From positions 62,001-126,000 of the forward strand of contig JACRMB010000003.1 in assembly GCA_016235065.1 (NCBI GenBank): a stretch of DNA of 64,000 nucleotides, in the 5' to 3' direction. Origin of the DNA: Actinomycetota bacterium. GTDB taxonomy: Bacteria > Actinomycetota > Thermoleophilia > BMS3ABIN01. Made by a program: the position numbers and the translations under genes. Every line of letters begins with the position of its first letter. Within the stretch, counting starts at the first letter, position 1. The notes under the pieces are model-generated. The model worked only from the letters and a program-made list of their open reading frames with translations. It did no database searches and was not told the DNA's origin. Below, piece by piece: positions 1-64,000 of the stretch.

Positions 1-192
1 GCTGTACTGGTCCCAGGCGCCTATCTGGGCGCAGGCCCCATTCGTGTCGCCGTCGACGATCGTCAGTTGTCCAGCGGCTATCGCCTCAGTCCCGGAAATG
101 GATAAGATGACGACGGACGTCAGAACCAGCAGAATACAAAAAGCAGAAAAAAACCGTGCAGCGCTACCATGCTGAATCACCCGTGATTCCAT
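1..192 (-). CDS. Partial secreted protein, N-terminal part only
   Basis: Only the first 64 codons lie in the window; the gene runs off the left edge. ATG at 192 has a strong SD (AAGGGGAG) 6 nt upstream. After a short polar stretch, residues about 14-37 form a hydrophobic helix ending near an Ala-rich site (EAIAAG), which looks like a signal peptide or N-terminal anchor. The mature part starts with QLTIVDGDTNGACAQIG. I cannot name the family. It is divergent from the DUF255 gene at 324. Confidence 0.6.
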   Translation of the reverse strand, partial: MESRVIQHGSAARFFSAFCILLVLTSVVILSISGTEAIAAGQLTIVDGDTNGACAQIGAWDQYS

Positions 193-276
193 CGGTTGCT
201 CCCCTTATTAAATTTACATAATTTCGCTGGAGATTAAATGTACTTTTTGTGCCATAAAATGTCAATAAACTGGGGA

Positions 277-304
277 ATCGCTGATAGAATATCGCTGATA
301 GCAT
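277..304. repeat. Tandem 14-bp direct repeat in divergent promoter region
   Basis: Two head-to-tail copies of ATCGCTGATAG(A/C)AT, at 277-290 and 291-304, differ at one base. They lie between the divergent starts at 192 and 324 and contain TAGAAT, which could serve as a -10 element. The arrangement could be a regulator site or a small chance duplication. Confidence 0.5.
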
Positions 305-323
305 AATCTGGAAAAGGACGAAC

Positions 324-2138
324 ATGTCTTCCAAAAAAGAAAAAAAGACGGCAGCATCAGACGTCGCATTTCGCTTTTCGCCGCGACCGAATAGTGCTGG
401 GCAGATTGCCTGGCAGCCGTGGGGCGAGGAGGCATTCCTGCGGGCAAAACAGGAAAAGAAGCCTCTCCTGCTGGCCATATCCGCGGTCTGGTGCCACTGG
501 TGCCATGTGATGGACGAGACTGGCTATTCGGATGAAGAGGTGATAGCCCTCATCAACGAGAGCTTCATCCCGCTCAGGGTGGACAGCGACCAGCGGCCTG
601 ATATCAACCAGCGTTACAACCAGGGCGGCTGGCCGACCACGGCTTTCCTGACCGACGATGGCGAGGTGATCACCGGGACGACCTACATCCCTCCAGATCA
701 GTTCAAGCGGCTGCTGGTAGACGTGAGGGACCTGTATGCCAACAACCTGGATGAGATCAGGCTCGCAATAAACAATATCCGGGAACAGCGTGAAGCGGCC
801 GTTGTCAGCCCGCCCGAAGGGCCACCGCCGGGACCGTCGGTGGCAGCTTATCTACTGGAGGTCGCCGGTGACGTTTACGACCGAGAATACGGAGGATTCG
901 GCAGTACCACAAAATTCCCGTATGCCAATGTCATTTCCCTTATCCTCTCAATCCTCGCGGAAGGTCGTATAGAGGAGCTGGAAAAGATGCTGACCACGAC
1001 GCTCGACGCCATGAGCGCCGGCGGCATGTATGACCAGGTGGAAGGCGGGTTCTTCCGCTACTCGACGGACAGGGAATGGACTACACCCCATTATGAGAAG
1101 ATGCTCGAGGATAACGCCGCCCTCCTGGGCGCTTATATAGAAGCAGCCCATGTTACCGGCCTCAAGGAATATGAGGCCGTGGCCCGTGATATCTATCGCT
1201 ATCTGACTTCGGTGCTGCTTGATCCTGAATCCGGCGCTTTCCGTGGCAGCCAGGATGCTGACGAGGAGTATTATCAGCTGGATGCGTCCGGAAGGGAGAA
1301 AGCGGGCAGGCCATATGTCGATCCGACGATAATCTCCGGCTGGAACGCGACAGCGGCGTCCGCGCTTATCCGTGGTTTTCAGCTGATGGGTGACCCTGAA
1401 TACCGGGACCGGGCAATCGCAGCACTCGAATTCGTATGGGAGAAGATGTGGGAGCCCTCCTCGGGCTTAAGCCATTATTATTCCAATGGAACCGCGTATT
1501 TGCCCGGGATGCTGTCTGATGCGGCCCGGATGCTCAATGCCTGTCTCGACGCTTATGAGAGCGGCACCGGCGAGATATGGCTTGACCGGTCCCTGAAGCT
1601 CGCCCAGTGGCTTCTCGCCAACCTTGCCGACGAGAAAAGCGGAGGCTTTTATGACTGCATGACCCCTCCAGGTCAGGCCGGCTTGCCTGCGGAGCGTACG
1701 GTGCCGCTGGTTGAGAACTCTATCGCTGCCACGGCGCTCATCCGTCTGGCCCAGAATAGCGGTCAGCCGCGGTTCGGGGAAGCGGCGGCTCAGGCGTTGA
1801 ACCGGTTCTCGGGAAACTACAAGGAAAGCGGCCTTTTTGCAGCCGATTACGCGATCGCGGTCGAACGCCTGCTGGACCCGCCGGTGAGGGTGACCATAAC
1901 CGGACCTCCTGGTGAGAATGAGACTCTGGAGCTGATCAGGGCAGCTCATATGGCGCGTATACCCTTCCGGTCTGTGGAAGTCCTCGACCCGGCAGTACAT
2001 AACGAGGAACTCGAGGCGACAGGATATGGCTACGCCGACAAGCCAGTCGCATACATCTGCATCGGCGCCAGCTGCCAGCCTCCGGTCACCGATCCTGCCG
2101 AATTGCCCGGCCGCCTTGAGGCAGGTCGCATCCGATAG
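324..2138 (+). CDS. DUF255 thioredoxin-fold / glycosidase-like protein (YyaL, SPATA20 family)
   Basis: A 604-residue member of the DUF255 family: an N-terminal thioredoxin-like domain followed by a long alpha/alpha-toroid resembling N-acylglucosamine 2-epimerases. The family signature WCHWCHVM is at residues 56-63 (Cys57 and Cys60 in a CxxC arrangement). RVDSDQRPDI and NQGGWPTTAFLTDDG follow, as in YyaL. ATG at 324 has GGAAAAGGA upstream. It is shorter than the usual family length of about 680 because the N-terminal lead-in and C-terminal region are trimmed. The family is thought to act in thiol redox or carbohydrate chemistry, but the substrate is unknown. It stands alone, convergent with the FTR1 gene 16 bp away. 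Confidence 0.9.
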   Translation: MSSKKEKKTAASDVAFRFSPRPNSAGQIAWQPWGEEAFLRAKQEKKPLLLAISAVWCHWCHVMDETGYSDEEVIALINESFIPLRVDSDQRPDINQRYNQGGWPTTAFLTDDGEVITGTTYIPPDQFKRLLVDVRDLYANNLDEIRLAINNIREQREAAVVSPPEGPPPGPSVAAYLLEVAGDVYDREYGGFGSTTKFPYANVISLILSILAEGRIEELEKMLTTTLDAMSAGGMYDQVEGGFFRYSTDREWTTPHYEKMLEDNAALLGAYIEAAHVTGLKEYEAVARDIYRYLTSVLLDPESGAFRGSQDADEEYYQLDASGREKAGRPYVDPTIISGWNATAASALIRGFQLMGDPEYRDRAIAALEFVWEKMWEPSSGLSHYYSNGTAYLPGMLSDAARMLNACLDAYESGTGEIWLDRSLKLAQWLLANLADEKSGGFYDCMTPPGQAGLPAERTVPLVENSIAATALIRLAQNSGQPRFGEAAAQALNRFSGNYKESGLFAADYAIAVERLLDPPVRVTITGPPGENETLELIRAAHMARIPFRSVEVLDPAVHNEELEATGYGYADKPVAYICIGASCQPPVTDPAELPGRLEAGRIR

Positions 2139-2154
2139 GGAGGAATCACACGGA

Positions 2155-2991
2155 TCAGGCAGCGTTCTCTGAGGCTTGACGAGCCGCCCTGACAGCCCTT
2201 GCCGGGCGCAGGAAGAGCCACATCATCACTGCAAGGTATGTCCAGTAACCGGCTATCTGGGCGAGTGAAGGACTTGCGTCATAACCGACAAGTGATTTCA
2301 GGACCGATCCGAGCCCGCTTTTATCACCCATCAGGTTGCTTGTGTCCCAGACAGGCCCGAAGAAGGACGGCCACAGGCCGGTCTCTCCAAGCTCGCCGAG
2401 CGAATGGCCGAGGAAGCCCGCGGCGAAAACTATGAGCAGCACTCCCGTGAACCTGAACAGGGCTGAAAGATCGACTTTCAGGCTGCCCCTGTAAAAAATG
2501 ATCCCGGTGATGATGGCGAGTGAGAGTCCGGCCAGGCCTCCCGTGACGACCCCGAAGCTTCCTTCATTGCCTGCTCCGGCCAGCAGGAACAGCACGGTCT
2601 CCAGACCCTCCCTGCCGACTGCAGCGAACGCCAGGGCGCCGAGCGCCAGCGGGGAGGCTGTCCGGGCGGCGTCTTGGGTCCTGCGGACAAGACGCGCGTG
2701 AGCATCGCGGCCGTTATTCCTCATCCAGATGACCAAGTAAGTGACAAGCAGTACCGCTGCGAACACGACCAGGATCTCGAACACTTCTCCAGCCTCTTCG
2801 GCGGCTTCTCCAACCAGGAGAAAGGCGATGACCCCGCTGATGACGCTGACTGCTACGGCGGCGATGGAGCCTGCCCAGACTGCTCTGGTAAGTCTCCTGT
2901 TCCCAAAGCGGCCAAGCAGCGAGATAAGCACGGCGATTATGAGGGCGGCCTCAAGGCCCTCCCGGTAAGTCACAAGCATTGCAGCAAACAT
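2155..2991 (-). CDS. FTR1-family iron permease
   Basis: A 278-residue polytopic membrane protein with about seven hydrophobic helices. It has two REGLE motifs, at residues 10-14 and 127-131, which are the Fe(III)-coordinating signature of yeast Ftr1 and bacterial EfeU. The acidic stretch GEAAEEAGE lies between helices, also typical. It imports iron across the cytoplasmic membrane, usually with a periplasmic partner (EfeO/EfeB), and neither partner is adjacent here. ATG at 2991 has GGAGG 6 nt upstream. A strong promoter with an embedded dyad (3032-3045) lies just upstream and suggests iron-dependent repression. Confidence 0.92.
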   Translation of the reverse strand: MFAAMLVTYREGLEAALIIAVLISLLGRFGNRRLTRAVWAGSIAAVAVSVISGVIAFLLVGEAAEEAGEVFEILVVFAAVLLVTYLVIWMRNNGRDAHARLVRRTQDAARTASPLALGALAFAAVGREGLETVLFLLAGAGNEGSFGVVTGGLAGLSLAIITGIIFYRGSLKVDLSALFRFTGVLLIVFAAGFLGHSLGELGETGLWPSFFGPVWDTSNLMGDKSGLGSVLKSLVGYDASPSLAQIAGYWTYLAVMMWLFLRPARAVRAARQASENAA

Positions 2992-3031
2992 TGACAGCCT
3001 CCAGGGGATTAGGTGATACGATTAGCACAAG

Positions 3032-3045
3032 TTAGACCAGTCTAA
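3032..3045 (-). promoter_or_regulatory. DtxR/IdeR-like operator for FTR1
   Basis: Perfect inverted repeat TTAGAC-CA-GTCTAA. It overlaps the -10 hexamer of the FTR1 promoter and resembles metalloregulator boxes of the DtxR/IdeR/MntR type (TTAGGTTAGCCTAA-like). Binding here would block RNA polymerase when metal is replete. The regulator itself is not in the window. Confidence 0.6.
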
Positions 3046-3067
3046 TCAATAATGTAAGAGTTGTCAA
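3039..3067 (-). promoter_or_regulatory. Sigma-70-type promoter of FTR1
   Basis: On the minus strand, -35 TTGACA (3067-3062), a 17-bp spacer, then -10 TAGACT (3044-3039). The -35 is perfect, the -10 matches 4 of 6, and the -10 lies inside the dyad operator. The start codon is about 45 bp downstream. Confidence 0.65.
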
Positions 3068-3162
3068 TTCCAGAATTCCGAGCGTTTAAAGCGTATTTCG
3101 CCCTGGCCCGCCCTTCCCTATAAAATGACTGTTTCGGTGGTTCATGTTCAGGGAGGCGCAAG

Positions 3163-3996
3163 GTGTGGTTCAGGTCCAACCCGGAGCGGGATACAGAAAG
3201 CATTGAGATCGGCGCACCCGCGCGGGTCACCTCCAATGATGGATCAGGCGTTTTCATCCAGGAAGTGATCTGTGAGTTGTTTGACCGCTTCGTGTCAGAT
3301 GATGGGATGAGGGTCAACTACGACGGCCTTCTCGCTTCCGATGAATTCAGGATATATGAGCAGGCATCGCTTGAGCTGGCCGGCTTCGATCCCCTGACAC
3401 TCGAGCCAAGGGAGGAACGCCTGGCTTTCTGGATCAACCTTTACAACATGGCTGCTCTGCAGGCAGTCGGCTCGTTCGGGGGGGTCAGCGGGATCGATGG
3501 CGTGAACGGGTTTTTTGAGAGGAGAGCCTGTAATCTCGGCGGCCTCGATTATTCTTTCAACGATATCGAGTACGGAATCTTAAGGGGAAATGCCAGACGG
3601 CCCAATCGAGCCTGGCGCTACTGGAGAAACTGGGACAGGCGCCTTCAGGCTATCCTGAAGCCACCGGAGCCGCGTGTCTGTTTTACGCTCACACGCGCTT
3701 CACGTTCGGGACCAGCCCTGCGGTTCTACGACTCTGCTCTAATCGAGGGACAGCTTTATAAAGCGGTGTTGGGCTTTGTCAGTAACGGCGGAGTCATCAT
3801 CGACCGCGAGCAGGACTTTCTGTCGCTGTCGCAGATATTTCGTGATTATTCAGCTGATTTCGGTGGCGGTCAGGGAGTCATCCGCTTTATCGCTGATCAT
3901 CTGCCTACAGAAGATGCTGCCTGGGTCCGCAGCCGGGCAGGAAGGATGAATATAAAGTTTCACAGCTTCTCCCCGGAGATGAACGCAAAGCCCTAG
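3163..3996 (+). CDS. DUF547 domain protein
   Basis: A 277-residue cytosolic-looking protein with no signal peptide. It carries the DUF547 core: VNYDGLLAS, LAFWINLYNMAALQAV (residues about 88-103), FTLTRASRSGPALRFYDS, and a C-terminal LSLSQIFRDYSADFGG. DUF547 proteins are widespread and papain-like folds have been suggested, but a biochemical function is not established. The GTG start at 3163 is chosen because GGGAGG lies 7 nt upstream and no ATG is in frame. Its stop overlaps the rubrerythrin stop by 4 nt, tail to tail. Confidence 0.85.
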   Translation: MWFRSNPERDTESIEIGAPARVTSNDGSGVFIQEVICELFDRFVSDDGMRVNYDGLLASDEFRIYEQASLELAGFDPLTLEPREERLAFWINLYNMAALQAVGSFGGVSGIDGVNGFFERRACNLGGLDYSFNDIEYGILRGNARRPNRAWRYWRNWDRRLQAILKPPEPRVCFTLTRASRSGPALRFYDSALIEGQLYKAVLGFVSNGGVIIDREQDFLSLSQIFRDYSADFGGGQGVIRFIADHLPTEDAAWVRSRAGRMNIKFHSFSPEMNAKP

Positions 3997-4529
3997 AAGT
4001 CCTTGTCGAGCAGCGCCTGCTCAAGGTCGATATGGTCGGATTCGATGGAAGCAAGCGCTGTAAAGACTTTTTTCACCCGCTCTTCCACGGCCTCCGCCGC
4101 CGATTGCCGGTAGAAAGCAGTCGCCGCTACTTCCCGCTCATGGGCCGCCGCTATGTTTTCTTTGTCGCTGTCAGTTGCGGCCTCTTTACCTTCTTCGGGC
4201 TGGGGCAGTTCCACTTTCAGGATCTTTTTGATGGTAGAAGCGTGTTCCGCCTCGATCTTGGCAAGGTTCTTGAAGATGCCCTGGAGTTCTATATTCCTGG
4301 TGCGAGCCATGGCGTCGCGGTAAAAGGGAGCATTATTGACTTCAAGCTGGAGCGCTTCCTCAAGGTTCTTTCGCGAGACATCGCTCAGCTCGCCAAGGTT
4401 TTGGTTCTCGTCTATCCAGTCTGCCGCATCTACCAGGTATTCATCCGAGGCGCCGCAGAAGGGACAGTTTGTTGGTTTTTCCCGGCCCATGCAGGGATCA
4501 CCACAGATCAGACAGCGATAAAATTTCAT
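3993..4529 (-). CDS. Rubrerythrin with N-terminal rubredoxin-like domain
   Basis: A 178-residue protein. An N-terminal rubredoxin-like zinc/iron knuckle (C6xxC9, C22xxC25) precedes a ferritin-like four-helix domain with the EVNNAPFYRDA, EAEHASTIKK, EREVAATAFYRQ and SIESDHIDLEQ helices that supply di-iron carboxylates and histidines. Rubredoxin first and ferritin-like second is the reverse-rubrerythrin order seen in anaerobes, where the enzyme reduces hydrogen peroxide. ATG at 4529 has AGGAG 7 nt upstream. Its presence suggests an anaerobic or microaerophilic lifestyle. Confidence 0.9.
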   Translation of the reverse strand: MKFYRCLICGDPCMGREKPTNCPFCGASDEYLVDAADWIDENQNLGELSDVSRKNLEEALQLEVNNAPFYRDAMARTRNIELQGIFKNLAKIEAEHASTIKKILKVELPQPEEGKEAATDSDKENIAAAHEREVAATAFYRQSAAEAVEERVKKVFTALASIESDHIDLEQALLDKDF

Positions 4530-4605
4530 TCAGGCTCCTAGAGAGTATGATCAGTTCTTGCTGAATCGAAGGATGCGCTGATTTTATCGCAGAACCGTCG
4601 GGGTG

Positions 4606-4734
4606 TCACAGGCTGGAGCTGGCCCAATGAAGACCGCTTTGTTCATCCAGCTGATGCTGTTCCCTGAGTACCGCCAGAAAAGCCTGCACGACAACCGGGT
4701 CCCATTGAGTGCCCGAAATGAAAAGTATGGCATG
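4606..4734 (-). pseudogene. Relic of an HD-GYP domain C-terminus
   Basis: A 42-codon open stretch between stop codons translates to a tail containing GTQWDPVVVQAFLAVL. This closely matches the end of HD-GYP cyclic-di-GMP phosphodiesterase domains (typical GTQFDPxVVxAFL). No start codon, HD or GYP motif is found upstream, so this is a decayed fragment. The resemblance was read by eye. The surrounding 4530-4930 region otherwise holds no recognisable gene. Confidence 0.45.
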
Positions 4735-4839
4735 TCAACTGGAGGCGCCGGCAGGCAAAGTCTAAAGCTTAACTCGAGCCTTACTCTGCTGTTTTTTCAA
4801 ATGTGTGCAATTTGCGGAATAAACTTTCTGCCAGCCCCT

Positions 4840-4867
4840 TTACCATGCCAGGCAGGCTGGCTATGAT
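4840..4867 (+). promoter_or_regulatory. Possible promoter of nrdR
   Basis: TTACCA (4840-4845), a 16-bp spacer and TATGAT (4862-4867) form a moderate sigma-70-type match about 95 bp upstream of the nrdR start. No other good candidate was seen in the interval. Confidence 0.35.
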
Positions 4868-4930
4868 AGCTAACAACGGGCAGGGAAAAGCAGCTTAGCC
4901 ACGAAATGTTGTGTATGAGCACTTTTTCAG

Positions 4931-4959
4931 CAACAATACCTAGTGATTGTTGGTTTTTT
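4931..4959 (+). terminator. Hairpin plus T-tract at the nrdR start, possible attenuator
   Basis: Arms CAACAAT (4931-4937) and ATTGTTG (4946-4952) are a perfect 7-bp inverted repeat, followed by G and six T. This resembles a weak intrinsic terminator placed directly before the nrdR TTG codon at 4961. The same segment partly matches NrdR boxes, so it could instead be an autoregulatory operator. Confidence 0.4.
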
Positions 4960-4960
4960 C

Positions 4961-5404
4961 TTGAAGTGTCCTTTTTGCGGTTCCACCGAGATAAAAGTGG
5001 TGGATTCCCGCGACACGGAGTCGCGGGACGCTATTCGCCGCCGGCGGGAATGTCTGGAATGCCGGCAGCGTTTTACAACATACGAGCGTGTTGAGGAAAC
5101 ACCGCTCACTGTGATCAAACGGGCGGGAGAGCGGGAAGTGTTCTCCCGCTCGAAGCTTCTAAATGGTCTTTTGAGAGCGTGTGAGAAACGCCCCATCGAG
5201 ACGGGTACGCTCGAGAAGCTCATCGATGAGGTGGAAGCCGAGCTGCGAAACGAGTTCAAGACCGAGGTCCCCTCGGTGGAGATCGGCGAGCGGACTCTGG
5301 CCAAGCTGAAGGACCTGGACAAAGTGGCCTATGTCCGCTTTGCCTCTGTTTATCGCAAGTTCGAGGATGTAGAAGAGTTTCAGCGGGAGTTAGCCGGACT
5401 GTAA
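4961..5404 (+). CDS. nrdR: Transcriptional repressor NrdR
   Basis: A 147-residue NrdR, the nucleotide-sensing repressor of ribonucleotide reductase genes. The N-terminal zinc ribbon is C3-C6...C31-C34 (MKCPFC and CLECRQRF), followed by the ATP-cone domain (LTVIKRAGEREVFSRSKLLNGL) and the family ending YVRFASVYRKFEDVEEF. The TTG at 4961 is chosen because NrdR proteins begin MKCPFC; an in-frame GTG at 4943 would add six residues. Neither start has a clear SD. It lies 138 bp upstream of nrdJ, its expected target. Confidence 0.93.
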   Translation: MKCPFCGSTEIKVVDSRDTESRDAIRRRRECLECRQRFTTYERVEETPLTVIKRAGEREVFSRSKLLNGLLRACEKRPIETGTLEKLIDEVEAELRNEFKTEVPSVEIGERTLAKLKDLDKVAYVRFASVYRKFEDVEEFQRELAGL

Positions 5405-5542
5405 TCGGCGAACTGGAGCAACGGGGTTTTGTGGGGACCCAGTACAGGGCCGTCCGTCTTTACGGCAACCAGCGTCAGTCTGTCCGGTGCGCGGTCTACA
5501 ATCTGGCAACAAGCAGAATCTGCAAGAAAGGGGAGAATCAGT

Positions 5543-7825
5543 ATGTTAGCCAAACAACCTCACGAAATCGCCGATAAGGGTTCCCGCGTAACCGCGCATC
5601 CCTTGCAACCCCAGCTCTCCCCTAATGCCATGAAGGTTCTGGAGAAGCGTTACCTGAAAAAAGACGAGGAAGGTAATCCGGTTGAGACACCGGTAGAGAT
5701 GTTCCGCCGGGTGGCCAGGACGATCGCCGCCGCGGACCTCAAGCACGATCCCGAGGCTGATATCGACGCCCTAGAAGAAGAATTCTATCGGATGATGGCC
5801 CGGCTGGAGTTCCTCCCCAACTCCCCGACCCTCATGAACGCCGGCCGCGAACTGGGCCAGCTCTCCGCCTGCTTCGTGTTGCCGGTAGGCGATTCGATGG
5901 AAAGCATCTTTGACGCGATCAAGAACACTGCTCTGATACACAAGAGCGGCGGCGGAACCGGCTTCTCATTCTCCCGGGTGCGGCCCAGCAGCGACGTGGT
6001 CCTTTCCACCAAGGGAGTGTCCAGCGGCCCCATCTCCTTCATGACCGTGTTCGATGCCGCTACTGAGACCATCAAGCAGGGAGGTACCCGGCGAGGCGCC
6101 AACATGGGGATCCTCAGGGTCGACCATCCGGACATCCTCGACTTCATCGTCTGCAAGCAGAGCAACGACAAGCTCAACAACTTCAATATTTCCGTGGCTC
6201 TCACAGAGGAATTCATGGAAGCGGTGGATAGCGGCGGCGAATATGACCTTGTCAATCCCCGCACCGGTGAGATCACCAAGAGCCTCGACGCCCGCCGGGT
6301 ATTCGACATGGTCGTGAACCTGGCCTGGAAGAACGGCGATCCCGGGATAATCTTCCTCGACCGTATCAACCGGGACAATCCGACGCCTCACGTGGGCGAG
6401 ATAGAGAGCACCAATCCCTGTGGCGAACAGCCGCTGCTGCCATATGAATCCTGTAACCTGGGCTCGATCAACCTCTCCAAGGTGGCTGGTCCGGGCGGCG
6501 GGATAGATTATGAACGGCTGGGGCGCATCGTCGACAGCGCCGTCCACTTCCTGGACAATGTCATCGATGTGAACAACTATCCATTGCCTGAGATCGAGGA
6601 GATGACCAAGTCCAACCGCAAGATCGGCCTTGGCGTCATGGGATTCGCCGACCTCCTCATCGAACTGGGGATCCCTTACAACTCAGACGAGGCAGTCGCC
6701 CTGGCAGAAGAGGTCATGTCGTTCATACAGGACCGCTCACGCCGTTACTCCAGCAAGCTCGCGGATGAGCGGGGTGTTTTCCCGAATTATGCCGGTAGCG
6801 TCTATGACACCGAGGGCGGCCTCAAAGTGCGCAATGCGACGACCACGACGATCGCGCCCACCGGCACCCTGAGCATCATCGCTAACTGCTCCAGTGGCAT
6901 CGAACCCCTGTTCGCGATCTCATATATCCGCAATGTGCTGGATAACACCGAGATGGTGGAGACGCACAGGCAGTTCGAAGAGATGGCCAAGGACGGCGGT
7001 TTTTACAGCGAGGAACTTATGAAGGAGATCGCCCGGAAGGGTAGCGTAGCTGATCTGCCCGAGGTTCCTGACAACGTCAGGCCACTGTTCGTCACCGCCC
7101 ATGACGTAGTCCCTGACTGGCATATCCACATGCAGTCGGCTTTCCAGAAATATACCGACAACGCCGTCTCCAAGACTGTGAATTTTTCCCATGATGCCTC
7201 GGTAGCCGATGTGGAGCAGGTCTATGTGCTGGCCTACAAGACCGGTTGCAAGGGAGTGACCATCTATCGTGATGGCAGCCGCGAGGCTCAGGTGCTCAAT
7301 ATCGGCGGGGTCAAGCGTGGCGAGGCCGAGGAGATCATGGCTCCCGGCCAGGTCAAGCCGCGGCCGCGGCCGGCTGTCACTACCGGAGCAACGACCAAGG
7401 TCAACACTGGTTGTGGCAATCTGTATGTGACTATCAACGAGGACGAGCACGGTCTTTGCGAGGTCTTCTCCTCCATGGGCCGGGCGGGCGCCTGCAAGGC
7501 AGCCCAGTCCGAAGCAGTCAGCCGCCTGATATCCCTGGCGCTCAGATCCGGAGTAGATACGGCGGCGATCCTCAAGTCGATCAAGGGCATCCGCTGCCCG
7601 TCGCCAGCACTGGGAGGCGCCGCGTCTTGTCCCGACGCTATTGCGCGCGCAGTCATCGACCATATGGAGCGGGCTCCGCACCTGCAGGAAGACGGCGCCA
7701 GCGCTGCATTGACTTCTTCCGCTGAGATCAGCTCCTGTCCTGAATGTCCGGAATGCGGCAGCATGGTGGAGTTCGGCGAAGGCTGTGTCTTCTGCCGCGG
7801 TTGCGGATTTTCCAAATGCGGCTGA
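5543..7825 (+). CDS. nrdJ: B12-dependent (class II) ribonucleotide reductase
   Basis: A 760-residue vitamin B12-dependent ribonucleoside reductase that makes deoxyribonucleotides without oxygen. Visible active-site landmarks are [20 protein letters not shown] with the conserved Asn-Cys-Glu trio, FSRVRPSSD near the substrate pocket and [18 protein letters not shown]. The C-terminal part has a TSCPD-type domain and a zinc-ribbon tail ([20 protein letters not shown]) that probably carries the redox thiols. ATG at 5543 is chosen because AAAGGGGAG sits 7 nt upstream; the longer frame lacks an SD. No cobalamin riboswitch was seen in the 138-bp gap after nrdR. Confidence 0.95.
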
Positions 7826-7912
7826 GCCTGATTGGCCGGATGGCGGAGCGGGTAGGTTGAAGTAACCACCCAACCGGCAGGAAGTCTTGACTCTATTGCG
7901 TAAATATACTTT

Positions 7913-8887
7913 ATGACTCAAGACCGGGAATCAAAGACATTGAGGGATGGTCAGAGTTCAGGGACCGGAAGCCGGCAGGGCGCGGCACGTGGAAGGTCGT
8001 CTCGTAAGATCCGGAATCCCCTGACGGCAAAGATCTCCTCGGCGAGGTTGGACAGCGGGCGTACCCAGCGGCGACTTATCATCCTCTGCCTGGTCGCCGC
8101 AAACTTCTTCTTTCTCTGGCTGATGCTGAAAGTCTTTGCCCAATCGGATTTCTGGCCGCTTCTGGCTGTGCCCATCCTGGTATCGGCCTGGTTTTTCTAC
8201 GAAGTGGGAGCGATCGTGACCCTGGCGGTCACCGGCCTTTTGCTGATCCAGACATCTTTTGAGAAGAATGGGACGATTTTTGTAGCCGTAGCCACTTTTG
8301 CCGTTCTGGGGCTGATGCTCGGCTGGGGACAGCGACGGCAGAGAAGGATGCACCGGCATGTGCTCAGATCGTCGCTTACCGATTCGCTGACAGGCCTCTA
8401 CAATTTCGGTTCGTTCATGGAGTGTCTCGACCGGGAAGTGCGTCGGGTGGACCGGTACGGCGGCGCGGTGACCCTGGTCATGTTCGACATAGACCATTTC
8501 AAGATGTTCAACGACCGCTTCGGCCATCAGGCCGGCAATGAAGCTCTCAAGGCGGTTGCCGCAACTCTCAGGAGGCAGAAGCGCGAATCAGACATCGTCG
8601 CCAGATTCGGTGGCGAAGAGTTCGTCCTGCTGTTTCCCGGCAAAGAAGCGGCGGGAGTCGAAACCGCGAGGAGGATGCGTAAGGCGATCTCCCAGATCAG
8701 CGTCCCCGTCGGCGGGGGCGCGAAAGCCGAGATAACTGTCAGTGCCGGAGTTGCCTGCTATCCCAACGGGGCAACATCGAAGGAAGAGCTTCTGGACAAG
8801 GTCGACCAGCTTCTTTACGCTTCAAAAAGAAAAGGGCGCAACCGCGTCAGCGTGGCTCCCGAAAGACGCCGCCTGGCTGCTTCCTGA
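7913..8887 (+). CDS. Membrane-anchored GGDEF diguanylate cyclase
   Basis: A 324-residue protein. A basic, disordered N-terminus of about 55 residues precedes hydrophobic helices between roughly residues 57 and 137, then a GGDEF domain. The catalytic signature is GGEEF at 233-237 and the inhibitory site RESD (RxxD) is at 224-227, five residues ahead as required for product feedback. DSLTGLYNFGSF and VMFDIDHFKMFNDRFGHQAGN are also intact, so the cyclase is predicted to be active, making c-di-GMP at the membrane. ATG at 7913 has no strong SD. Confidence 0.93.
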   Translation: MTQDRESKTLRDGQSSGTGSRQGAARGRSSRKIRNPLTAKISSARLDSGRTQRRLIILCLVAANFFFLWLMLKVFAQSDFWPLLAVPILVSAWFFYEVGAIVTLAVTGLLLIQTSFEKNGTIFVAVATFAVLGLMLGWGQRRQRRMHRHVLRSSLTDSLTGLYNFGSFMECLDREVRRVDRYGGAVTLVMFDIDHFKMFNDRFGHQAGNEALKAVAATLRRQKRESDIVARFGGEEFVLLFPGKEAAGVETARRMRKAISQISVPVGGGAKAEITVSAGVACYPNGATSKEELLDKVDQLLYASKRKGRNRVSVAPERRRLAAS

Positions 8888-8917
8888 GCAACTTCCAACC
8901 GTGAAAAGGGGTATTCC

Positions 8918-9193
8918 TTGACTTCATCAGATGACGTCCAGCGAGTGAAGACCGAAAAGATCCGCGTCAGCATCGAGACCAGCAGTAGCACGATCGTAGG
9001 TACCGTGCACAAGCCTGCACAGGCATACCGCAGCAGGCTGTCGGACCTGCTGAACCAGAAAGAAGCCAATTTTCTTTCCGTGACTGATGCCGCGGTCTAC
9101 CGGCAGGATGACCTTGCAGAGCCTTCCTATTCAACGCCCTATATTGCCGTCAACCTGAGCAGTATCGAGATGGTGCGGCCGCTGGAAGGCTAG
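8918..9193 (+). CDS. Small conserved-type protein, DUF6812-like
   Basis: A 91-residue soluble protein starting with TTG at 8918 behind AAAAGGGG. It is mostly beta-strand by pattern (IRVSIETSSSTIVGTVHKP, FLSVTDAAVYRQDD, YIAVNLSSIEMVRPLE). The layout resembles small actinobacterial DUF6812-type proteins, which is a tentative memory-based match. It follows the GGDEF gene by 30 bp on the same strand and may be cotranscribed. No catalytic motif is seen. Confidence 0.65.
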   Translation: MTSSDDVQRVKTEKIRVSIETSSSTIVGTVHKPAQAYRSRLSDLLNQKEANFLSVTDAAVYRQDDLAEPSYSTPYIAVNLSSIEMVRPLEG

Positions 9194-9226
9194 CAAAGAT
9201 TCAGCAGAATCCCTTTCTTACAAGCC

Positions 9227-9673
9227 TCATGTCAGGTATGCCGGCTGCATAAGCAGAAAAAAGAATGCGAGGGCAAGGAACAGTATCTCCACCGAGGTCA
9301 GAAACGCAGTAAGCAGGATCATGGTGCGTGCCAGGCGGGTCCGGGTCACACCCTTCGAGAGTCGCCGTTTCTCGAACTTGCCCGCCACCAGAAAGACGAT
9401 GTGGATCACTCCGAAGGCGAATCCCCCGTAATACAGCGGCCAGTAGTCCCCAGCGAAGGTCAATAACAGGTAGTAATAGAAGATCTCGATAAGCAGCAGA
9501 ACGGTGTTAAAGCGGTATCCGGCCTCCACCATCTTCTCGAATTCGACCCCGGGCAATGCCTCCTCAAGCCGCTGGCGCTCCTGCCCGGTATCCCTGAGAG
9601 CGCGCGGAACCAGCGCCAGCGTGATAATGCTGCTGGCAATCATCAGCAGGGTGTACATGGAGAGGAGAAACAT
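9227..9673 (-). CDS. Hypothetical four-helix membrane protein
   Basis: A 148-residue protein with four clear hydrophobic segments (about residues 2-22, 56-76, 80-98 and 118-146), separated by a charged loop (TGQERQRLEEALPGVEFEKM) and the basic segment KFEKRRLSKGVTRTRLAR. I do not recognise the family. It is the last gene of a minus-strand run after the presenilin-like protease, 60 bp away. Confidence 0.7.
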   Translation of the reverse strand: MFLLSMYTLLMIASSIITLALVPRALRDTGQERQRLEEALPGVEFEKMVEAGYRFNTVLLLIEIFYYYLLLTFAGDYWPLYYGGFAFGVIHIVFLVAGKFEKRRLSKGVTRTRLARTMILLTAFLTSVEILFLALAFFFLLMQPAYLT

Positions 9674-9733
9674 TTTCGGATCGGCTTAGACTCTAACGCA
9701 TCCGGCCGCGCTCGCCTATATTCCCCGTGCCGT

Positions 9734-10552
9734 CTAGTGCTGCCGGCCGCGCCCACCGCCATGGCCGCGGCGCTCGTCGGGCTCTTCCAGGAAGCGTGTA
9801 TACAGGAGGTCACCGTTTGCAAGAAGGAAGAAGATAGCGAGGAGCGGCAACGCCGGAACACCGATGCCGAGGGTCACTCCGACCATCATTGTAGCTATGA
9901 AAGACACTGTCAGCGCCATTGCCGTGGTGATGCGGCGAAGGCGCCAGATAAGGGTGCAGCCGATGAACAGGGCAAAAAAGATGATGTCGCTGGCTCCCAG
10001 CCTCGAAGCTGCGTCCGCGCCGAAGACCGGCAGGTTGATGGTCAGGTAATCGATCCAGGGGCCGCCGCTCTCCACCATTTTTTTGGTCGGCCCCAGGAAG
10101 ACGCTCCACATGTCCACGATGATGATCAGCATGGATATCAGTAATACCTGGCTGATGGAAGTCAGCATGAGCGCGATCCATAAACCGGCACTGGTAGCGA
10201 AGACCACCTTGGCCAGGCTTTCTACCGCTGTCCATTCAAGCGCAAGCCCGCCAGCCGCCACCAGTCCGGCTGAAAGAGTCAACAAAAGCAGTAGATGGCG
10301 GAGGTTGATCAGAAAGGCCAGGCTCGAGGATATCGCGCAGACCGTGATCAGCCCGAGGGCGAATGAGATCACCAGCCGGGTATCTGAGACAGGATCTAAC
10401 GCGCCGGTGGTCAGCAGCACATATTGCGCCGCCGTGCCTGCACCGAGAAGGCTCGCGAAGATCAGCGCCGAGCGAAGCTCGACGCTGTAACTGAAGCTTG
10501 GCGTCTGTATCGGAATTCCTTTCAGATCCCTGTCCGGGTGGAGTCTGGCCAC
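9734..10552 (-). CDS. Presenilin/SPP-like intramembrane aspartyl protease (peptidase A22 family)
   Basis: A polytopic membrane protein of 272 residues when started at GTG 10552, just after the upstream stop; the frame is open further but would overlap the upstream gene. Helix 6-like segment IIVDMWSVFLGPTKKMVE carries Asp147 in the context D..SV..GTK.M of archaeal signal-peptide-peptidase homologues. The next helix LGASDIIFFALF carries Asp189 (GASD instead of the usual GxGD). GVPALPLL supplies the family PAL motif at 233-235. Both catalytic aspartates are therefore present. It would cleave transmembrane peptides. The C-terminus is Gly/Arg-rich. The start is uncertain. Confidence 0.72.
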   Translation of the reverse strand: MARLHPDRDLKGIPIQTPSFSYSVELRSALIFASLLGAGTAAQYVLLTTGALDPVSDTRLVISFALGLITVCAISSSLAFLINLRHLLLLLTLSAGLVAAGGLALEWTAVESLAKVVFATSAGLWIALMLTSISQVLLISMLIIIVDMWSVFLGPTKKMVESGGPWIDYLTINLPVFGADAASRLGASDIIFFALFIGCTLIWRLRRITTAMALTVSFIATMMVGVTLGIGVPALPLLAIFFLLANGDLLYTRFLEEPDERRGHGGGRGRQH

Positions 10553-10568
10553 CCGGCTTTGTTCTACC

Positions 10569-11171
10569 CTAGTACGGGGGTAATGACTCGTACCAGTCGC
10601 CAAGGACCTTGAAGGCTTTCCAGAAACGGGTTTTTCTCCGTTGATCATTGAGTGAGGTGTCGATCTCGGGCGTGATGAGGGCTTCGGTAGTCGGGGTGAA
10701 GGGCTGGATCTCTCCCGGTTTATACTCAAGCTCCTGAGCCAGAGGGAATCCCATGCCGTTTACCGCCGATAATGCCTGCTCACCCATGATCACGACCAGC
10801 TTCGGCTGGATCACCATTAGCTCCCGCACCAGATACTGGGGGCAGTTCTCCCGGGCTTCTTCTTCCTGGGCGGTGGCGCACTTGATGACATTGGTGCCAT
10901 AGAGCAGCAGCGAATCAATCCCAAGCTTCTGGCAGCCTTTCATCACGGCCTCACCGGCACGCCCGTAGAAGGCGACGCCCTCGGAAGCCTCACTGGGGAG
11001 TGTGCGATACTTGATCAGAAAGATGTCGGCTAGTGGATGGCCCGAGCCGATGACCGGAACCGCGCGGCCATGCACACATTTTTCACAGTGAGTCAGCTCG
11101 CGGCAGAGCTCGTTGATATCGGCGATGGCGCGAGTAAGGTGCTTGTCGTGGATATCTTCGGGACTCGGCAA
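10569..11171 (-). CDS. Uracil-DNA glycosylase family protein, divergent
   Basis: A 200-residue member of the uracil-DNA glycosylase superfamily, nearest to the iron-sulfur family 4/5 type. Four cysteines fit the 4Fe-4S pattern: CEKC near residue 29, then NVIKCATAQEEEARENCPQYL. However the first catalytic motif (GEAPG...ED..G.PF.GRAG) is replaced by a segment reading KYRTLPSEASEGVAFYGRAG, and the late HPS motif is ITPEID. It may therefore be inactive on uracil or have another substrate. TTG at 11171 has GAGGT upstream. Confidence 0.7.
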   Translation of the reverse strand: MPSPEDIHDKHLTRAIADINELCRELTHCEKCVHGRAVPVIGSGHPLADIFLIKYRTLPSEASEGVAFYGRAGEAVMKGCQKLGIDSLLLYGTNVIKCATAQEEEARENCPQYLVRELMVIQPKLVVIMGEQALSAVNGMGFPLAQELEYKPGEIQPFTPTTEALITPEIDTSLNDQRRKTRFWKAFKVLGDWYESLPPY

Positions 11172-11288
11172 TTGGACCTCGTGTAAAAAGGGACCGGCAG
11201 CTGGTGGCTTCCGGGCAGAAATACCTCCAAAGAGGCAACTTTTCCGCCCGCAAGCTATTAGTTATTAGCCGCCCGGCGGACAAATCCT

Positions 11289-12743
11289 TTAAGGGGAAGC
11301 TGGGGAATCCGGTGAAGCCTGCTCCTGTTCGAACAGGGCGACGACCTCGATATGGGGAGTGTGGGGAAACATGTCGACCGCGCTTGCTCTGACCAGGCGA
11401 TAGCCGCCCTCCCGCAGCTGGGAGGCGTTCCCTGCCAGGGTCGAGGCGTTGCAGGAGATATATACGATGCGCGGCGCATCCAGCTCGATTATCCTATTGA
11501 CCTCTTTCTTGCTGGCGCCGGCGCGGGGGGGATCGAGGATGACCAGATGCGGCCGCTGATCGAGTTCGAGTTCTTTCAGCACCGTCCTGACCTTTCCGGT
11601 TATGAAGCGGCAATTGGTCACGTCGTTGTCACGGGCGTTCTGTCTGGCAAGTTCAACTGCATCTTCGACTATCTCGACTCCCAGGACTCCCGAACAGGAC
11701 TTCGCCAGATAGAGGGCGATGGAGCCGATGCCCGAATAGAGGTCGAAAACGAATTCCTCACCGGTAAGTCCTGCATATTCTCGAGCCCGCTCATAAAGCC
11801 GCTCGGCCATCAGTGTGTTTGTCTGCATAAAGGAGCGGGGCGACACTTTCAGCTTCAAGCCGCAGATCTCCTCAAAGATATGGTCGCGGCCAGCCAGCAC
11901 TGTGAATGGGAACCCGGTGGCAACTGAAGCGCGGGTGTCGTTGATGCTCCAGATGAGCGACGTGATCCCGGGATGCGCGCCGGTCAGCCGGGCTGCGAAT
12001 CCTTCTGCATCCGGGAATTCACCAGGGCCTGTGACTATGTTGACCATGATCTCGCCGGTGTTGATCCCCTCCCGCAGGACAAGGTGCCGCCAGAATCCAC
12101 TCTCTTTTTTCTGGTCCCAGGCAGCCATCCCGGATTCACGGGCATAATCCCGCACGCTAAGGCGGATGGCATTCGTCTCTTCCGAGTGGAGTAGGCAGTC
12201 CTCGATATCGACGACCCGCCACCATTCGCCGGGCAGGTGGAAGCCCAGGTCAATTCGCGCCGATCCAGTGCCTGCGTGCGCGTCCGGCTTCTCCAGATCT
12301 GCCTGCGCAGCTGGTTCTGCGGTCGGATGAGCGGCAAAAGAGAACTCCACTTTATTGCGATAGCGCCAGAGGGGCTCCGCCGGAATCGGCTCATCCAGCT
12401 CTATCTCCGTGATGCCGCCTATATGGCCCAGGCATTCAACGACCTGCTGCTGCTTGTACCGAAGCTGGGCTTCATATGAAAGGGTCTGCCACGAGCAGCC
12501 ACCGCATATGCCGAAATGGACGCATTCAGAGGTTTTCCGGTCGGTAGAGCTGTTCAGGATCTCGACTACGCGGGCTTCGGCATAAGAGCGGCGAGCCCTG
12601 GTCACCACGGCTCGCACACGATCACCCGGGACAGCGCCTTCGACGAAGACCACAAAGCCATCGTGACGGGCGACCCCCCTGCCGCCGAAGGCAAGGCTAT
12701 CTATGGCCAGATCGAGTTCCTGTGATTTGAAGGGTTTTTCCAT
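11289..12743 (-). CDS. 23S rRNA/tRNA uracil-C5 methyltransferase (RlmD/TrmA family)
   Basis: A 484-residue SAM-dependent RNA methyltransferase. The N-terminus is a TRAM domain (residues 8-63). An iron-sulfur cysteine set includes CVHFGICGGCSWQ, followed by the Rossmann methyltransferase motifs DLYSGIGSIALYLA (SAM binding), LDPPRAGASKKEV and the nucleophile-containing ISCNASTLAGN. It adds a methyl group to C5 of uridine in rRNA (RlmD/RlmCD) or tRNA (TrmA); the Fe-S form points to RlmD-like. ATG at 12743. It heads the minus-strand run leading toward the glycosylase gene. Confidence 0.92.
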   Translation of the reverse strand: MEKPFKSQELDLAIDSLAFGGRGVARHDGFVVFVEGAVPGDRVRAVVTRARRSYAEARVVEILNSSTDRKTSECVHFGICGGCSWQTLSYEAQLRYKQQQVVECLGHIGGITEIELDEPIPAEPLWRYRNKVEFSFAAHPTAEPAAQADLEKPDAHAGTGSARIDLGFHLPGEWWRVVDIEDCLLHSEETNAIRLSVRDYARESGMAAWDQKKESGFWRHLVLREGINTGEIMVNIVTGPGEFPDAEGFAARLTGAHPGITSLIWSINDTRASVATGFPFTVLAGRDHIFEEICGLKLKVSPRSFMQTNTLMAERLYERAREYAGLTGEEFVFDLYSGIGSIALYLAKSCSGVLGVEIVEDAVELARQNARDNDVTNCRFITGKVRTVLKELELDQRPHLVILDPPRAGASKKEVNRIIELDAPRIVYISCNASTLAGNASQLREGGYRLVRASAVDMFPHTPHIEVVALFEQEQASPDSPASP

Positions 12744-12906
12744 GGCGGATCATCTTTCGAGAGGGAATCATTTCGTGGGTAACACAATACCAGCTTCGCA
12801 AGGGAAAGCTGAAGGAAGCGTGACTGACTGAAGTCTGTTGAACCGAAGGAAGGACGAATTTGTTTCGGCAGGGCAGGAGCCGTCTCCGCGCATGGCGGGA
12901 GGCGGA

Positions 12907-13497
12907 TCAGCTGTGAATTCCACCCATGCCGTCACTGCCGGCGCTCGAGTTCCCCATGATAGCCGGATCGATGTAATACTTGGTTACCATCATGGACATG
13001 GTCATAGGGCCGAACATGGACCAGTCTATCTCCCGTGCCGACTCCCTGGTCACACACACCTCAGCTGCGACATCATCGCTCTTTACGCCCTGCTTGACTC
13101 CGAACATGGTTATCGTGATCCGCGATACCTCGGGATACTCGAACAGCACGGGCATGATCTTCTGGCTCGTCACTGCCATGATTGCCTCAACAGATCCGTC
13201 TTCACAGGATAATGGGCGGTCGAGCCCCACGTTGACGATTATTTCCGTACCCTCGCCGGTAATAGTGGCGTCACGCAGCTGATTGTTGTCGCCAATGCCG
13301 GATACCACAGTCTGCCGGAGAGAATCGATGGTCAGAGGTAGCGGGTCCAGGACTGTCTCCTGTGAAGAGCCTTTGTCTGCAGTCCCGCCACTCCCGCAAC
13401 CAGATACAAGCTGAGTAAGAAGCAGTGCTGAAAACGACAGGATGATAACTAACAGTACGAGTTGGACACTCTTGCGACCGGATCTTTGCTGGCTCAT
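12907..13497 (-). CDS. Hypothetical lipoprotein
   Basis: A 196-residue protein with a basic N-terminus, a hydrophobic helix (residues 10-32) and a lipobox LVSGC, so it should be anchored in the outer leaflet of the cytoplasmic membrane. The mature region has a Gly/Ser linker, then an alpha/beta domain (LPLTIDSLRQTVVSGIG, ATITGEGTEIIVNVGLDRP, MPVLFEYPEVSRITITMFG). The family is not recognised. It is followed on the minus strand by 163 bp before the methyltransferase gene. Confidence 0.75.
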   Translation of the reverse strand: MSQQRSGRKSVQLVLLVIILSFSALLLTQLVSGCGSGGTADKGSSQETVLDPLPLTIDSLRQTVVSGIGDNNQLRDATITGEGTEIIVNVGLDRPLSCEDGSVEAIMAVTSQKIMPVLFEYPEVSRITITMFGVKQGVKSDDVAAEVCVTRESAREIDWSMFGPMTMSMMVTKYYIDPAIMGNSSAGSDGMGGIHS

Positions 13498-13720
13498 CGA
13501 ACTCTCTTTCGATCATGGTTCAGTTTTTGCGTACAGTTTGGGATGGCTTGCTGCTTAAAGTCGCCTCCAAGAGCTATTACAGCAAAAACTGTGCCAAATG
13601 CACCTATTCCGGCGAATTCTCCTGCTTTGGGCTGGCAAGACTGATTATAGCCGGGAAAATATGCTTCCTCGCCGGAGGATTCACAGAAAACTTCCCGCTG
13701 AATGAGCTAAATGACACAGT

Positions 13721-13741
13721 CAATGAGTCAAATCGTCATTG
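13721..13741. promoter_or_regulatory. Candidate upstream activator dyad
   Basis: Perfect inverted repeat CAATGA-9 nt-TCATTG. It lies about 155 bp upstream of the sigma-54 promoter, in the distance range where enhancer-binding proteins usually bind. The role is inferred from position only. Confidence 0.35.
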
Positions 13742-13892
13742 GGAAGCTACAAGGCAAGGTGATTCAAACGTTGCCTCAACGCATCCACGATGACTTCTGA
13801 GTCGTCCGGACTTCATTCACTCACCTGAAAAATGACTGGTTTAGTAGTGTTTTTCACCCCGGATCCGGCGAATTCCAATTCTGGCTTCAGGT

Positions 13893-13908
13893 TGGCACGC
13901 TCCTTGCT
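13893..13908 (+). promoter_or_regulatory. Sigma-54 (RpoN) promoter
   Basis: TGGCACGCTCCTTGCT matches the sigma-54 consensus TGGCACG-N4-TTGCW at every fixed position, with correct GG-to-GC spacing. Transcription would start near 13920 and give a leader of about 258 nt before the Tat-exported cytochrome-like gene. No RpoN activator gene lies in the window. Confidence 0.65.
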
Positions 13909-13973
13909 CATGAAAGGCTGAAAGCGGTTTTTTTCCCTTCTCATCGGTCTGGGTCAAAAGTTCGCTTTTCAAA

Positions 13974-13996
13974 GGCTCCGGTTGGCCACCGGAGCC
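13974..13996 (+). other. Leader hairpin 1
   Basis: Perfect 8-bp stem GGCTCCGG/CCGGAGCC with a 7-nt loop, in the leader of the gene at 14178. No T-tract follows, so it is unlikely to be a terminator. Confidence 0.6.
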
Positions 13997-14009
13997 AATT
14001 ATGAGACTT

Positions 14010-14034
14010 AACGCCGGCCCTATTGGCCGGCGTT
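14010..14034 (+). other. Leader hairpin 2
   Basis: Perfect 10-bp stem AACGCCGGCC/GGCCGGCGTT with a 5-nt loop, 13 nt after hairpin 1. Together they form a structured element; I could not match it to a known riboswitch class. Confidence 0.65.
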
Positions 14035-14177
14035 ACTGGCTTTAGTGGCGGCTCTTGCTTTGTTTTTCAACCCCAGTTGAAGAGCCGGCAGCAATCGACT
14101 ACTTCGTCAAGGAGGTGATTCAAAGACTCACCCGCACGATTTTTTTTGCTTAATCGACTAGCAATAAAGGAGTGAAA

Positions 14178-15122
14178 ATGAAAGAAGAGCAGGATTATAA
14201 GGGACTGGAAGAAACCGCTTCATGCTCAGAAACGTGTGGCATCTCGAGGCGGAAGTTCATGAGCAGGGGCCTTATGGCAGTCGGTGCCGCCGGCGCCACT
14301 GTTGCAGCGACTGGTGGTCTTGGTCTGCTGTCCGGTTCGCTCGCGGGTGCGCAGACGACTCCGCCTACCTGTGGAACCACGCCTGGCACCGTGAGACATC
14401 CCCGTGGCACCTGGGGCTGGCCTACCGGCGGCCTCGATCCAGCGGTTTGTGCTGAGCGCGCATACCACAAGTTCTTCACGCTTCTCTGTTGTGGCGCAGT
14501 GATGGACGGTGTCATCGGAACGCTACAGGAAGAGCTGGGATCGCCCTACACCAACATCGACATCATGATGTTCAAGTTCGGTGGCGCCGGCGTTAACGGC
14601 TGGGGCACCCTTTGCGGAACGGCGCTGGGAGCAGCATTGACCACCAACATCATTGTTGGTATTGACGGAACAGTCGACAAGGGTAGCGCGATGTCCAACG
14701 ACCTTCTGGCATACTACGCCGCAACATCGATGCCGGTCTATTCGCCGACTACCTCTGAGTACTCGACTCGCGGTGGTACGAAGCCGCAGTTCCTGGCAGG
14801 CGGCACATTCCCGACCTCCACAGCCAATTCACCGCTATGCCACGTATCGACCAACAAGTGGATGACCGCGGCAAACACCGCTTGCGGCCTGCCTACTTTC
14901 GTTTATGGCGGCACCGCCGATCCGAGCTCCATCGTGAGCGGCAGCATCGAGCGCAAGGAACGCTGCGCAAGGCTGGCCGGAACTATGGCGTACAAGACAG
15001 TCGAGCTGATCAACGCCTATAAGTCCGGCACATACACGTCCGGCGCTTGGGGCGGACCTGGCGCAGGTAACCCTGGTGGATCGCCTGCACAGAATAACTG
15101 CTCAGACTGCCACACCCCCTAA
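14178..15122 (+). CDS. Tat-exported C_GCAxxG/split-Soret-like cytochrome protein
   Basis: A 314-residue protein. ISRRKFMSRG followed by a hydrophobic Gly/Ala-rich helix is a twin-arginine signal, so it is exported folded. The mature domain has LLCCGAVMDGVIGTLQEELG and GGAGVNGWGTLCGTALGAAL, the signature of the C_GCAxxG_C_C redox family, then SPLCHVSTNKW and CARLAG. The C-terminus ends in NCSDCHTP, a CxxCH heme c attachment site. This combination resembles split-Soret cytochrome c. It probably binds heme plus a Cys-ligated centre outside the membrane and shuttles electrons; partners are unknown. ATG 14178 follows AAAGGAG by 5 nt; a GTG 6 nt earlier overlaps the SD. Tat genes lie downstream. 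Confidence 0.8.
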   Translation: MKEEQDYKGLEETASCSETCGISRRKFMSRGLMAVGAAGATVAATGGLGLLSGSLAGAQTTPPTCGTTPGTVRHPRGTWGWPTGGLDPAVCAERAYHKFFTLLCCGAVMDGVIGTLQEELGSPYTNIDIMMFKFGGAGVNGWGTLCGTALGAALTTNIIVGIDGTVDKGSAMSNDLLAYYAATSMPVYSPTTSEYSTRGGTKPQFLAGGTFPTSTANSPLCHVSTNKWMTAANTACGLPTFVYGGTADPSSIVSGSIERKERCARLAGTMAYKTVELINAYKSGTYTSGAWGGPGAGNPGGSPAQNNCSDCHTP

Positions 15123-15167
15123 CCACTAACCCAGAATAACTTCGCAAACAATCAGGAGGAGAAGGTA

Positions 15168-15629
15168 ATGAAGTTAATAAAGAGACTGGGTCTGGTGGTG
15201 GTCACTGTGGGCCTGATGACCCTTGTTCTAATACAGGGGATAGGCGCCATGGGCAGCGCAGCAGTTGAAGAGTACGCATGTCACTGTTCGCAGCCCGTCC
15301 TGAGGCTGACCCAGGAAAACGTATATTGGGGCAGTTATGCAGACTATGCAAATAGAGCCCTGTCGATCGATTACGATGTGAGCAACGACACTGTCGGTTA
15401 CGCGAACGCTCACAATCTGCAGATTCTCGGAACCAGCAACACCGGCGGAGTTACTTCCATTGACCATGGAAGGGACATCAATATGGTCTCCGCGGGCGAA
15501 TGCGAGCTGGTAACGGTAAAATACAGCGTTCCTACCGGTGTTGGTGCATTTAACACCAGGGTGTACGCGACGACCAAGGATCAATGTGGCACTTCCTACG
15601 ATTACCCGGGCCCGATGCCAACACCTTAG
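15168..15629 (+). CDS. Secreted hypothetical protein with CHC motif
   Basis: A 153-residue protein with a signal peptide (residues 1-32, ending near GSA). The mature part of about 120 residues is beta-rich by pattern (ALSIDYDVSNDTVGYANAH, LVTVKYSVPTGVGAFNTRVY), like an Ig-type sandwich. It has a CHC motif near its start and two more cysteines. ATG at 15168 has AGGAGGAGAAGG upstream. It follows the Tat cytochrome-like gene by 45 bp and is likely cotranscribed, so it may dock with or be a ligand partner of that protein. The family is not recognised. Confidence 0.75.
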   Translation: MKLIKRLGLVVVTVGLMTLVLIQGIGAMGSAAVEEYACHCSQPVLRLTQENVYWGSYADYANRALSIDYDVSNDTVGYANAHNLQILGTSNTGGVTSIDHGRDINMVSAGECELVTVKYSVPTGVGAFNTRVYATTKDQCGTSYDYPGPMPTP

Positions 15630-15683
15630 GGCTCCGGAGTCACTCGATGGAACGGTTGCAATGAATCGCGAGAGGAGGATGCC

Positions 15684-15818
15684 ATGTTCGACGAACAGAA
15701 CGACTGCCGCGAGGCTTATGTGAAGCCAGAGCTGTCAGTACATGACAATCTGAGGGATATCACATACGAGTGTCCTCAATGGCAGTGCAGCGTAGTAGTT
15801 CCACCTCCGCCGGCGTAG
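15684..15818 (+). CDS. 44-residue peptide resembling a RiPP precursor
   Basis: A short gene with a strong SD (GAGGAGG, 5 nt before ATG). The peptide has a leader-like part with Tyr12, Pro15 and Leu17 in YVKPELSVHDNLRDIT, which fits the YxxPxL...(L/I)T pattern that lasso-peptide and other RiPP leaders present to PqqD-like recognition domains. A short core-like tail follows with Cys30 and Cys35 (CPQWQC), three valines and four prolines. No maturation enzyme is nearby. It is third in the row after the Tat cytochrome-like and secreted genes. Alternatively it is a small structural peptide; function unproven. Confidence 0.65.
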   Translation: MFDEQNDCREAYVKPELSVHDNLRDITYECPQWQCSVVVPPPPA

Positions 15819-15843
15819 TAGGTCCGCCGGAGTAAGATGAATA

Positions 15844-15877
15844 CAGGGGGCGGCCGCATGTGCCGGGCCGCCCCCTG
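15844..15877. terminator. Strong hairpin after the peptide gene
   Basis: Perfect 11-bp stem CAGGGGGCGGC/GCCGCCCCCTG with a 12-nt loop, followed on the plus strand by five A rather than T. It could end or stabilise the upstream transcript, and on the minus strand would resemble an intrinsic terminator. Confidence 0.45.
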
Positions 15878-15945
15878 AAAAAGCACAATGCAGGCGGGCA
15901 CCACCCGCTGAAGCAAGCACCGATTCGCTCAAGGAGATTCATATC

Positions 15946-16155
15946 ATGCCCTCAATCGGCTGGCAGGAAATATTAATAGTGTTGTTCCTGGTGCTTCTGA
16001 TCTTCGGCCCCAAGCGGTTACCGGAAATCGGACGCTCTGTAGGAAAAAGCATCAAGGAATTCCGTACATCGACCAGCGAGCTTAAGGAACAGATCGTCCC
16101 GGACCAGACTCCCTCACGTGTAGCTGAAAAAACCGACTCAGCTTCCTCCTCTTAA
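15946..16155 (+). CDS. tatA: Sec-independent translocase protein TatA (copy 1)
   Basis: A 69-residue TatA/E-family protein: a short periplasmic N-terminus, one transmembrane helix (residues 6-21), the hinge [16 protein letters not shown] and an amphipathic helix IKEFRTSTSELKEQ, then a short Ser-rich tail. Multiple copies form the Tat pore with TatC. ATG at 15946 has AAGGAG upstream. It follows the cytochrome/peptide genes and may supply export capacity for that Tat substrate. Confidence 0.93.
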   Translation: MPSIGWQEILIVLFLVLLIFGPKRLPEIGRSVGKSIKEFRTSTSELKEQIVPDQTPSRVAEKTDSASSS

Positions 16156-16214
16156 GGAGCCGATCGCCGGAAGGCTTGCAGGTATTCCAGCTTTTTTGCC
16201 TGCAGGCCGGGATT

Positions 16215-16243
16215 TTGACATGCCCTGTAACGTAACCTAGAAT
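16215..16243 (+). promoter_or_regulatory. Promoter of the second tatA-tatC unit
   Basis: Perfect -35 TTGACA (16215-16220), 17-bp spacer, -10 TAGAAT (16238-16243). It gives a leader of about 50 nt before the second tatA start. Confidence 0.7.
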
Positions 16244-16300
16244 GATGGTCGGTGTAGTTCATCCGTAATCGTTCATATTTGATTCAAGGAGTTGACCATA

Positions 16301-16603
16301 TTGGGGTCTTTAGGCTGGCCGGAAATAATAGCCATATTAGTGATAGTGCTGGTGATCTTTGGTCCGAAGCGGTTGCCGGAGATCGGCAAGTCCCTGGGCA
16401 AGGGTATCAAGGAGTTCAAGAAGTCGACCACCGAGCTTCAGGAGCATATAACCAAGGATGAACCTGAGACTCCTAAGGTCGAGAAGGCAGAAGCGGTTGA
16501 GGCCGCCGGAGAGCCAGTGACGGCGCCGGAACCGAAGGCTGCTCCAGAGCCGGAACCCGCACCCGCTCCAGAGCCCAAGAGCCCTGAAACCAAGACTTCC
16601 TGA
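16301..16603 (+). CDS. tatA: Sec-independent translocase protein TatA (copy 2)
   Basis: A 100-residue TatA-family protein with the same architecture as copy 1 ([20 protein letters not shown]) but a longer acidic, Pro/Glu/Ala-rich tail after residue 55 ([17 protein letters not shown]). TTG at 16301 is chosen because the SD AAGGAG is 9 nt upstream, whereas an in-frame TTG at 16292 abuts the SD. It has its own promoter and precedes tatC by 25 bp. Having two copies suggests TatA and TatB-like division of labour or different substrates. Confidence 0.92.
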
Positions 16604-16628
16604 CGCCGCTTCCGCGGCCTGATCCCTA

Positions 16629-17432
16629 ATGGCTGTGTCCGACACAACCAACGATCGCATGATGTCTCTCATCGGGCATCTCGAGGAACTCCGCAAGCGT
16701 ATAATCATCTCTATCGCGGCGCTCTGCGTCGGGGTGATAATCTGCTTTATCTTCAAGGGGTTCCTGCTCGAGCTGCTGACCGAGCCCCTGGGCGACAAAA
16801 AGCTGATCACCCTGTCTCCCACGGAATCCTTCATGACCGTCTTCAAGGTCGCTGGATACGCCGGTATGATCATCGCCTCGCCGGTGATCATCTACCAGAT
16901 CTGGGCGTTTGTGGCGCCGGGGCTGAGGGCCACTGAAAAGAAGGTCATAATCTTTGCTACCTTTTTCACCACTCTCCTTTTCCTGGCCGGGGTCGCATTT
17001 GCATGGAAATTCGTACTGCCCAGGACCCTCGACTTTCTACTCAATTACGAGAGCGATGTCTTCAACCAGCAGGTCCAGTCGTCGCAGTACTTCACTTTCG
17101 TGGCCATGTTCATGCTGGGCTTCGGCATAATCTTTGAGCTGCCGGCGATGATACTGTCGCTGGTACGTCTGGGCATCGTTGACCCCAAGGTCCTTCGCAA
17201 GAAACGAAAATACGCCATCCTTGTGGGTGTCATCGTCAGCGCCGCTCTGACTCCGGGCCAGGACCTGTTCTCTATGCTGGCCATGGCTATCCCCTTTGTT
17301 CTCCTATATGAGATCAGCCTGGTCCTGAGCCGTTTCGTCAAGCGGCCGGCACGGCTCGACGCCAAAGTTGAGACACCGGAGGACGAGAATCCGGAGGACG
17401 AACCGCCCGAATCCGGGGAAGCGGCGGACTAG
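16629..17432 (+). CDS. tatC: Sec-independent translocase protein TatC
   Basis: A 267-residue polytopic protein with six transmembrane helices. Family landmarks are the N-terminal HLEELRKRI, SPTESFMTVFKVAGYAG, PVIIYQIWAFVAPGLRATEKK and a late VSAALTPGQDLFSM loop. It binds twin-arginine signal peptides and recruits TatA. The tail after residue 240 is acidic (EDENPEDEPPESGEAAD). ATG at 16629; the stop abuts the ATG of the following glycosyltransferase gene, indicating one transcript. Confidence 0.96.
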   Translation: MAVSDTTNDRMMSLIGHLEELRKRIIISIAALCVGVIICFIFKGFLLELLTEPLGDKKLITLSPTESFMTVFKVAGYAGMIIASPVIIYQIWAFVAPGLRATEKKVIIFATFFTTLLFLAGVAFAWKFVLPRTLDFLLNYESDVFNQQVQSSQYFTFVAMFMLGFGIIFELPAMILSLVRLGIVDPKVLRKKRKYAILVGVIVSAALTPGQDLFSMLAMAIPFVLLYEISLVLSRFVKRPARLDAKVETPEDENPEDEPPESGEAAD

Positions 17433-18236
17433 ATGAGACCCGTGCTCGAACATGAAGCCATGGATGAGCCGGCGGCCGAGACAATAAATACCGCAGACCT
17501 GCAGACGGTAGAACTCTCCGTCGTCATCCCTGTCTTCAATGAAGAAGAGCGGATAATCAACACGATCACCCAGCTGGACGCATACCTCAGGCAGCAGGAA
17601 ATTGATTACGAAGTCATCATCTCCGACGATGGCAGCCATGACGGGAGTCCTCATCTTGTCAGAGAGAATTTTGCCGGCCGCGATTCCGTCAGGCTTATCC
17701 GGGACAGGCAGAACCGTGGCAAGGGTGCAGCGGTCAGGCGGGGAGTCCTCGCGGCCCGGGGCAAACACATAATCTTCACCGACGCCGATCTGTCCTATCC
17801 AGTCGAATCGATCGGGCTGTGCATGGAGGCCTTGAGGGAGTACGACATTGCTGTTGGCTCTCGCAACCTGCCTGGTTCGGAGATCGAGATCACGCCGCCA
17901 CTGATGCGCCGTTTGACCGGTCCTGTCTTCAAGGCCATGGTCAGGGGGATCGTCGTGAGTGGCTTTACCGACACCCAGTGCGGCTTCAAGGGATTCCGGT
18001 CACAGGCGGCTCATGACATCTTCACCAACTGCACGGTCAACGGATTTTCTTTCGATGTGGAAGTGCTGGCGGTCGCGAGGCTGTTCGGCTACAGCATCAC
18101 CGAGGTGCCGGTGCGGTTGCTGCTGGATTCTTCTGACTCCCGGATCAACCTGACGAGCGACCCGTTTCGGATGCTCGCAGAACTCTTCGAGATCCGGCGC
18201 CGTGTACGGAAGCTTCGCGGCGAGCTGGGGGACTGA
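17433..18236 (+). CDS. Family 2 glycosyltransferase, polyprenyl-phosphate sugar synthase-like
   Basis: A 267-residue GT-A fold enzyme with LSVVIPVFNEEERI (nucleotide-sugar fold), ISDDGSHDGS, GKGAAVRRGVLAARG, TDADLSYPVE (the DxD metal motif is DAD) and QCGFKGFR. This set is typical of dolichyl/undecaprenyl-phosphate glucosyl- or mannosyltransferases such as DPG synthase. It lacks C-terminal membrane helices, so would be membrane-associated only. It begins at ATG 17433 directly after the tatC stop. Its lipid-linked sugar could feed the GT-C enzyme at 20242-22131. Confidence 0.85.
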   Translation: MRPVLEHEAMDEPAAETINTADLQTVELSVVIPVFNEEERIINTITQLDAYLRQQEIDYEVIISDDGSHDGSPHLVRENFAGRDSVRLIRDRQNRGKGAAVRRGVLAARGKHIIFTDADLSYPVESIGLCMEALREYDIAVGSRNLPGSEIEITPPLMRRLTGPVFKAMVRGIVVSGFTDTQCGFKGFRSQAAHDIFTNCTVNGFSFDVEVLAVARLFGYSITEVPVRLLLDSSDSRINLTSDPFRMLAELFEIRRRVRKLRGELGD

Positions 18237-18299
18237 CTGCTCGCTCGGGCGAGCGACCTGAACCGGCGTCCACTGATCGTGGCCGGCCATCCACAAAAC

Positions 18300-19286
18300 T
18301 CAGCGAACCATCTCCTTGAATCCTTCAAGTCCTGTATCTGACCTCACCCGGTAACGCATCAGCACGAATGGATCGTCGCTGCTCTGCTGCTCGCCGGGAT
18401 CGGTCGAGGTGGCCAGCAGATAGCCGGATTCCTTCACTGAGGCGATGACGTCGGCGTCATACTTTCCCGCGGGGTAGCAGAACCAATAGACCGGATGCCC
18501 GAGATGTGCTTTCAGGGTCTCGGCCGAACCCGTTACTTCCGCCTGAAGATCGGCTGCGCCCAGAGTGGTAAGGTCCCTGTGTGCTGCCGTGTGCGACCCG
18601 ATATCCATCCCTTTACGGTCGAGCTCGACGATCTGGTCCCAGCTCATGTATTCGGGTGTCCCCACCAGGTCGGTGACGATGTAAAAAGTCGCAGGGAAAT
18701 CATACTTCTCCAGGATGGGAACGACGACCTGGTAGTTGTCCACGTAGCCGTCGTCGAAAGTGAGCATCACCGGATTGGGTGGCAGGGGAGCGCCACCATA
18801 AAGGGCTTTGAAAAGCTGGGTCTCGCTTACCGGCTGGTAGCCGGCTTGTTTGAGGTACGCCATCTGGGCTTCCAGGTCGGCGGTGGAGACCGTCAGTCCC
18901 TGTCTAAGCTCATCTGCGCCTGCCGGAGGTTCGCCTGTGTGGTGGAACATCAGGATCGGCAGCTTGACCACCTGGGCGGGGCTTGGTAGAGAAGCCGGGA
19001 AAGCCAGCGGTACGAAGGCGGTTTTTTCCAGCGATGTCTTCGTTTCCGCAGGAACCGTCGGCTGGTTGCCGGCCGTCTCGTCCGCGGGCGGCGGCTCTGT
19101 CACGATGACCACGCCGTCAGCAGCCTTTGAACCAAAGCTGAACCAGGCAGCGGCACCGACGATGGCAAGCGCTAGGACGATCAAAGCCACCGCCAGGGGC
19201 ATGATCAGTTTGCTGGAGCCTGAACCCCCGGATGGTTGTTCCCCCATACCTTTTGCTCTCATATCTTCTTCGTTATTCGCGTTCAT
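18300..19286 (-). CDS. Membrane-anchored polysaccharide deacetylase
   Basis: A 328-residue protein. The N-terminal cytosolic tail and one transmembrane helix (about residues 25-48) precede a linker and a NodB-homology carbohydrate esterase 4 domain. MFHHTGEPP marks the domain entry, LTFDDGYVDNY supplies the catalytic Asp pair, IGSHTAAHRDLT provides the metal-binding HxxxH, and WFCYPAGKYD the RxxPY-like motif. It removes acetyl groups from an envelope polysaccharide or peptidoglycan. ATG at 19286 lies 6 nt after AGGA; an ATG at 19292 overlaps it. It is last of a three-gene minus-strand envelope cluster. Confidence 0.88.
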   Translation of the reverse strand: MNANNEEDMRAKGMGEQPSGGSGSSKLIMPLAVALIVLALAIVGAAAWFSFGSKAADGVVIVTEPPPADETAGNQPTVPAETKTSLEKTAFVPLAFPASLPSPAQVVKLPILMFHHTGEPPAGADELRQGLTVSTADLEAQMAYLKQAGYQPVSETQLFKALYGGAPLPPNPVMLTFDDGYVDNYQVVVPILEKYDFPATFYIVTDLVGTPEYMSWDQIVELDRKGMDIGSHTAAHRDLTTLGAADLQAEVTGSAETLKAHLGHPVYWFCYPAGKYDADVIASVKESGYLLATSTDPGEQQSSDDPFVLMRYRVRSDTGLEGFKEMVR

Positions 19287-19298
19287 GATCATTCCTGG

Positions 19299-20240
19299 TC
19301 AAGGTGATGCAGCCGCTGCTGGAGTAGTCGTGGTCGCGGTCGTCTGGGCAGGAGCCTGCTGACCCGTCTGCTTTGGTGCCCTGAGTATGGGGATGAGAAG
19401 GTCGGCTGTCGGCTTGACGCCGAAAGCGCCCTTCTCGCCTGACAGCACATAGACGACCGAGACCTGGCCGATTCGGCTGTCGAGGTTGTCTACCGAGGAG
19501 ACATCAACGCTCTGGAACAGCGGTATCTCGGAGACGGGCGCCCCTTCCTGCTCGGCGCCGACTGTGAGTACGCCAAGCTCCTTGAGGCTCAGGATAAATT
19601 TCTTTTCCAGGTCGGCATAGGCTGGAACCTGTTCGTTGTCCGCCCTGGTCACGACCACAATCGCGTCGACGGGCGTATCATAGTTACCGTTAAATGAGTC
19701 GACCAGCGTACCCTGGAGCGAGGTCAGCAGCTTGACGCCGCCGCCTTTGCTGACATCGCGCGCAAGCTGGCGGCCGACCGCCGTGGTCAGTGAGGCGTCA
19801 TCCACTGAAGCAAAGGCCGGATCGCTTTTCAGGTCAGCCTTTACCTTGGCGGTTGCTGCGGGAAGGTCGAAGCGGGGGTTCATCACTGTAGTGCTCACGA
19901 CCTGGCCGCCGGCGCCATGGATGGCCGAGGTCAGCTTGCGCTGGACTTCGTCTCCCGCCGCGGATGAGGCCACAACAGCTATGCGCTTGCCCTGGAGCCT
20001 GCCCCCGACTATGAAGGGAAACGAGTCGTCCTGGTATCTGATGTTGGTGGCGCGGTCCCGGCTGAGCTGGCCGTTCTCGGTCCGCAGGCCATCCAGGTCG
20101 TGCTGGATGTCTTCGACCAGCACATCCTGGCTGGTCTCGATCACCCCGGTATCTGAAACGCTGATTCCCACGAGCACGCCAAGGCCCAGCGCCAGGAAGA
20201 CGGCTACGAGAGAGAGCAGATGATATCGCCAGGTGAGCAC
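19299..20240 (-). CDS. MctB-type copper transporter family protein
   Basis: A 313-residue protein beginning TWRYHLLSLVAVFLALGLGVLVG, a single helix followed by a coiled coil (DIQHDLDGLRTENGQLSRD). This is the start typical of the mycobacterial MctB/Rv1698 family (DUF3186). The rest is an alpha/beta periplasmic-type domain. Mycobacterial MctB is linked to copper efflux, but family members without an outer membrane may have another role. GTG at 20240 is 1 bp after the upstream stop, so translation is probably coupled. A Thr/Ala/Pro-rich tail ends the protein. Confidence 0.82.
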   Translation of the reverse strand: MLTWRYHLLSLVAVFLALGLGVLVGISVSDTGVIETSQDVLVEDIQHDLDGLRTENGQLSRDRATNIRYQDDSFPFIVGGRLQGKRIAVVASSAAGDEVQRKLTSAIHGAGGQVVSTTVMNPRFDLPAATAKVKADLKSDPAFASVDDASLTTAVGRQLARDVSKGGGVKLLTSLQGTLVDSFNGNYDTPVDAIVVVTRADNEQVPAYADLEKKFILSLKELGVLTVGAEQEGAPVSEIPLFQSVDVSSVDNLDSRIGQVSVVYVLSGEKGAFGVKPTADLLIPILRAPKQTGQQAPAQTTATTTTPAAAASP

Positions 20241-20241
20241 G

Positions 20242-22131
20242 CTAGAAGTTTACCAGCAGTTTGAGCTTAACCGCTACAAGACTCGCCAGAGCCTTCAGCT
20301 GGGGGGAGGTCGAAATGACAGCCGCCATGGGGACGACAGCCGCTACGACCAGGACCGAGATCTCCACCAGAAGCCTCGCGGGAGACGGGTCGGCGATGGA
20401 AGCGGCCTGCATGCCCGCAGCCCCCTGGCCTTTGATGATGCCGGTGCTGCCAGGGGCGCCTGCCTTGTCAGCGCCGCCGTTTCCGGGACCACTGCCCCGC
20501 AGCACAGCCCCGCCTTCGAGTGCCCATGAGACGATTTTTCTCCAGGTGCGGGGTCCGGACTCTCGGACCTTAAGAACAGTCAACAGTACCAGGGGCGGCC
20601 CGAAAACGACGAGCACCCGGAGGGGCTTTTGTATGTCCATGGAAACCGGTGCGTGCCACCAGAAGCTGTCGAAGAACATGACACTGAAAGAAAAAGACAG
20701 CGCTGCGATATACATATAGCGCCATGGCCTCAGCGCCACAAGCCCCAGGCCGAGGGTCAGATACCAGGGCTGGAACCAGAACAGGGCCAGCGGCGTCAGC
20801 AGGGCCACGCCTGCTGACGCCGAGACCATCCCCTTGAAATCCCTGACGCCGACCATGTGCCAGATCAGGTAGGCAAGCAGGATCGACGCCAGCGCCGCCT
20901 GCACAATCGTATTCGAGAGCGACAGTTGCAGATGCCCGGCGGCCGTGTCGCGGATCAGTGCCGAAAGGGTGAAATTGGTCTTCTGCCCGATAGTCGTCAG
21001 ATAAAGGAAGGTATCGCTGCCAGCCCACAGGGGGAGATAGCTGACAATCGTGACCGTGGCGACCAGGGCCATCGAACCGGCGCCGTACGCTACCCGCCGC
21101 AGGAGGTTCGGTTGCTGCCGCACGAGCAGAGCGACATAGATGAGCAGGATCGGCAGGGCGATGAACTTGACCAGGATAGCCAGGGTGATGGACAGGACGC
21201 CCAGCAGATAGCGGCGGTCCAGGTAGCAGAGCAGTCCGGCCAGCACCAGGGCAAGCATCAGCAGGTCGTTATGGGCGTTAGCCACTACCAGGGTCAGCAC
21301 GAAGGGATTCCAGCCGAAGAAGACCAGGGCCTTGCGCTCGAGGCCGGGCCGGATCCTGGCGGCGATCTTCCAGATAAGCAGGAGGTTCACCAGGTTGAGC
21401 CCGATGAAGAAGCCTCTGAAGAGCAAAAGGTTGGCGGCGATCCCGTCTCCGGCGATGCGTGCGAGGGCCGCGGTCAGATAGACATGCAGTGAACCGTACA
21501 CCGAACCGGTGCCGACCCAGCCGCCAAGTGTGAAGAAGGGATCCTGCGGAAAGAATGTCGCGGGTACGATCAGCGGATTCTCCCCGTAGAATGCGAAGAT
21601 GCGGCCATGGCGGATGTAATCGAACACGTCCGTCGAGAGCAGGAACGGTGTGACGAACATCAGCACATGGAAGGCGACAGCGAAGCCGAATATGATGCGG
21701 TTGATGCGCCGGTTCCGCCTGGCTGGGGATTCCGCAGGTTCGCGGTTGTCAGCCCGCTCTCCGTTGCTGGAAGCCATCTGAACGCCGGGATTCGCCACTT
21801 GCTGCTCACTCTCATCATCCGGGCCACCGCTCCCGGCCCCCACAGCCCGCAGGGCGAACATGTAAAAACCGAAGATGACGACGGCGTTCAGGCAGATGAC
21901 GCTATACAGGAAGTAATAGTTGGAGAGCTCAAAACCGCTCTCGGGCAGCGCCAGATATGGGGGAAAATGGCTACGGTCTGTATTGGGGATGAAAAAAGCC
22001 ACCAGGGCGAACAGCAGGTAGCCCAGGAGGCATACCGAGCCGGACAGCAGCAGCGCTGGCATTGGATTATCTGAGCCGGCCTGCCAGATGGCGGAAAGTG
22101 TCTTCCTCGTGGTTTTTGTCGGGCTATTCAT
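20242..22131 (-). CDS. GT-C superfamily polyprenol-phosphate-dependent glycosyltransferase
   Basis: A 629-residue polytopic protein with about 13 hydrophobic helices. LLSTDVFDYIRHGRIFAFYG holds an acidic motif after the first periplasmic loop region, and NPFVLTLVVANAHNDLLMLAL follows, resembling actinobacterial MptA/MptB and PIG-M-like mannosyltransferases that use polyprenol-phosphate sugars. A Gly-rich charged insert sits at about residues 100-135. ATG at 22131. It is first in the minus-strand unit GT-C, MctB-like, deacetylase, consistent with envelope glycan assembly. The sugar and acceptor cannot be told from sequence. Confidence 0.78.
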   Translation of the reverse strand: MNSPTKTTRKTLSAIWQAGSDNPMPALLLSGSVCLLGYLLFALVAFFIPNTDRSHFPPYLALPESGFELSNYYFLYSVICLNAVVIFGFYMFALRAVGAGSGGPDDESEQQVANPGVQMASSNGERADNREPAESPARRNRRINRIIFGFAVAFHVLMFVTPFLLSTDVFDYIRHGRIFAFYGENPLIVPATFFPQDPFFTLGGWVGTGSVYGSLHVYLTAALARIAGDGIAANLLLFRGFFIGLNLVNLLLIWKIAARIRPGLERKALVFFGWNPFVLTLVVANAHNDLLMLALVLAGLLCYLDRRYLLGVLSITLAILVKFIALPILLIYVALLVRQQPNLLRRVAYGAGSMALVATVTIVSYLPLWAGSDTFLYLTTIGQKTNFTLSALIRDTAAGHLQLSLSNTIVQAALASILLAYLIWHMVGVRDFKGMVSASAGVALLTPLALFWFQPWYLTLGLGLVALRPWRYMYIAALSFSFSVMFFDSFWWHAPVSMDIQKPLRVLVVFGPPLVLLTVLKVRESGPRTWRKIVSWALEGGAVLRGSGPGNGGADKAGAPGSTGIIKGQGAAGMQAASIADPSPARLLVEISVLVVAAVVPMAAVISTSPQLKALASLVAVKLKLLVNF

Positions 22132-22260
22132 GACTTTAGAGGACCTGCCAAGCGGCCGGTCTGGCCGGGACGGAACTGCCAGGAAGGATATTCATATGAA
22201 CCGCCATATCCTATAGAAAGCGGTGCGAATGCTCAAGGCACTATGGCGCTACGCACAGTT

Positions 22261-22288
22261 TTGAACTTGGTCAGCGGTAAACTATACT
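22261..22288 (+). promoter_or_regulatory. Promoter of the amidohydrolase gene
   Basis: TTGAAC (22261-22266), 16-bp spacer and TATACT (22283-22288), about 60 bp upstream of the ATG at 22350, in the divergent region with the GT-C gene. Confidence 0.5.
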
Positions 22289-22349
22289 TACGCTGGTCAG
22301 CTGCCGATAACCGCCGGCAGCAGCTTAACGCCACAGGAGGAAGGTTTCG

Positions 22350-23747
22350 ATGACAGACGCAAACGGACCCGCAGGAGATTCCGCCGGAAACAGTGAAGGC
22401 GTGAGGATCTTCAGCGCCACCTGGGTCCTTCCAGTCTCGTCGGACCCGATCCATCACGGCGCCGTGGCAGTGCAGGGGGACGAGATCAAGGGCGTCGGCC
22501 CCACCCAGAAGGTCCTCGACGAATATCCCGGCGCAGAGGTCACGGATTTCCACCACACGATAATCCTTCCCGGCTTCGTCAACTGCCACAGCCATCTGGA
22601 ATATGCCGTATTCCGCGGCCTGCTCGACAACGAGAACTTCGGCCCCTGGATGCTCGACTTCATCGACCAGAAGGCCAAGCTCTCCCGCGGCGATTATGAG
22701 ATAAGCTCCATGCTGGGAGCTTCGGAATGCGTTTCCTCCGGTATCACTACCGTCGGCGAATCCATGTACTCGGGCACCAGCCTGACGGCCATCGGCAGCG
22801 CCGGCCTGAGGGCGCGGGCCTATCAGGAGACGTTCGGACTCGATGACAACAAGCTGGAAGATACCCTGGCGCAGCTCAGGGACACTCTTGACGAACTGGA
22901 AGATGAGAAGGGCGAGCTGACCGAGGTCGGCATCTTCCCCCACGCGACCTATACGGTGAGCGCTAACCTCTACCGGGCGATAGCCGAACTGGCCCGGGAG
23001 CGGGGGATGAAGATCGCCACCCATCTTGCCGAGAGCCAGGAAGAATCCAAATATATCCGCTCGGGCTCGGGCGTACTGGCCCTCGACCTCCGGGAAAAAG
23101 TAGGCTGGGACTACCTCAACCATGAACCTTTCGGGGTGACCCCCGTGAAATATCTGCAGCAGTGGAACGTCTTTGGGCCGGATTTCATGGCAGTCCATTG
23201 TGTGCACGTGAACGACGCTGACATCGACGCGCTGGCCAGGCGGGATGTTTCCATAGCCCACTGTCCCAAGAGCAACGCCAAGCTCGGCTGCGGCATCGCG
23301 CCGCTCCCGGCGTTCCTGCGGGCGGGCATCCGGGTAGGCTTCGGCACCGACAGTCCGGCCAGCAGCAACATCATGGACATGTTCGGTGAGATGCGTACTG
23401 CCATCTTCCTGCACCGTGGCAGCGTTCAGGACGCAGGGGTGCTTAGCGCCGCAGAGTGCGTACAGCTTGCCACCCTGGGAGGCGCCAGGGCGCTCGGCAT
23501 GGATGAACGCATCGGTACCCTGGAACCGGGGAAGCAGGCCGACATCATCGCCGTCGACATGGAATACAGTCACTTCACGCCGATCCACGATCCGTACTCG
23601 TCACTGGTCTACGGCGCCAACCAGGAAGACGTCTTTTTCACCATGGTAGCCGGGCGCCCGCTGTACACCAGGAAGGTGCTTTTGACAGTTGACGACGAGG
23701 AAGTAGCCGCAAAAGCGCGTGAGGTCAAAGAGAAGCTCTGGCGCTGA
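22350..23747 (+). CDS. Amidohydrolase, deaminase type (possible aminodeoxyfutalosine deaminase)
   Basis: A 465-residue metal-dependent hydrolase of the ATZ/TRZ/SsnA group. ILPGFVNCHSHLEYAVFRG supplies the HxH metal motif, ATHLAESQEE and VHCVHVNDADI the next two His ligands, GFGTDSPASSN the Asp, and SIAHCPKSNAKLGCGI a substrate loop. The EYAVFRG context resembles deaminases of the futalosine menaquinone pathway (MqnX type); related enzymes deaminate 5'-methylthioadenosine, SAH or guanine, so the substrate is open. ATG at 22350 has AGGAGG upstream. Divergent from the GT-C gene and preceded by its own promoter. Confidence 0.82.
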   Translation: MTDANGPAGDSAGNSEGVRIFSATWVLPVSSDPIHHGAVAVQGDEIKGVGPTQKVLDEYPGAEVTDFHHTIILPGFVNCHSHLEYAVFRGLLDNENFGPWMLDFIDQKAKLSRGDYEISSMLGASECVSSGITTVGESMYSGTSLTAIGSAGLRARAYQETFGLDDNKLEDTLAQLRDTLDELEDEKGELTEVGIFPHATYTVSANLYRAIAELARERGMKIATHLAESQEESKYIRSGSGVLALDLREKVGWDYLNHEPFGVTPVKYLQQWNVFGPDFMAVHCVHVNDADIDALARRDVSIAHCPKSNAKLGCGIAPLPAFLRAGIRVGFGTDSPASSNIMDMFGEMRTAIFLHRGSVQDAGVLSAAECVQLATLGGARALGMDERIGTLEPGKQADIIAVDMEYSHFTPIHDPYSSLVYGANQEDVFFTMVAGRPLYTRKVLLTVDDEEVAAKAREVKEKLWR

Positions 23748-23804
23748 TCTGGCGCAGTTCCAGCGCTGGGACCGGTACCGAGCTGGCATGTTTCTGCAGG
23801 ATAA

Positions 23805-23834
23805 TTGGCTATTCGGCCGAATGTAACGTATAAT
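23805..23834 (+). promoter_or_regulatory. DEAD-box helicase promoter with 12-bp palindrome in the spacer
   Basis: TTGGCT (23805-23810) and TATAAT (23829-23834) with an 18-bp spacer. The spacer starts with the perfect palindrome ATTCGGCCGAAT (23811-23822), a plausible operator. The resulting leader of about 120 nt before the TTG start is long, as in cold-shock-regulated helicase genes. Confidence 0.6.
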
Positions 23835-23959
23835 TCATCAAGTATATCCACGGAAGACTCGGTTGTCCCCCGTTCCTTTTCTTGAACCCTTAAGGATCAA
23901 CTGCGTCTGCTACATGCAGTGCGATCCCCTAATGGGCGCACAGAAAAGGAGAGTTAATT

Positions 23960-25204
23960 TTGTTCGAAAAACTAGGTTTGGAAGAGCGCCTGCTCAAGGG
24001 CGTTAAAGCCATGGGCTATACCCAGCCCACGCCTATCCAGGAACAGGCAATCCCCGTAGCGCTCGAAGGCAGGGACATTGTCGGCTGTGCCCAGACGGGC
24101 ACCGGCAAGACCGCCGCCTTCATCCTGCCGCTACTCCAGAGGATGAGCCGCGAGCGCGGCATCAAGGCCCTGGTAGTCACCCCGACACGCGAACTGGCAG
24201 GCCAGATCGTCGATGTCGCCCGTGACTGCACCAAGTTCACCGGCCAGAAAGTCACCGCTGTTTACGGCGGCGTCGGCTATCAGCCCCAGAAGGACAAACT
24301 CCGGCGCGGCGTTGACCTGCTTGTGGCGACTCCCGGCAGGCTCCTGGATCTCCAGGGGCGCGGCGATGTCGACCTGAGTAAGGTCGAGGTCCTCGTCCTG
24401 GACGAGGCCGACCGTATGCTGGACATGGGCTTCTGGCCTGACGTCAAGCGCATCATCAACCTGATTCCCGGGAAGCGCCAGAACCTGCTTTTCTCGGCGA
24501 CCATGTCACACCAGGTCCTGGGAGTGGTCGGTTCAACACTGAATAATCCCGTCCGCATCGACGTGGCGCCGAGCGCTACGCCGATCGAGGCGATCGAGCA
24601 GACTGTATATCCGGTCGGCAGCACCCAGAAAGGCGACCTTCTGGTACGCCTTCTCGAGGAGCGCGACCTGGACCGCGTACTGGTCTTCACGCGCACGAAG
24701 CATCGCGCCGACCGCGTCTGCCGCACCCTGTCCCGCAAGGGCATCAAGGGCGTGGCCATCCACTCCAACCGCACCCAGTCCCAGCGCCAGCAGGCCCTGG
24801 ACGGATTCAAGAACGGCAGGTACCGGGTGCTGGTCGCGACCGACATCGTCGCCCGCGGCATCGACGTGGATAACATCTCACATGTGATCAACTTCGACCT
24901 GCCCAACAAGGCCGAGGATTACGTCCACCGCATCGGCCGTACGGCCAGAGCCGGCAACGACGGCTACGCCCTCAGCTTCCTCTCCTCCGAAGAGACTTCT
25001 TCGCTGCGGGAGATCGAAGGCCTGATCGGCACGACCCTGCCCTGCGAGGATGTCGACGGCTTCGACTACGATTACCGTGTAGTCCCCAGCCCCGACCGCC
25101 AGGCGACCAAGGTCCGCAAGCTGGTCTATAACGGTGGCGCCCTCTCCGGCAAGCGCAAGCGCGGCCGTAAGCGTCCCGCCCGCAGCATGGCCGGCGCCCG
25201 CTAA
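23960..25204 (+). CDS. DEAD-box ATP-dependent RNA helicase (RhlE/CsdA-like)
   Basis: A 414-residue DEAD-box helicase with all core motifs: a Q motif (GYTQPTPIQEQAIP), AQTGTGKT, PTRELAGQI, TPGRLLD, LDEADRMLDMGF, FSATMS, VFTRTKHRAD, ATDIVARGIDVD and HRIGRTARAG. The C-terminal tail is short and basic (GKRKRGRKRPARS), typical of RhlE-like proteins that remodel ribosomal RNA or mRNA. TTG at 23960 is chosen because AAAGGAGAG lies 6 nt upstream. A long leader and own promoter precede it, and a strong terminator follows at 25290. Confidence 0.95.
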   Translation: MFEKLGLEERLLKGVKAMGYTQPTPIQEQAIPVALEGRDIVGCAQTGTGKTAAFILPLLQRMSRERGIKALVVTPTRELAGQIVDVARDCTKFTGQKVTAVYGGVGYQPQKDKLRRGVDLLVATPGRLLDLQGRGDVDLSKVEVLVLDEADRMLDMGFWPDVKRIINLIPGKRQNLLFSATMSHQVLGVVGSTLNNPVRIDVAPSATPIEAIEQTVYPVGSTQKGDLLVRLLEERDLDRVLVFTRTKHRADRVCRTLSRKGIKGVAIHSNRTQSQRQQALDGFKNGRYRVLVATDIVARGIDVDNISHVINFDLPNKAEDYVHRIGRTARAGNDGYALSFLSSEETSSLREIEGLIGTTLPCEDVDGFDYDYRVVPSPDRQATKVRKLVYNGGALSGKRKRGRKRPARSMAGAR

Positions 25205-25206
25205 AA

Positions 25207-25269
25207 CCAGCGGGACACGGCACACCAGCGGGACACATTACTTAATTAGCAGTTAAGGGGACACATTAC
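25207..25269. repeat. Short GGGACACATTAC-type repeats
   Basis: CCAGCGGGACAC occurs at 25207-25218 and 25225-25236, and GGGACACATTAC at 25230-25241 and 25258-25269, flanking TTAATTAGCAGTTAA. Similar sequences accompany REP-associated tyrosine transposases in other genomes (from memory); no transposase gene is present here. Confidence 0.45.
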
Positions 25270-25289
25270 CCGGCTGCCATGAATGATCA

Positions 25290-25314
25290 AGAGGCCCTTC
25301 GGGGCCTCTTTTTT
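25290..25314 (+). terminator. Intrinsic terminator of the DEAD-box gene
   Basis: AGAGGCCC-TTCG-GGGCCTCT followed by a run of T. The 8-bp GC-rich stem with a UUCG tetraloop and T6 tract is a textbook rho-independent terminator. Confidence 0.93.
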
Positions 25315-25504
25315 CGCGGCCGGATCGAGTCCGTGATTATCTCTGATCACGCAGCCGACGGATCGTCCTGCATGATGCCGAAAACGTGTTGATTTCGAAG
25401 TGGATAATCCTGGGCACGGCGACCTCCCGCTCGTTTTCAGGTTTGATGAACAGGAGATGTATCTCCCGATGCTCCGATGATTATGCGCGCCGCGCCGCTT
25501 CAGC

Positions 25505-25510
25505 TATAAT
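25505..25510 (+). promoter_or_regulatory. -10 element of TPR gene copy 1
   Basis: TATAAT in a context (CGCTTCAGCTATAATG) that is repeated almost identically before copy 2. No clear -35 is seen. The gene start is about 37 bp downstream. Confidence 0.5.
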
Positions 25511-25546
25511 GTTTCGGGCTCAACTTCCCGAAACAGCCCACTGCCT

Positions 25547-26230
25547 ATGTTAATGGACCGCAAAAGAATCAATAAATGGGCGCGCTGGTTCGCCATCATG
25601 CTGGCGATCACTTTTGCCTTCGGCACCGTATTCCTCGGAGTCGGCTCTTCGACCGGCGACATCTTTTCCGGTTGTGACAAGAGCTCGCCCGACTCGATCT
25701 CTTCATCCAGCTCGATTGAGGATCGGGAAGCCTATTACAAGGCCCAGATCGAGCAGAATCCGCTGGATACCGATTCGATGATGGCGCTCGCCAACCTGTA
25801 CGCGGCCACGGATGTAGGCCGCTACGATGACGCCATCGTCTATTACACGAAGGCTCTGGAGGTCGCACCGAACAACCCGAACAATGCGGCTACATATGCA
25901 CTGATCGGCAATGTGAATATGAGCAAGGGCGACTACGAAGCAGCGGTCAAAGCCTATACCTTGGCTACACAGGCGGCTCCAACGGAAGCATACAATTACG
26001 TCCAGCTGGGAACGGCCGCAAGGAATGCTGGCCAGAACCAGACGGCAATCCTCGCCTGGAGCAAATATCTGGAGATGAACCCCAACTATTCAAACGCTGA
26101 AGATCTCAAGAAAGAGATCGCCAGGCTCTCCACCCTGCCGGCAGTATCAACGCCACAGACTACGTCGGTACCCGGCAGCCCGGGGACAACCGCTCCGGTA
26201 ACGCCCTCGCCGCCGCCGACTACGCCTTAG
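25547..26230 (+). CDS. Membrane-anchored TPR protein (copy 1)
   Basis: A 227-residue protein. An N-terminal helix (residues 10-34) acts as anchor or signal; FSGCDKSS follows. Two to three tetratricopeptide repeats (NPLDTDSMMALANLYAATD, YDDAIVYYTKALEVAPNN, KGDYEAAVKAYTLATQAAP) and a Pro/Thr/Ser-rich tail make up the rest. TPRs mediate protein contacts, so it probably organises an extracytoplasmic complex. ATG at 25547 (or 25553) lacks a good SD. It is tandemly duplicated at 26517-27104. Confidence 0.85.
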   Translation: MLMDRKRINKWARWFAIMLAITFAFGTVFLGVGSSTGDIFSGCDKSSPDSISSSSSIEDREAYYKAQIEQNPLDTDSMMALANLYAATDVGRYDDAIVYYTKALEVAPNNPNNAATYALIGNVNMSKGDYEAAVKAYTLATQAAPTEAYNYVQLGTAARNAGQNQTAILAWSKYLEMNPNYSNAEDLKKEIARLSTLPAVSTPQTTSVPGSPGTTAPVTPSPPPTTP

Positions 26231-26357
26231 ACTCAATGCTGGCCTGAAATGGTCACATGCCTCTGGCTCGATAAACAGCCTGGTAGTGTATGAGCTCTTG
26301 GTTCGCAGATAGCTATTTCAATTCTCGATCTCTATTCTCGCCGCGCCTCGCTTCATC

Positions 26358-26363
26358 TATAAT
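26358..26363 (+). promoter_or_regulatory. -10 element of TPR gene copy 2
   Basis: TATAAT within CGCTTCATCTATAATG, the duplicate of the element before copy 1. This shows the duplication included the promoter. The gap 26231-26516 holds nothing else I can identify apart from the N-terminal remnant of copy 2. Confidence 0.45.
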
Positions 26364-26516
26364 GCTTATTGTAATTTCCTTCATAGTTCACAGTCGAGAT
26401 TACCAGGAGCGTAAAGTATCAATAAATGGATACTATTCGTTGTTGTCATCCCGGCGCTGCTCTTCGCCTCTCTTGTCTTCATCTTAGTATGGACCTTTGT
26501 TTTTGGCACCGTATTC

Positions 26517-27104
26517 TTGGGAATCGGCTCAACGACTGGCGACATCTTCTCCGGCTGCGATAAGAGCTCTCCAGATTCGATCTCTTCATCCAGCTCTTTC
26601 GAGGATCGTGAAGCCTATTACATATCACAAATCGAGCAGAATCCGCTGGACACTGATTCGATGATGGCGCTCGCCAATCTGTATGCTGCCGCGGATATAG
26701 GACGCTACGATGACGCCATCGTTTATTTTACGAAGGCTCTGGAGGTCACACCGAACAATGCAGCTACCCTGGTGCTGATAGGCAAGGCAAATCTGAGCAA
26801 GGGCGACTACGATGCAGCAGTCAGGTCGATAACTCTAGCGACACGGGCGGCGCCCACGGATGCCTATAATTTCTTCCTGCTGGGCCAGGCCGCCAAGGCC
26901 GGCGGCCAGAATCAGACCGCGATCCTCGCCTGGAACAAGTACCTGGAGCTGAACCCGAACGATCCCAACGCCCAGCTGATCAAGGACGAGATCGCCAAGC
27001 TTGCCACTTTGCCGGCGGTATCGACACCGGAGACTTCGACAGTGCCGGGCAGCCCGGGAACATCCACCCCGGTAACGCCGTCACCGTTGCCCACCACACC
27101 GTAA
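26517..27104 (+). CDS. TPR protein (copy 2) with damaged N-terminus
   Basis: A near-duplicate of the preceding gene: GSTTGDIFSGCDKSSPDSISSS, the TPR block and the Pro/Thr tail match copy 1 closely. The matching signal helix (INKWILFVVVIP...) is present in frame upstream from 26418 but has no ATG, GTG or TTG. A stop at 26412 cuts the frame and the matching upstream codons sit in another frame, indicating a one-base deletion near 26417. The first usable codon is TTG at 26517, inside the helix, without an SD. An AGGAG at 26405 suggests initiation once occurred near 26418. Probably a decaying paralogue. Confidence 0.6.
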   Translation: MGIGSTTGDIFSGCDKSSPDSISSSSSFEDREAYYISQIEQNPLDTDSMMALANLYAAADIGRYDDAIVYFTKALEVTPNNAATLVLIGKANLSKGDYDAAVRSITLATRAAPTDAYNFFLLGQAAKAGGQNQTAILAWNKYLELNPNDPNAQLIKDEIAKLATLPAVSTPETSTVPGSPGTSTPVTPSPLPTTP

Positions 27105-27414
27105 CGCCAGCCCATTTTTCGGGCTGAATCACGCTGCTGCAGCCCCGCTGCTACCTTCTTTTGAGGTGGAACACCCATCGCTCGATACCCATGACTCTGG
27201 TCCGCAAATCGACATTTCCGTCATTAGTGTGCTATAAACCTTCCTTGTCCGCGGTCGATAGCAGGACTGATTTTTACAAATATCGACTATAAAGGACTAT
27301 TTCCGGTTAGTTGCTATATATATAACCGGGCAATGATGCGGTACGTTGGCACGATTAGCATTGGACAGCGCCACGTGCCGGGCAAATAAAATACATGAAT
27401 CGAGAGGCATCGGT
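27105..27414. other. Intergenic region before topA with partial third repeat copy
   Basis: 310 bp. The segment about 27180-27240 (CTCGAT...CTCTGGTCCGCAAATCGACATTTC) resembles the upstream region of TPR copy 2 near 26267-26316, suggesting a degraded third copy of that upstream sequence. No gene is seen. Confidence 0.35.
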
Positions 27415-29571
27415 TTGATACTGATAATCACGGAAAAAGACACAGCGGCAAAGAAGATCGCCTCGATCCTGGCCGACGGCAAGGTCGCCGCCAGCTCATA
27501 CCAGAAGATCCCTATCTACTCATTCAGCGCGGATTCACAGGAATATGCCTGCGTGGGCCTCAAAGGTCATATCGTCCAGCTGGAATATCCCGAGGAATTC
27601 TCGGACTGGCGGAAGGTCGAGCCGCGGGAGCTCATCGATGCCGAGCTGATAAAGTCGCCATCGGCTAAATCTGTTGTCAATGCTCTTAAAAAGACTGCCA
27701 AGGACGCTGATCGCGTCATAATCGCGACTGACTTCGACCGTGAAGGCGAGCTCATCGGCCTGGAAGCTCTGGAGCAGACTGTCGCGGCCAATCCGAAGCT
27801 ATCCCAGGGTGTGACCAGGGCGCGTTATTCAGCCCTGACCCCGGAAGAGATCAAACGGGCATTCGCCGAGACCACCGAGCTGTCGATCCCTCTGGCACAG
27901 GCAGGAGAGGCCCGCCAGGACATCGACCTCATCTGGGGCGCCACGCTTACCCGGTTCATCTCGCTGGCCACATCGCGTCTTGGCAACCAGTTCCTTTCCG
28001 TGGGAAGGGTGCAGAGCCCGACTCTGGCGTTGATCGTCGAGCGTGAGATGGAGCGCCGCGCCTTCGAGCCGGTGCCGTACTGGCAGATTTTCGCGGAGGT
28101 CAATTCCTCCCAGGGCGCATTTACCGCCCAGCACAAGACCGACCGCTTTCTGGACAAGAACGAGTCCGACGCCGCACTGGCCAAGGCGGGAGCCGCTTCG
28201 ACAGGCAAGGTCACCTCGGTCAAGTCGACCCAGAAGAAACTGCAGCCGCCGGCGCCGTTCAACACCACCGCCTATACCAAGGCGGCCACGGCGCTTGGTT
28301 ACTCGGCAGCCCGGGCTATCCGCCTGGCAGAAGACCTTTACCTGGCCGGTTTTATCAGCTATCCGCGTACCGACAACACCGTCTACCCGCCGTCGCTGGA
28401 CCTGCGCGAGATCCTCGGCGAGCTGAAGAAGAGTTCCGAGCTGGGCGAGGCGGCCGGAGCGTTGCTGGCGCAGCCCGAGCTGACGCCGACACGCGGTAAG
28501 AAACAGACTACCGACCATCCGCCGATCTACCCGGTGGGAGTTCCCGGCCCCGGCGACAAGATGGACGATGCCCACTGGAAGGTCTGGTTCCTGGTGGCGA
28601 GGCGGTTCCTGGCAACGCTCAGCGAAGAAGCTATCTCCGAGAGCAATCGCGTCGACCTCGATATCGGCGACGAGCCGTTCGCCGTCAAGGGCTCGCGCAT
28701 CGTCAAGGCAGGCTGGCTGGGCATCTATCCTTACAGCCGAGGCAAGGACGTCGAGGTGCCGCGCCTGGAGGAGGGCGAAGAGGTGCAGGTCGACCGCGTC
28801 TACGATGAGCAGAAAGAGACCCAGCCCCCGGGCCGTTACGGCCAGGGCCGCCTGATCGAGCTGATGGAGCAGAACGGCCTGGGAACCAAGGCCACCCGCC
28901 ACAGCATCATCCAGAACCTTTATGACCGCGGCTATATCAAGAACACCCCGGTGGAGCCCACCGAGACCGGCGTCGGCATGGTCGAGGCGCTGAACACCTA
29001 CGCCGACCGCATCACCAAGCCGCAGATGACGGCCGAGCTGGAAGAGGAGATGAACTCCATCGCCGAGCAGGCCATGACCAAGGACGAAGTGGTCAAGCGC
29101 TCCCGCGAGCTGCTGCACCTGGCGTATACATCGCTAGAGGAGCACAAGGAAGAGCTGGCCGGCATCATCGTCAAGGGCATCCAGGAAGACAAGATCGTCG
29201 GCACCTGCAAGAAGTGTGGCAAGTCGCTGAAGATTATCCGTTCCAAGAAGACCAAGAAGCGCTTCATCGGCTGCGACGGCTACCCTGATTGCGACAGCAC
29301 CTATCCGCTGCCGCAGATGGGCCGGCTCATCCCCATGCACGTGGAATGTCCGCAGTGCAACACGCCCAAGGTCAAGATCATCACCCGCGGACGGCGCCCC
29401 TGGGAGCTCTGTATCGACCCGGACTGTCCGACCAAGGATGAATACAAGAAGAAGGCTGCCGAGCGGAAGGCGGCGAAGGCTGCAGAAGCCGCGGCCGCGA
29501 AGCCGTCGGCGAAGGTGAAAAAAGCCGCTGCGGCGACCAAGGTCGTCAAGAAAAGGAAGAAAGCTTCCTGA
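27415..29571 (+). CDS. topA: DNA topoisomerase I, archaeal type (type IA)
   Basis: A 718-residue type IA topoisomerase that relaxes negative supercoils. Toprim landmarks are LIITEKDTAAKKIASIL and IATDFDREGELIG; the active-site tyrosine lies in GFISYPRTDNTVYP; SVGRVQSPTLALIVERE is also present. The N-terminus (ITEKD.AA..IA) and SDWRKVEPRELIDAEL match the archaeal TopA subfamily rather than bacterial TopA, which starts with KLVIVESPAKAKT. Two C-terminal zinc ribbons (CKKCG...CDGYPDC, CPQC...CIDPDC) and a Lys/Ala tail follow. TTG at 27415 fits archaeal starts and has GAGAGG upstream; the longer frame has no SD. It begins a run with tmk and holB. Confidence 0.9.
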   Translation: MILIITEKDTAAKKIASILADGKVAASSYQKIPIYSFSADSQEYACVGLKGHIVQLEYPEEFSDWRKVEPRELIDAELIKSPSAKSVVNALKKTAKDADRVIIATDFDREGELIGLEALEQTVAANPKLSQGVTRARYSALTPEEIKRAFAETTELSIPLAQAGEARQDIDLIWGATLTRFISLATSRLGNQFLSVGRVQSPTLALIVEREMERRAFEPVPYWQIFAEVNSSQGAFTAQHKTDRFLDKNESDAALAKAGAASTGKVTSVKSTQKKLQPPAPFNTTAYTKAATALGYSAARAIRLAEDLYLAGFISYPRTDNTVYPPSLDLREILGELKKSSELGEAAGALLAQPELTPTRGKKQTTDHPPIYPVGVPGPGDKMDDAHWKVWFLVARRFLATLSEEAISESNRVDLDIGDEPFAVKGSRIVKAGWLGIYPYSRGKDVEVPRLEEGEEVQVDRVYDEQKETQPPGRYGQGRLIELMEQNGLGTKATRHSIIQNLYDRGYIKNTPVEPTETGVGMVEALNTYADRITKPQMTAELEEEMNSIAEQAMTKDEVVKRSRELLHLAYTSLEEHKEELAGIIVKGIQEDKIVGTCKKCGKSLKIIRSKKTKKRFIGCDGYPDCDSTYPLPQMGRLIPMHVECPQCNTPKVKIITRGRRPWELCIDPDCPTKDEYKKKAAERKAAKAAEAAAAKPSAKVKKAAAATKVVKKRKKAS

Positions 29572-29642
29572 TAGCGCTGCCCGCGAGTTGGTGCTATCTT
29601 AAGCGCAACTCAAGCTGAATCATCTTAATCACCGGGAGCGCC

Positions 29643-30269
29643 ATGTATTTCATCACTTTTGAGGGAATCGATCAAAGCGGGAAATCGACGCAGCTGGACC
29701 TGTTGGCTGCTGCGGCAGGTAATGCCGGAATCGACACCCTGAGCGTCCGCGAGCCGGGCGGCACCCCACTCGGCGAACAGATCCGCGATATCCTCCTTGG
29801 CCCCGAACACACCACCATGGACGCCTGGACCGAAGCCCTCCTCTACGCCGCCGCCCGCGTGCAGCTGGTCAAGGAAGTCATCAAACCGGCGCTGATGCAG
29901 GGCAAGATCGTCCTTTCCGACCGCTATATCGATTCTTCGCTGGTTTATCAGGGGATGGCCCGGGATCTTGGCGTAGATCGAATTCTTGACCTCAACCTTG
30001 GAGCCACCGGCGGCCTGATGCCGGATCTCACCTTCGTCTTCCATCTGGATGTGGCCGCCTCGCGCGAGCGCCTTGCTGGGCGCGGGACTGCGGAGGACCG
30101 CATCGAGGGCGAGCCGCTCGATTTTCATCAGAAGGTCGAGGATGGGTATCGTAAGCTGGAAGAGATGTATCCGGGGCGGATTGTGGGGATTGATGGCGAC
30201 CGTTCAATCGAGGAAGTTCAGGCGGATGTTGTGGCGGCTTGCCGGGAGCGCTTGGGGCTGGAGCTATAA
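29643..30269 (+). CDS. tmk: Thymidylate kinase
   Basis: A 208-residue dTMP kinase. The P-loop FEGIDQSGKSTQ is at residues 5-16, the DR(Y/H) motif in LSDRYIDSSLVYQG, and the LID region GRGTAEDRIEG. It phosphorylates dTMP to dTDP for DNA synthesis. ATG at 29643 has GGGAG 5 nt upstream. In related genomes tmk is followed directly by holB; here an AT-rich island of about 1.8 kb separates them. Confidence 0.96.
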   Translation: MYFITFEGIDQSGKSTQLDLLAAAAGNAGIDTLSVREPGGTPLGEQIRDILLGPEHTTMDAWTEALLYAAARVQLVKEVIKPALMQGKIVLSDRYIDSSLVYQGMARDLGVDRILDLNLGATGGLMPDLTFVFHLDVAASRERLAGRGTAEDRIEGEPLDFHQKVEDGYRKLEEMYPGRIVGIDGDRSIEEVQADVVAACRERLGLEL

Positions 30270-30326
30270 GGTCAGTCCTTGGTCTGCGTTAACCCATAAA
30301 TCAACAAGAATTGGGTCTTCCTTACC

Positions 30327-30536
30327 GTGAAACAATACTTCGGGATTATATTCGTCATCATGGGATTTAGCTGGATTCTTTTTTACAGGAGCCTGGGCAG
30401 AAAGACAGTTAAATTTCAAAAAAAACACTTCAAGAAACATCAAAGTGTTAAGTTTGAACAAACAATGACAATAATTGGCGGGGCTGGATTTATTATAGTG
30501 GGGTTACTAGTTATTTTTAATGTTTTAGACCAGTGA
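30327..30536 (+). CDS. Small two-helix membrane protein
   Basis: A 69-residue protein with two hydrophobic helices (residues 3-21 and 47-66) joined by a very basic loop (GRKTVKFQKKHFKKHQSVKF). GTG at 30327; no good SD. Base composition is distinctly AT-rich compared with flanking genes, suggesting acquisition from another source. Family not recognised. Confidence 0.55.
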   Translation: MKQYFGIIFVIMGFSWILFYRSLGRKTVKFQKKHFKKHQSVKFEQTMTIIGGAGFIIVGLLVIFNVLDQ

Positions 30537-30610
30537 ATATGTATAAAGTTTAATCCCCCCGCTGGACATATTGATCAACAAAGACGGCCTTTCCGTATAA
30601 AAGTCGCTTA

Positions 30611-30676
30611 ATTCCCATCCACCCCTCCATATGACAGAATCATCCCATGTCAGCACCACCGCAAATCCTGAATGAC
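30611..30676 (+). repeat. Copy of the holB leader and first codons (copy A)
   Basis: This 66-bp stretch aligns with 32033-32099 at about 87% identity, including GACAGAATCATCCCATGTC. It covers the untranslated leader and the first ten codons of holB. It shows that the inserted gene at 30647 took over a holB-derived start. Confidence 0.75.
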
Positions 30677-31009
30677 TCTCAAAGAAGCAAGCTCTTGAAA
30701 TTCTTACTCTTATCCTTAGTCGTTATTCTTATACTTTCTGGATGTTCCGAGAATAAACCAGCGGAATCAACACAACTTACTCAGACAACACTCATTGATA
30801 TAGATTACAGTTTGTTTGTAAAAAAGGTGAAGGACAAGCAAGTCGAATCGGTAATGATTTATCCAGCGGACCAAATGTTACTAGTCTATTCGAAAGAGGA
30901 TAATCAAAAATACAGATTTGCATATTCAAGCAATAATCAAATAACCGCACTACTTATCGAAAATGAAATCCCATTCGAAGTTGAGGAGCCAATTGGAGCA
31001 CGACAATAA
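30647..31009 (+). CDS. Lipoprotein with FtsH extracellular-domain-like fold
   Basis: A 120-residue protein. The first ten residues (MSAPPQILND) are a near copy of the HolB N-terminus. A hydrophobic helix and lipobox LILSGC follow, then a domain reading IDYSLFVKKVKDKQVESVMIY...FEVEEP. This strongly resembles the extracytoplasmic domain that precedes the ATPase in FtsH (typical YSEFL..V..GqV..V.I). The protease part is absent. As a free lipoprotein it might modulate FtsH assembly; that is speculation. AT-rich composition. Confidence 0.65.
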   Translation: MSAPPQILNDSQRSKLLKFLLLSLVVILILSGCSENKPAESTQLTQTTLIDIDYSLFVKKVKDKQVESVMIYPADQMLLVYSKEDNQKYRFAYSSNNQITALLIENEIPFEVEEPIGARQ

Positions 31010-31015
31010 ATCACA

Positions 31016-31097
31016 CCTGAATACGCCCCAGTTTCTGAGCCGCTGTTTCCGTGACGAGGTTATTGATGAAGCACGGGTGCTTTATGTGGCAGCATGA
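31016..31097 (+). pseudogene. MNT-type nucleotidyltransferase antitoxin relic (C-terminus)
   Basis: Only the tail is open: PQFLSRCFRDEVIDEARVLYVAA then TGA. This resembles the end of minimal nucleotidyltransferases (FRDRV..EAVLLYGA). There is no start or catalytic GSxxxGxxxxxSDxD motif. Its stop overlaps the next relic as ATGA, the usual arrangement of mntA-hepT pairs. Confidence 0.45.
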
Positions 31098-31198
31098 TGA
31101 CGATGTGCGCATCAATCATATTGCTCGACTATTCGCGCGAGGCGCTGGAACTGTCCAAAGGTCAAAGTCGCGAAGATCAGGATAGTGCGAATAAATAA
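31094..31198 (+). pseudogene. HEPN (HepT/DUF86) toxin relic (N-terminus)
   Basis: A 34-codon frame with LLDYSREALELSKGQSREDQDS, which matches the start of HepT-like HEPN proteins (L.HMLDAAREAL.F..GRSREDL). It then ends at TAA without the catalytic RxxxxxH region. It overlaps the GTG of the following lipoprotein gene. Confidence 0.45.
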
Positions 31199-31964
31199 AA
31201 AGCTCACTCCTCCACTTCTAAAAGTAGCCGTACCTGCGTTAGCAGGCCTGCTCTTTTTATTCACAGCCTGTGAGTCAAAGCCGAGTTTCGTTAACCATCC
31301 CGAACCGGACCTGACTGTAAATTATGAAGCATTCGAAAGTGCAGGTTGCCCGAAGAACAAATCCGGCATTCGTTCCTGCAAGAGCGATAGTCCCCTGGCA
31401 GCTTTGGGCTGCGACGAGATCCGGGAACCATCCAGCCTCATCGGTGGTCTCACGCCTTCCTACCCTATTGCTACCTGCGTAGTGCATCTCACTCCTGGCA
31501 CAGGGAGTGCCGAAGCGCGAGCTGAAACAAAAGCTGAAATTGAAAAGCGGCAATACTTCTACAATGCCGGCGGAATGTTACCCGCTTACATCCGTTACGT
31601 CATTCTTCGGGATGGCAAATTTCAGCTTATAAAGTCAGAAGATGAATTCCGCGAAATTTACGCTCCGATAGAATCTCCCGAAGAAGCCTTGAGTTATACA
31701 TTGGCTGTCAGGAACCTGTCAGCCTACTATGGTCTTCAGAAAAACCCTGACTTTGTATACAACGCTGACACGATCGAAGATACCTATGTGACTCCCGAGT
31801 CAGATGGATACCGCCTTCATCTGTACTCGTATGAGGTTTTTGGATGCGGGCCTCACTGGACATCCGTTGTGGAAATACAGGTCAGCCGCGAAGGGATCAT
31901 TCGGGAAATCAGCCGAACGCCGGTCTTTAGGGATCCGGATGAAGATGGCATGTGTGTGGATTAA
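31185..31964 (+). CDS. Hypothetical lipoprotein
   Basis: A 259-residue protein with a basic N-terminus, a hydrophobic helix (residues 10-27) and lipobox LFTAC. The mature part contains several cysteines (GCPKNKSGIRSCKS, ALGCDEI) and a predicted alpha/beta domain with SPEEALSYTLAVRNLSAYYG and DGYRLHLYSYEVFGCGPHW. No family recognised. GTG at 31185 starts within the HEPN relic; AGGA is 3-6 nt upstream. It lies in the inserted island. Confidence 0.7.
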   Translation: MRINKKLTPPLLKVAVPALAGLLFLFTACESKPSFVNHPEPDLTVNYEAFESAGCPKNKSGIRSCKSDSPLAALGCDEIREPSSLIGGLTPSYPIATCVVHLTPGTGSAEARAETKAEIEKRQYFYNAGGMLPAYIRYVILRDGKFQLIKSEDEFREIYAPIESPEEALSYTLAVRNLSAYYGLQKNPDFVYNADTIEDTYVTPESDGYRLHLYSYEVFGCGPHWTSVVEIQVSREGIIREISRTPVFRDPDEDGMCVD

Positions 31965-32032
31965 TAGCAGCCTGACGCAACCTGCTTTTTACTACTCTCA
32001 GACACCCGGCCAGCTAAGAAGCGGCCCAAAAA

Positions 32033-32099
32033 ATTCCCATCTACCCCTCCCGTATGACAGAATCATCCCATGTCCTCACCACCGCCTATCCTGCACGAC
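32033..32099 (+). repeat. holB leader and first codons (copy B)
   Basis: The probable original of the 66-bp repeat at 30611-30676. It includes the untranslated leader, ATG and first ten codons of holB. The two copies bracket the lipoprotein island as direct repeats. Confidence 0.75.
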
Positions 32100-33179
32100 A
32101 TCATCGGCCAGGAGCACGCCACCCGGTTCCTCGCCTCGGCTGTAAGCCATGGTGAGCCCAGCCACGCCTACCTGTTCCACGGCCCAAAAGGCGTGGGCAA
32201 ATATGATGCCGCGCTGAAGTTCGCAGCAGCGCTTTGCTGCGAGACCGGCGGCTGCGGCGAGTGCCCTACCTGCGAGAAGGCTGCGCGGGGAGTCCATCCA
32301 GACATCGATACGATCGCTCCCGTCGGCGCTTTCATCACCGTCGACCAGGTGCGCGAGATCAACCGCAACCTCAATCTGCGCCCGCATGAGAGCCAGGCGC
32401 GAGTCTTCATCATCCGTGGCGCCGACCGTTTCAACTCCGAGAGCGCCAATGCTTTCCTCAAATCCCTGGAGGAGCCACCGCCGTTCGTCTACTTCCTGCT
32501 GATCGCGGACCGGCTCGACAAGCTTATCCCGACTATCGTCTCCCGCTGCCAGCTGGTTCGGTTCGGGCCGGTGCCGGCGGCGGACATCGAGGCTCACATC
32601 CTCGGGAATTACAAGATCAGCCCGGTTGTAGCACAGGCTTACGCCCGCGCCAGCAGAGGCGATCTGCATCTCGCCGAGGCGCTCGCCACTGACAACAGAC
32701 TCAGCGACCGCCGCGAACGCTACCTTCAGATCGCTGAGAACCTGGCAAAGGGCGCCTGGGAGGGCGGCGCCAGTCAGATGGCGGCGGAGATCATCGCTGC
32801 AGCGGCCGAGCAGGGCGACACGGCGGAGCAGGAGGAGGAAGAGAGCGTCCCCGAAGGTTTCCTGGTCGCGCCCAAGAAGCGCCGGGAGCAGGATGCCCAC
32901 CGCCGCGCCGGGCAGGCCCAGCGGCGCGAACTCGACCTGGCCCTGGATTTCCTCGAGACCTGGTTCCGCGACATGATGGCGATGGCGTCCGGAGCAGGCG
33001 AGGCCATCCTCAACCGCGATTATGAGCTGGAACTCGAGGCCCAGTCGCATGAATCCAGGATCGATAATTACCGGAGCGCTCTCGAGGTAATCGAGGCTAC
33101 CCGTTCTAAACTGAGCTATAATGTGGACCTGGAGCTTGCTTTGCAAGCGATGTTCTATAAATTGCAGGAGGTTTTGTAA
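32070..33179 (+). CDS. holB: DNA polymerase III subunit delta'
   Basis: A 369-residue clamp-loader subunit: AAA+ fold with GPKGVGK at residues 38-44, a zinc-binding set in ETGGCGECPTCEKAARGVHPD, RVFIIRGADRFNSESANAFLKSLEEPP (Walker B region and sensor) and the SRC-type motif IVSRCQLVRF. It helps load the beta clamp onto DNA. ATG at 32070 lacks an SD. The downstream ricT start abuts its stop, so the two are probably cotranscribed. Confidence 0.93.
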   Translation: MSSPPPILHDIIGQEHATRFLASAVSHGEPSHAYLFHGPKGVGKYDAALKFAAALCCETGGCGECPTCEKAARGVHPDIDTIAPVGAFITVDQVREINRNLNLRPHESQARVFIIRGADRFNSESANAFLKSLEEPPPFVYFLLIADRLDKLIPTIVSRCQLVRFGPVPAADIEAHILGNYKISPVVAQAYARASRGDLHLAEALATDNRLSDRRERYLQIAENLAKGAWEGGASQMAAEIIAAAAEQGDTAEQEEEESVPEGFLVAPKKRREQDAHRRAGQAQRRELDLALDFLETWFRDMMAMASGAGEAILNRDYELELEAQSHESRIDNYRSALEVIEATRSKLSYNVDLELALQAMFYKLQEVL

Positions 33180-34403
33180 GTGCCGGAAGTGGTTGAAGTA
33201 GCTTTCAAGAGTGGCTGCAAGGTCTACTCTTTTGATCCAAACGGACTCGAACTCAACGTCGCCGACCAGGTCATCGTCAGGACCAGCAGGGGCATAGAGA
33301 TAGGCAAGATAGTCGTCGCCAATCACGAGATGCCCCAGGAGGAGATCGTTGGCACCCTCGAAAAGGTCGTGCGCAAGGCCACCGAGAGCGATCTGGCGGC
33401 GGTTGAGCGCAACGACAAGCTGTCTGTGCGGGTCTCCCAAGTCTGTACTGAGAAGATTGAAGAATATGGCCTGGACATGCGCCTGATCAACACCGAAGTC
33501 GTGTTCGACGGTGGCAAGATAATCATCTCCTTCTTCGCCGAGGAGCGGGTGGATTTCCGCAAGCTGGTCGAGGATTTGGCCAAGAAGTTCCGCACCCGCA
33601 TCGAGTTCCGCCAGGTGGGCGTGCGCGATGAGGCGCGGCTTATCGGCGGTTATGGCCCCTGCGGCCGGCGCATGTGCTGCACCATGTTCGCCGGCGACCA
33701 GCAGCCGGTCTCGATCAAGATGGCCAAGGAGCAGAACCTGCCGCTGAATCCCATGAAGATCTCGGGCATCTGCGGCCGGCTGATGTGCTGCCTCAAGTAC
33801 GAACAGGAAGCCTACAAGGCTTTCAAATGCCGCTGCCCCAACAAGGGCACGGTCGTCATGACTGACAAGGGTGAAGGCCGGGTCGTCGATTATCTGGTTC
33901 CCAAGGAGAAGGTGCTTGTGAATCTTGGTGAGGCCGGGTCGACTGAGGCTTCCCTGGAGGAGATCGAGGCAGCCACCCAGCGTGAGAAAGAATTCCCGCG
34001 TGAGCGCGAGCCGGAGAAGGTCGCTGCGGAAGCGGCGGGCCCGGGAGCCGGCGGCGGCAGGGCTGGCGGAGGGCGTCCCGAGAGGGGCGGCCGTCCTGAC
34101 AGGAGCCGAGGCCGTGGCGGAAGGTCTGAAGGCCGCGGTGGTGCCAGATCTGGAGGCAGAGGCGCGAAGCCGGAAGGCGGCGGCCAAAAAGCAGAAGGTG
34201 GCCGCAGCGCTCAGGCTCAGGGTAGAGGCGGCGCAAGAGAAGAAGCCAGCGGCGCGAAACCTGAAGCTCGCGACGGCGCCAGGCCCGAAGGTGTTGCTGG
34301 AGAACCAACCGATGCCAAACCGGGCGATAAGTCCGGCGAGGGCACCGAAGAGAAACCTGCCCGGCGGGGTGGAAGAGGCCGCGGCCGGCGCAGAAGGCGC
34401 TAG
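33180..34403 (+). CDS. ricT: PSP1-domain protein (RicT/YaaT family)
   Basis: A 407-residue protein. The N-terminal PSP1 region carries the family cysteine motifs GGYGPCGRRMCCTMF and SGICGRLMCCLKYEQEAYK, ligands of iron-sulfur clusters in the Bacillus RicA-RicF-RicT complex that affects RNA processing and development. After about residue 285 a long low-complexity Gly/Arg/Glu-rich tail, absent from Bacillus YaaT, ends the protein and may bind RNA. GTG at 33180 follows AGGAGG by 8 nt and sits next to the holB stop. Confidence 0.88.
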   Translation: MPEVVEVAFKSGCKVYSFDPNGLELNVADQVIVRTSRGIEIGKIVVANHEMPQEEIVGTLEKVVRKATESDLAAVERNDKLSVRVSQVCTEKIEEYGLDMRLINTEVVFDGGKIIISFFAEERVDFRKLVEDLAKKFRTRIEFRQVGVRDEARLIGGYGPCGRRMCCTMFAGDQQPVSIKMAKEQNLPLNPMKISGICGRLMCCLKYEQEAYKAFKCRCPNKGTVVMTDKGEGRVVDYLVPKEKVLVNLGEAGSTEASLEEIEAATQREKEFPREREPEKVAAEAAGPGAGGGRAGGGRPERGGRPDRSRGRGGRSEGRGGARSGGRGAKPEGGGQKAEGGRSAQAQGRGGAREEASGAKPEARDGARPEGVAGEPTDAKPGDKSGEGTEEKPARRGGRGRGRRRRR

Positions 34404-35272
34404 TGGGTCCCGGGGAGGCAAAGATCGATCCGCGCCCCAGCGACAAAGTTGACCGGCGCCCGATCGGCATGTTCGATTCCGGGGTCGGCGGGCTCACCGT
34501 CCTGCACGAATGCCTGGTTTCCCATCCCCATGAGGATTTCATCTATCTTGGCGATACCGGGCGTTTTCCGTACGGTCCCAGGTCCATCGAGGAGCTCAGG
34601 AGCTTCGCCTGGCAGATCGCCTCGCACCTGCTCTCGCTCGAAGTGAAGCTGCTGGTGGTGGCCTGCAACTCGGCCACGGCGGCGGCGCTGACCTTCCTGC
34701 AGGAGCAGCTGGAGGCGTCGATCATCGGCGCGGTGCATCCGGAGGCCGAAGCGGCGGTGCAGACAACCCGCAACCGGAAGGTCGGCGTGCTGGCCACCGA
34801 AGCGACCGTGGCCAGCGGCAGTTACGAACGGGCCCTGCTGAACCTCGACGCCGGACTCGAGACTTTTTCCCAGGCTTGCCCCCAGCTGGCCACGATGATC
34901 CAGAGCGGTGACGTTTCTTCCCCGGAGATGGTGGAGGCGGTCAAGGGCTATGCTGCCCCGCTCAAGGATGCGGGTGTCGACACTGTGATCCTGGGCTGCA
35001 CCCACTATCCGCTGGTGACGCCGATGCTGCAGCGTGTCTTCGGCCGGGATGTCACTCTGGTGAATTCCGCGCAGGAGATCGCCCGCGAGGTCGGCGAGGT
35101 GCTTGACCGCAAGGGAATCGGCAATGACCCGGCGCGGGAAGGGCGGTACTCTTTCCTGTGTACCGGTGAAGTGGAGAGTTTCGTCGAGGTCGGCGCGAGG
35201 TTCCTGCAGATGCCTTTTGAGAACGTAGAGCATGTGGAGATCTCTGAGCTGGAAAAAATAGAAGTCGGGTAG
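34403..35272 (+). CDS. murI: Glutamate racemase
   Basis: A 289-residue racemase converting L- to D-glutamate for peptidoglycan. Motifs are GMFDSGVGGLTVL, YLGDTGRFPYG, ACNSATAAAL (catalytic Cys) and LGCTHYPL (second Cys). GTG at 34403 overlaps the ricT stop by one base; the preceding 20 residues are extra compared with the usual start, so initiation could be slightly internal. A C-terminal extension after residue 240 is seen. Confidence 0.94.
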   Translation: MGPGEAKIDPRPSDKVDRRPIGMFDSGVGGLTVLHECLVSHPHEDFIYLGDTGRFPYGPRSIEELRSFAWQIASHLLSLEVKLLVVACNSATAAALTFLQEQLEASIIGAVHPEAEAAVQTTRNRKVGVLATEATVASGSYERALLNLDAGLETFSQACPQLATMIQSGDVSSPEMVEAVKGYAAPLKDAGVDTVILGCTHYPLVTPMLQRVFGRDVTLVNSAQEIAREVGEVLDRKGIGNDPAREGRYSFLCTGEVESFVEVGARFLQMPFENVEHVEISELEKIEVG

Positions 35273-35395
35273 CTTTGTCGGGGCGGGATTTATAGAGTGG
35301 TGTAAATTTTCGAGTGGGAAAAAGCGGAAAAATCAGCTAAGCGGAAAATCAAACGAAGCGGGATACTACTACTGGACGGAAAGGATTGATGTGAT

Positions 35396-35899
35396 TTGAA
35401 CCTCAAGACGATAACCCGCGGCGGCATCATCGCTGCGATGTATGTGGTGCTGACCGTGACTCCCGGCCTTAACGCCGTCAGTTTCAGCGGCGTGCAGTTC
35501 CGTGTCTCGGAGATGCTGATGCCGCTGGCTGCGTTCGACATCGCGGCGATACCGGGGCTCTGGATCGGCTGCATGATAGCCAACTACATCGGCAGCCCCT
35601 TCGGCTGGCTGGATGTGACCCTGGGAGCGGCGCTGACACTGTTCTCGGCTCTTATCATCCACGCAGCTGGCAAACGCTGGATCAGCATGGCCAGCCTGTC
35701 GGCCCCGGTCATCCTCAACGCCATCGGTGTGGCATTCATCATCACAGTCGCGAGCCCGGCTGAGGACGGCGTCCTCTTCTGGCCGACCGCGCTCAGCGTC
35801 GGCATCGGCGAACTCGGTGTCATGGTAGTCCTGGCGGCGCCGCTCTTCGTTATGCTTAAGAAGAATCCCGAGCTCATCGGGCTGGAGCAGAGGCTATAA
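35396..35899 (+). CDS. QueT-family ECF transporter substrate-binding subunit
   Basis: A 167-residue membrane protein with five to six helices, beginning [15 protein letters not shown] and containing [20 protein letters not shown]. These are hallmarks of the QueT family of energy-coupling-factor S components, predicted to import queuosine precursors. TTG at 35396 follows AAAGGA by 10 nt; no other start is possible. No preQ1 riboswitch is evident upstream. Its stop overlaps the rph ATG (TAATG). Confidence 0.88.
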
Positions 35900-36633
35900 T
35901 GGCGGTCGAAAGGCCGGATGGCCGCAGCCCCGGGGAGTTGCGCCCCATTAAGATGACGCCGGGATTCCTCGAATACGCCGACGGTTCGGTGCTCTTCGAG
36001 GCCGGCAAGACCAAGGTGATCTGCGCCGCCAAGATCCAGGATGGCGTGCCCAACTGGATGCGCGGCAAGGGCAACGGCTGGGTAACCGCCGAGTACAGCC
36101 TGCTGCCGGCATCCACGCCCGACCGCACCTTCCGTGAGGCGGTCAAGGGCAAGCAGGGCGGCCGCACCCTGGAGATCCAGCGGCTGGTCGGCCGCAGCCT
36201 CAGGAGCGTTGTCGATATGCGCGCCCTCGGCGAGCGGACCATCTGGCTCGACTGCGATGTCATCCAGGCCGACGGCGGCACCCGCTGCGCCTCGGTATCC
36301 GGAGCTTACGTGGCCCTATATTTAGCGCTGGCGCGGCTGGTGGACGAAGACCTGATCACCGAGATCCCCCTGAAAGATTCTCTGGCGGCGGTAAGCGTCG
36401 GCGTCTGGCAGGGCGAGCCGGTGCTCGACCTCGATTACGCTGAAGACAGCACTGCCGACACCGACATGAACGTCGTCATGACCGGCTCCGGCGGCATAGT
36501 CGAACTGCAGGCCACGGCGGAGAAGGAGCCTTTCTCGCGGGAAGCGCTTGACCAGCTCATCGATCTGGCAGCCTCAGGCATCGAGCAGATAACAGCCGAG
36601 CAGCTCAAGGCGGCCGCGTTTCGCAATAGCTGA
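35899..36633 (+). CDS. rph: Ribonuclease PH
   Basis: A 244-residue phosphorolytic 3'-exoribonuclease that trims tRNA 3' ends. Conserved blocks are [84 protein letters not shown] and [28 protein letters not shown]. All match full-length RPH. ATG at 35899 overlaps the stop of the queT-like gene, suggesting translational coupling. rdgB follows by 93 bp, the common rph-rdgB order. Confidence 0.96.
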
Positions 36634-36726
36634 CGAGGCCAGGCCAAGATGCCTGACTGCGGCAACATCTGATTTCGACGGCGCCAGGATTCTCTGACAG
36701 GCGCCGATTGCCCGGAGGATAGTTCC

Positions 36727-37338
36727 ATGGAGAAGAACATCATCATCGTCGCTACTTCCAATCCCAACAAGGCGCGGGAGTTCGCCATGCTGCTTCCCGG
36801 CGTCGAAGTGTTGCCCATGCCCGAGGGGATCGAGCTGCCGGAAGAGACCGGCACCACTTTCGAGGAGAACGCCAGGCTGAAAGCGCGGTCGGTGCTCGAG
36901 AAGCTTCGGGATATGAATGTAAGACTGGAGCCGTCCGGCAAACTCTGGGTAATGGCCGACGATTCCGGCATCGAGATCGACGCCCTCGGCGGCGCTCCCG
37001 GAATCTATTCCGCCCGCTATGCCGGCGAAGACGCCACCGACATCGATAACGTTGAAAAACTCCTTAAGGAACTGGAAGGCCGCGAAGACCGGGGCGCCCG
37101 CTTCGTCTGCGTGCTGGTCTGCGTCGCGGAAACAGGCGAAGAACTGGTCGCAAACGGCTATTTTGAGGGCAATATCGCCGATTCGCCCCACGGACAGAGC
37201 GGATTCGGCTACGATCCGGTCTTCATCCCCCTGGAAAAAACGCTAACGGTCGCCCAGATTTCTGCCGAAGAGAAAAACCGCATAAGTCACCGTGCCCGGG
37301 CGGCCCACAGACTGCTAGCTCAGCTTCGGGGAGGCTAA
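36727..37338 (+). CDS. rdgB: XTP/dITP diphosphatase (RdgB/HAM1)
   Basis: A 203-residue nucleotide-pool cleaner that hydrolyses non-canonical purine triphosphates. IVATSNPNKAREFAMLL, TTFEENARLKA, MADDSGIEIDALGGAPGIYSARYAGE and PHGQSGFGYDPVFIPLE are the family motifs. ATG at 36727 has GGAGGA 7 nt upstream. It follows rph. Confidence 0.95.
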   Translation: MEKNIIIVATSNPNKAREFAMLLPGVEVLPMPEGIELPEETGTTFEENARLKARSVLEKLRDMNVRLEPSGKLWVMADDSGIEIDALGGAPGIYSARYAGEDATDIDNVEKLLKELEGREDRGARFVCVLVCVAETGEELVANGYFEGNIADSPHGQSGFGYDPVFIPLEKTLTVAQISAEEKNRISHRARAAHRLLAQLRGG

Positions 37339-37593
37339 CTCAGAAGCGAGGGCTTTCCAAGGGGGGGTGGAAGGCAACTTTTAGGGATGGCGGAGCGCCA
37401 GCTTAGAAGTTTTTTACACCCTTAGTGCAGAATGTGGGCTCCCGGACCGGACGAATCTAGCAAGTTCCTGAAGTTAAGCAACGTCCCCCAGGTTTCCCCC
37501 GTTAGTTCCTGAAGTTAAGCAACGTCCTCCAGGTTTTTCCGTCCCCCAGGTTTTTCCAGTTTTACCCATCTTCCCAGCGGGTATCTTCCTTTC
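37339..37593. other. Intergenic region with direct repeats
   Basis: 255 bp with no gene; its second half is occupied by the repeats at 37463-37557. Confidence 0.6.
37463..37557. repeat. Tandem direct repeats, REP/RAYT-like
   Basis: A 34-bp unit containing TTCCTGAAGTTAAGCAACG occurs at 37463-37496 and 37504-37537, differing at few bases. A third partial unit (GTCCCCCAGGTTTTTCC) lies at 37541-37557. Such sequences accompany REP-associated transposases elsewhere (from memory). None is encoded here. Confidence 0.7.
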
Positions 37594-38724
37594 ATGAAAT
37601 GGTCCTTCAAAGTCTGGCGCGTCTTCGGCATCGAACTCCGCATTCATATCACCTTCTTTCTGATTGTCATCTATGCCGCGTTTATGTGGGGCTCCGTTTT
37701 TGAGAAAGGGACGGCGGGCGCGATCTATGGCGCTTTCATGATCGCCGTCCTATTTATCTGCGTGGTGATCCACGAGCTGTGCCATTCACGCCTGGCCCAG
37801 CACTACGGCGGCGAGGTGGACAGCATCACCCTGTTGCCTATCGGTGGTGTCTCCATGTTGAAGAACATGCCCGAGGACCCGAAGAAGGAGCTGTGGGTAT
37901 CCCTGGTCGGTCCTCTCAGCAATCTGGTCATCGCGGCGATGCTTTTCCCTTTCATCTACCTGGTACCCGATCCGGTCGATGGCACGTTTGGCGCATTCAC
38001 GAACTCTGATGTCCTTATCAGCGTCTCGGTCCAGGGATTTGTCAGTTACCTGTTCATGATCAACATATTGCTGGCGCTGTTCAATCTGCTGCCGGCCTTC
38101 CCTCTGGATGGCGGGCGGGTGCTTAGAAGCATCCTGGCCCAGTACATGCCGTACATGAAAGCCACGCGAGTGGCGGTGGCTGCGGGTCAGGCTTTCGCAT
38201 TCATTCTGGGGATCACCGGATTGATATCGGGTAACTGGATCTGGCTGCTGATAGCTGTCTTCATCTATTTTGGGGCCGAGCAGGAGGGCGCCGGCACTGA
38301 AGTAAAGACTGTACTCTCGCGACTCACCGCGGGGCAGGCGGTGGAAGCGAATGCGAAGGTCCTGTCACAGGAACAGACACTCGGAGAGGTAGTCGCCGTC
38401 GTGCTCCATTCTTTCCAGGAGGATTTTCCGGTCCTGGACGAGGGCGGCCGCATCATTGGCGTGCTCACCCGAGCGAACCTCATCGCTGGGCTTCACAACA
38501 TCGGCCCGGAGGCGCAGGTGGGCCAGGTGATGGAAAAGGATTTCCCGGTCGTGGAAGCCAGCGCCCTGTTCTCGGAAGTCTACGAGAAGATGAACGCCAG
38601 CAGGATCAAGGCCTTGCCAGTAGTCGAGGGCGGCCAGCTGCTAGGCATGGTCACCCTCGAACATTTAAGCGAGGTATTCATGCTGCTCAATTCCACTGAG
38701 AAACCGCTGCTGCCGCAGGCTTGA
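37594..38724 (+). CDS. Site-2 protease family (M50) zinc metalloprotease with CBS pair
   Basis: A 376-residue membrane protein. VVIHELCHSRLAQHYGG contains the HExxH zinc motif in a helix, and LLPAFPLDGGRVLRSIL the third ligand (DGGR), as in SpoIVFB-type intramembrane proteases. The C-terminal 130 residues form two CBS repeats that usually sense adenine nucleotides. It would cut membrane-bound regulatory proteins. ATG at 37594 has no clear SD. It ends directly against the convergent hsp20 stop. Confidence 0.9.
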   Translation: MKWSFKVWRVFGIELRIHITFFLIVIYAAFMWGSVFEKGTAGAIYGAFMIAVLFICVVIHELCHSRLAQHYGGEVDSITLLPIGGVSMLKNMPEDPKKELWVSLVGPLSNLVIAAMLFPFIYLVPDPVDGTFGAFTNSDVLISVSVQGFVSYLFMINILLALFNLLPAFPLDGGRVLRSILAQYMPYMKATRVAVAAGQAFAFILGITGLISGNWIWLLIAVFIYFGAEQEGAGTEVKTVLSRLTAGQAVEANAKVLSQEQTLGEVVAVVLHSFQEDFPVLDEGGRIIGVLTRANLIAGLHNIGPEAQVGQVMEKDFPVVEASALFSEVYEKMNASRIKALPVVEGGQLLGMVTLEHLSEVFMLLNSTEKPLLPQA

Positions 38725-39210
38725 TCAGCCTTTCTTCGCCTTGATGCTCGTGCTCTTGCCCTCCGCGGTCCTGACCTCGATGTGCTTGGCCGGAACCGTT
38801 GCCACGGCTCCCTTGATCATGACCTCGAGCATGCCGTCCTCGAAAGTGGCGGAAATATCCTTCTCGCCCACTTTCTCCGGCACCGGCAGGGACCGCTCGA
38901 AGCTGCCGAACGAACGCTCATGGCGATAGTAATCACCTTCCTTGACCTCCTTGTCCTCGTGCCTCTCGCCGGTGATCGTCAGCATATGCTCCGCTAGCGT
39001 GATGTCCACATCCTCAGCCTTGATGCCTGGCAGCTCCAGGCGGACATACATGTCGTCTCCCTTGGAATAGATATCCATGGGCGTCCTCAAGGTATCGAGG
39101 CCGAAGAACGGCTCGCCGAGCAGAGACCTGAACGGCCTGCCGAACAGGCTGGTCATCTCATGGGGCATATCCAGCAACTCTTTGTAAGGTGTCCATCTGA
39201 CGAGTGCCAT
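38725..39210 (-). CDS. Hsp20/alpha-crystallin small heat-shock protein
   Basis: A 161-residue chaperone. After the N-terminal ALVRWTPYKELLDMPHEM segment comes the alpha-crystallin domain (MDIYSKGDDMYVRLELPGIKAEDVDITL...RHERSFGSFERSLPVPE) and DGMLEVMIKGA, then a basic tail. It holds unfolding proteins in solution. ATG at 39210 is chosen because GGAGGAGG precedes it by 8 nt. A terminator-like hairpin with seven T lies just upstream of the SD, an unusual position. Confidence 0.93.
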   Translation of the reverse strand: MALVRWTPYKELLDMPHEMTSLFGRPFRSLLGEPFFGLDTLRTPMDIYSKGDDMYVRLELPGIKAEDVDITLAEHMLTITGERHEDKEVKEGDYYRHERSFGSFERSLPVPEKVGEKDISATFEDGMLEVMIKGAVATVPAKHIEVRTAEGKSTSIKAKKG

Positions 39211-39229
39211 CTTGTTCACCTCCTCCACT

Positions 39230-39276
39230 AAAAAAAGCGAAAGGCAGACTCAAACTCGTGAGTCCGCCTTTCTCGC
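39230..39276 (-). terminator. Intrinsic terminator/attenuator in the hsp20 leader
   Basis: On the minus strand a long stem (AGCGAGAAAGGCGGACTC paired with GAGTCTGCCTTTCGCT, one mismatch and a small bulge) is followed by seven T, about 15 nt before the hsp20 SD. Nothing on this strand ends upstream, so it may attenuate hsp20 itself. Confidence 0.7.
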
Positions 39277-39456
39277 TATACCCTCCACAAATGGTACCTC
39301 GACTGATCCGAAGAACCAGTTTCTAATATTTACATAGCCCTTCTGGTCGGTTTTAAACATTAAGTCGAGCGCGCCTTGATTTGCACGATTGATGCTACTA
39401 ATATGAATAATCATACTTATTTAAACAGGGATAAAAACCAGGGAGGATTGAGCCTG

Positions 39457-39708
39457 ATGGCCAAGGACAGCATACCGGATCCGCAGTTCTGGGGGTCGGC
39501 AACAGTGGGCGAGCGGGGGCAGATAGTGATCCCGGCAGACGCCCGCCAGGAGCTGGATATAAAACCCGGCGACAAGCTGCTTATCTTCTCTGGCATGCAC
39601 GGAGGCTCGCTCAACGTGATGAAGGCGGAGCAGGTTACCGAGTTCGTCTCGCGGGCCATGGCCAAGCTGACCAAGATGGAAGAGATCGCCCGCGGGGAGA
39701 AGAAATGA
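39457..39708 (+). CDS. AbrB/SpoVT-family DNA-binding protein
   Basis: An 83-residue protein with the swapped-hairpin AbrB fold: GSATVGERGQIVIPADARQELDIKPGDKLLIF. A helical C-terminus follows. ATG at 39457 is 9 nt after GGGAGGA. It overlaps the ABC ATPase gene by 4 bp, an arrangement in which the AbrB-like protein regulates the exporter. Confidence 0.88.
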   Translation: MAKDSIPDPQFWGSATVGERGQIVIPADARQELDIKPGDKLLIFSGMHGGSLNVMKAEQVTEFVSRAMAKLTKMEEIARGEKK

Positions 39709-40823
39709 CCGAGGCGGGAACTACACCGGAAGACGCTCGGGCGGCAGCTGACCTCGTCCGGCATGATGCTGTAGTATCATCGCGCCCACCTGCCTCGGCG
39801 GGACCGGTCATCGAAGTCGTAGACCTGACCCGGAAGTTCAACGGCCTCACAGCCGTCGACGGCGTCAGCTTCGACATCGACCGCAAGGAGATCTTCGGAT
39901 TCCTAGGTCCTAATGGCGCCGGCAAGACCACGACCATCAGCATGCTCTGCACGCTGCTCAAACCGACGTCCGGGCGCGCTACTCTCAACGGATTCGATAT
40001 CGCCACCCAGCAGGACGCTGTCCGGCAATCAATCGGTATCGTTTTTCAGGACCCGACTCTGGACGACCAGCTGACCGCCTGGGAGAACCTGCAGTTCCAC
40101 GCCATGCTCTACAACGTTCCGGCTGCCGAGCGGCGGCCGCGCGCCGAGCGAGTGCTCGACATGGTCGGGCTCATCGACCGGGCCGGCGACCGGGTGGAGA
40201 CTTATTCCGGGGGAATGAAGCGGCGGCTGGAGATCGCCCGTGGCCTCATGCACTATCCCCACGTGCTGTTTCTGGACGAGCCGACCCTTGGGCTTGACCC
40301 CCAGACCCGCAGCGCCATCTGGGATCATGTGCACGAGCTGAGGGCTCAATACGACATAACAGTCTTTCTGACAACTCATTACATGGACGAGGCGGAGAAC
40401 TGCGACCGCATCGCCATCATCGATACCGGGAAAATAGTCGCGCTCGATACTCCCGGCGCTCTGAAGCACCGCGTCGGTGGCGACATCATCACCCTGCGTT
40501 CAGCGGACGCAGCCACAACGGTTGGCGAGCTGAAGGAAAAGTTCGGCCTCGACGCCCAGGTGCAGCCGGCATCGGCCGATGCATCCGGGCCCGCCGGCGA
40601 CCGGATCTATCTGGAAGTGCCTGAAGGCCGCACGCTGCTGCCGCAGATGTTGCGGAGGCTAGAGACTGAGATACTTTCCGTGACGGTCCGTGAGCCGACG
40701 CTCGATGACGTGTTTCTCAGCCTCACCGGAAAGCAGATCCGCGAGGAGACAGTTGACAAGATGGACGCCATGAAAGCGCGCGTGCGCCGCCGTCGGTCTC
40801 AGCGGGGAGCTGGGCACCATTGA
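39705..40823 (+). CDS. ABC transporter ATP-binding protein (DrrA type)
   Basis: A 372-residue ATPase of drug/lipid exporter type. Walker A GPNGAGKTT, Q-loop FQDPTLDDQLTAWENL, signature YSGGMKRRLEIARGL, Walker B LFLDEPTLGLD and H-loop TTHYMDEAE are intact. A C-terminal domain (VREPTLDDVFLSLTGKQI) is characteristic of DrrA. The N-terminal 30 residues are low complexity. It pairs with the permease that overlaps its end by 4 bp. Confidence 0.94.
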   Translation: MTEAGTTPEDARAAADLVRHDAVVSSRPPASAGPVIEVVDLTRKFNGLTAVDGVSFDIDRKEIFGFLGPNGAGKTTTISMLCTLLKPTSGRATLNGFDIATQQDAVRQSIGIVFQDPTLDDQLTAWENLQFHAMLYNVPAAERRPRAERVLDMVGLIDRAGDRVETYSGGMKRRLEIARGLMHYPHVLFLDEPTLGLDPQTRSAIWDHVHELRAQYDITVFLTTHYMDEAENCDRIAIIDTGKIVALDTPGALKHRVGGDIITLRSADAATTVGELKEKFGLDAQVQPASADASGPAGDRIYLEVPEGRTLLPQMLRRLETEILSVTVREPTLDDVFLSLTGKQIREETVDKMDAMKARVRRRRSQRGAGHH

Positions 40824-41593
40824 AAAGATTCCGCGCCACATACATCATCTGGCTGCGCGACCTCAAGCGTCACTTCCGTGACCGCGCCCGAATCGTCGGC
40901 TCGCTGGCGACGCCGATCATATTCATATTCATCCTGGGCCAGGGGCTGGGTTCGTCCATGAGCGCTTCCCTGCCTGCCGGCAGCGAAGCCTCCCTCGACT
41001 ACAAGACCTTCATGTTCCCGGGCATCCTGGGGATGACGGTGCTCTTCGCCGGCGTATTCTCTGCCGTCTCGATCGTCTGGGACCGGGAGTTCGGATTCCT
41101 CAAGGAGATGCTGGTGGCTCCCGTGCCCAGCTGGAGCATCGCCCTGGGGAAGGTCGTCAGCGGGGCCACGATCGCCTCTTTCCAGGGATGCCTGATGCTG
41201 GTGCTGGCGCCTCTGGCCGGTGTCAGCCTGACGCCGCTGATGGTGGTGAAGCTGATCCCGACTCTCTTCCTGGTGGCGTTCTCCATGACCGGCATGGGAG
41301 TGCTGGTGGCCTCGCGGCTCAAGAGCATGCAGGGCTTCCAGATGATCATGAATTTCATCATGATGCCAATGTTCTTCCTTTCGGGCGCCATGTTCCCACT
41401 GGCGAACGCGCCTGGCTGGATGGACACCCTGGCGAAGATCGATCCCCTGACCTATGGCGTCGACGCCCTGCGCTCGATCATGCTGACTGACTTTCCCTCG
41501 CGCTATCCGTTCGTCGTCGACATAACCATGATCGCCCTGATCTCGTCATTCATGCTGGCGGTCGCCATTTCGACATTCAGCAGGCAGTCCTGA
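40820..41593 (+). CDS. ABC-2 type permease (DrrB type)
   Basis: A 257-residue membrane protein with six helices of the ABC-2 family: a basic N-terminal RATYIIWLRDLKRHFRDRARI, YKTFMFPGILGMTVLFAGVFSAVSIVWDREFGFLKEMLVAP and MPMFFLSGAMFPLANAP..L..IDPLTYGVDALR. Partner of the preceding ATPase for export of a lipophilic compound or drug. TTG at 40820 within the CATTGA overlap. Confidence 0.93.
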   Translation: MKRFRATYIIWLRDLKRHFRDRARIVGSLATPIIFIFILGQGLGSSMSASLPAGSEASLDYKTFMFPGILGMTVLFAGVFSAVSIVWDREFGFLKEMLVAPVPSWSIALGKVVSGATIASFQGCLMLVLAPLAGVSLTPLMVVKLIPTLFLVAFSMTGMGVLVASRLKSMQGFQMIMNFIMMPMFFLSGAMFPLANAPGWMDTLAKIDPLTYGVDALRSIMLTDFPSRYPFVVDITMIALISSFMLAVAISTFSRQS

Positions 41594-41633
41594 TGGGGCG
41601 ACCAGAACAGGCCGGTCAGACAGGCGCAGCCTT

Positions 41634-43172
41634 TTGAGCGGCCGTAGCGGCCAGGATGGGCTGCGCAGCCAGCCGGTACCTGGGGCCCGCGCGCGCCTGC
41701 GGGATAACAAACGCTACCGCTGGATGGTGCTGGTCACGGTAGCCAGCGGCATGATGATGGCGATCCTGAGTTCGTCCATCGTCAACATCGCCCTGCCGAC
41801 GATCGCCGCTGAGTTCGGTTCAAACATCAACACCATGACCTGGGTGGTCACCATCTTCATGATCACCCAGGCGACGCTGATGCCGGTTTGGGGACGCGCC
41901 GGCGACATGTATGGCCACAAGAAGATCTTCATCATCGGCCTGCTGCTGTTCACCTCGACCTCGGTTCTCTGTACTGTCGCCTGGGATCCATACAGTCTGA
42001 TCGCCGGTCGCGCCCTCCAGGCGGTAGGCTCCAGCGCCCTGGCTCCAATGGCGCTGGCGTTCATCTTCGGCGCCTTCCCGCCGCGCGATCGGGCCCAGGC
42101 ACTCGGCATCATGGGAGGGGTCATCGGCGCGGCTCCCGTGCTGGGGCTTACCGGCGGCGGCCTGCTGGTCGAGGCGTTCGGCTGGCGTAGCGTCTTCTTC
42201 ATCAACATCCCGCTCTGTGCCCTCATCGTTCCCGCAGCCCTGTTCGTTCTGAAAGAATCGGATGCCAACGAAGAGACCGGTTTTGATATTCCCGGCGCCG
42301 TGATGCTTTCGACCGGCCTGTTCGCCGGGCTGCTGGGGCTGAATCAGGGCAAGAACTGGGGCTGGAGCGATCCCAGGATACTCGGCTGCTTCGCGCTGAT
42401 GGTGGTGCTGGTAACAGCTTTCGTCTTCTGGGAGAAGCGGATCGAGCGGCCGATGCTCGACCTCGGCCTGCTCCGGATCAGGTCCCTGACGTCGGCCAAC
42501 ATCGCCGGGTTCTTCTCATCAGGAGCCATGTTCGGTTCGCTGGTCCTGCTGCCTTACTTCTTCCAGTCGGTGCTCGGTGATGAGCCGGCGGCAACCGGAT
42601 TCGAGCTGGCGCCGCTGGCGCTGATGTTCGTCCTGGTCGCGCCCATAGGAGGAAGGCTTACTTCCAGGATCGGGGCGCGGGCGACCGCTTCGGCGGGGCT
42701 GTTCGTGGCCGCGCTCGGTTTCTTCATCCTGGCGATGCAGCTGTCGCCGGATGCGTCCGGCCTGAACATAGCTCTGGCGATCATGGTCACCGGCATCGGG
42801 CTCGGGCTCACAATGGCGCCGCTGACGACTGCCGCCGTGCACGACGCGCCTCTGGAGAAGCGTGGCATCGCCTCCTCGCTGCCCAACATGAGCCGGTTTA
42901 TCGGCGGCTCTTTCGCAATCGCCATCTTCAGTACTTACCTCTCATCGCGGATGACCGGCCATCTGCTCGATGCCGGAGTGCCCGCGGATGCTATCGCTGC
43001 CGGGAGGTCTGCTGCGGGTGCCGGCAGCGCTGACAATCCTATGGTCAGGGAAGCGCTGTCCATGTCTTTTCAGGATGTCTTTCTCTTCGCCATCTCTTTC
43101 CTGGTGATATCCTTCATCGTCGTGCAGTTCATCCCCAGATTGCGCGACAGCAGCAGCGGAAGGACGGATTAG
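41634..43172 (+). CDS. MFS multidrug transporter, DHA2 (EmrB/QacA) family
   Basis: A 512-residue protein with 14 predicted helices. SSIVNIALPTIAAEFG in helix 1 and GRAGDMYGHKKIFIIGLLLF (motif A) mark the DHA2 proton antiporter group, with GLTGGGLLVEAFGWRSVFFINIP (motif C). It likely exports drugs or toxic metabolites. TTG at 41634 has no good SD. It sits 40 bp after the ABC permease on the same strand and may belong to the abrB-controlled efflux unit. Confidence 0.92.
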   Translation: MSGRSGQDGLRSQPVPGARARLRDNKRYRWMVLVTVASGMMMAILSSSIVNIALPTIAAEFGSNINTMTWVVTIFMITQATLMPVWGRAGDMYGHKKIFIIGLLLFTSTSVLCTVAWDPYSLIAGRALQAVGSSALAPMALAFIFGAFPPRDRAQALGIMGGVIGAAPVLGLTGGGLLVEAFGWRSVFFINIPLCALIVPAALFVLKESDANEETGFDIPGAVMLSTGLFAGLLGLNQGKNWGWSDPRILGCFALMVVLVTAFVFWEKRIERPMLDLGLLRIRSLTSANIAGFFSSGAMFGSLVLLPYFFQSVLGDEPAATGFELAPLALMFVLVAPIGGRLTSRIGARATASAGLFVAALGFFILAMQLSPDASGLNIALAIMVTGIGLGLTMAPLTTAAVHDAPLEKRGIASSLPNMSRFIGGSFAIAIFSTYLSSRMTGHLLDAGVPADAIAAGRSAAGAGSADNPMVREALSMSFQDVFLFAISFLVISFIVVQFIPRLRDSSSGRTD

Positions 43173-43267
43173 AAATTTGCGGTGGCCATGAAGATGCGGC
43201 GATAGAGGCAGCTACGAGAGGTGCCTGCCGGTTCAACTTTCCAGGGCGCTATGCCGTATCAAGGAGT

Positions 43268-43495
43268 ATGAGCGTTTTTCTGAGAACACTCGCTGTCATC
43301 GCCATCGCTCTGTCCTTCTCATTGCCGGCCCTGGCCTGCGGCGGCGATTCCGGTTCCGGCGGAGATAATCCAGGCAACTATCTGGTTCCGGATTACGAAG
43401 GGCAGAAGCAGAAAGCGAACGACGCCGCCGAAAAGGCCGAACAGAAACAGCAGGAGATCGAGGAAAGCCTGAAGCAGATGGAAGAGGGGCCCTAA
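43268..43495 (+). CDS. Small secreted or lipid-anchored helical protein
   Basis: A 75-residue protein: signal peptide (residues 1-23, ending ALAC, a weak lipobox), a Gly/Ser/Asp linker and a charged coiled-coil helix (QKQKANDAAEKAEQKQQEIEESLKQMEE). ATG at 43268 follows AAGGAGT. Function unknown. A strong hairpin follows its stop. Confidence 0.75.
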   Translation: MSVFLRTLAVIAIALSFSLPALACGGDSGSGGDNPGNYLVPDYEGQKQKANDAAEKAEQKQQEIEESLKQMEEGP

Positions 43496-43497
43496 AA

Positions 43498-43522
43498 AAG
43501 GGACGCCGAAACGGCGTCCCTT
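43498..43522. terminator. Bidirectional-type terminator hairpin
   Basis: Perfect 11-bp stem AAGGGACGCCG/CGGCGTCCCTT with an AAA loop. On the minus strand it is followed by six T, on the plus strand by only two T before CTGTG. It lies between the convergent small genes at 43268 (+) and 43778 (-) and could serve both. Confidence 0.8.
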
Positions 43523-43619
43523 CTGTGTGCCTGTGCCCCTTCAATCTTTGTTATTCCGGCATTCTTACTGCTCGACCATTCATTTTGATTCAGCCTGATC
43601 TTCTCTGCTTTGCTTTGCC

Positions 43620-43778
43620 TTACTCGACCGCTTCGCTTCTCAAGTCAGCTATCTGGTCCTCGATCTCCAGCATCTGGAAGTCGATGGTGTGCGCTCCGTG
43701 ATTTGACCTGACTTTTCTCAACTCGCTCAGTTCCTGCTTGAGTTCCTCGATCTGCCTTTCCCGTTCCTGTGGCGTCAT
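43620..43778 (-). CDS. Small coiled-coil protein, 52 residues
   Basis: A short gene with an excellent SD (AAAGGAGC, 5 nt before ATG at 43778). The product is a charged helix: TPQERERQIEELKQELSELR, then an amphipathic IDFQMLEIEDQIADLRSEAV. The heptad pattern suggests a dimeric coiled coil. The family is not recognised. It would end at the hairpin near 43500. Confidence 0.65.
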   Translation of the reverse strand: MTPQERERQIEELKQELSELRKVRSNHGAHTIDFQMLEIEDQIADLRSEAVE

Positions 43779-43969
43779 TTTTAGCTCCTTTCCGGCCGCT
43801 TATGAATATTTAGATGCCGTATTGTGTAAAAAGATGCAAAGCGGCTTGCGGCCAGGGATGCTCACAGCCGGATCTGGATGCGCCGGAACACGCGCAACTG
43901 TTCCAGAGGTAAGCCCGGCAACGCGTTGAATATGTTAAAAACCATCCCGCCATACAAGGAGAAACACCG

Positions 43970-44692
43970 GTGAAACTCGATATAGGACGCGTATTCAACA
44001 GCGTTGTCGAACTGATCAAGAACAATCCCTTGATCCTGGCTCCGCAGATCGCCGCCGCCGTACTGACATTTGTGATGTCATTGCTGCTGGCTGACTCAAT
44101 GGTAAGCACGACTGAATTCACTGAAGGCGACTGGGATACATTCGTGTCGGGCATCAACTGGGGAGCCCTGGCGGCTTTCGTCACCATGTCGATCGTCTTC
44201 TACGTGTTCGCCTATGGTATCTCGCTGGGAATGGCCTGTGACGCCGTCGAAACCGGCACGGCATCCATCGGGGGCGGGCTCTCGCGGTTCCTGAGCCGGC
44301 TCCTTCATCTGATCGTCGCCGGCATCCTGGTCGGCATAATCGTGGCAGTCGGCCTGCTGCTTTGCATCCTCCCGGGCCTGGCCGCCGGATTCTTCCTGAT
44401 GTTCACATTTGTGGCTATCGTCTACTCGAAGCGGAGCGCCTTAGAGGGCATCTCAGGAAGTATCGAGATGGCGAAGAGCAACGTACCGGACGCCCTGCTG
44501 TTCCTGCTGATCATCACGGGCATCTCCTTCACCGGCAGTTTTATCGGCAACATCTTCGATATCATCCCCGTGATCGGGGGCCTCATCTCATCAGTGCTGG
44601 AAGGAGCGCTATCGGTGTTCACCACAGTGCTTCTGGTAAAAGTCTATGCGGAGCTGCTCGAGTCCGAACCAGTAGCGGAGACAGTTATCTGA
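43970..44692 (+). CDS. Multipass membrane protein, DUF4013-like
   Basis: A 240-residue protein with six hydrophobic segments and the repeated architecture of DUF4013/glycerophosphodiester-phosphodiesterase-type membrane domains: IGRVFNSVVELIKNNPLIL at the start, AVGLLLCILPGLAAGFFLMFTFVAIVYSKRSALEGISGSIEMAKSN in the middle. Function unknown. GTG at 43970 has AAGGAGA 7 nt upstream. Confidence 0.75.
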   Translation: MKLDIGRVFNSVVELIKNNPLILAPQIAAAVLTFVMSLLLADSMVSTTEFTEGDWDTFVSGINWGALAAFVTMSIVFYVFAYGISLGMACDAVETGTASIGGGLSRFLSRLLHLIVAGILVGIIVAVGLLLCILPGLAAGFFLMFTFVAIVYSKRSALEGISGSIEMAKSNVPDALLFLLIITGISFTGSFIGNIFDIIPVIGGLISSVLEGALSVFTTVLLVKVYAELLESEPVAETVI

Positions 44693-44769
44693 TCAGCTGA
44701 AGAAGGGCGAGGAGCTCTGCAGCATGCCGCCCGGGAGTCAGGGCAATGGTGCTCCGAACGTGAGCCTGC

Positions 44770-46080
44770 TCAGGAAAACAGGCTGGTAGCCACCAGCAGC
44801 AAGCTCAGTACGATCAACGCGGCAGTAGTCAGGCCGGCAACGATATTGTGCCGGCGGCTGTTGGCGTATTCCCCCATGATCCCCTTGTCGTTCACGATCA
44901 CCATCACGAAGATGAGGATGAGCGGCAGGAGGATGCCGTTCACGTCCTGGGCCAGGACCATGATGCTGAGCAGCGGCAGGTTGGGGATGAGGGCGACGCC
45001 GGCGCCGATGACGATGCTGGCCGTGAAGATGCCGTGGAAGATCGGCGCCTCCCTGAAAGAGCGGTTGACCCCCGATTCGAAGCCGAAAGCCTCGCAGATG
45101 GCGTAGGCGGTAGCGAGGGGCAGGATGCCCGCCGCCAGAACCGAAGCGTTCAGCAGCCCGAAGGCGAACAGGTTGGACGCCCATTCCCCAGCGAGCGGCA
45201 CCAGGGCCTGGGCCGCCTGGTCGGCGGTGTTGATGTCGCCGCCGGTCTTGTAGATGGTCGCCGCGCAGGCGACGATGATGAACAGCGCCACCACATCGGT
45301 GATCACAGCTCCCAGGATGACCTCAGCCTTTGTGTAGCGGAAATGTTTGATGGAGATACCCTTATCCACCACGTATGCCTGGATGAAGAACTGGCCCCAG
45401 GGTGTGATCGTGGTGCCGATGACGGCGATCGACAGCAGGATGTAGCCCGCATTCATCTGGAACGACGGCACCACGGTATCGTGCAGCGCCTGGCCCCAGT
45501 CGGGATGGGCCATGAATCCCGAGATCACGTAGGAAAGATAAAAGGTTGAAAAGACCAGGAAGACCCGCTCGGCGATCTTGTAGGAGCCCCGCACCACCAG
45601 CAGCCAGATGAAGGCGGCCACGAAGGGCACCGTGTAATACTTCGAGGCGCCGAACAGCTGAAAACTCGAAGCGATGCCTGAGAATTCGGAGATGGTCGTG
45701 CCCAGGTTGGCGATCAGCATGGCAATCATGGCGAAGACCGTCATCTTCAGCCGGAAGCGCTCGCGGATCAGCGCCGCCAGCCCCTGGCCGGTCACGATTC
45801 CCATACGGGCGCCCATCTCCTGGGTGACCGCGAGGCTGAGAGTTATGAGCAGGAGCATCCAGAGCATGCTGTAACCGTAGCGGCCGCCGGCCATGGAATA
45901 GGTAGCGATGCCGCCGGCGTCGTTGTCGGCGTTGGCTGTGATCAGGCCGGGGCCGATCAGGGCCAGGAAAAGCAGCAGGCGGGTGCGGCCGATGCGGGGC
46001 ATGTGTGGCAGTCTGGGGCTTGGCAGCTGGGACAGCCGGGAACGGCCGATGTGCGGGAGAGCTTTTATGCGGCGGCGCAT
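44770..46080 (-). CDS. Nramp-superfamily transporter, probably Mg2+ (NRMT-like)
   Basis: A 436-residue protein with about 11 helices of the LeuT/Nramp fold. Helix 1 has ANADNDAGGIATYS (Asp52 and Asp54) where transition-metal Nramps have DPGN. Helix 6 has GTTITPWGQFF where they have the MPH motif, so the metal-selecting methionine is missing. This fits Nramp-related Mg2+ transporters described in Eggerthella. The adjacent PRC-MgtE-CBS protein and the M-box riboswitch both argue for magnesium. ATG 46080 is 15 bp after the partner's stop; a Met at residue 27 is an alternative start. Confidence 0.82.
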   Translation of the reverse strand: MRRRIKALPHIGRSRLSQLPSPRLPHMPRIGRTRLLLFLALIGPGLITANADNDAGGIATYSMAGGRYGYSMLWMLLLITLSLAVTQEMGARMGIVTGQGLAALIRERFRLKMTVFAMIAMLIANLGTTISEFSGIASSFQLFGASKYYTVPFVAAFIWLLVVRGSYKIAERVFLVFSTFYLSYVISGFMAHPDWGQALHDTVVPSFQMNAGYILLSIAVIGTTITPWGQFFIQAYVVDKGISIKHFRYTKAEVILGAVITDVVALFIIVACAATIYKTGGDINTADQAAQALVPLAGEWASNLFAFGLLNASVLAAGILPLATAYAICEAFGFESGVNRSFREAPIFHGIFTASIVIGAGVALIPNLPLLSIMVLAQDVNGILLPLILIFVMVIVNDKGIMGEYANSRRHNIVAGLTTAALIVLSLLLVATSLFS

Positions 46081-46095
46081 GGTCCTGACTCCACC

Positions 46096-47340
46096 CTAGC
46101 CGAAGATCTTCGGCAGCCGTTTCTTCCAGGTAAGGGGAAGGATGATGTCGATGGCGTCGTCGACGGTGACGATGCCACGCAGGATGTTCTCTTCGTCGAT
46201 GATAGGCAGCGCCAGCAGGTTGTACTTGGCGACGACCTGGGCGACTTCCTCGAGCTTGGCGTCGGCGTGGATGCTGATCAGGTGGTGTTCCATGAACTCT
46301 TCGACCTTCTGGTCGCGCCGGGCCAGCAGCAGGTCGCGCAGGGAGATGACACCGGCAAGATGGCCGTCGTCGTCCACCACGTAGATGTAATAGATCGTCT
46401 CCGCGTCGGGCTCCAGCTCGCGCAGGCGGCCGATGGCCTGGCCCGCGGTCATGCCCGGCGGCACGGACACGAACTCGGTGGTCATGATTCCGCCTGCGGT
46501 GTCTTCCTCGTAGCTGAGCAGCTGCTTGACGTCCCGGGCTTCCTTCATGCGCATGGAGGAAAGCAGCGCGGCTGCCTTTTCCTCGGGCAGGTCGGCTAGC
46601 AGGTCTGCGGCGTCATCCGGGTCCATGTTGGAGAGGATGGTTGCCGCCTTCTTCTCGTCCATGTCATTGAGCAGGGTCGCCTGGAAGTTGGGGTGCATCT
46701 CCTCGACAGTGTCGGCGGCGATCTCCGCCTCAAGTGCCTCGACCACAGCGACGCGGTCTTCCGGAGAAAGCTCGTTGGCGATGTCGGCGATGTCGGCGGG
46801 ATGCAGCAGCGCCAGCTTGTCATGGGTCACCTGCAGCTTCATGCCGCTGGTGTCGCCGCCGCTTACCGGTTCCACGGTCTTCCAGTCCAGGAGATGAGGT
46901 TCCACGCGGCGCGATAGCCGTTCAGCCAGGCGTGACAGACCCAGCCGCCGCATGATGGCGCCGCCGGAGATGTCGACTCCCACTACCCGCAGGCTGCCGT
47001 TGGCGCGGGCCAGCTGCAGGTCGTTGACGCGGATGAGCTTGTGGCCTTCGGTGTCGACGATCTGCTTGTCGAGGATGTCTCCGGCCAGGAATATCTCGCC
47101 GTCCTCGGGCTCGACTGCCTTGAGCTCGCCAGCCGGCAGGCGCAGCATGGTCTGGGATTCCTCGAAATTGCGTACCAGCTGCCAGGGAAGCAGCATCTTC
47201 TGCCTACCGCTTTTCACAACCAGCTTGGTGGCTGACGGGTATTTGCGCTTGATGGTGACGACGATGTCGTCCAGTGTGCCCACGGTCTGCGACCGTGAAT
47301 CCTTGACCTGCTGCCCCAGTAACTTGCTCAGAAAAAACAT
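46096..47340 (-). CDS. PRC-barrel / MgtE-N / CBS regulatory protein, no membrane part
   Basis: A 414-residue soluble protein. Two PRC-barrel-like repeats (residues 1-150: LSKLLGQQVKDSRSQTVGTL, LAGDILDKQIVDTEGHKLIRV) precede the MgtE superhelical domain (LLHPADIADIANELSPEDR, NMDPDDAADLLADLPEEKA) and a CBS pair (YEEDTAGGIMTTEFV to VTVDDAIDII). It is the magnesium-sensing cytosolic half of MgtE without the channel. Paired with the Nramp-like gene it probably gates that transporter. ATG at 47340 follows AGGTGGG by 4 nt; the longer frame lacks an SD. It is first gene after the M-box. Confidence 0.88.
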   Translation of the reverse strand: MFFLSKLLGQQVKDSRSQTVGTLDDIVVTIKRKYPSATKLVVKSGRQKMLLPWQLVRNFEESQTMLRLPAGELKAVEPEDGEIFLAGDILDKQIVDTEGHKLIRVNDLQLARANGSLRVVGVDISGGAIMRRLGLSRLAERLSRRVEPHLLDWKTVEPVSGGDTSGMKLQVTHDKLALLHPADIADIANELSPEDRVAVVEALEAEIAADTVEEMHPNFQATLLNDMDEKKAATILSNMDPDDAADLLADLPEEKAAALLSSMRMKEARDVKQLLSYEEDTAGGIMTTEFVSVPPGMTAGQAIGRLRELEPDAETIYYIYVVDDDGHLAGVISLRDLLLARRDQKVEEFMEHHLISIHADAKLEEVAQVVAKYNLLALPIIDEENILRGIVTVDDAIDIILPLTWKKRLPKIFG

Positions 47341-47451
47341 GTTGCCCACCTGCCTTCGATTCCCGACTGACACCCCTTTCGGAGTGCATGCCGATCCGTG
47401 AGACGTAGTCTCAGGAAATCACTTTTCCATAAAACTTCCATATCCGGGAAT

Positions 47452-47473
47452 AAAAAAACCTCCCATGGGGAGG
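47452..47473 (-). terminator. Terminator of the M-box leader
   Basis: CCTCCC-cat-GGGAGG followed by T7 on the minus strand, 110 bp before the start codon; formed in the Mg2+-bound state by analogy with other M-boxes. Confidence 0.8.
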
Positions 47474-47760
47474 CTCAGGCTGGCGCCAGCGGCCACCATC
47501 GCAGGTGGAACCGCCCGCGGCAAGCAGGCAGGCGCGCGTTAGCACGCCTACAAAGGCCTTCCCCAACTCGTACAAGCTTTGGCACAGCGCATCGTAGAGT
47601 GCGGTGGCGGCCTCGGGTCTCGCGACCTGTGCCGTCCATGCTCTCAGCCGTTTCGGGCAGAACCTTATGCCGGTAATGCCTGTTCTACCCGTTGGGGTCT
47701 TTGGACCTTTCCGGGCAACGGCCTGTGTCCGCGCTGGAGCCTCACCTAACGAGGATACGG
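47452..47760 (-). ncRNA. M-box (ykoK) Mg2+ riboswitch with terminator
   Basis: The minus strand contains the M-box core in order: CGTTAGGTGAGGCTCC (47755-47740), ACAGG, TTGCCCGGAAAGGTCC, AAAGACCCCAACGGGT, AGAACAGG and CATAAGG. These match the conserved Mg2+-binding elements of ykoK leaders. The element is longer than usual because of inserted arms. It ends with stem CCTCCC/GGGAGG followed by seven T (47473-47452), a terminator expression platform expected to shut off the downstream transporter genes at high Mg2+. Confidence 0.88.
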
Positions 47761-47773
47761 CTTTGCATTACTA

Positions 47774-47802
47774 AAACTAGTCCCGCCGGCTGGCGATGTC
47801 AA
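47774..47802 (-). promoter_or_regulatory. Promoter of the magnesium transport operon
   Basis: -35 TTGACA (47802-47797), 17-bp spacer, TAGTTT (47779-47774) on the minus strand. The start point would be just upstream of the M-box. Confidence 0.55.
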
Positions 47803-47892
47803 GCTGGGGGCACAGCGATATGGCCTATAGCAGGCTGAAACGACCACGCTGGAGATGATAATGGCTGATCGCCATCTGATACAATCCTGATT

Positions 47893-48618
47893 ATGGCGAA
47901 ACCTGCTGAAATCAGCGCTCGCGTGCTCGTGGTCGAGGACGACGAGGGTATCTCTGAAGCGATTGCTTTCAAGCTACGGCAGCATGGTTACATCTGTCTG
48001 ACCGCTGCGGATGGACTCGAAGGACTGAGGCTGTTGCGGCGGGAGAACCCGGATCTCATGGTGCTCGACCTGATGCTGCCGGGCATGGATGGCTGGAAAC
48101 TCTGCGAGCAGGCGCGCCAGGAAAGCTTTGACCTGCCGATTATCATTGTCAGCGCCCGCACCAGCGAATTCGACAAGGTGCAGGCACTTTCGCTGGGTGC
48201 TGACGATTATCTGACCAAGCCTTTCAGCATGAACGAGCTGGCCGCCCGGGTCGAGGCGCATCTGCGCCGGGTCCAGAGGCCGGGCGTAGCGCCGGGTGTT
48301 TCCCCCGGAAGCCAAATCGAGGCTGGTCCGCTCAGCATAGATCCCGGTCGTAAAGAGGCATTCGCCGATGGCGAGCCGGTGGGACTGACTTCAAAGGAGT
48401 ATGCCGTTCTTTATCTGGTGGCCAGTCAGGCGCCAATGGTGCTATCAAGGGAAGATATCTATCGTGCTGTCTGGGGATACGAGATGCTGCACGGCGACCG
48501 GTCGGTCGATGTCTTTGTCCGGCGGATAAGGAAGAAGCTAAAGGCGAAGATCCCGGCGGTGTCGTTTCTGCATACCCACTATGGCTTCGGTTATAAGTTC
48601 GAGTTTAAGGAAGACTAG
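47893..48618 (+). CDS. OmpR-family response regulator, PhoB type
   Basis: A 241-residue regulator. The receiver domain has the acidic pair VEDDEG, the phosphoacceptor in MVLDLMLPGMDG and the Lys in LTKPFSMNEL. The C-terminal winged helix (LTSKEYAVLYLVAS, DIYRAVWGYEMLHGDRSVDVFVRRIRKKL) binds DNA. Its position beside pst-phoU and a PhoR-like kinase, and the PHO boxes upstream of pstS, identify it as the likely phosphate regulator PhoB/PhoP. It is convergent with the kinase, overlapping by 4 bp. Confidence 0.88.
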   Translation: MAKPAEISARVLVVEDDEGISEAIAFKLRQHGYICLTAADGLEGLRLLRRENPDLMVLDLMLPGMDGWKLCEQARQESFDLPIIIVSARTSEFDKVQALSLGADDYLTKPFSMNELAARVEAHLRRVQRPGVAPGVSPGSQIEAGPLSIDPGRKEAFADGEPVGLTSKEYAVLYLVASQAPMVLSREDIYRAVWGYEMLHGDRSVDVFVRRIRKKLKAKIPAVSFLHTHYGFGYKFEFKED

Positions 48619-49823
48619 GAGCGCGAAGGAAAGCTCAGTGTTATCTCAGTGCCGAATCCCTCCCGGCTTTTTGCCGTGACTTGGCCGCCACCGCTCTCCA
48701 CCACATGCTTGACGATGGATAATCCCAGACCAGTGCCGCCCAGGCGGCGGCTGCGAGATTTATCCACTCGGTAGAATCGTTCAAAGATATGGGGAAGGTG
48801 TTCGGCGTCGATACCGATGCCGTCATCCCCGACTGAGAGCCTGACTCCTCCCGCCTCCCTTTCCGCGTTCAGGCTGACGTGGGAACCCCGGCCACTGTAC
48901 CTGATCGCGTTCTCCAGAAGGTTAGTGAGAACGGTAGCGGCCATGCGCTCGGAAAGTGGCAGGACCAGCCCTGGCCGGACCTTGTTGTCGATGCTGATAT
49001 CCGACTGCTGGGCGAGCTGTTCCAGTTTTATGACGATTTTTTCAACTGCTTCAGCAGCATCGGTCTCACCTGAGATAGCCTCAGCAGCGCCGGATTCGAG
49101 CGATGAAAGAAAAAGTATCTCGTCGATCAGCTGGCTGAGCCGCTGTGTCTCCTGGTCGACCCGATCGAGGAACCGGGCGGCTTCATCGGGCGATATCGCG
49201 GGATCCTGCAGCGCTTCGACCATGGCCCGGATCCCAGCCAGCGGCGTGCGCAGTTCGTGCGATACTGTGGCTGCGAACTGGGAGCGCAACTCGCCGAAGT
49301 CCATCGTCGCGGCCACGTCCTGGAGGAAGATCAGGCATTCCACGGAATCCTGGGAGCGGTAAGGTATCAGGCGGGCCTGGTAGGTATGGCGGCCGCTGGA
49401 ATAAAGTCTGACGATGATGACGGCCGGCTTGAGAGTGGCCATTGCCGTGCGGGCGGCCTCATCGAGTTCGTGGCTGCCCATGGTTTCCAGCAGGCCTCGC
49501 CGGCGACGGGGCTGGTCCAGTTCTTCCTCAGCCCGCGCGCTCAGATCGATGATCGTCTGATTCTCGTCAAGCAAGAGTACCGGCAGTGGCGAGTCCAGCA
49601 GGATTCTTTCGAGGCGGATTTTAAAAAGGGGCAGGCTGGCAGCTTCATCAGCCTGTGCGGTCAGCGAACGGACCGTTTCTTCGAGTGAACCGCCGCCAGC
49701 GTGAACGGTTTTCGCGATGCCGGCGTGCTCCCTGCGCAATCGCACAAGCTGCGAGATCGTTACCGCAAGGGCCGCGAGCAGGGCGCCACAGGCGGCGAGA
49801 AGGATTATCTCAGCCGCATTCAT
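48615..49823 (-). CDS. Sensor histidine kinase, PhoR-like
   Basis: A 402-residue kinase with one N-terminal transmembrane helix (residues 5-27), a short coiled coil, a PAS-like domain (LLLDENQTIIDLSARAEEEL), then HELRTPLAGIRAMVEAL (phospho-His), N box VLTNLLENAIRYSG, and G boxes GDDGIGIDAEHLPHIFERF and GGTGLGLSIVKHV. The topology and the lack of a periplasmic domain match PhoR/SenX3, which read phosphate status through PstB-PhoU. It is the last gene of the pst operon, 26 bp after phoU. Confidence 0.88.
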   Translation of the reverse strand: MNAAEIILLAACGALLAALAVTISQLVRLRREHAGIAKTVHAGGGSLEETVRSLTAQADEAASLPLFKIRLERILLDSPLPVLLLDENQTIIDLSARAEEELDQPRRRRGLLETMGSHELDEAARTAMATLKPAVIIVRLYSSGRHTYQARLIPYRSQDSVECLIFLQDVAATMDFGELRSQFAATVSHELRTPLAGIRAMVEALQDPAISPDEAARFLDRVDQETQRLSQLIDEILFLSSLESGAAEAISGETDAAEAVEKIVIKLEQLAQQSDISIDNKVRPGLVLPLSERMAATVLTNLLENAIRYSGRGSHVSLNAEREAGGVRLSVGDDGIGIDAEHLPHIFERFYRVDKSRSRRLGGTGLGLSIVKHVVESGGGQVTAKSREGFGTEITLSFPSRS

Positions 49824-49848
49824 GGCTTAAGCCGGCAGCCGGCCGCGT

Positions 49849-50544
49849 TCATTCGCCGAACCGCTCATCCGGGTTATTGTCGAAATATTTTCCATCAAGA
49901 TGCCCCGTGACCAGGAAGTCGATGCGCTCGCCCATGTCGACGACCTGGTCGGCGATGCGCTCGATGTAGCGGCTGGCGAGGGCAATGTGCGTGGCCCATT
50001 CAGTCGAAGCCGCAGCCGCCTCTTCCCCTTCCGGATGCAGGAGCCGTCCCAGGATCTCCTTGTACATCTCGTCGATTGGCTCGTCGAGTTCCACCAGGGA
50101 TTTGGCCAGCTCCACGTCGCGGTCGGCGAAGGACTTGATGCCCTGGCGCAAAACCTCCAGCGACTGGGCCGACATCTTCCTGAGAAGTTCCATATATGGC
50201 TCGGCGCCGGCGGTACGCTCCAGGCGCTTGGCTATCTTGGCGATGTTGACCGCCAGGTCGCCGATGCGCTCCAGGTGGAGGCTGACGAGCAGGCAGGTGT
50301 GAAGCAGCCGCAGATCGCGGGCCACGGGCTGTTGCTGGGCCTGCAGTGAAAGGCACTTGCCTTCGATCCAGAGGTTGAGTTCGTTGATATCGTCGTCCCC
50401 GGCGATCACGGCGTTGGCCAGGTTGCGGTCGCCCTTGAAAAGGGACTGCGTGGAGAGGTCCACTGATTCGACGACCAGGCTCCCCATGCGCAGGATCTCC
50501 TCGTTAAGCTGTTTGAGCCCTTCATGAAATGACTGTCTGGTCAT
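49849..50544 (-). CDS. phoU: Phosphate transport system regulator PhoU
   Basis: A 231-residue all-helical protein with two PhoU repeats. Metal-site signatures are AGDDDINELNLWIE in repeat 1 and LVELDEPIDEMYKEIL in repeat 2, plus HLERIGDLAVNIAK and RYIERIADQVVDMGERI. It links the Pst transporter to the sensor kinase and limits uptake when phosphate is ample. ATG at 50544, 2 bp after the pstB stop. Confidence 0.95.
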   Translation of the reverse strand: MTRQSFHEGLKQLNEEILRMGSLVVESVDLSTQSLFKGDRNLANAVIAGDDDINELNLWIEGKCLSLQAQQQPVARDLRLLHTCLLVSLHLERIGDLAVNIAKIAKRLERTAGAEPYMELLRKMSAQSLEVLRQGIKSFADRDVELAKSLVELDEPIDEMYKEILGRLLHPEGEEAAAASTEWATHIALASRYIERIADQVVDMGERIDFLVTGHLDGKYFDNNPDERFGE

Positions 50545-50546
50545 GG

Positions 50547-51353
50547 TTATCCGAACCTTCCCGTGATGTAGTTTTCAGTTTCCTTGCGGTCAGGCATGGT
50601 GAAGATCTTGCTGGTGGGACCATATTCAACGAGCCGGCCGGGCTCCCCTGTTTCCTGGATAAGCATGAACCCGGTGAATTCAGAGACGCGGGCGGCCTGC
50701 TGCATGTTATGAGTGACGATGATGATGGTGTAGTTCTTCTTGAGGGAGTCCATCGTGTCTTCGATCTGCTGGGTCGCAACGGGATCGAGGGCGGAACAGG
50801 GTTCATCCATGAGGATTATCTCGGGTTCGACCGCGAGTGTGCGGGCAATGCAAAGACGCTGCTGCTGCCCGCCAGAGAGCTCCATGGCCGAAGTCTTCAG
50901 CTTGTTCTTCACTTCTTTCCAGAGCGCAGCCTGTTTCAGCGCCCGTTCGACGATGCCATCAAGTTCATCGCTGCTTTTTCTTCCCTGGATGCGGGGTCCG
51001 TAGGCGACGTTGTCATAGATGGATTTGGGGAACGGATTGGGCTTCTGGAAGATCTCACCGACCCGGGAGCGCAGCCCGACCACATCGACGTCAGGCGCAT
51101 ATATGTCCCTGCCGTCCAGCAGGACTTCGCCGGTGACCCTGGTCTTGCCCATGACCTCGTGCATGCGGTTCATCAGTCTCAGCACCGTCGACTTGCCACA
51201 ACCGGATGGGCCGATGAGCGCCGTCACCGTGTTCTGCCGGATCTCCAGGTTGATATCCTCCAGCGCCTTGAAATCACCATAATAGAAATCAACACCTTTG
51301 AGCTGCACTATGCTTTTTGTTGCGATGTCTCCCGTCGCTTCCGCGGCTACCAT
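50547..51353 (-). CDS. pstB: Phosphate ABC transporter ATP-binding protein
   Basis: A 268-residue ATPase: [21 protein letters not shown], Walker [29 protein letters not shown] (a PstB hallmark), signature [15 protein letters not shown], Walker [13 protein letters not shown]. It powers phosphate import through PstC-PstA. ATG at 51353 is chosen because AGGAGG lies upstream and the sequence before it is the pstA coding end; the genes overlap by 7 bp. Confidence 0.96.
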
Positions 51354-52213
51354 TTTTTCTTCCTCCTGAATCTGGCCCGGACGGCGGCGGCCGTGAGCGT
51401 GAATGACAATACCAGCAACAGCAGGACCAGGGCGGTGCCCCATTTTATCTCATCGGGCATGCCTGGAACCTGGGTGGATATGGTGTAAAGGTGATATGGC
51501 AGCGCCATGGCCTGGCTGAAAGGCGAATCCGGCAGGGTCGGCAGGAAGAAGGCCGCCACTGTGAACATGATCGCGGCGGTCTCGCCGGCTGCGCGTCCCA
51601 CTGCCAGTACAGTTCCCGTGATGATTCCCGGAATGGCGTTTGGCAGCACAACCCGCCTGATCGTTTGCCAGCGGGTCGCGCCCAGAGCAAGCGACGCCTG
51701 CCGGAAAGACTGGGGCACTGCTATCAGAGCTTCTTCGGCGGCGGTGATGACGACCGGGAGCACCAGCAGGCCCAGGGTCAACGAGCCGGCCAGCAGCGAA
51801 GTGCCGAATTGCATGAGCAGCACAAAGAGCCCCAGACCGAATAGTCCATAGACTACGGAAGGCACGCCAGCCATATTGGCGATAGCAAGCCGGATGGCCC
51901 GGGTAAGGCGGCCCTGAGACGCATATTCGGTCAGGTAGACGGCTGCCAGGGTGCCGACGGGGACCGAGAAGATCACGGTACCGAGGACCAGATAGAAAGT
52001 CCCGACGATGGCGGGGAAGATGCCACCGGCTTTCATCCCCTGGGTCGGCATCGAGGTAAGGAACTCCGGGGTCAGCGCCCGCCCGCCTTTAACAACCAGG
52101 TAGATGAGGATGGCGATCACGGGCGCCACGGCGATAGCTGTGATCAACGCCATCAGCGAGTGGGCGATCTTCTCATAAACCAGCTGTTTGCGATGGGCTT
52201 TCAGTTCACTCAC
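51347..52213 (-). CDS. pstA: Phosphate ABC transporter permease PstA
   Basis: A 288-residue permease with six helices. The EAA-type loop [29 protein letters not shown] marks the ATPase docking site. Other family sequence: [33 protein letters not shown]. It overlaps pstC by 8 bp and pstB by 7 bp, indicating translational coupling. Confidence 0.95.
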
Positions 52214-53096
52214 TCTCCCGGTAGCGGTAGAGGATGAGGTCGGCGATCCAGTTGACCGCGAAAGTTATGATGAACAGAACCAGGCCCACGGCGAAAAGGG
52301 CGAAATAATGGGAGCTGCCGAAGACGGTCTCGCCCATCTCCTGGGCGATAGTGCCGGTCAGGGTCCGGACCGGTTTGAGCACCGAGTCTACCGAGGTCGG
52401 CATCACGGCGGCGTTGCCGGTCACCATCAGCACTACCATGGTCTCACCGATCGCCCGGCCGATACCCAGCATCACCGCGGCTGAGATGCCTGACATGGCC
52501 GCCGGCACAACCACCCGTCCGGTGGTCTGCCAGCTTGTCGCCCCCATCGCAAGCGAACCCTCTCGATATGACCGGGGAACGGCGTTGATGGCATCTTCGG
52601 CGATGGAGACGATAGTCGGCAGGGCCATGAAGGCGAGCATGATACCGCCGGTCAGCGCCGTCAGCCCGGTGTTGAGATTGAGTGCGTCCTGGATAAAAGG
52701 CGCCAGCAGCGTTAGGCCGATGAACGCGAGCACCACGGAAGGAATCGCCGCGACTATCTCCATCAGCGGCTTGAGGATCTCCTTGAGCCAGCCCGGCGCG
52801 ATCTCGGCGATGTAGATGGCAGTGCCGATGCCCAGCGGGATCGCTATCGCTATGGCGATCACCGTAACCAGCATCGAACCCAGCACCAGCGGCAGGATCC
52901 CGAAAACGGGAGGTTCTGAGATCGGGTACCAGTTCTGCCCGGTAATGAAATCCAGGAGCGAATAGCTGCCGAACAGCGACAGGGCGTCGCGGGTCAGAAA
53001 GGCAAAAATAAGGACAACCACGGCTATGGAGAGGACTCCACAGCCGAGGATGACCTTGCCTATTATGGACTCTTTTAGTTTTTGCGCTCTCTTCAA
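52206..53096 (-). CDS. pstC: Phosphate ABC transporter permease PstC
   Basis: A 296-residue permease with six helices: FGILPLVLGSMLVTVIAIAIAIPLGIGTAIYIAEIAPGWLKEILKPLMEIVAAIPSVV and the docking loop SYREGSLAMGATSWQTTGRVVVPAAMSGI. ATG at 53096. It is separated from pstS by 86 bp that include a strong hairpin. Confidence 0.95.
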   Translation of the reverse strand: MKRAQKLKESIIGKVILGCGVLSIAVVVLIFAFLTRDALSLFGSYSLLDFITGQNWYPISEPPVFGILPLVLGSMLVTVIAIAIAIPLGIGTAIYIAEIAPGWLKEILKPLMEIVAAIPSVVLAFIGLTLLAPFIQDALNLNTGLTALTGGIMLAFMALPTIVSIAEDAINAVPRSYREGSLAMGATSWQTTGRVVVPAAMSGISAAVMLGIGRAIGETMVVLMVTGNAAVMPTSVDSVLKPVRTLTGTIAQEMGETVFGSSHYFALFAVGLVLFIITFAVNWIADLILYRYRESE

Positions 53097-53122
53097 GCTT
53101 CTCCGTCAATTCCGGAATATAT

Positions 53123-53160
53123 CGAAGCACCCCGGGCGCCATGTGGCCTGGGGTGCTTCG
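53123..53160. other. Hairpin between pstS and pstC
   Basis: Perfect 11-bp stem CGAAGCACCCC/GGGGTGCTTCG. No T-tract follows on the minus strand, so it more likely stabilises the pstS message or causes partial attenuation, giving more binding protein than permease. Confidence 0.7.
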
Positions 53161-53182
53161 TCTGCGATTCCTACCGTCGCTG

Positions 53183-54094
53183 CTATTTCGTTAGCGGTAC
53201 GAACTCGAGTTCTTCCACGACCTTCTGACCGTCGGGGCCAGTGATCCATGCAAGGTAATCCGTCACCGTCTGGGGAGCGCCCTGCTTGGTATACATGTAA
53301 AGCGGGCGGGAGACGGGATAGCTGCCATCCTGGACTGAGGCCACGGTAGGCATGACCGCTGAGGAGGCAGCATCCTTCTTGACCTTCAGTGCCTTGAGGT
53401 CACCCTTGACGTAACCGAGGCCGACATAGCCGATGCCGTTCGGATTCTGCAGGGTCTCATCCACGATCGCCTGTGATGACGGAAGGAGAAGGGCGCTCGA
53501 CGCAAACTCGACCTTGCCGTCGCTCTTGCCCTTGTTGAGGATGTGTTCCTTGAAGAAGACATGGGTGCCCGAGTTGCTTTCGCGGGAGAGGAGCACGATC
53601 TGGCCCGGGTCGCCGCCGACGTCCTGCCAGTCGGTTATCTTGCCGGAGAAGATGTCGGCCAGCTGGTCGACGCTGAGTTCGCTCACCTTGTTGTCCTTAT
53701 TGACGACAATGGCGATTCCGTCGAGGGCTACCTTGTTTTCGACGACGTCAATGCCCTTGGCGGCTGCGTCTTCCTTCTCCTGTTTCTTCATCTCACGCGA
53801 TGAATCCGCTACGTCAGTGGTTCCATTTATCATGGCGGTTATTCCGGTGCCCGAACCGCCGCCGGTCACGGCGATATTGACCTGCGGGTTCGATTTCATA
53901 TATTCCTCAGCCCACATCTGGGCCAGGTTCACCATGGTGTCAGAACCCTTCACCTGGATGGCGCCGCCTTTGGAGCCGCCCGCGCCCCCGGTGGAATTCT
54001 GGTTGCCGCAGCCGATTGCGGCGAACAGGAAAGCGGCTACAAGCCCGGAGGCCAGTACCGCCGCAATACTTCTTTTCACACTTTTAGTTGTCAT
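53183..54094 (-). CDS. pstS: Phosphate-binding lipoprotein PstS
   Basis: A 303-residue extracytoplasmic binding protein. Signal peptide with lipobox FAAIGC, a Gly/Ser linker, then KGSDTMVNLAQMWAEEY, TGGGSGTGITAMINGTTDVADSSREMK and SRESNSGTHVFFKEHIL, which hold the phosphate-binding Ser, Asp and Arg residues. It captures phosphate for PstCAB. ATG at 54094 has AAAGGAGA upstream. A four-unit PHO box lies 65-105 bp upstream. Confidence 0.95.
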   Translation of the reverse strand: MTTKSVKRSIAAVLASGLVAAFLFAAIGCGNQNSTGGAGGSKGGAIQVKGSDTMVNLAQMWAEEYMKSNPQVNIAVTGGGSGTGITAMINGTTDVADSSREMKKQEKEDAAAKGIDVVENKVALDGIAIVVNKDNKVSELSVDQLADIFSGKITDWQDVGGDPGQIVLLSRESNSGTHVFFKEHILNKGKSDGKVEFASSALLLPSSQAIVDETLQNPNGIGYVGLGYVKGDLKALKVKKDAASSAVMPTVASVQDGSYPVSRPLYMYTKQGAPQTVTDYLAWITGPDGQKVVEELEFVPLTK

Positions 54095-54158
54095 GCGTGT
54101 CGATCTCCTTTTTGTCGTTCTTTTCTGTTGAAGGCTAGCAGAATGAGATTCCGCGCAG

Positions 54159-54197
54159 GTTACAAAGGCGTTAAAGAAATGTGAACAAATTGTGAAC
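54159..54197 (-). promoter_or_regulatory. PHO-box array upstream of pstS
   Basis: Four 11-bp-spaced direct repeats on the minus strand: GTTCAC (54197-54192), GTTCAC (54186-54181), TTTAAC (54175-54170) and TGTAAC (54164-54159). This matches PhoP/PhoB direct-repeat operators of actinobacteria (GTTCACC with 11-bp period). Confidence 0.85.
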
Positions 54198-54215
54198 GGG
54201 CGGTATGACCGCCCG
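54197..54215 (-). terminator. Hairpin after the PHO-controlled small gene
   Basis: CGGGCGGT-3 nt-ACCGCCCG, perfect 8-bp stem, 39 bp after the stop of the small gene and adjoining the PHO box of pstS. T-rich but interrupted sequence follows on the minus strand, so termination is possible, not certain. Confidence 0.5.
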
Positions 54216-54253
54216 GGACCTGCGCAGGGGATTCGTTCGCAAGCCGCGGTTCA

Positions 54254-54508
54254 TCAGGTGATGTAGACGGCTTTACTGGAACAGGTTGCCTTGTGAAGGT
54301 AACCGCATTCCGTTCCATCGTCGCTGGCTATATAGCCCTCCAGGTCGCTGATGACTCTCTCGACACGCCAGACCGGTATCCGCAGGGTCTCGCTGATGGA
54401 TGAGATCTCGACAGGATAATCCGCATACTCCTTGAGCATGTACAGGACATAGATCTTGTCCTTGCTGCTGCAGACTTCCTTTTCCGGAAGTATTGTTGTG
54501 ATGCTCAC
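54254..54508 (-). CDS. Small winged-helix-like protein under PHO control
   Basis: An 84-residue protein. DKIYVLYMLKEYADYPVEISSISETLRIPVWRVERVISDLEGYI reads as a compact helix-turn-helix/winged-helix: helix, then a recognition-like helix after RIPVWRV. The remainder has three cysteines (CSSKD, ECGY, ATCSS). GTG at 54508 follows AAAGGAGG by 5 nt; a GTG at 54514 overlaps the SD. A four-unit PHO box precedes it, so it should be induced on phosphate starvation and may be a secondary regulator. Family not recognised. Confidence 0.75.
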   Translation of the reverse strand: MSITTILPEKEVCSSKDKIYVLYMLKEYADYPVEISSISETLRIPVWRVERVISDLEGYIASDDGTECGYLHKATCSSKAVYIT

Positions 54509-54572
54509 TTTCACCTCCTTTCACAGGTTCGTATCGTCACCATGGATGCTAGAGGTTTTCCCTGGCGCGCAG

Positions 54573-54611
54573 GTTAAATGGTCGTGAACGAATTGTGACA
54601 AGAAGGTGAAC
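54573..54611 (-). promoter_or_regulatory. PHO-box array upstream of the small winged-helix gene
   Basis: Four units at 11-bp spacing on the minus strand: GTTCAC (54611-54606), TGTCAC (54600-54595), GTTCAC (54589-54584) and TTTAAC (54578-54573). Same architecture as the pstS array, including a fourth unit starting TTTAAC. Confidence 0.85.
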
Positions 54612-54712
54612 GCAGGCGGTGCAGATTCGTCGTGGTTGGGTCAGGAGCGTAGCGATAAGTAAGCACAATCTTTCAGCGATAGGCGTCCGGCGTTGCGCCG
54701 GGCTATGGTCCC

Positions 54713-55447
54713 CTACCCCAGGGCCAGCGCCGTCGCCAGCATCAGGGCGAAGCCGGCGGTGAAGAGCATGGGGACGCTGTAGTCTTTCCAGTTGGTCTCG
54801 TGGGCGATCGGCAGCAGGTCGCTGGTGGAGATATACAGGAAGGTGCCAGCCGAGAGGCCGATGGCGAATCCCAGCGCCTGGTCGCTGGCGCTGGCGAAGA
54901 AGAGCCCGATGACTGCGCCGATGATCGCCTGGACTGCCAGCAGGATCAGTACCCACCAGGCCTTCGAGCGTTTGTAGCCGCAGGAGAGCATGACACTGGC
55001 GACCGATACGCCGCTGGGGAAGCTGTGGGCGAGGACGGCGAAGGCGACGACCAGCCCCAGGGAAGCGCGGGCCTCCCCGCTGACGGCGATTGAAAAACCG
55101 TCGAGCATGGTGTGGAAGCCGATGCCGACCAGGGCGAAGAAGCCGAAGGGGTGCACCTTGCAGCCCTGCTCCCGGCAGGCGTGGACCATGGTCACCTTCT
55201 CGATCAGGTAGAGCAGCATGAAACCGGCGCTGACGCCGAGGACGGCGCTGCTATCCGCAAGCTCGATGCTTTCCGGCAGCATATCGTTGATACCCGCGGA
55301 AAGAAGGACGCCCGCGGAAAAAGCCACCAGCAGCGATATGCCCCGCTCGCCGAGCTGCTTTCGCGCCAGGGGCAGGCTGCCTCCGGCGATGGTGAAGGCG
55401 GCGGCCAATGAGGCCAGCAGTACGGAGGTCATGGCTTCAGACATCAT
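54713..55447 (-). CDS. ZIP-family metal transporter
   Basis: A 244-residue protein with eight helices. Metal-site motifs are GIGFHTMLDGFSIAV in helix 4, AHSFPSGVSVASVML in helix 5 and STSDLLPIAHE later, as in ZupT/ZIP zinc importers. An extracellular loop HACREQGCKVHP could bind metal. ATG at 55447 or 55444 behind GGGAGA. Expected substrates are Zn2+, Fe2+ or Mn2+. Confidence 0.92.
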   Translation of the reverse strand: MMSEAMTSVLLASLAAAFTIAGGSLPLARKQLGERGISLLVAFSAGVLLSAGINDMLPESIELADSSAVLGVSAGFMLLYLIEKVTMVHACREQGCKVHPFGFFALVGIGFHTMLDGFSIAVSGEARASLGLVVAFAVLAHSFPSGVSVASVMLSCGYKRSKAWWVLILLAVQAIIGAVIGLFFASASDQALGFAIGLSAGTFLYISTSDLLPIAHETNWKDYSVPMLFTAGFALMLATALALG

Positions 55448-55495
55448 TCTCCCGTTTGTGCAGGGCAGCCGGTTCGGGCGTGTGATGACGGCTGA

Positions 55496-55894
55496 TCAAT
55501 TATCCGCCATTACCTTGATATAAGCCTTGCGATTGCGCGGCCCGTCGAACTCGCAGAAATAGATGGACTGCCAGGTGCCGAGCACCAGGCGGCCGCCGCT
55601 GACCAGGATCGTCTCCGAGGAACCGAACAGTGATGTCTTGATATGGGCGGCGGAATTGCCTTCTCCGTGGGCGTAGCCGTCGTTCCAGGGGATGACCTTG
55701 TCGAGCTCGGCCTCGATATCCCGGCGTACGGCGGGGTCGGCCCCCTCGTTGATGGTCACCGCCGCGGTCGTGTGAGGGACGAAGACCAGGCAGACGCCGT
55801 CGACGACGCCGCTCCTGTCGACGGCCTCCTGTACCTTACCGGAAATATCTATCAGCTCGCTCCGTGAGCTGCTGGAGATCCTGATCTCATCCAT
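55496..55894 (-). CDS. YjbQ/UPF0047 family protein
   Basis: A 132-residue protein of the UPF0047 family: VFVPHTTAAVTINEGADPAVRRDIEAELDKVIPW, HGEGNSAAHIKTSLFGSSETILV and LGTWQSIYFCEFDGPRNR. The conserved His, Glu and Asp residues form a putative metal site. Escherichia coli YjbQ has weak thiamin phosphate synthase activity; the true role is unclear. ATG at 55894 has AAGGAGG upstream. Confidence 0.92.
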   Translation of the reverse strand: MDEIRISSSSRSELIDISGKVQEAVDRSGVVDGVCLVFVPHTTAAVTINEGADPAVRRDIEAELDKVIPWNDGYAHGEGNSAAHIKTSLFGSSETILVSGGRLVLGTWQSIYFCEFDGPRNRKAYIKVMADN

Positions 55895-55933
55895 GCCGGC
55901 CTCCTTCGCCGTCGCTCCTGCCGATCGCCCGTA

Positions 55934-56518
55934 TTATAAGTAATGAAGGTAGACAGTCCAACCGCATCCGGATGCCAGGCCGACAAACATGCCGGCCAGC
56001 ACATCAGAGGGAAAGTGCACTCCGACGTAGACCCGGGACCATGAGACCAGGAAGGCCAGGCTGTAGAAAAACGGCCAGAGGGACGGCCGGAAGTAGACGA
56101 AGATCGTGGCCGCCGCGAAAGACATGGCCGCATGTGACGACGGGAAGGACTTGCTCGAAGGCACGCCCACGAGCGGTTCGAGGCCGGGTTCGTCGAGCGC
56201 CGGCCGTTCAATGCGCAGGATGCTCTTGATGACGAAGTTGAACGCCAGGGTCGAGTAGACCACGAGCGGGATCATGACGATCATCCCCCGGCCGTTGGTG
56301 ATCCCGCCGATCCAGAGAGTGAATGCCAGGCCCAGCCAGAGGAGCCCGTAGTTGCCGCTTATCGAGAGCGCGGTCAGGAATGTCTGCAGCGGCTGGGAAT
56401 GCCAGCGGGTGCGGATGGCGACGAAGAGGCGCCGGTCGAGGCCGGGATTATCCGTGGCCGCTGCGGCCTGCGTAGCGCCCTCTCCGGCATGCTGCTCTTT
56501 CGGAGGTTCCGGATTCAA
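55934..56518 (-). CDS. PAP2-family phosphatase
   Basis: A 194-residue membrane enzyme with five to six helices and the three PAP2 motifs: KSILRIERP, SFPSSHAAM (variant of PSGH) and SRVYVGVHFPSDVL. Probably recycles undecaprenyl pyrophosphate or removes phosphate from lipid phosphates at the outer membrane face. TTG at 56518 overlaps the stop of the upstream gene (TTGA) and has GGAGG upstream, indicating coupling. Confidence 0.92.
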   Translation of the reverse strand: MNPEPPKEQHAGEGATQAAAATDNPGLDRRLFVAIRTRWHSQPLQTFLTALSISGNYGLLWLGLAFTLWIGGITNGRGMIVMIPLVVYSTLAFNFVIKSILRIERPALDEPGLEPLVGVPSSKSFPSSHAAMSFAAATIFVYFRPSLWPFFYSLAFLVSWSRVYVGVHFPSDVLAGMFVGLASGCGWTVYLHYL

Positions 56519-56796
56519 TGGGCCTCCACTTCCGGCTGGTAAATCTCAAAGGCGAGGCCTGCGCCGGAGAGAGTCGCCCTGATTCCATCCATATCCGCGG
56601 TCCGGACCTCGACGGCCAGCCCGCAGAGGCCGGTCATGGCGTCCGGCGGTTTGGGCACCACGTCGCACCAGAAGCCGTCGTCGATGATCGACTGCTCGGC
56701 TGCCATTGATGTGTGGGTGGTATCGAACAGGAGGATAGTCGTTGCTGCTTCGCCTAGGCTGCTCCGGTCGCCTGGATTATCAGAAGATTCCGCCAC
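56515..56796 (-). CDS. DUF3343 family protein
   Basis: A 93-residue protein with TILLFDTTHTSMAAEQSIIDDG and DVVPKPPDAMTGLCGLAVEV. The Thr/His helix and the CGLA loop are the DUF3343 (putative Se/S carrier-like) signature. Members are often linked to sulfur or selenium transfer; direct evidence is lacking. GTG at 56796 is 2 bp after the SAM hydrolase stop. It lies between that gene and the PAP2 gene in one operon. Confidence 0.82.
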   Translation of the reverse strand: MAESSDNPGDRSSLGEAATTILLFDTTHTSMAAEQSIIDDGFWCDVVPKPPDAMTGLCGLAVEVRTADMDGIRATLSGAGLAFEIYQPEVEAH

Positions 56797-56798
56797 GG

Positions 56799-57614
56799 TC
56801 AGCCGAGTGCCCGGAATGACAGCTGGTTCCCCGGTATTATCTGGAAGACACCGGCGGCATCTCCCTGGTTGACCGCGAAGGAGATCTTGCGGTAGGAATC
56901 TTCATAGACCATCAGCTCCTCGGGGTCCACATCCGAGAATGAGCGCACGAAGGGGACTTTCCAGTGCTCATCGCCGTGCTGGACTTCCAGCATCGCGCCG
57001 ACTGAGGCGCCTGCCTGTTCCAGCTGCTCCCGGCTGAGGTGCAGCTGCACGTTGCCGAAGCGGTCGATGTAGATGGCGGTCGCGGTCACTTCGGGCCCGG
57101 CGATGGCCGGTTCGGGAAGTTCCAGCCGCTCAAGTGAGTCGACCGGCACCGGCGCTCCCAGCTTCTCCAGCTCGATGCCTCGAGACAGATGGGCCGCGGC
57201 CGGCGAGAACAGGTCGCGCCCTTCAAAAGTCTTGCAGACCTCGGGCAGGCTGTAGGTGGAACAGGCCAGCTCTACCGCAGCCTCCGGTCCACCGAGCACA
57301 TCGGCTGCCAGCGAGAGCAGGCCGTTGTCGGGGCCGACCAGATATTGCCCGGATGACGTGCGGATGGCCACAGGCTTGCGCTGCCCGCCGACCCCGGGGT
57401 CCACTACCGCCAGGGTCACGCTTTCCGGCAGGTAAGGGATAGCGTTGGCCAGGATGACCGCGCCCTGAAGGATGTCATGGCGCTCGACGCCATGGGTGAT
57501 GTCGATGATCTCCACCTCGGGAGCGATCTTCTTGATGACGCCGTGGCAGGTTCCGACGAAGTCGTCGGAAAGGCCAAAATCGCTGAGGAAGGTTATGAAT
57601 TTATGTTCCGCCAT
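56799..57614 (-). CDS. SAM hydroxide adenosyltransferase (DUF62, SAM hydrolase)
   Basis: A 271-residue enzyme of the fluorinase/chlorinase superfamily: ITFLSDFGLSDDFVGTCHGVI with the conserved Asp, IIDITHGVERHDILQGA, VVDPGVGGQRKPVAI and VGPDNGLLS, and a C-terminal domain with IDRFGNVQLHL. The halide-binding features of fluorinase are not evident, so it should hydrolyse S-adenosylmethionine to adenosine and methionine. ATG at 57614 follows GGGGG by 5 nt. Confidence 0.9.
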   Translation of the reverse strand: MAEHKFITFLSDFGLSDDFVGTCHGVIKKIAPEVEIIDITHGVERHDILQGAVILANAIPYLPESVTLAVVDPGVGGQRKPVAIRTSSGQYLVGPDNGLLSLAADVLGGPEAAVELACSTYSLPEVCKTFEGRDLFSPAAAHLSRGIELEKLGAPVPVDSLERLELPEPAIAGPEVTATAIYIDRFGNVQLHLSREQLEQAGASVGAMLEVQHGDEHWKVPFVRSFSDVDPEELMVYEDSYRKISFAVNQGDAAGVFQIIPGNQLSFRALG

Positions 57615-57722
57615 GACGACCCCCAAAGAAGTGGACGTGACTGTTCGCGCCACGCCGCCAGTATATCAAATCAAATCGCTGTCTCACTCGGACCCACCCG
57701 CCTCACGCAGCTTTATTTAGCC

Positions 57723-58441
57723 TCACGCCGCCTGGACCGGCTCTACGCCAGCCGGGACCGTCATGCCGCCCCGCCCTCCCGTCCCTACCGAAGCCTCCGC
57801 CCGCGCCTTTATCCCCAGGAGCATCCGCCGTTCCATGATCGAATGCGCCGGCTCCAGCCCGTACTTGTTCCAGATATAGCCGGAGAAGCTCGGCCGGAAA
57901 TCCGAGCGGGTGCGGGCGATCAGCCTGCTGGTCTCTTCGCCGACCCTGGCAATATGAAAGTCCAGGTCCCATAGGGAAGGTTCTTGGCGAAGTTCTCTGC
58001 CGGGCTACCCGGGGTGCGCAGCACCAGTGCCCGTTCGCGCTCCACAAGAACCACCTCATAGCGCAGGTCGGCGGGATAGCCTTCGCGCACCAGCCGGATC
58101 GTATCCCCCGGCTCCAGGTGCTGGAATTCCGGGATGATGCGATCGGCGCTGTGGATGTCAAAGCCCAGCAGGTTCTCCAGCCAGTCGTAACTGTAGAGGC
58201 CGCCGCGGCCCTGCCCGATCTGAACCAGCCAGGGCCAGACCAGGGCCGCCGGGGCGTGGATGGTCACGGCATGGTTGGTCACATAGCGGGGCGTGCCGAC
58301 GATATCGTCGCCGGGCATCGCCGTGTTCACCTCTTCTTCGGTAGCGCCCCAGCGGAGTATCCGCGGGCGCAGGATCGAGGCATAACTGGCAATCGCCGCC
58401 GCGGAGATCGAGGCGGCCATGCCGGACCTGGTTATTCTCAT
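57723..58441 (-). pseudogene. SRPBCC-type protein interrupted by a frameshift
   Basis: The first frame (58441 to about 57955) encodes a helix, then an SRPBCC/polyketide-cyclase-like domain (VTIHAPAALVWPWLVQIGQGRGGLYSYDWLENLLG, FQHLEPGDTIRL, YGTWTFIL). It then runs into a stop at 57920. The expected continuation, TSRLIARTRSDFRPSFSGYI and beyond, lies in another frame and ends at 57723. A one-base deletion (or two-base insertion) near 57950-57970 explains this; it may be a real mutation or a sequencing error. Confidence 0.7.
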
Positions 58442-58520
58442 GCGGGACAAAACTCAGCCTCTCTATGCGTCTTCACTGCATCTTCAATGTCGTGGCGCCG
58501 GGCCGTTACCATTTGGAACA

Positions 58521-59324
58521 TCAGGTGACTTTCAGGCCCAGCGTTCCCAGGGCCACACTCGGCACTATATAGAGCACGGGTTTCAGGCCGGTGAGAGCCG
58601 CTTCGGTCCAGAAACCGCCCTCCTTCCTGGTCAGGTCGTCGCCGATATTCAGACTGCCCAGCACCGAGCCGGGCGTGATCTTGGCGGCGGTTGCGCCGGG
58701 AATGCTGATAGTGACTGTTGCAAAACCGGCGCTGAGCCTGACCTCGCCGTCTCGCTTCAGGGCGCCGCCGAAGTCAAAATCATAGGTCGCGGCGCCGCCA
58801 TCCATCGACATCGAAGCGAAGTTGGCGTTGGCCAGGTTGCGCATGACCAGTGTGGATGCGCCCGAGTCGATGTCGATCTCGTCCATCTCCTCCGGATTTG
58901 GCTCCGAGAAATCGAATTCGCAGCTGCCGGCGCCCTGCTTGATCTTGAGATGGGTCAGCGGCAGGCCTCCCAGGTCGAGGACAGCCTCGCTGGCGCCGGT
59001 CTCGACGATGAGGCTGAACGGCCGGCCTTTTCCGAGCTTAAGCTCCATGCGGGGCGCGCCAGCGAAGGGATTCTTGAGTCGCGATATCTTGCCGGACTGG
59101 GTTATCCGCACCGAACCGCCGCCCTCGTCGACGACTTTCGATTCCAGGCCGCCGGTGGGGTCTTCGTAGGTCCCGCTGATCCAGACGCCGCTACCCTCAG
59201 TGCTGCTGCCGGCGCTATCCCCAGCCGAGACCTTGAGCCGGCAGCCGCCGACGCTGATCTTCAGCTGGAGCTTTTCGGCGTCGGGGTACGGCACTTTTAT
59301 TTCCGCGCTTTTAACGGCTTCCAT
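58521..59324 (-). CDS. LiaF/toastrack-like beta-helical domain protein
   Basis: A 267-residue protein without a signal peptide or membrane helix. It consists of repeated short beta strands with DSGASTLVMRNLANANFASMSMDGGAATYDFDFGG and LSAGFATVTISIPGATAAKI, the stacked pattern of DUF2154/DUF4097-type (LiaF C-terminal) domains often linked to envelope stress sensing. A short hydrophobic end follows. ATG at 59324 is chosen because GGGAGG lies 5 nt upstream. Function unproven. Confidence 0.75.
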   Translation of the reverse strand: MEAVKSAEIKVPYPDAEKLQLKISVGGCRLKVSAGDSAGSSTEGSGVWISGTYEDPTGGLESKVVDEGGGSVRITQSGKISRLKNPFAGAPRMELKLGKGRPFSLIVETGASEAVLDLGGLPLTHLKIKQGAGSCEFDFSEPNPEEMDEIDIDSGASTLVMRNLANANFASMSMDGGAATYDFDFGGALKRDGEVRLSAGFATVTISIPGATAAKITPGSVLGSLNIGDDLTRKEGGFWTEAALTGLKPVLYIVPSVALGTLGLKVT

Positions 59325-59452
59325 GCGAACCTCCCGATGTGTTTCCCCTGTAAGTTCCGGTTTCCCGGGGGAGGCGGAGTTCAAACACTACGTCACAGCA
59401 TGAAAGGTGACGGAGATTGTTCAAAGGCCGTCTATTGTGAAAGCGCTCTGAG

Positions 59453-59770
59453 TTACTCGGGCTTGTGCGGCCTGCCCCACAGCGGCTCGTTGCCGAACTG
59501 TTCCATCCATAACTCATCCTCCGACAGGTAGTTCGCAACCTCTTCCTCAGAGAACGAAAAACTGTAGCGGTCACAATATTCGATGATTATTCTGTATGCC
59601 TCGGTGATCTTCCCGGTCATCTCGTTGCAGCGCTCGATATCATCGCTGCATTTATCCGGATGCCACTGATTCAGAAGTTTCTTGTAATTCGCTTTTATCT
59701 CCGGCATGGTCGCGCGCTCCGGCAGCTCCAGGATCTCCCTGGCGGCATTTATTTTCTGGAACAGATCCAT
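59453..59770 (-). CDS. J-domain protein
   Basis: A 105-residue protein with a DnaJ-type J domain: helix I (AREILELPERATMPEIKANYK), helix II (KKLLNQW), the HPD motif, and helix III (DIERCNEMTGKITEAYRIIIEYCD). The HPD tripeptide stimulates DnaK ATPase. No zinc-finger or C-terminal domain is present, so it is a specialised co-chaperone. ATG at 59770 overlaps the stop of the methyltransferase gene. Confidence 0.88.
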   Translation of the reverse strand: MDLFQKINAAREILELPERATMPEIKANYKKLLNQWHPDKCSDDIERCNEMTGKITEAYRIIIEYCDRYSFSFSEEEVANYLSEDELWMEQFGNEPLWGRPHKPE

Positions 59771-60522
59771 CAGGCGGCAGGAACAGCTCTTATGGCAATA
59801 AAGGCGCCTCTTGCGGGAAAAAAGCGGCGACCGGTTACCTCAAAAAACTGGTGTCGCCGCATTAGAAACAGCCTGTTTACCGGGGGAAAAAATAGTAGCG
59901 TTCTCAACCCTTCGATTTGAAAACCGTTCTCACGCAGAAGAGCCCCAAGCTCATTCGGACTGAAAAAACGGGCGCCGGCGAAGCTGCTTTTCACGAAGCG
60001 GCGTTTGGCGCGGCGCCACCAGGCCCACGGACTCAGACTGTTCAGCTCACCGATGACAAGCCTGCCATCCGGTTTCAAGACTCGCAGTGATTCACGCAGC
60101 AGGCGGCCGGGATCGCCGGCGAAGCACAGGACGGTCACGGCGATGACCAGGTCGAATTCGCTGTCAGGGAAGGGCAGAGATTCTGCGTCGGCGACTGTGA
60201 ATGTTGCTTGCAGCCCATCCTGCGCCGCCAGGGAACGAGCCAGGGAAACCATGCTTTCTGACCGGTCGACACCGGTTGCGGCCGCCCCGCGCCGGGCCAG
60301 TTCGAGGGTGAACGCGCCTGTGCCACAGCCGACATCAAGCGCTCTCTCGCCAGGTAGGGGCACGGCTGATTCAAAGAGAGCTGACTTCTCCAGCTCAAGG
60401 CAGACCCGGCCTAGCGGTGTCGTGTACCAGGCGTTGTACTTTTTGGCGAAGTCAGGGGTGGCCTCAGCGCCGGATTCAGCACTGGGATCTGCGGCGGACT
60501 CCCGATTTTCACTCCCGGTCAT
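59770..60522 (-). CDS. Class I SAM-dependent methyltransferase
   Basis: A 250-residue enzyme with YNAWYTTPLGRVC ahead of the SAM-binding motifs ALDVGCGTGAFTLELARRG, GVDRSESMVSLAR, VADAESLPFPDSEFDLVIAVTVLCFAGD and LRVLKPDGRLVIGELN. This resembles UbiE/Methyltransf_11 proteins. The substrate is unknown; the divergent ArsR regulator hints at metal or metalloid response, for example arsenite methylation, but the Cys triad of ArsM is absent. ATG at 60522 has GGAAGG 4 nt upstream; ATG at 60534 is possible. Confidence 0.82.
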   Translation of the reverse strand: MTGSENRESAADPSAESGAEATPDFAKKYNAWYTTPLGRVCLELEKSALFESAVPLPGERALDVGCGTGAFTLELARRGAAATGVDRSESMVSLARSLAAQDGLQATFTVADAESLPFPDSEFDLVIAVTVLCFAGDPGRLLRESLRVLKPDGRLVIGELNSLSPWAWWRRAKRRFVKSSFAGARFFSPNELGALLRENGFQIEGLRTLLFFPPVNRLFLMRRHQFFEVTGRRFFPARGAFIAIRAVPAA

Positions 60523-60612
60523 AGAGCCTTCCATTTTCTCGATGTTCAATGATTGTAGTATAAATCTCGATAAACATATATAATAAGACAACTATACGCT
60601 CCCTGAGGGTTC

Positions 60613-60999
60613 ATGGAGCATAAGTTCAGTGAGATAAACAGATTCCGAGGATCGATAACCATGAAAGTCGAAGACAACAGATTATTGCTCCAGATGCATG
60701 CAGAAGTCTGCAAGGCGTTCGCACACCCTACGCGCCTGGCGATAATCAACGCTCTCCGCGACCAGGAACGCACAGTTACCGAGATGGCCGAGGATCTTGG
60801 CGTGGCGAAGGGCAATCTGGCTCAACACCTTGCTGTGCTCAGGCAGCGGCAGGTCGTAGTCACCAGAAGGGAGGGCGTGAACGTCTATTACGCCGTCGTC
60901 GACCCCAAGATCATCCAGGCCTGCGAGCTGATGCGCAGCGTCCTGCTCAATCAGTTGAAAGCCACGGAAAAACTCTCGAAAAGGGTCAGCGCAGCGTGA
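60613..60999 (+). CDS. ArsR-family transcriptional regulator
   Basis: A 128-residue winged-helix repressor: VCKAFAHPTRLAIINALRDQERTVTEMAEDLGVAKGNLAQHLAVLRQRQVVVTRREGVNVYYAVVDPKI. It lacks the CxC metal motif of ArsR proper, so it may sense redox state or another ligand. ATG at 60613; a second ATG at 60661 is also plausible. Divergent from the methyltransferase across an AT-rich shared promoter region and upstream of the RND exporter. Confidence 0.9.
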   Translation: MEHKFSEINRFRGSITMKVEDNRLLLQMHAEVCKAFAHPTRLAIINALRDQERTVTEMAEDLGVAKGNLAQHLAVLRQRQVVVTRREGVNVYYAVVDPKIIQACELMRSVLLNQLKATEKLSKRVSAA

Positions 61000-61100
61000 T
61001 CCGTGAGCCGGCGTGATTCGCGGCCGGGCCGGTTTGAGCCCTGAGCGGTTTAAAGGCGGGCTCGCGATATTAACCTGGGGGCGCCTATTTTTTTCCGGCT

Positions 61101-61122
61101 GTGTCTCGGAATAGCGAGACAC
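61101..61122. promoter_or_regulatory. Inverted repeat upstream of the RND exporter
   Basis: Perfect 8-bp arms GTGTCTCG and CGAGACAC separated by GAATAG, immediately before an AT-rich -10-like TATAAA (61124-61129). A likely repressor operator for the gene at 61159, perhaps for the adjacent ArsR protein. Confidence 0.55.
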
Positions 61123-61158
61123 CTATAAATATAAACTTTTTAACAGGAGGATGAGGGT

Positions 61159-63384
61159 ATGCGCACCAGACTGACGGAAACATCATTGAAGCGGCCATGG
61201 ACGGTAATCATCGTCACGCTGATAATCACACTGGCTTTCGCCACCCAGTTCCCCAGGATGAAAACGGACACGGACCCCAACAACATGCTTCCCGAGACAG
61301 CCGACGTGAGAGTGAGCAACCGGGAGGTGGAGCAGATCTTCGGGCTTCACAAGGACATGATGGCGGTCGGGATCGTCAACAACAGCGGCATTTTCAATCC
61401 GCAGACAGTCAACCGCATGGCCCGTCTCACTGAAGAGATTCGGGGTATCGACGGCGTCGCGGCGCAGGATGTCACGAGCTTTCTTGTGGCCGCAAATATG
61501 GCCGTACCGCCAAACGGTTTTTCGGGTGACGAGGTAGCCGCCATGAAAGACATGGTGATGGGTAACCCGCTCATGGCCGGCCGCTTCATCTCGGAAAACG
61601 GGACGACATCCGCCATCTATGTGCCCCTGAACGACGGCGCCAATGGCAAGGAGGTGGCTGACGCCATCAGGCAGGCGGTCGATAGCCAACCGGCGGAGGA
61701 TACTTTTTATGTAGCCGGCGACCCGGTCGCCAGGGACACCTTCGGTTCGGAGATGTTCCTGCAGATGGGATTATTCTCGCCGCTGGCCGGACTTATCATG
61801 ATGCTGATGCTCTACCTGATGTTCCGAAACTGGCCCCTGACCTTTTCAATCATGGGTGTGGCGATGATCAGCATCGTCTGGACCCTTGGCGCGCTGATTG
61901 GCCTGGGATATCCGGTCCACATCATGAGCTCGATGATCCCTGTGTTCCTGATGGCCATCAGCACTTCCAGCATCCACATCTTCAACGAGTTCTATTTCTG
62001 CTGCGGGGAGTTGAACGAGCGGCGCAAGGCTATCACCAAGACGATGAGCGTGATGGGAGCGCCGGTCGCCTATACAGCGCTGGTGGCCGCCATCGGCTTC
62101 TCTGTCCTGGGGATCGGGGACATCATCCCGGTCAGGGTCTTCGGACTGTTCGTGGCTTTCGGCATCGCGGTCATAACCTTGCTGACATTCACCTTTCTGC
62201 CTGCGGTCATGGTCCTCATGGGCGAAAAGACCCTGCATCGCGCGGCCCGCAGGGAGTCACCCGAGGGGAACAGGGTCACGAACCTTCTGGGGATGGTGGG
62301 GAGGTTTACTTTGAAGAAGCGGTATGCCGTGCTTCTGATAGGGCTAGTGCTGGTTGGGCTATCCATCTGGGGAATCACGAAGATCCGCGTCAACAACAAC
62401 ATGGTCGCCTGGTTCAAGGGAGGCAGCGACATAAGGGTCGCGGACAGGGTCATCAACGATAACCTTGGCGGCTCATCCCTCGCCTATATGGTGGCCGAGG
62501 GGAACGGAGCCGGTTCGCTGGATTCGCCGGCCGCCCTTAAATACATCGAAGGGCTTCAGGCGCAGCTGATGACGCTGGCGGTAGTCGGAAATACTTACTC
62601 AGTGGCCGATTCGGTGAAGATGGCAAGCATGATGATGGCCGGCAACGACCCTTCAGCCTTTTCCCTTCCCGAATCTCAGGAGCAGGTGTCGCAGATACTG
62701 ATGTCGGCGGCGCGGCCTTCTGACCTGGACCAGAACCGTGAAAAGGCCAACATCCAGGTTCAGCTGAAGACCTGGGATGCCTCGGCGATGGATGATGTCC
62801 TGGAGAAGACAGACGCCTATATCTCCGACAACCCGCCACCCTCGGGCATTACGTTCAGGCCTGCAGGTATCGCCTATTTCAACAAAGTGTGGAACGACGA
62901 GGTCCTGGGGGACATGATCCGCGTCTTCATCATCGGAACTGCGATCATCCTGCTGGTCCTGATCGTCGTCTTCCGCTCTCTCAAGTGGGCATTGGTCAGT
63001 TTCATCCCGCTACTGTTCACGATCCTGCTGATCTTCGGGGCCATAGGCTTCCTGGGCAAGGATTTTGACATGCCGATCGCGGTCCTCTCGACGCTTTCGC
63101 TGGGTCTGGCTGTCGATTTCGCGATTCACTTTGTCAGAAGATACCGCCAGCGGCTCGAGAGCGATCCGGATATCGAGCAGGCCCTGTTATGGACCATCGT
63201 CCGCCCGGGAAAAGGCATCATCCGTAACGCCATCCTCTTCTCGGCGACATTCTCAGTCATGATCTTCGCGGCGCTAACGCCTTATATAACAGTGGGCTTT
63301 TTCATCATGTCGATCGTGATGGTAAGCGCGGTGCTGACACTGGTTTACCTTCCCGCTGTTATCCGGACATTTGGGTTGAGGTGA
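61159..63384 (+). CDS. RND superfamily (MMPL/HpnN-like) exporter
   Basis: A 741-residue membrane protein with two six-helix halves. Each half starts with a single helix and a large extracytoplasmic domain (DTDPNNMLPETADVRVSNREVEQIFG in the first), then a sterol-sensing-domain-like helix cluster (MLMLYLMFRNWPLTFSIMGVAMISIVW; LSLGLAVDFAIHFVRRYRQRLE with the conserved Asp). This is the predicted lipid/hopanoid or drug exporter type. ATG at 61159 has AGGAGG 8 nt upstream. Confidence 0.9.
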   Translation: MRTRLTETSLKRPWTVIIVTLIITLAFATQFPRMKTDTDPNNMLPETADVRVSNREVEQIFGLHKDMMAVGIVNNSGIFNPQTVNRMARLTEEIRGIDGVAAQDVTSFLVAANMAVPPNGFSGDEVAAMKDMVMGNPLMAGRFISENGTTSAIYVPLNDGANGKEVADAIRQAVDSQPAEDTFYVAGDPVARDTFGSEMFLQMGLFSPLAGLIMMLMLYLMFRNWPLTFSIMGVAMISIVWTLGALIGLGYPVHIMSSMIPVFLMAISTSSIHIFNEFYFCCGELNERRKAITKTMSVMGAPVAYTALVAAIGFSVLGIGDIIPVRVFGLFVAFGIAVITLLTFTFLPAVMVLMGEKTLHRAARRESPEGNRVTNLLGMVGRFTLKKRYAVLLIGLVLVGLSIWGITKIRVNNNMVAWFKGGSDIRVADRVINDNLGGSSLAYMVAEGNGAGSLDSPAALKYIEGLQAQLMTLAVVGNTYSVADSVKMASMMMAGNDPSAFSLPESQEQVSQILMSAARPSDLDQNREKANIQVQLKTWDASAMDDVLEKTDAYISDNPPPSGITFRPAGIAYFNKVWNDEVLGDMIRVFIIGTAIILLVLIVVFRSLKWALVSFIPLLFTILLIFGAIGFLGKDFDMPIAVLSTLSLGLAVDFAIHFVRRYRQRLESDPDIEQALLWTIVRPGKGIIRNAILFSATFSVMIFAALTPYITVGFFIMSIVMVSAVLTLVYLPAVIRTFGLR

Positions 63385-63441
63385 GCTAAAAGCGTTATCC
63401 TGGCTTATCAGCCGTATATCATTGGACGGCAAAGTGCTCAG

Positions 63442-63469
63442 GAGGGTGAGTCGTGCACGACTCACCCTC
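63442..63469. terminator. 28-bp perfect palindrome between convergent genes
   Basis: GAGGGTGAGTCG-TGCA-CGACTCACCCTC reads identically on both strands. It lies between the RND exporter (+) and the Cys-rich peptide gene (-). It can form a 12-bp stem with a TGCA loop in either transcript, so it is probably a shared terminator, although T-tracts are missing; an operator role is possible. Confidence 0.6.
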
Positions 63470-63488
63470 TGTCCAGCCTTATCCCACG

Positions 63489-63605
63489 TTATTTCGTCTC
63501 GATCGGGGGCATGCAGCCACAACCGCAGGAGCCTTCTTTCCCGCTTTTATCCTGTGGCTCTTTTTCAACCGACTCTCCCTGGATTCCCTTCTCGTCATTT
63601 GTCAT
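63489..63605 (-). CDS. Small Cys-rich protein with CGCGC motif, 38 residues
   Basis: A short gene behind GGAGG (8 nt before ATG at 63605). The product is a polar stretch (EKGIQGESVEKEPQDKSGKE) ending in GSCGCGCMPPIETK. Three alternating cysteines could bind a soft metal or metalloid. It follows the ArsR gene by 76 bp on the same strand and is probably cotranscribed. The family is not recognised. Confidence 0.6.
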   Translation of the reverse strand: MTNDEKGIQGESVEKEPQDKSGKEGSCGCGCMPPIETK

Positions 63606-63681
63606 CCATGTCACCTCCCTCCATTAAGTAAATGCACATAAACTAAAATAGAATGGAAAATTTTTTATCCTGCCGACTGCT

Positions 63682-63987
63682 TCAACATTTGTCTCCTTTT
63701 ATTGAGTTTTCATTCTGGCAGCCGCAGGTGCATATCCGGTTCAGTCTTTTCCGGCACTTTTCCAGGACATCGTGATCCAGCGAATAGTAGATCCAGTAGC
63801 CTTTTCTCTCATCTCTGACCAGACCCGCGCTTTTGAGCACCCGCAGGTGTTGTGATACAGCGGACGAGGTCACACCCAGCGCCTCGGCCATGGAATTGAC
63901 GTTCATGTCTTCCTTCTTTAAAAGCTCGATGATCTCGATCCTTTTATCAACGGCCAGTATCTTGAATAATTCTGCTGATTCCTTCAT
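63682..63987 (-). CDS. ArsR-family regulator with C-terminal cysteines
   Basis: A 101-residue winged-helix repressor: FKILAVDKRIEIIELLKKEDMNVNSMAEALGVTSSAVSQHLRVLKSAGLVRDERKGYWIYYSLD. The C-terminal segment ICTCGCQNENSIKGDKC carries four cysteines that could form the metal/metalloid sensing site, in place of the usual site in the DNA-binding helix. ATG at 63987 lies close to the window edge. It is followed by the small CGCGC protein. Confidence 0.9.
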   Translation of the reverse strand: MKESAELFKILAVDKRIEIIELLKKEDMNVNSMAEALGVTSSAVSQHLRVLKSAGLVRDERKGYWIYYSLDHDVLEKCRKRLNRICTCGCQNENSIKGDKC

Positions 63988-64000
63988 TGCGCTCCAATGC

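Follow-up and report, generated by a model that had tools for sequence, protein, structure and literature searches.

The locus is a Mg2+-uptake operon whose type has been on record since 2014, located within positions 44770–47802 of the window, the 64-kb stretch of DNA that was analysed. All four of its parts lie on the minus strand and, in the direction of transcription, an M-box aptamer is followed by an intrinsic terminator, the gene for an MgtE-like protein (hereafter the partner) and, 15 bases further on, nrmT. The features are:

47760–47555, minus strand: M-box (ykoK) Mg2+ riboswitch aptamer (Rfam RF00380, 132.4 bits, E 1.5e-29)
47476–47456, minus strand: riboswitch intrinsic terminator hairpin, a 9-pair stem GAGCCTCCC/GGGAGGTTT with a T tail
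47470–47476, minus strand: terminator 5′ arm GAGCCTC, a putative antiterminator partner, complementary to GAGGCTC at 47743–47737
47340–46096, minus strand: partner of 414 aa with PRC barrel(s), MgtE_N and a CBS pair (Pfam, AlphaFold2 model)
46080–44770, minus strand: NrmT/NRMT-type Nramp transporter of 436 aa (Pfam Nramp, EleNRMT as best PDB match, motif)

Both this three-part arrangement and the feedback hypothesis considered below are found in Shin et al. 2014 (PMC4072509), in which M-box-controlled NrmT genes were described adjoining a homologue of the MgtE cytoplasmic domain, and a cytoplasmic feedback or chaperone role was suggested for this MgtE-N-like neighbour. Added here are the near-obligate pairing of the two genes, the MgtE sites that the partner has kept and lost, and long partner frames in relatives. 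The window's genome encodes a single copy each of CorA, the partner and NrmT, and no MgtE channel was found in it.

The first-pass annotation had placed an M-box with a terminator ahead of the genes, and both are there. The RF00380 match spans the full model (1–169), lies at 132.4 bits well above the gathering cut-off of 44, and is the sole Rfam match at gathering level across the window. The terminator reads GAGCCTCCC-CAT-GGGAGGTTT followed by TTTTATT, with a T run that reaches about 47450; two terminator-like sites were observed in the region, with 0.4 expected from shuffles. The terminator arm is fully complementary to GAGGCTC, the 5′ strand at the base of the aptamer, and the predicted duplex has 7 perfect pairs at −20.5 kcal/mol, equalled by 0.005 of shuffled arms. 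The leader appears to be the usual M-box off-switch, in which the terminator would compete for an aptamer strand by way of a putative antiterminator. A Mg2+ response was demonstrated by Shin et al. 2014 for the M-box leader of Ca_c0685 (PMC4072509). In related leaders the strand of the aptamer base helix that can pair with the terminator arm may be the 5′ or the 3′ one, and some of these pairings are no better than those of shuffled arms. Two Pelosinus loci (L046, 1992–2481; L050, 1997–2475) carry tandem complete M-box aptamers upstream of the partner–NrmT operon, at 161–165 bits each.

The transporter and its MgtE-like partner

The transporter has a Pfam Nramp match (PF01566) of 322 bits, and its best PDB match is EleNRMT (7qia; E 2e-116, 392 bits), with the next Nramp at 1e-25 and 94 bits. 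In the alignment, the metal site consists of D54-A-G-G57 in helix 1 and T223-T-I-T226 in helix 6, with DxxG and TxxT in place of DxxN and A/CxxM, respectively, and T226 occupying the methionine position of the Nramp A/CxxM motif. The protein was first annotated as an Nramp-fold transporter without the metal-selective methionine, a description with which these results agree. The NRMT signature is DxxG-TxxA/T (Ramanadane et al. 2022, PMC8806188), and by sequence the window transporter is a member of the NRMT/NrmT clade of SLC11, nearer to EleNRMT than to MntH/DMT.

Clade membership and the riboswitch together make Mg2+ the likely substrate, although perhaps not the sole ion. The first-pass annotation had treated the riboswitch as independent evidence for Mg2+; it does support Mg2+ when taken with the clade, but as settling the substrate the claim is somewhat overstated, because EleNRMT moves Mn2+ as well as Mg2+, without proton coupling (PMC8806188). 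The breadth of EleNRMT, together with the rescue of Mn2+ deficiency by the A. capsulatum transporter (PMC4072509), favours a reading in which Mn2+ or another divalent ion is imported by the pair, besides or instead of Mg2+, and is also what the partner senses. We consider this improbable for the window operon, which is under an M-box that answers to Mg2+ and whose transporter lacks the methionine by which Nramps favour transition metals; the A. capsulatum gene, by contrast, has no M-box, and neither do the acidobacterial TxxS loci L071, L078 and L099.

At its N-terminus the window NrmT has a short internal repeat, LPHIGRSRL ... PHMPRIGRTRL, and alignments to relatives start 10–30 residues further on. 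Two other NrmTs (L115:3009–4250, plus strand; L122:2801–4060, plus strand) have NGASG or IGASG for NDAGG, and the helix-1 metal-binding Asp is missing; both are paired with partners of the tailed kind described below.

For the partner, the best start is the ATG at 47340 behind AGGTGG, giving 414 aa, and a 425-aa frame from GTG was set aside in its favour. Its Pfam content is MgtE_N (PF03448, 104 bits), two CBS domains (PF00571) and PRC (36 bits, in two stretches); the MgtE channel domain PF01769 was not found in it by the Pfam search. The protein had been described as the cytosolic sensor of MgtE joined to PRC barrels and lacking the channel, and this domain content bears the description out. 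The AlphaFold2 model (pLDDT 85.5) matches the MgtE cytosolic domain 2yvy with E 4e-23 and an rmsd of 2.1 Å over 230 columns. The chain ends 14 residues past the last aligned CBS residue, with the C-terminal tail LPLTWKKRLPKIFG, and in the alignment to Thermus thermophilus MgtE (TtMgtE) the plug helix with E258/D259 (Mg2, Mg3) is absent. In the literature searched, we found no description joining PRC-barrel, MgtE and magnesium transporter.

The TtMgtE metal sites (PMC5882242) were mapped onto 74 partners, with the numbering verified by F227 and D432. The Mg4 acids D91 and D247 are conserved in 72/74 and 74/74 partners, although D247 would be weak evidence alone because it is also an ordinary CBS-motif aspartate. 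The Mg6 acid D95 is conserved in 72/74, and the Mg7 acid E59 is conserved as D/E in 69/74. At the Mg5 residue D226, most partners have Asn or Gly, as opposed to Asp in 16/17 MgtEs, and the window partner has Asn. As judged from the alignment, the acids of the MgtE N-domain/CBS metal sites are retained in the partner, whereas the CBS-to-plug site and the plug helix have gone. Among the ATP-site residues of the CBS pair, Y170 and R187 are kept, and N203 and F227 are not; an argument for loss of ATP binding from F227L was dropped because 14/17 of the compared MgtEs likewise have Leu.

The alteration of Mg5, a site needed for MgtE closure, would suit a partner that serves NrmT assembly, stability or membrane targeting, or Mg2+ delivery or buffering, with no gating. 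The chaperone alternative was named by Shin et al. 2014 (PMC4072509), and close co-expression of partner and NrmT from one operon fits it too. We regard a purely non-gating role as unlikely, given that NrmTs transported Mg2+ in B. subtilis without the partner (PMC4072509) and that the N/CBS interface acids of a known gating sensor persist from phylum to phylum, a conservation for which a scaffold would have no use.

Pairing of the two genes across genomes

In 80 NrmT loci drawn from GTDB genomes of many phyla, a full-length partner is present in 73, always on the same strand as nrmT and in 72 directly upstream of it, with a median gap of about 30 bases; an M-box was detected in 39/80. The other seven loci have no full-length partner. 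In one (L053) the end of the partner is cut by the contig edge, another (L039) also meets a contig end, and a third (L030) carries NrmT twice, with no partner; in the remaining four (L063, L074, L077 and L079, from Clostridia/Selenomonadales), the M-box stands directly before nrmT and the partner is absent. In a separate sample of 159 genomes from the phylum, a full-length partner is encoded by 39 of the 41 genomes with NrmT, compared with 17 of the 118 without (Fisher p 3e-21, a value that overstates independence, as the genomes are related). The two genes are non-adjacent in 8 of these 39 genomes, in 7 of them on different contigs. The pairing is nearly obligate in this sample, and tight linkage of the two genes is supported. 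Plasmid-borne partners of about 30% identity (Alicyclobacillus, Citrobacter, Mycolicibacterium, Arthrobacter and Rhodococcus) also adjoin NRMT-type Nramps, in either gene order.

The partner could instead be a general CBS signalling protein that acts elsewhere, for example on CorA, and shares the operon by coincidence. Six actinomycete loci (L109–L114) do encode a full-length PRC-MgtE_N-CBS relative without NrmT, adjoined by DUF1003 genes in the loci examined; in L109 the next gene is DUF1003 (PF06210, 127 bits) and a CorA-like ORF lies nearby. We judge coincidence very improbable: the linkage spans many phyla, extends to plasmids and is seen in either gene order, and the co-occurrence persists where partner and NrmT are not on one contig.

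Several gene arrangements were seen besides these. On three plasmids (L105, Citrobacter freundii pPSV; L107; L108) the pair is near ArsR-type regulators, a P-type ATPase, MerR and alkylmercury lyase, and such heavy-metal-gene surroundings are odd for a Mg2+ housekeeping system. Tandem NrmT genes occur at L044:654–5254 and L030:1884–5236, with the order M-box, divergent NrmT, partner and second NrmT in L044. No partner–NrmT fusion was found among the 80 loci; apparent 880-aa fusions in G045 and G050 are long frames free of stops that run across two distinct genes.

Partners with an MgtE membrane tail

In 20 genomes of the phylum sample, all 20 of which encode NrmT, the partner open frame extends to 604–681 aa. 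Twelve tailed partners were read, 11 of these 20 (L115–L125) and L052. Three tails match PF01769 (L124 at 44, L115 at 38 and L123 at 35 bits; cut-off 27.6), and as a set the tails align to genuine MgtE domains with 99.4% probability, with shuffled-tail and NrmT controls far lower. Confident alignment to the MgtE membrane domain was obtained for 8/12 tails, and 8/8 of these carry other residues in place of the pore aspartate D432 and of the helix-2 GGN motif; D432 is present in 16/16 MgtEs compared. The tails of L052, L117, L118 and L119 are too divergent for individual scoring, and that of L052 alone gave no Pfam MgtE match and no PDB match, its homology being clear only with the wider set. 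Several of the genomes with tailed partners also encode an ordinary MgtE, and the tailed operon of L116 is under an M-box that scores 124 bits.

These tails are apparent dead MgtE channels, retained in NrmT-bearing genomes and often beside NrmT; within the literature searched, pore-dead MgtE forms of this kind look undescribed. The first-pass annotation had proposed that the MgtE sensor was separated from its channel and attached to an unrelated transporter. Separation from the channel is strengthened by the pore-dead tailed relatives beside NrmT, while the arrangement itself is not new (PMC4072509). On the simplest reading, the partner would descend from an MgtE that lost its pore function after it had come to serve NrmT. 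In an MgtE-rooted tree, the tailed partners branch first in the partner family, with modest support (SH-aLRT 83–92), and the split from MgtE is weak; the tailed forms may be the older ones, or the membrane tail may have been gained by later re-fusion. We tentatively suggest, at somewhat less than even confidence, that the partner family is a former complete MgtE that lost its pore and turned into a regulatory subunit through which an unrelated transporter senses Mg2+, with the window protein as the end state and the tailed Actinomycetota forms as intermediates. The pore-dead forms make this history of the sensor module testable.

Feedback model and known systems

Taken together, we favour, with some reserve, a Mg2+-starvation operon in which the partner is a soluble feedback subunit of NrmT. 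At low cytosolic Mg2+ the aptamer would be open, its base strand would pair with the 5′ arm of the terminator, and polymerase would read into partner and nrmT; at high Mg2+ the aptamer would fold, the terminator would form and the operon would be off. NrmT would be an Nramp-fold Mg2+ importer, by homology uncoupled from protons and driven by the membrane potential. Proton-uncoupled transport makes a brake plausible, and an MgtE-like companion is the obvious candidate. The partner, as the cytosolic Mg2+-sensing half of MgtE with PRC barrels added, would be locked in a compact form by Mg2+ between its N and CBS domains, and the compact form would dock on NrmT, probably via the PRC barrels, and slow uptake. 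The RNA element, the protein families, the steady association of the two genes and the retained N/CBS acids are observed, whereas binding of the partner to NrmT, the docking surface and the direction of control are what we infer.

Several observations argue against feedback. The C. acetobutylicum transporters Ca_c0685 and Ca_c3329 transported Mg2+ in B. subtilis without a partner, and rescue by the A. capsulatum transporter was no better when its partner was co-expressed (PMC4072509). Mg5, a site that TtMgtE needs in order to close, is lost in partners, and Actinomycetes also encode partner-like proteins in the absence of NrmT. If the partner is indeed a detached channel gate that controls an unrelated carrier, a sensor module would plainly have passed from one transporter fold to another.

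Each part of the locus has a known counterpart. Compared with the RF00380 M-box, the leader shares the complete aptamer, the terminator and the predicted strand-swap antiterminator, and differs in one longer variable loop (40 inserted bases) and otherwise in nothing notable. TtMgtE (PDB 2YVX/2ZY9) resembles the partner in its MgtE_N-CBS superposition and shared N/CBS metal-site acids, whereas the window protein is without the plug helix and the membrane channel, has D226 changed to N and has gained PRC barrels. EleNRMT of Eggerthella lenta (PDB 7QIA/7QJI; PMC8806188) has 48% identity to the window transporter and shares the DxxG...TxxA/T site, with TxxA there as opposed to TxxT here; EleNRMT was purified and assayed by itself. 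Shin et al. 2014 (PMC4072509) do not mention, in their main text, the PRC barrels reported here for the partner. The closest operons are those of C. acetobutylicum Ca_c0685 and its relatives, in which an M-box, an MgtE-cytoplasmic homologue and NrmT are likewise joined in one operon with the same proposed role; the partner is split there and a single intact gene in the window, and the host here is an actinomycetote close to MAGs labelled Thermoleophilia.
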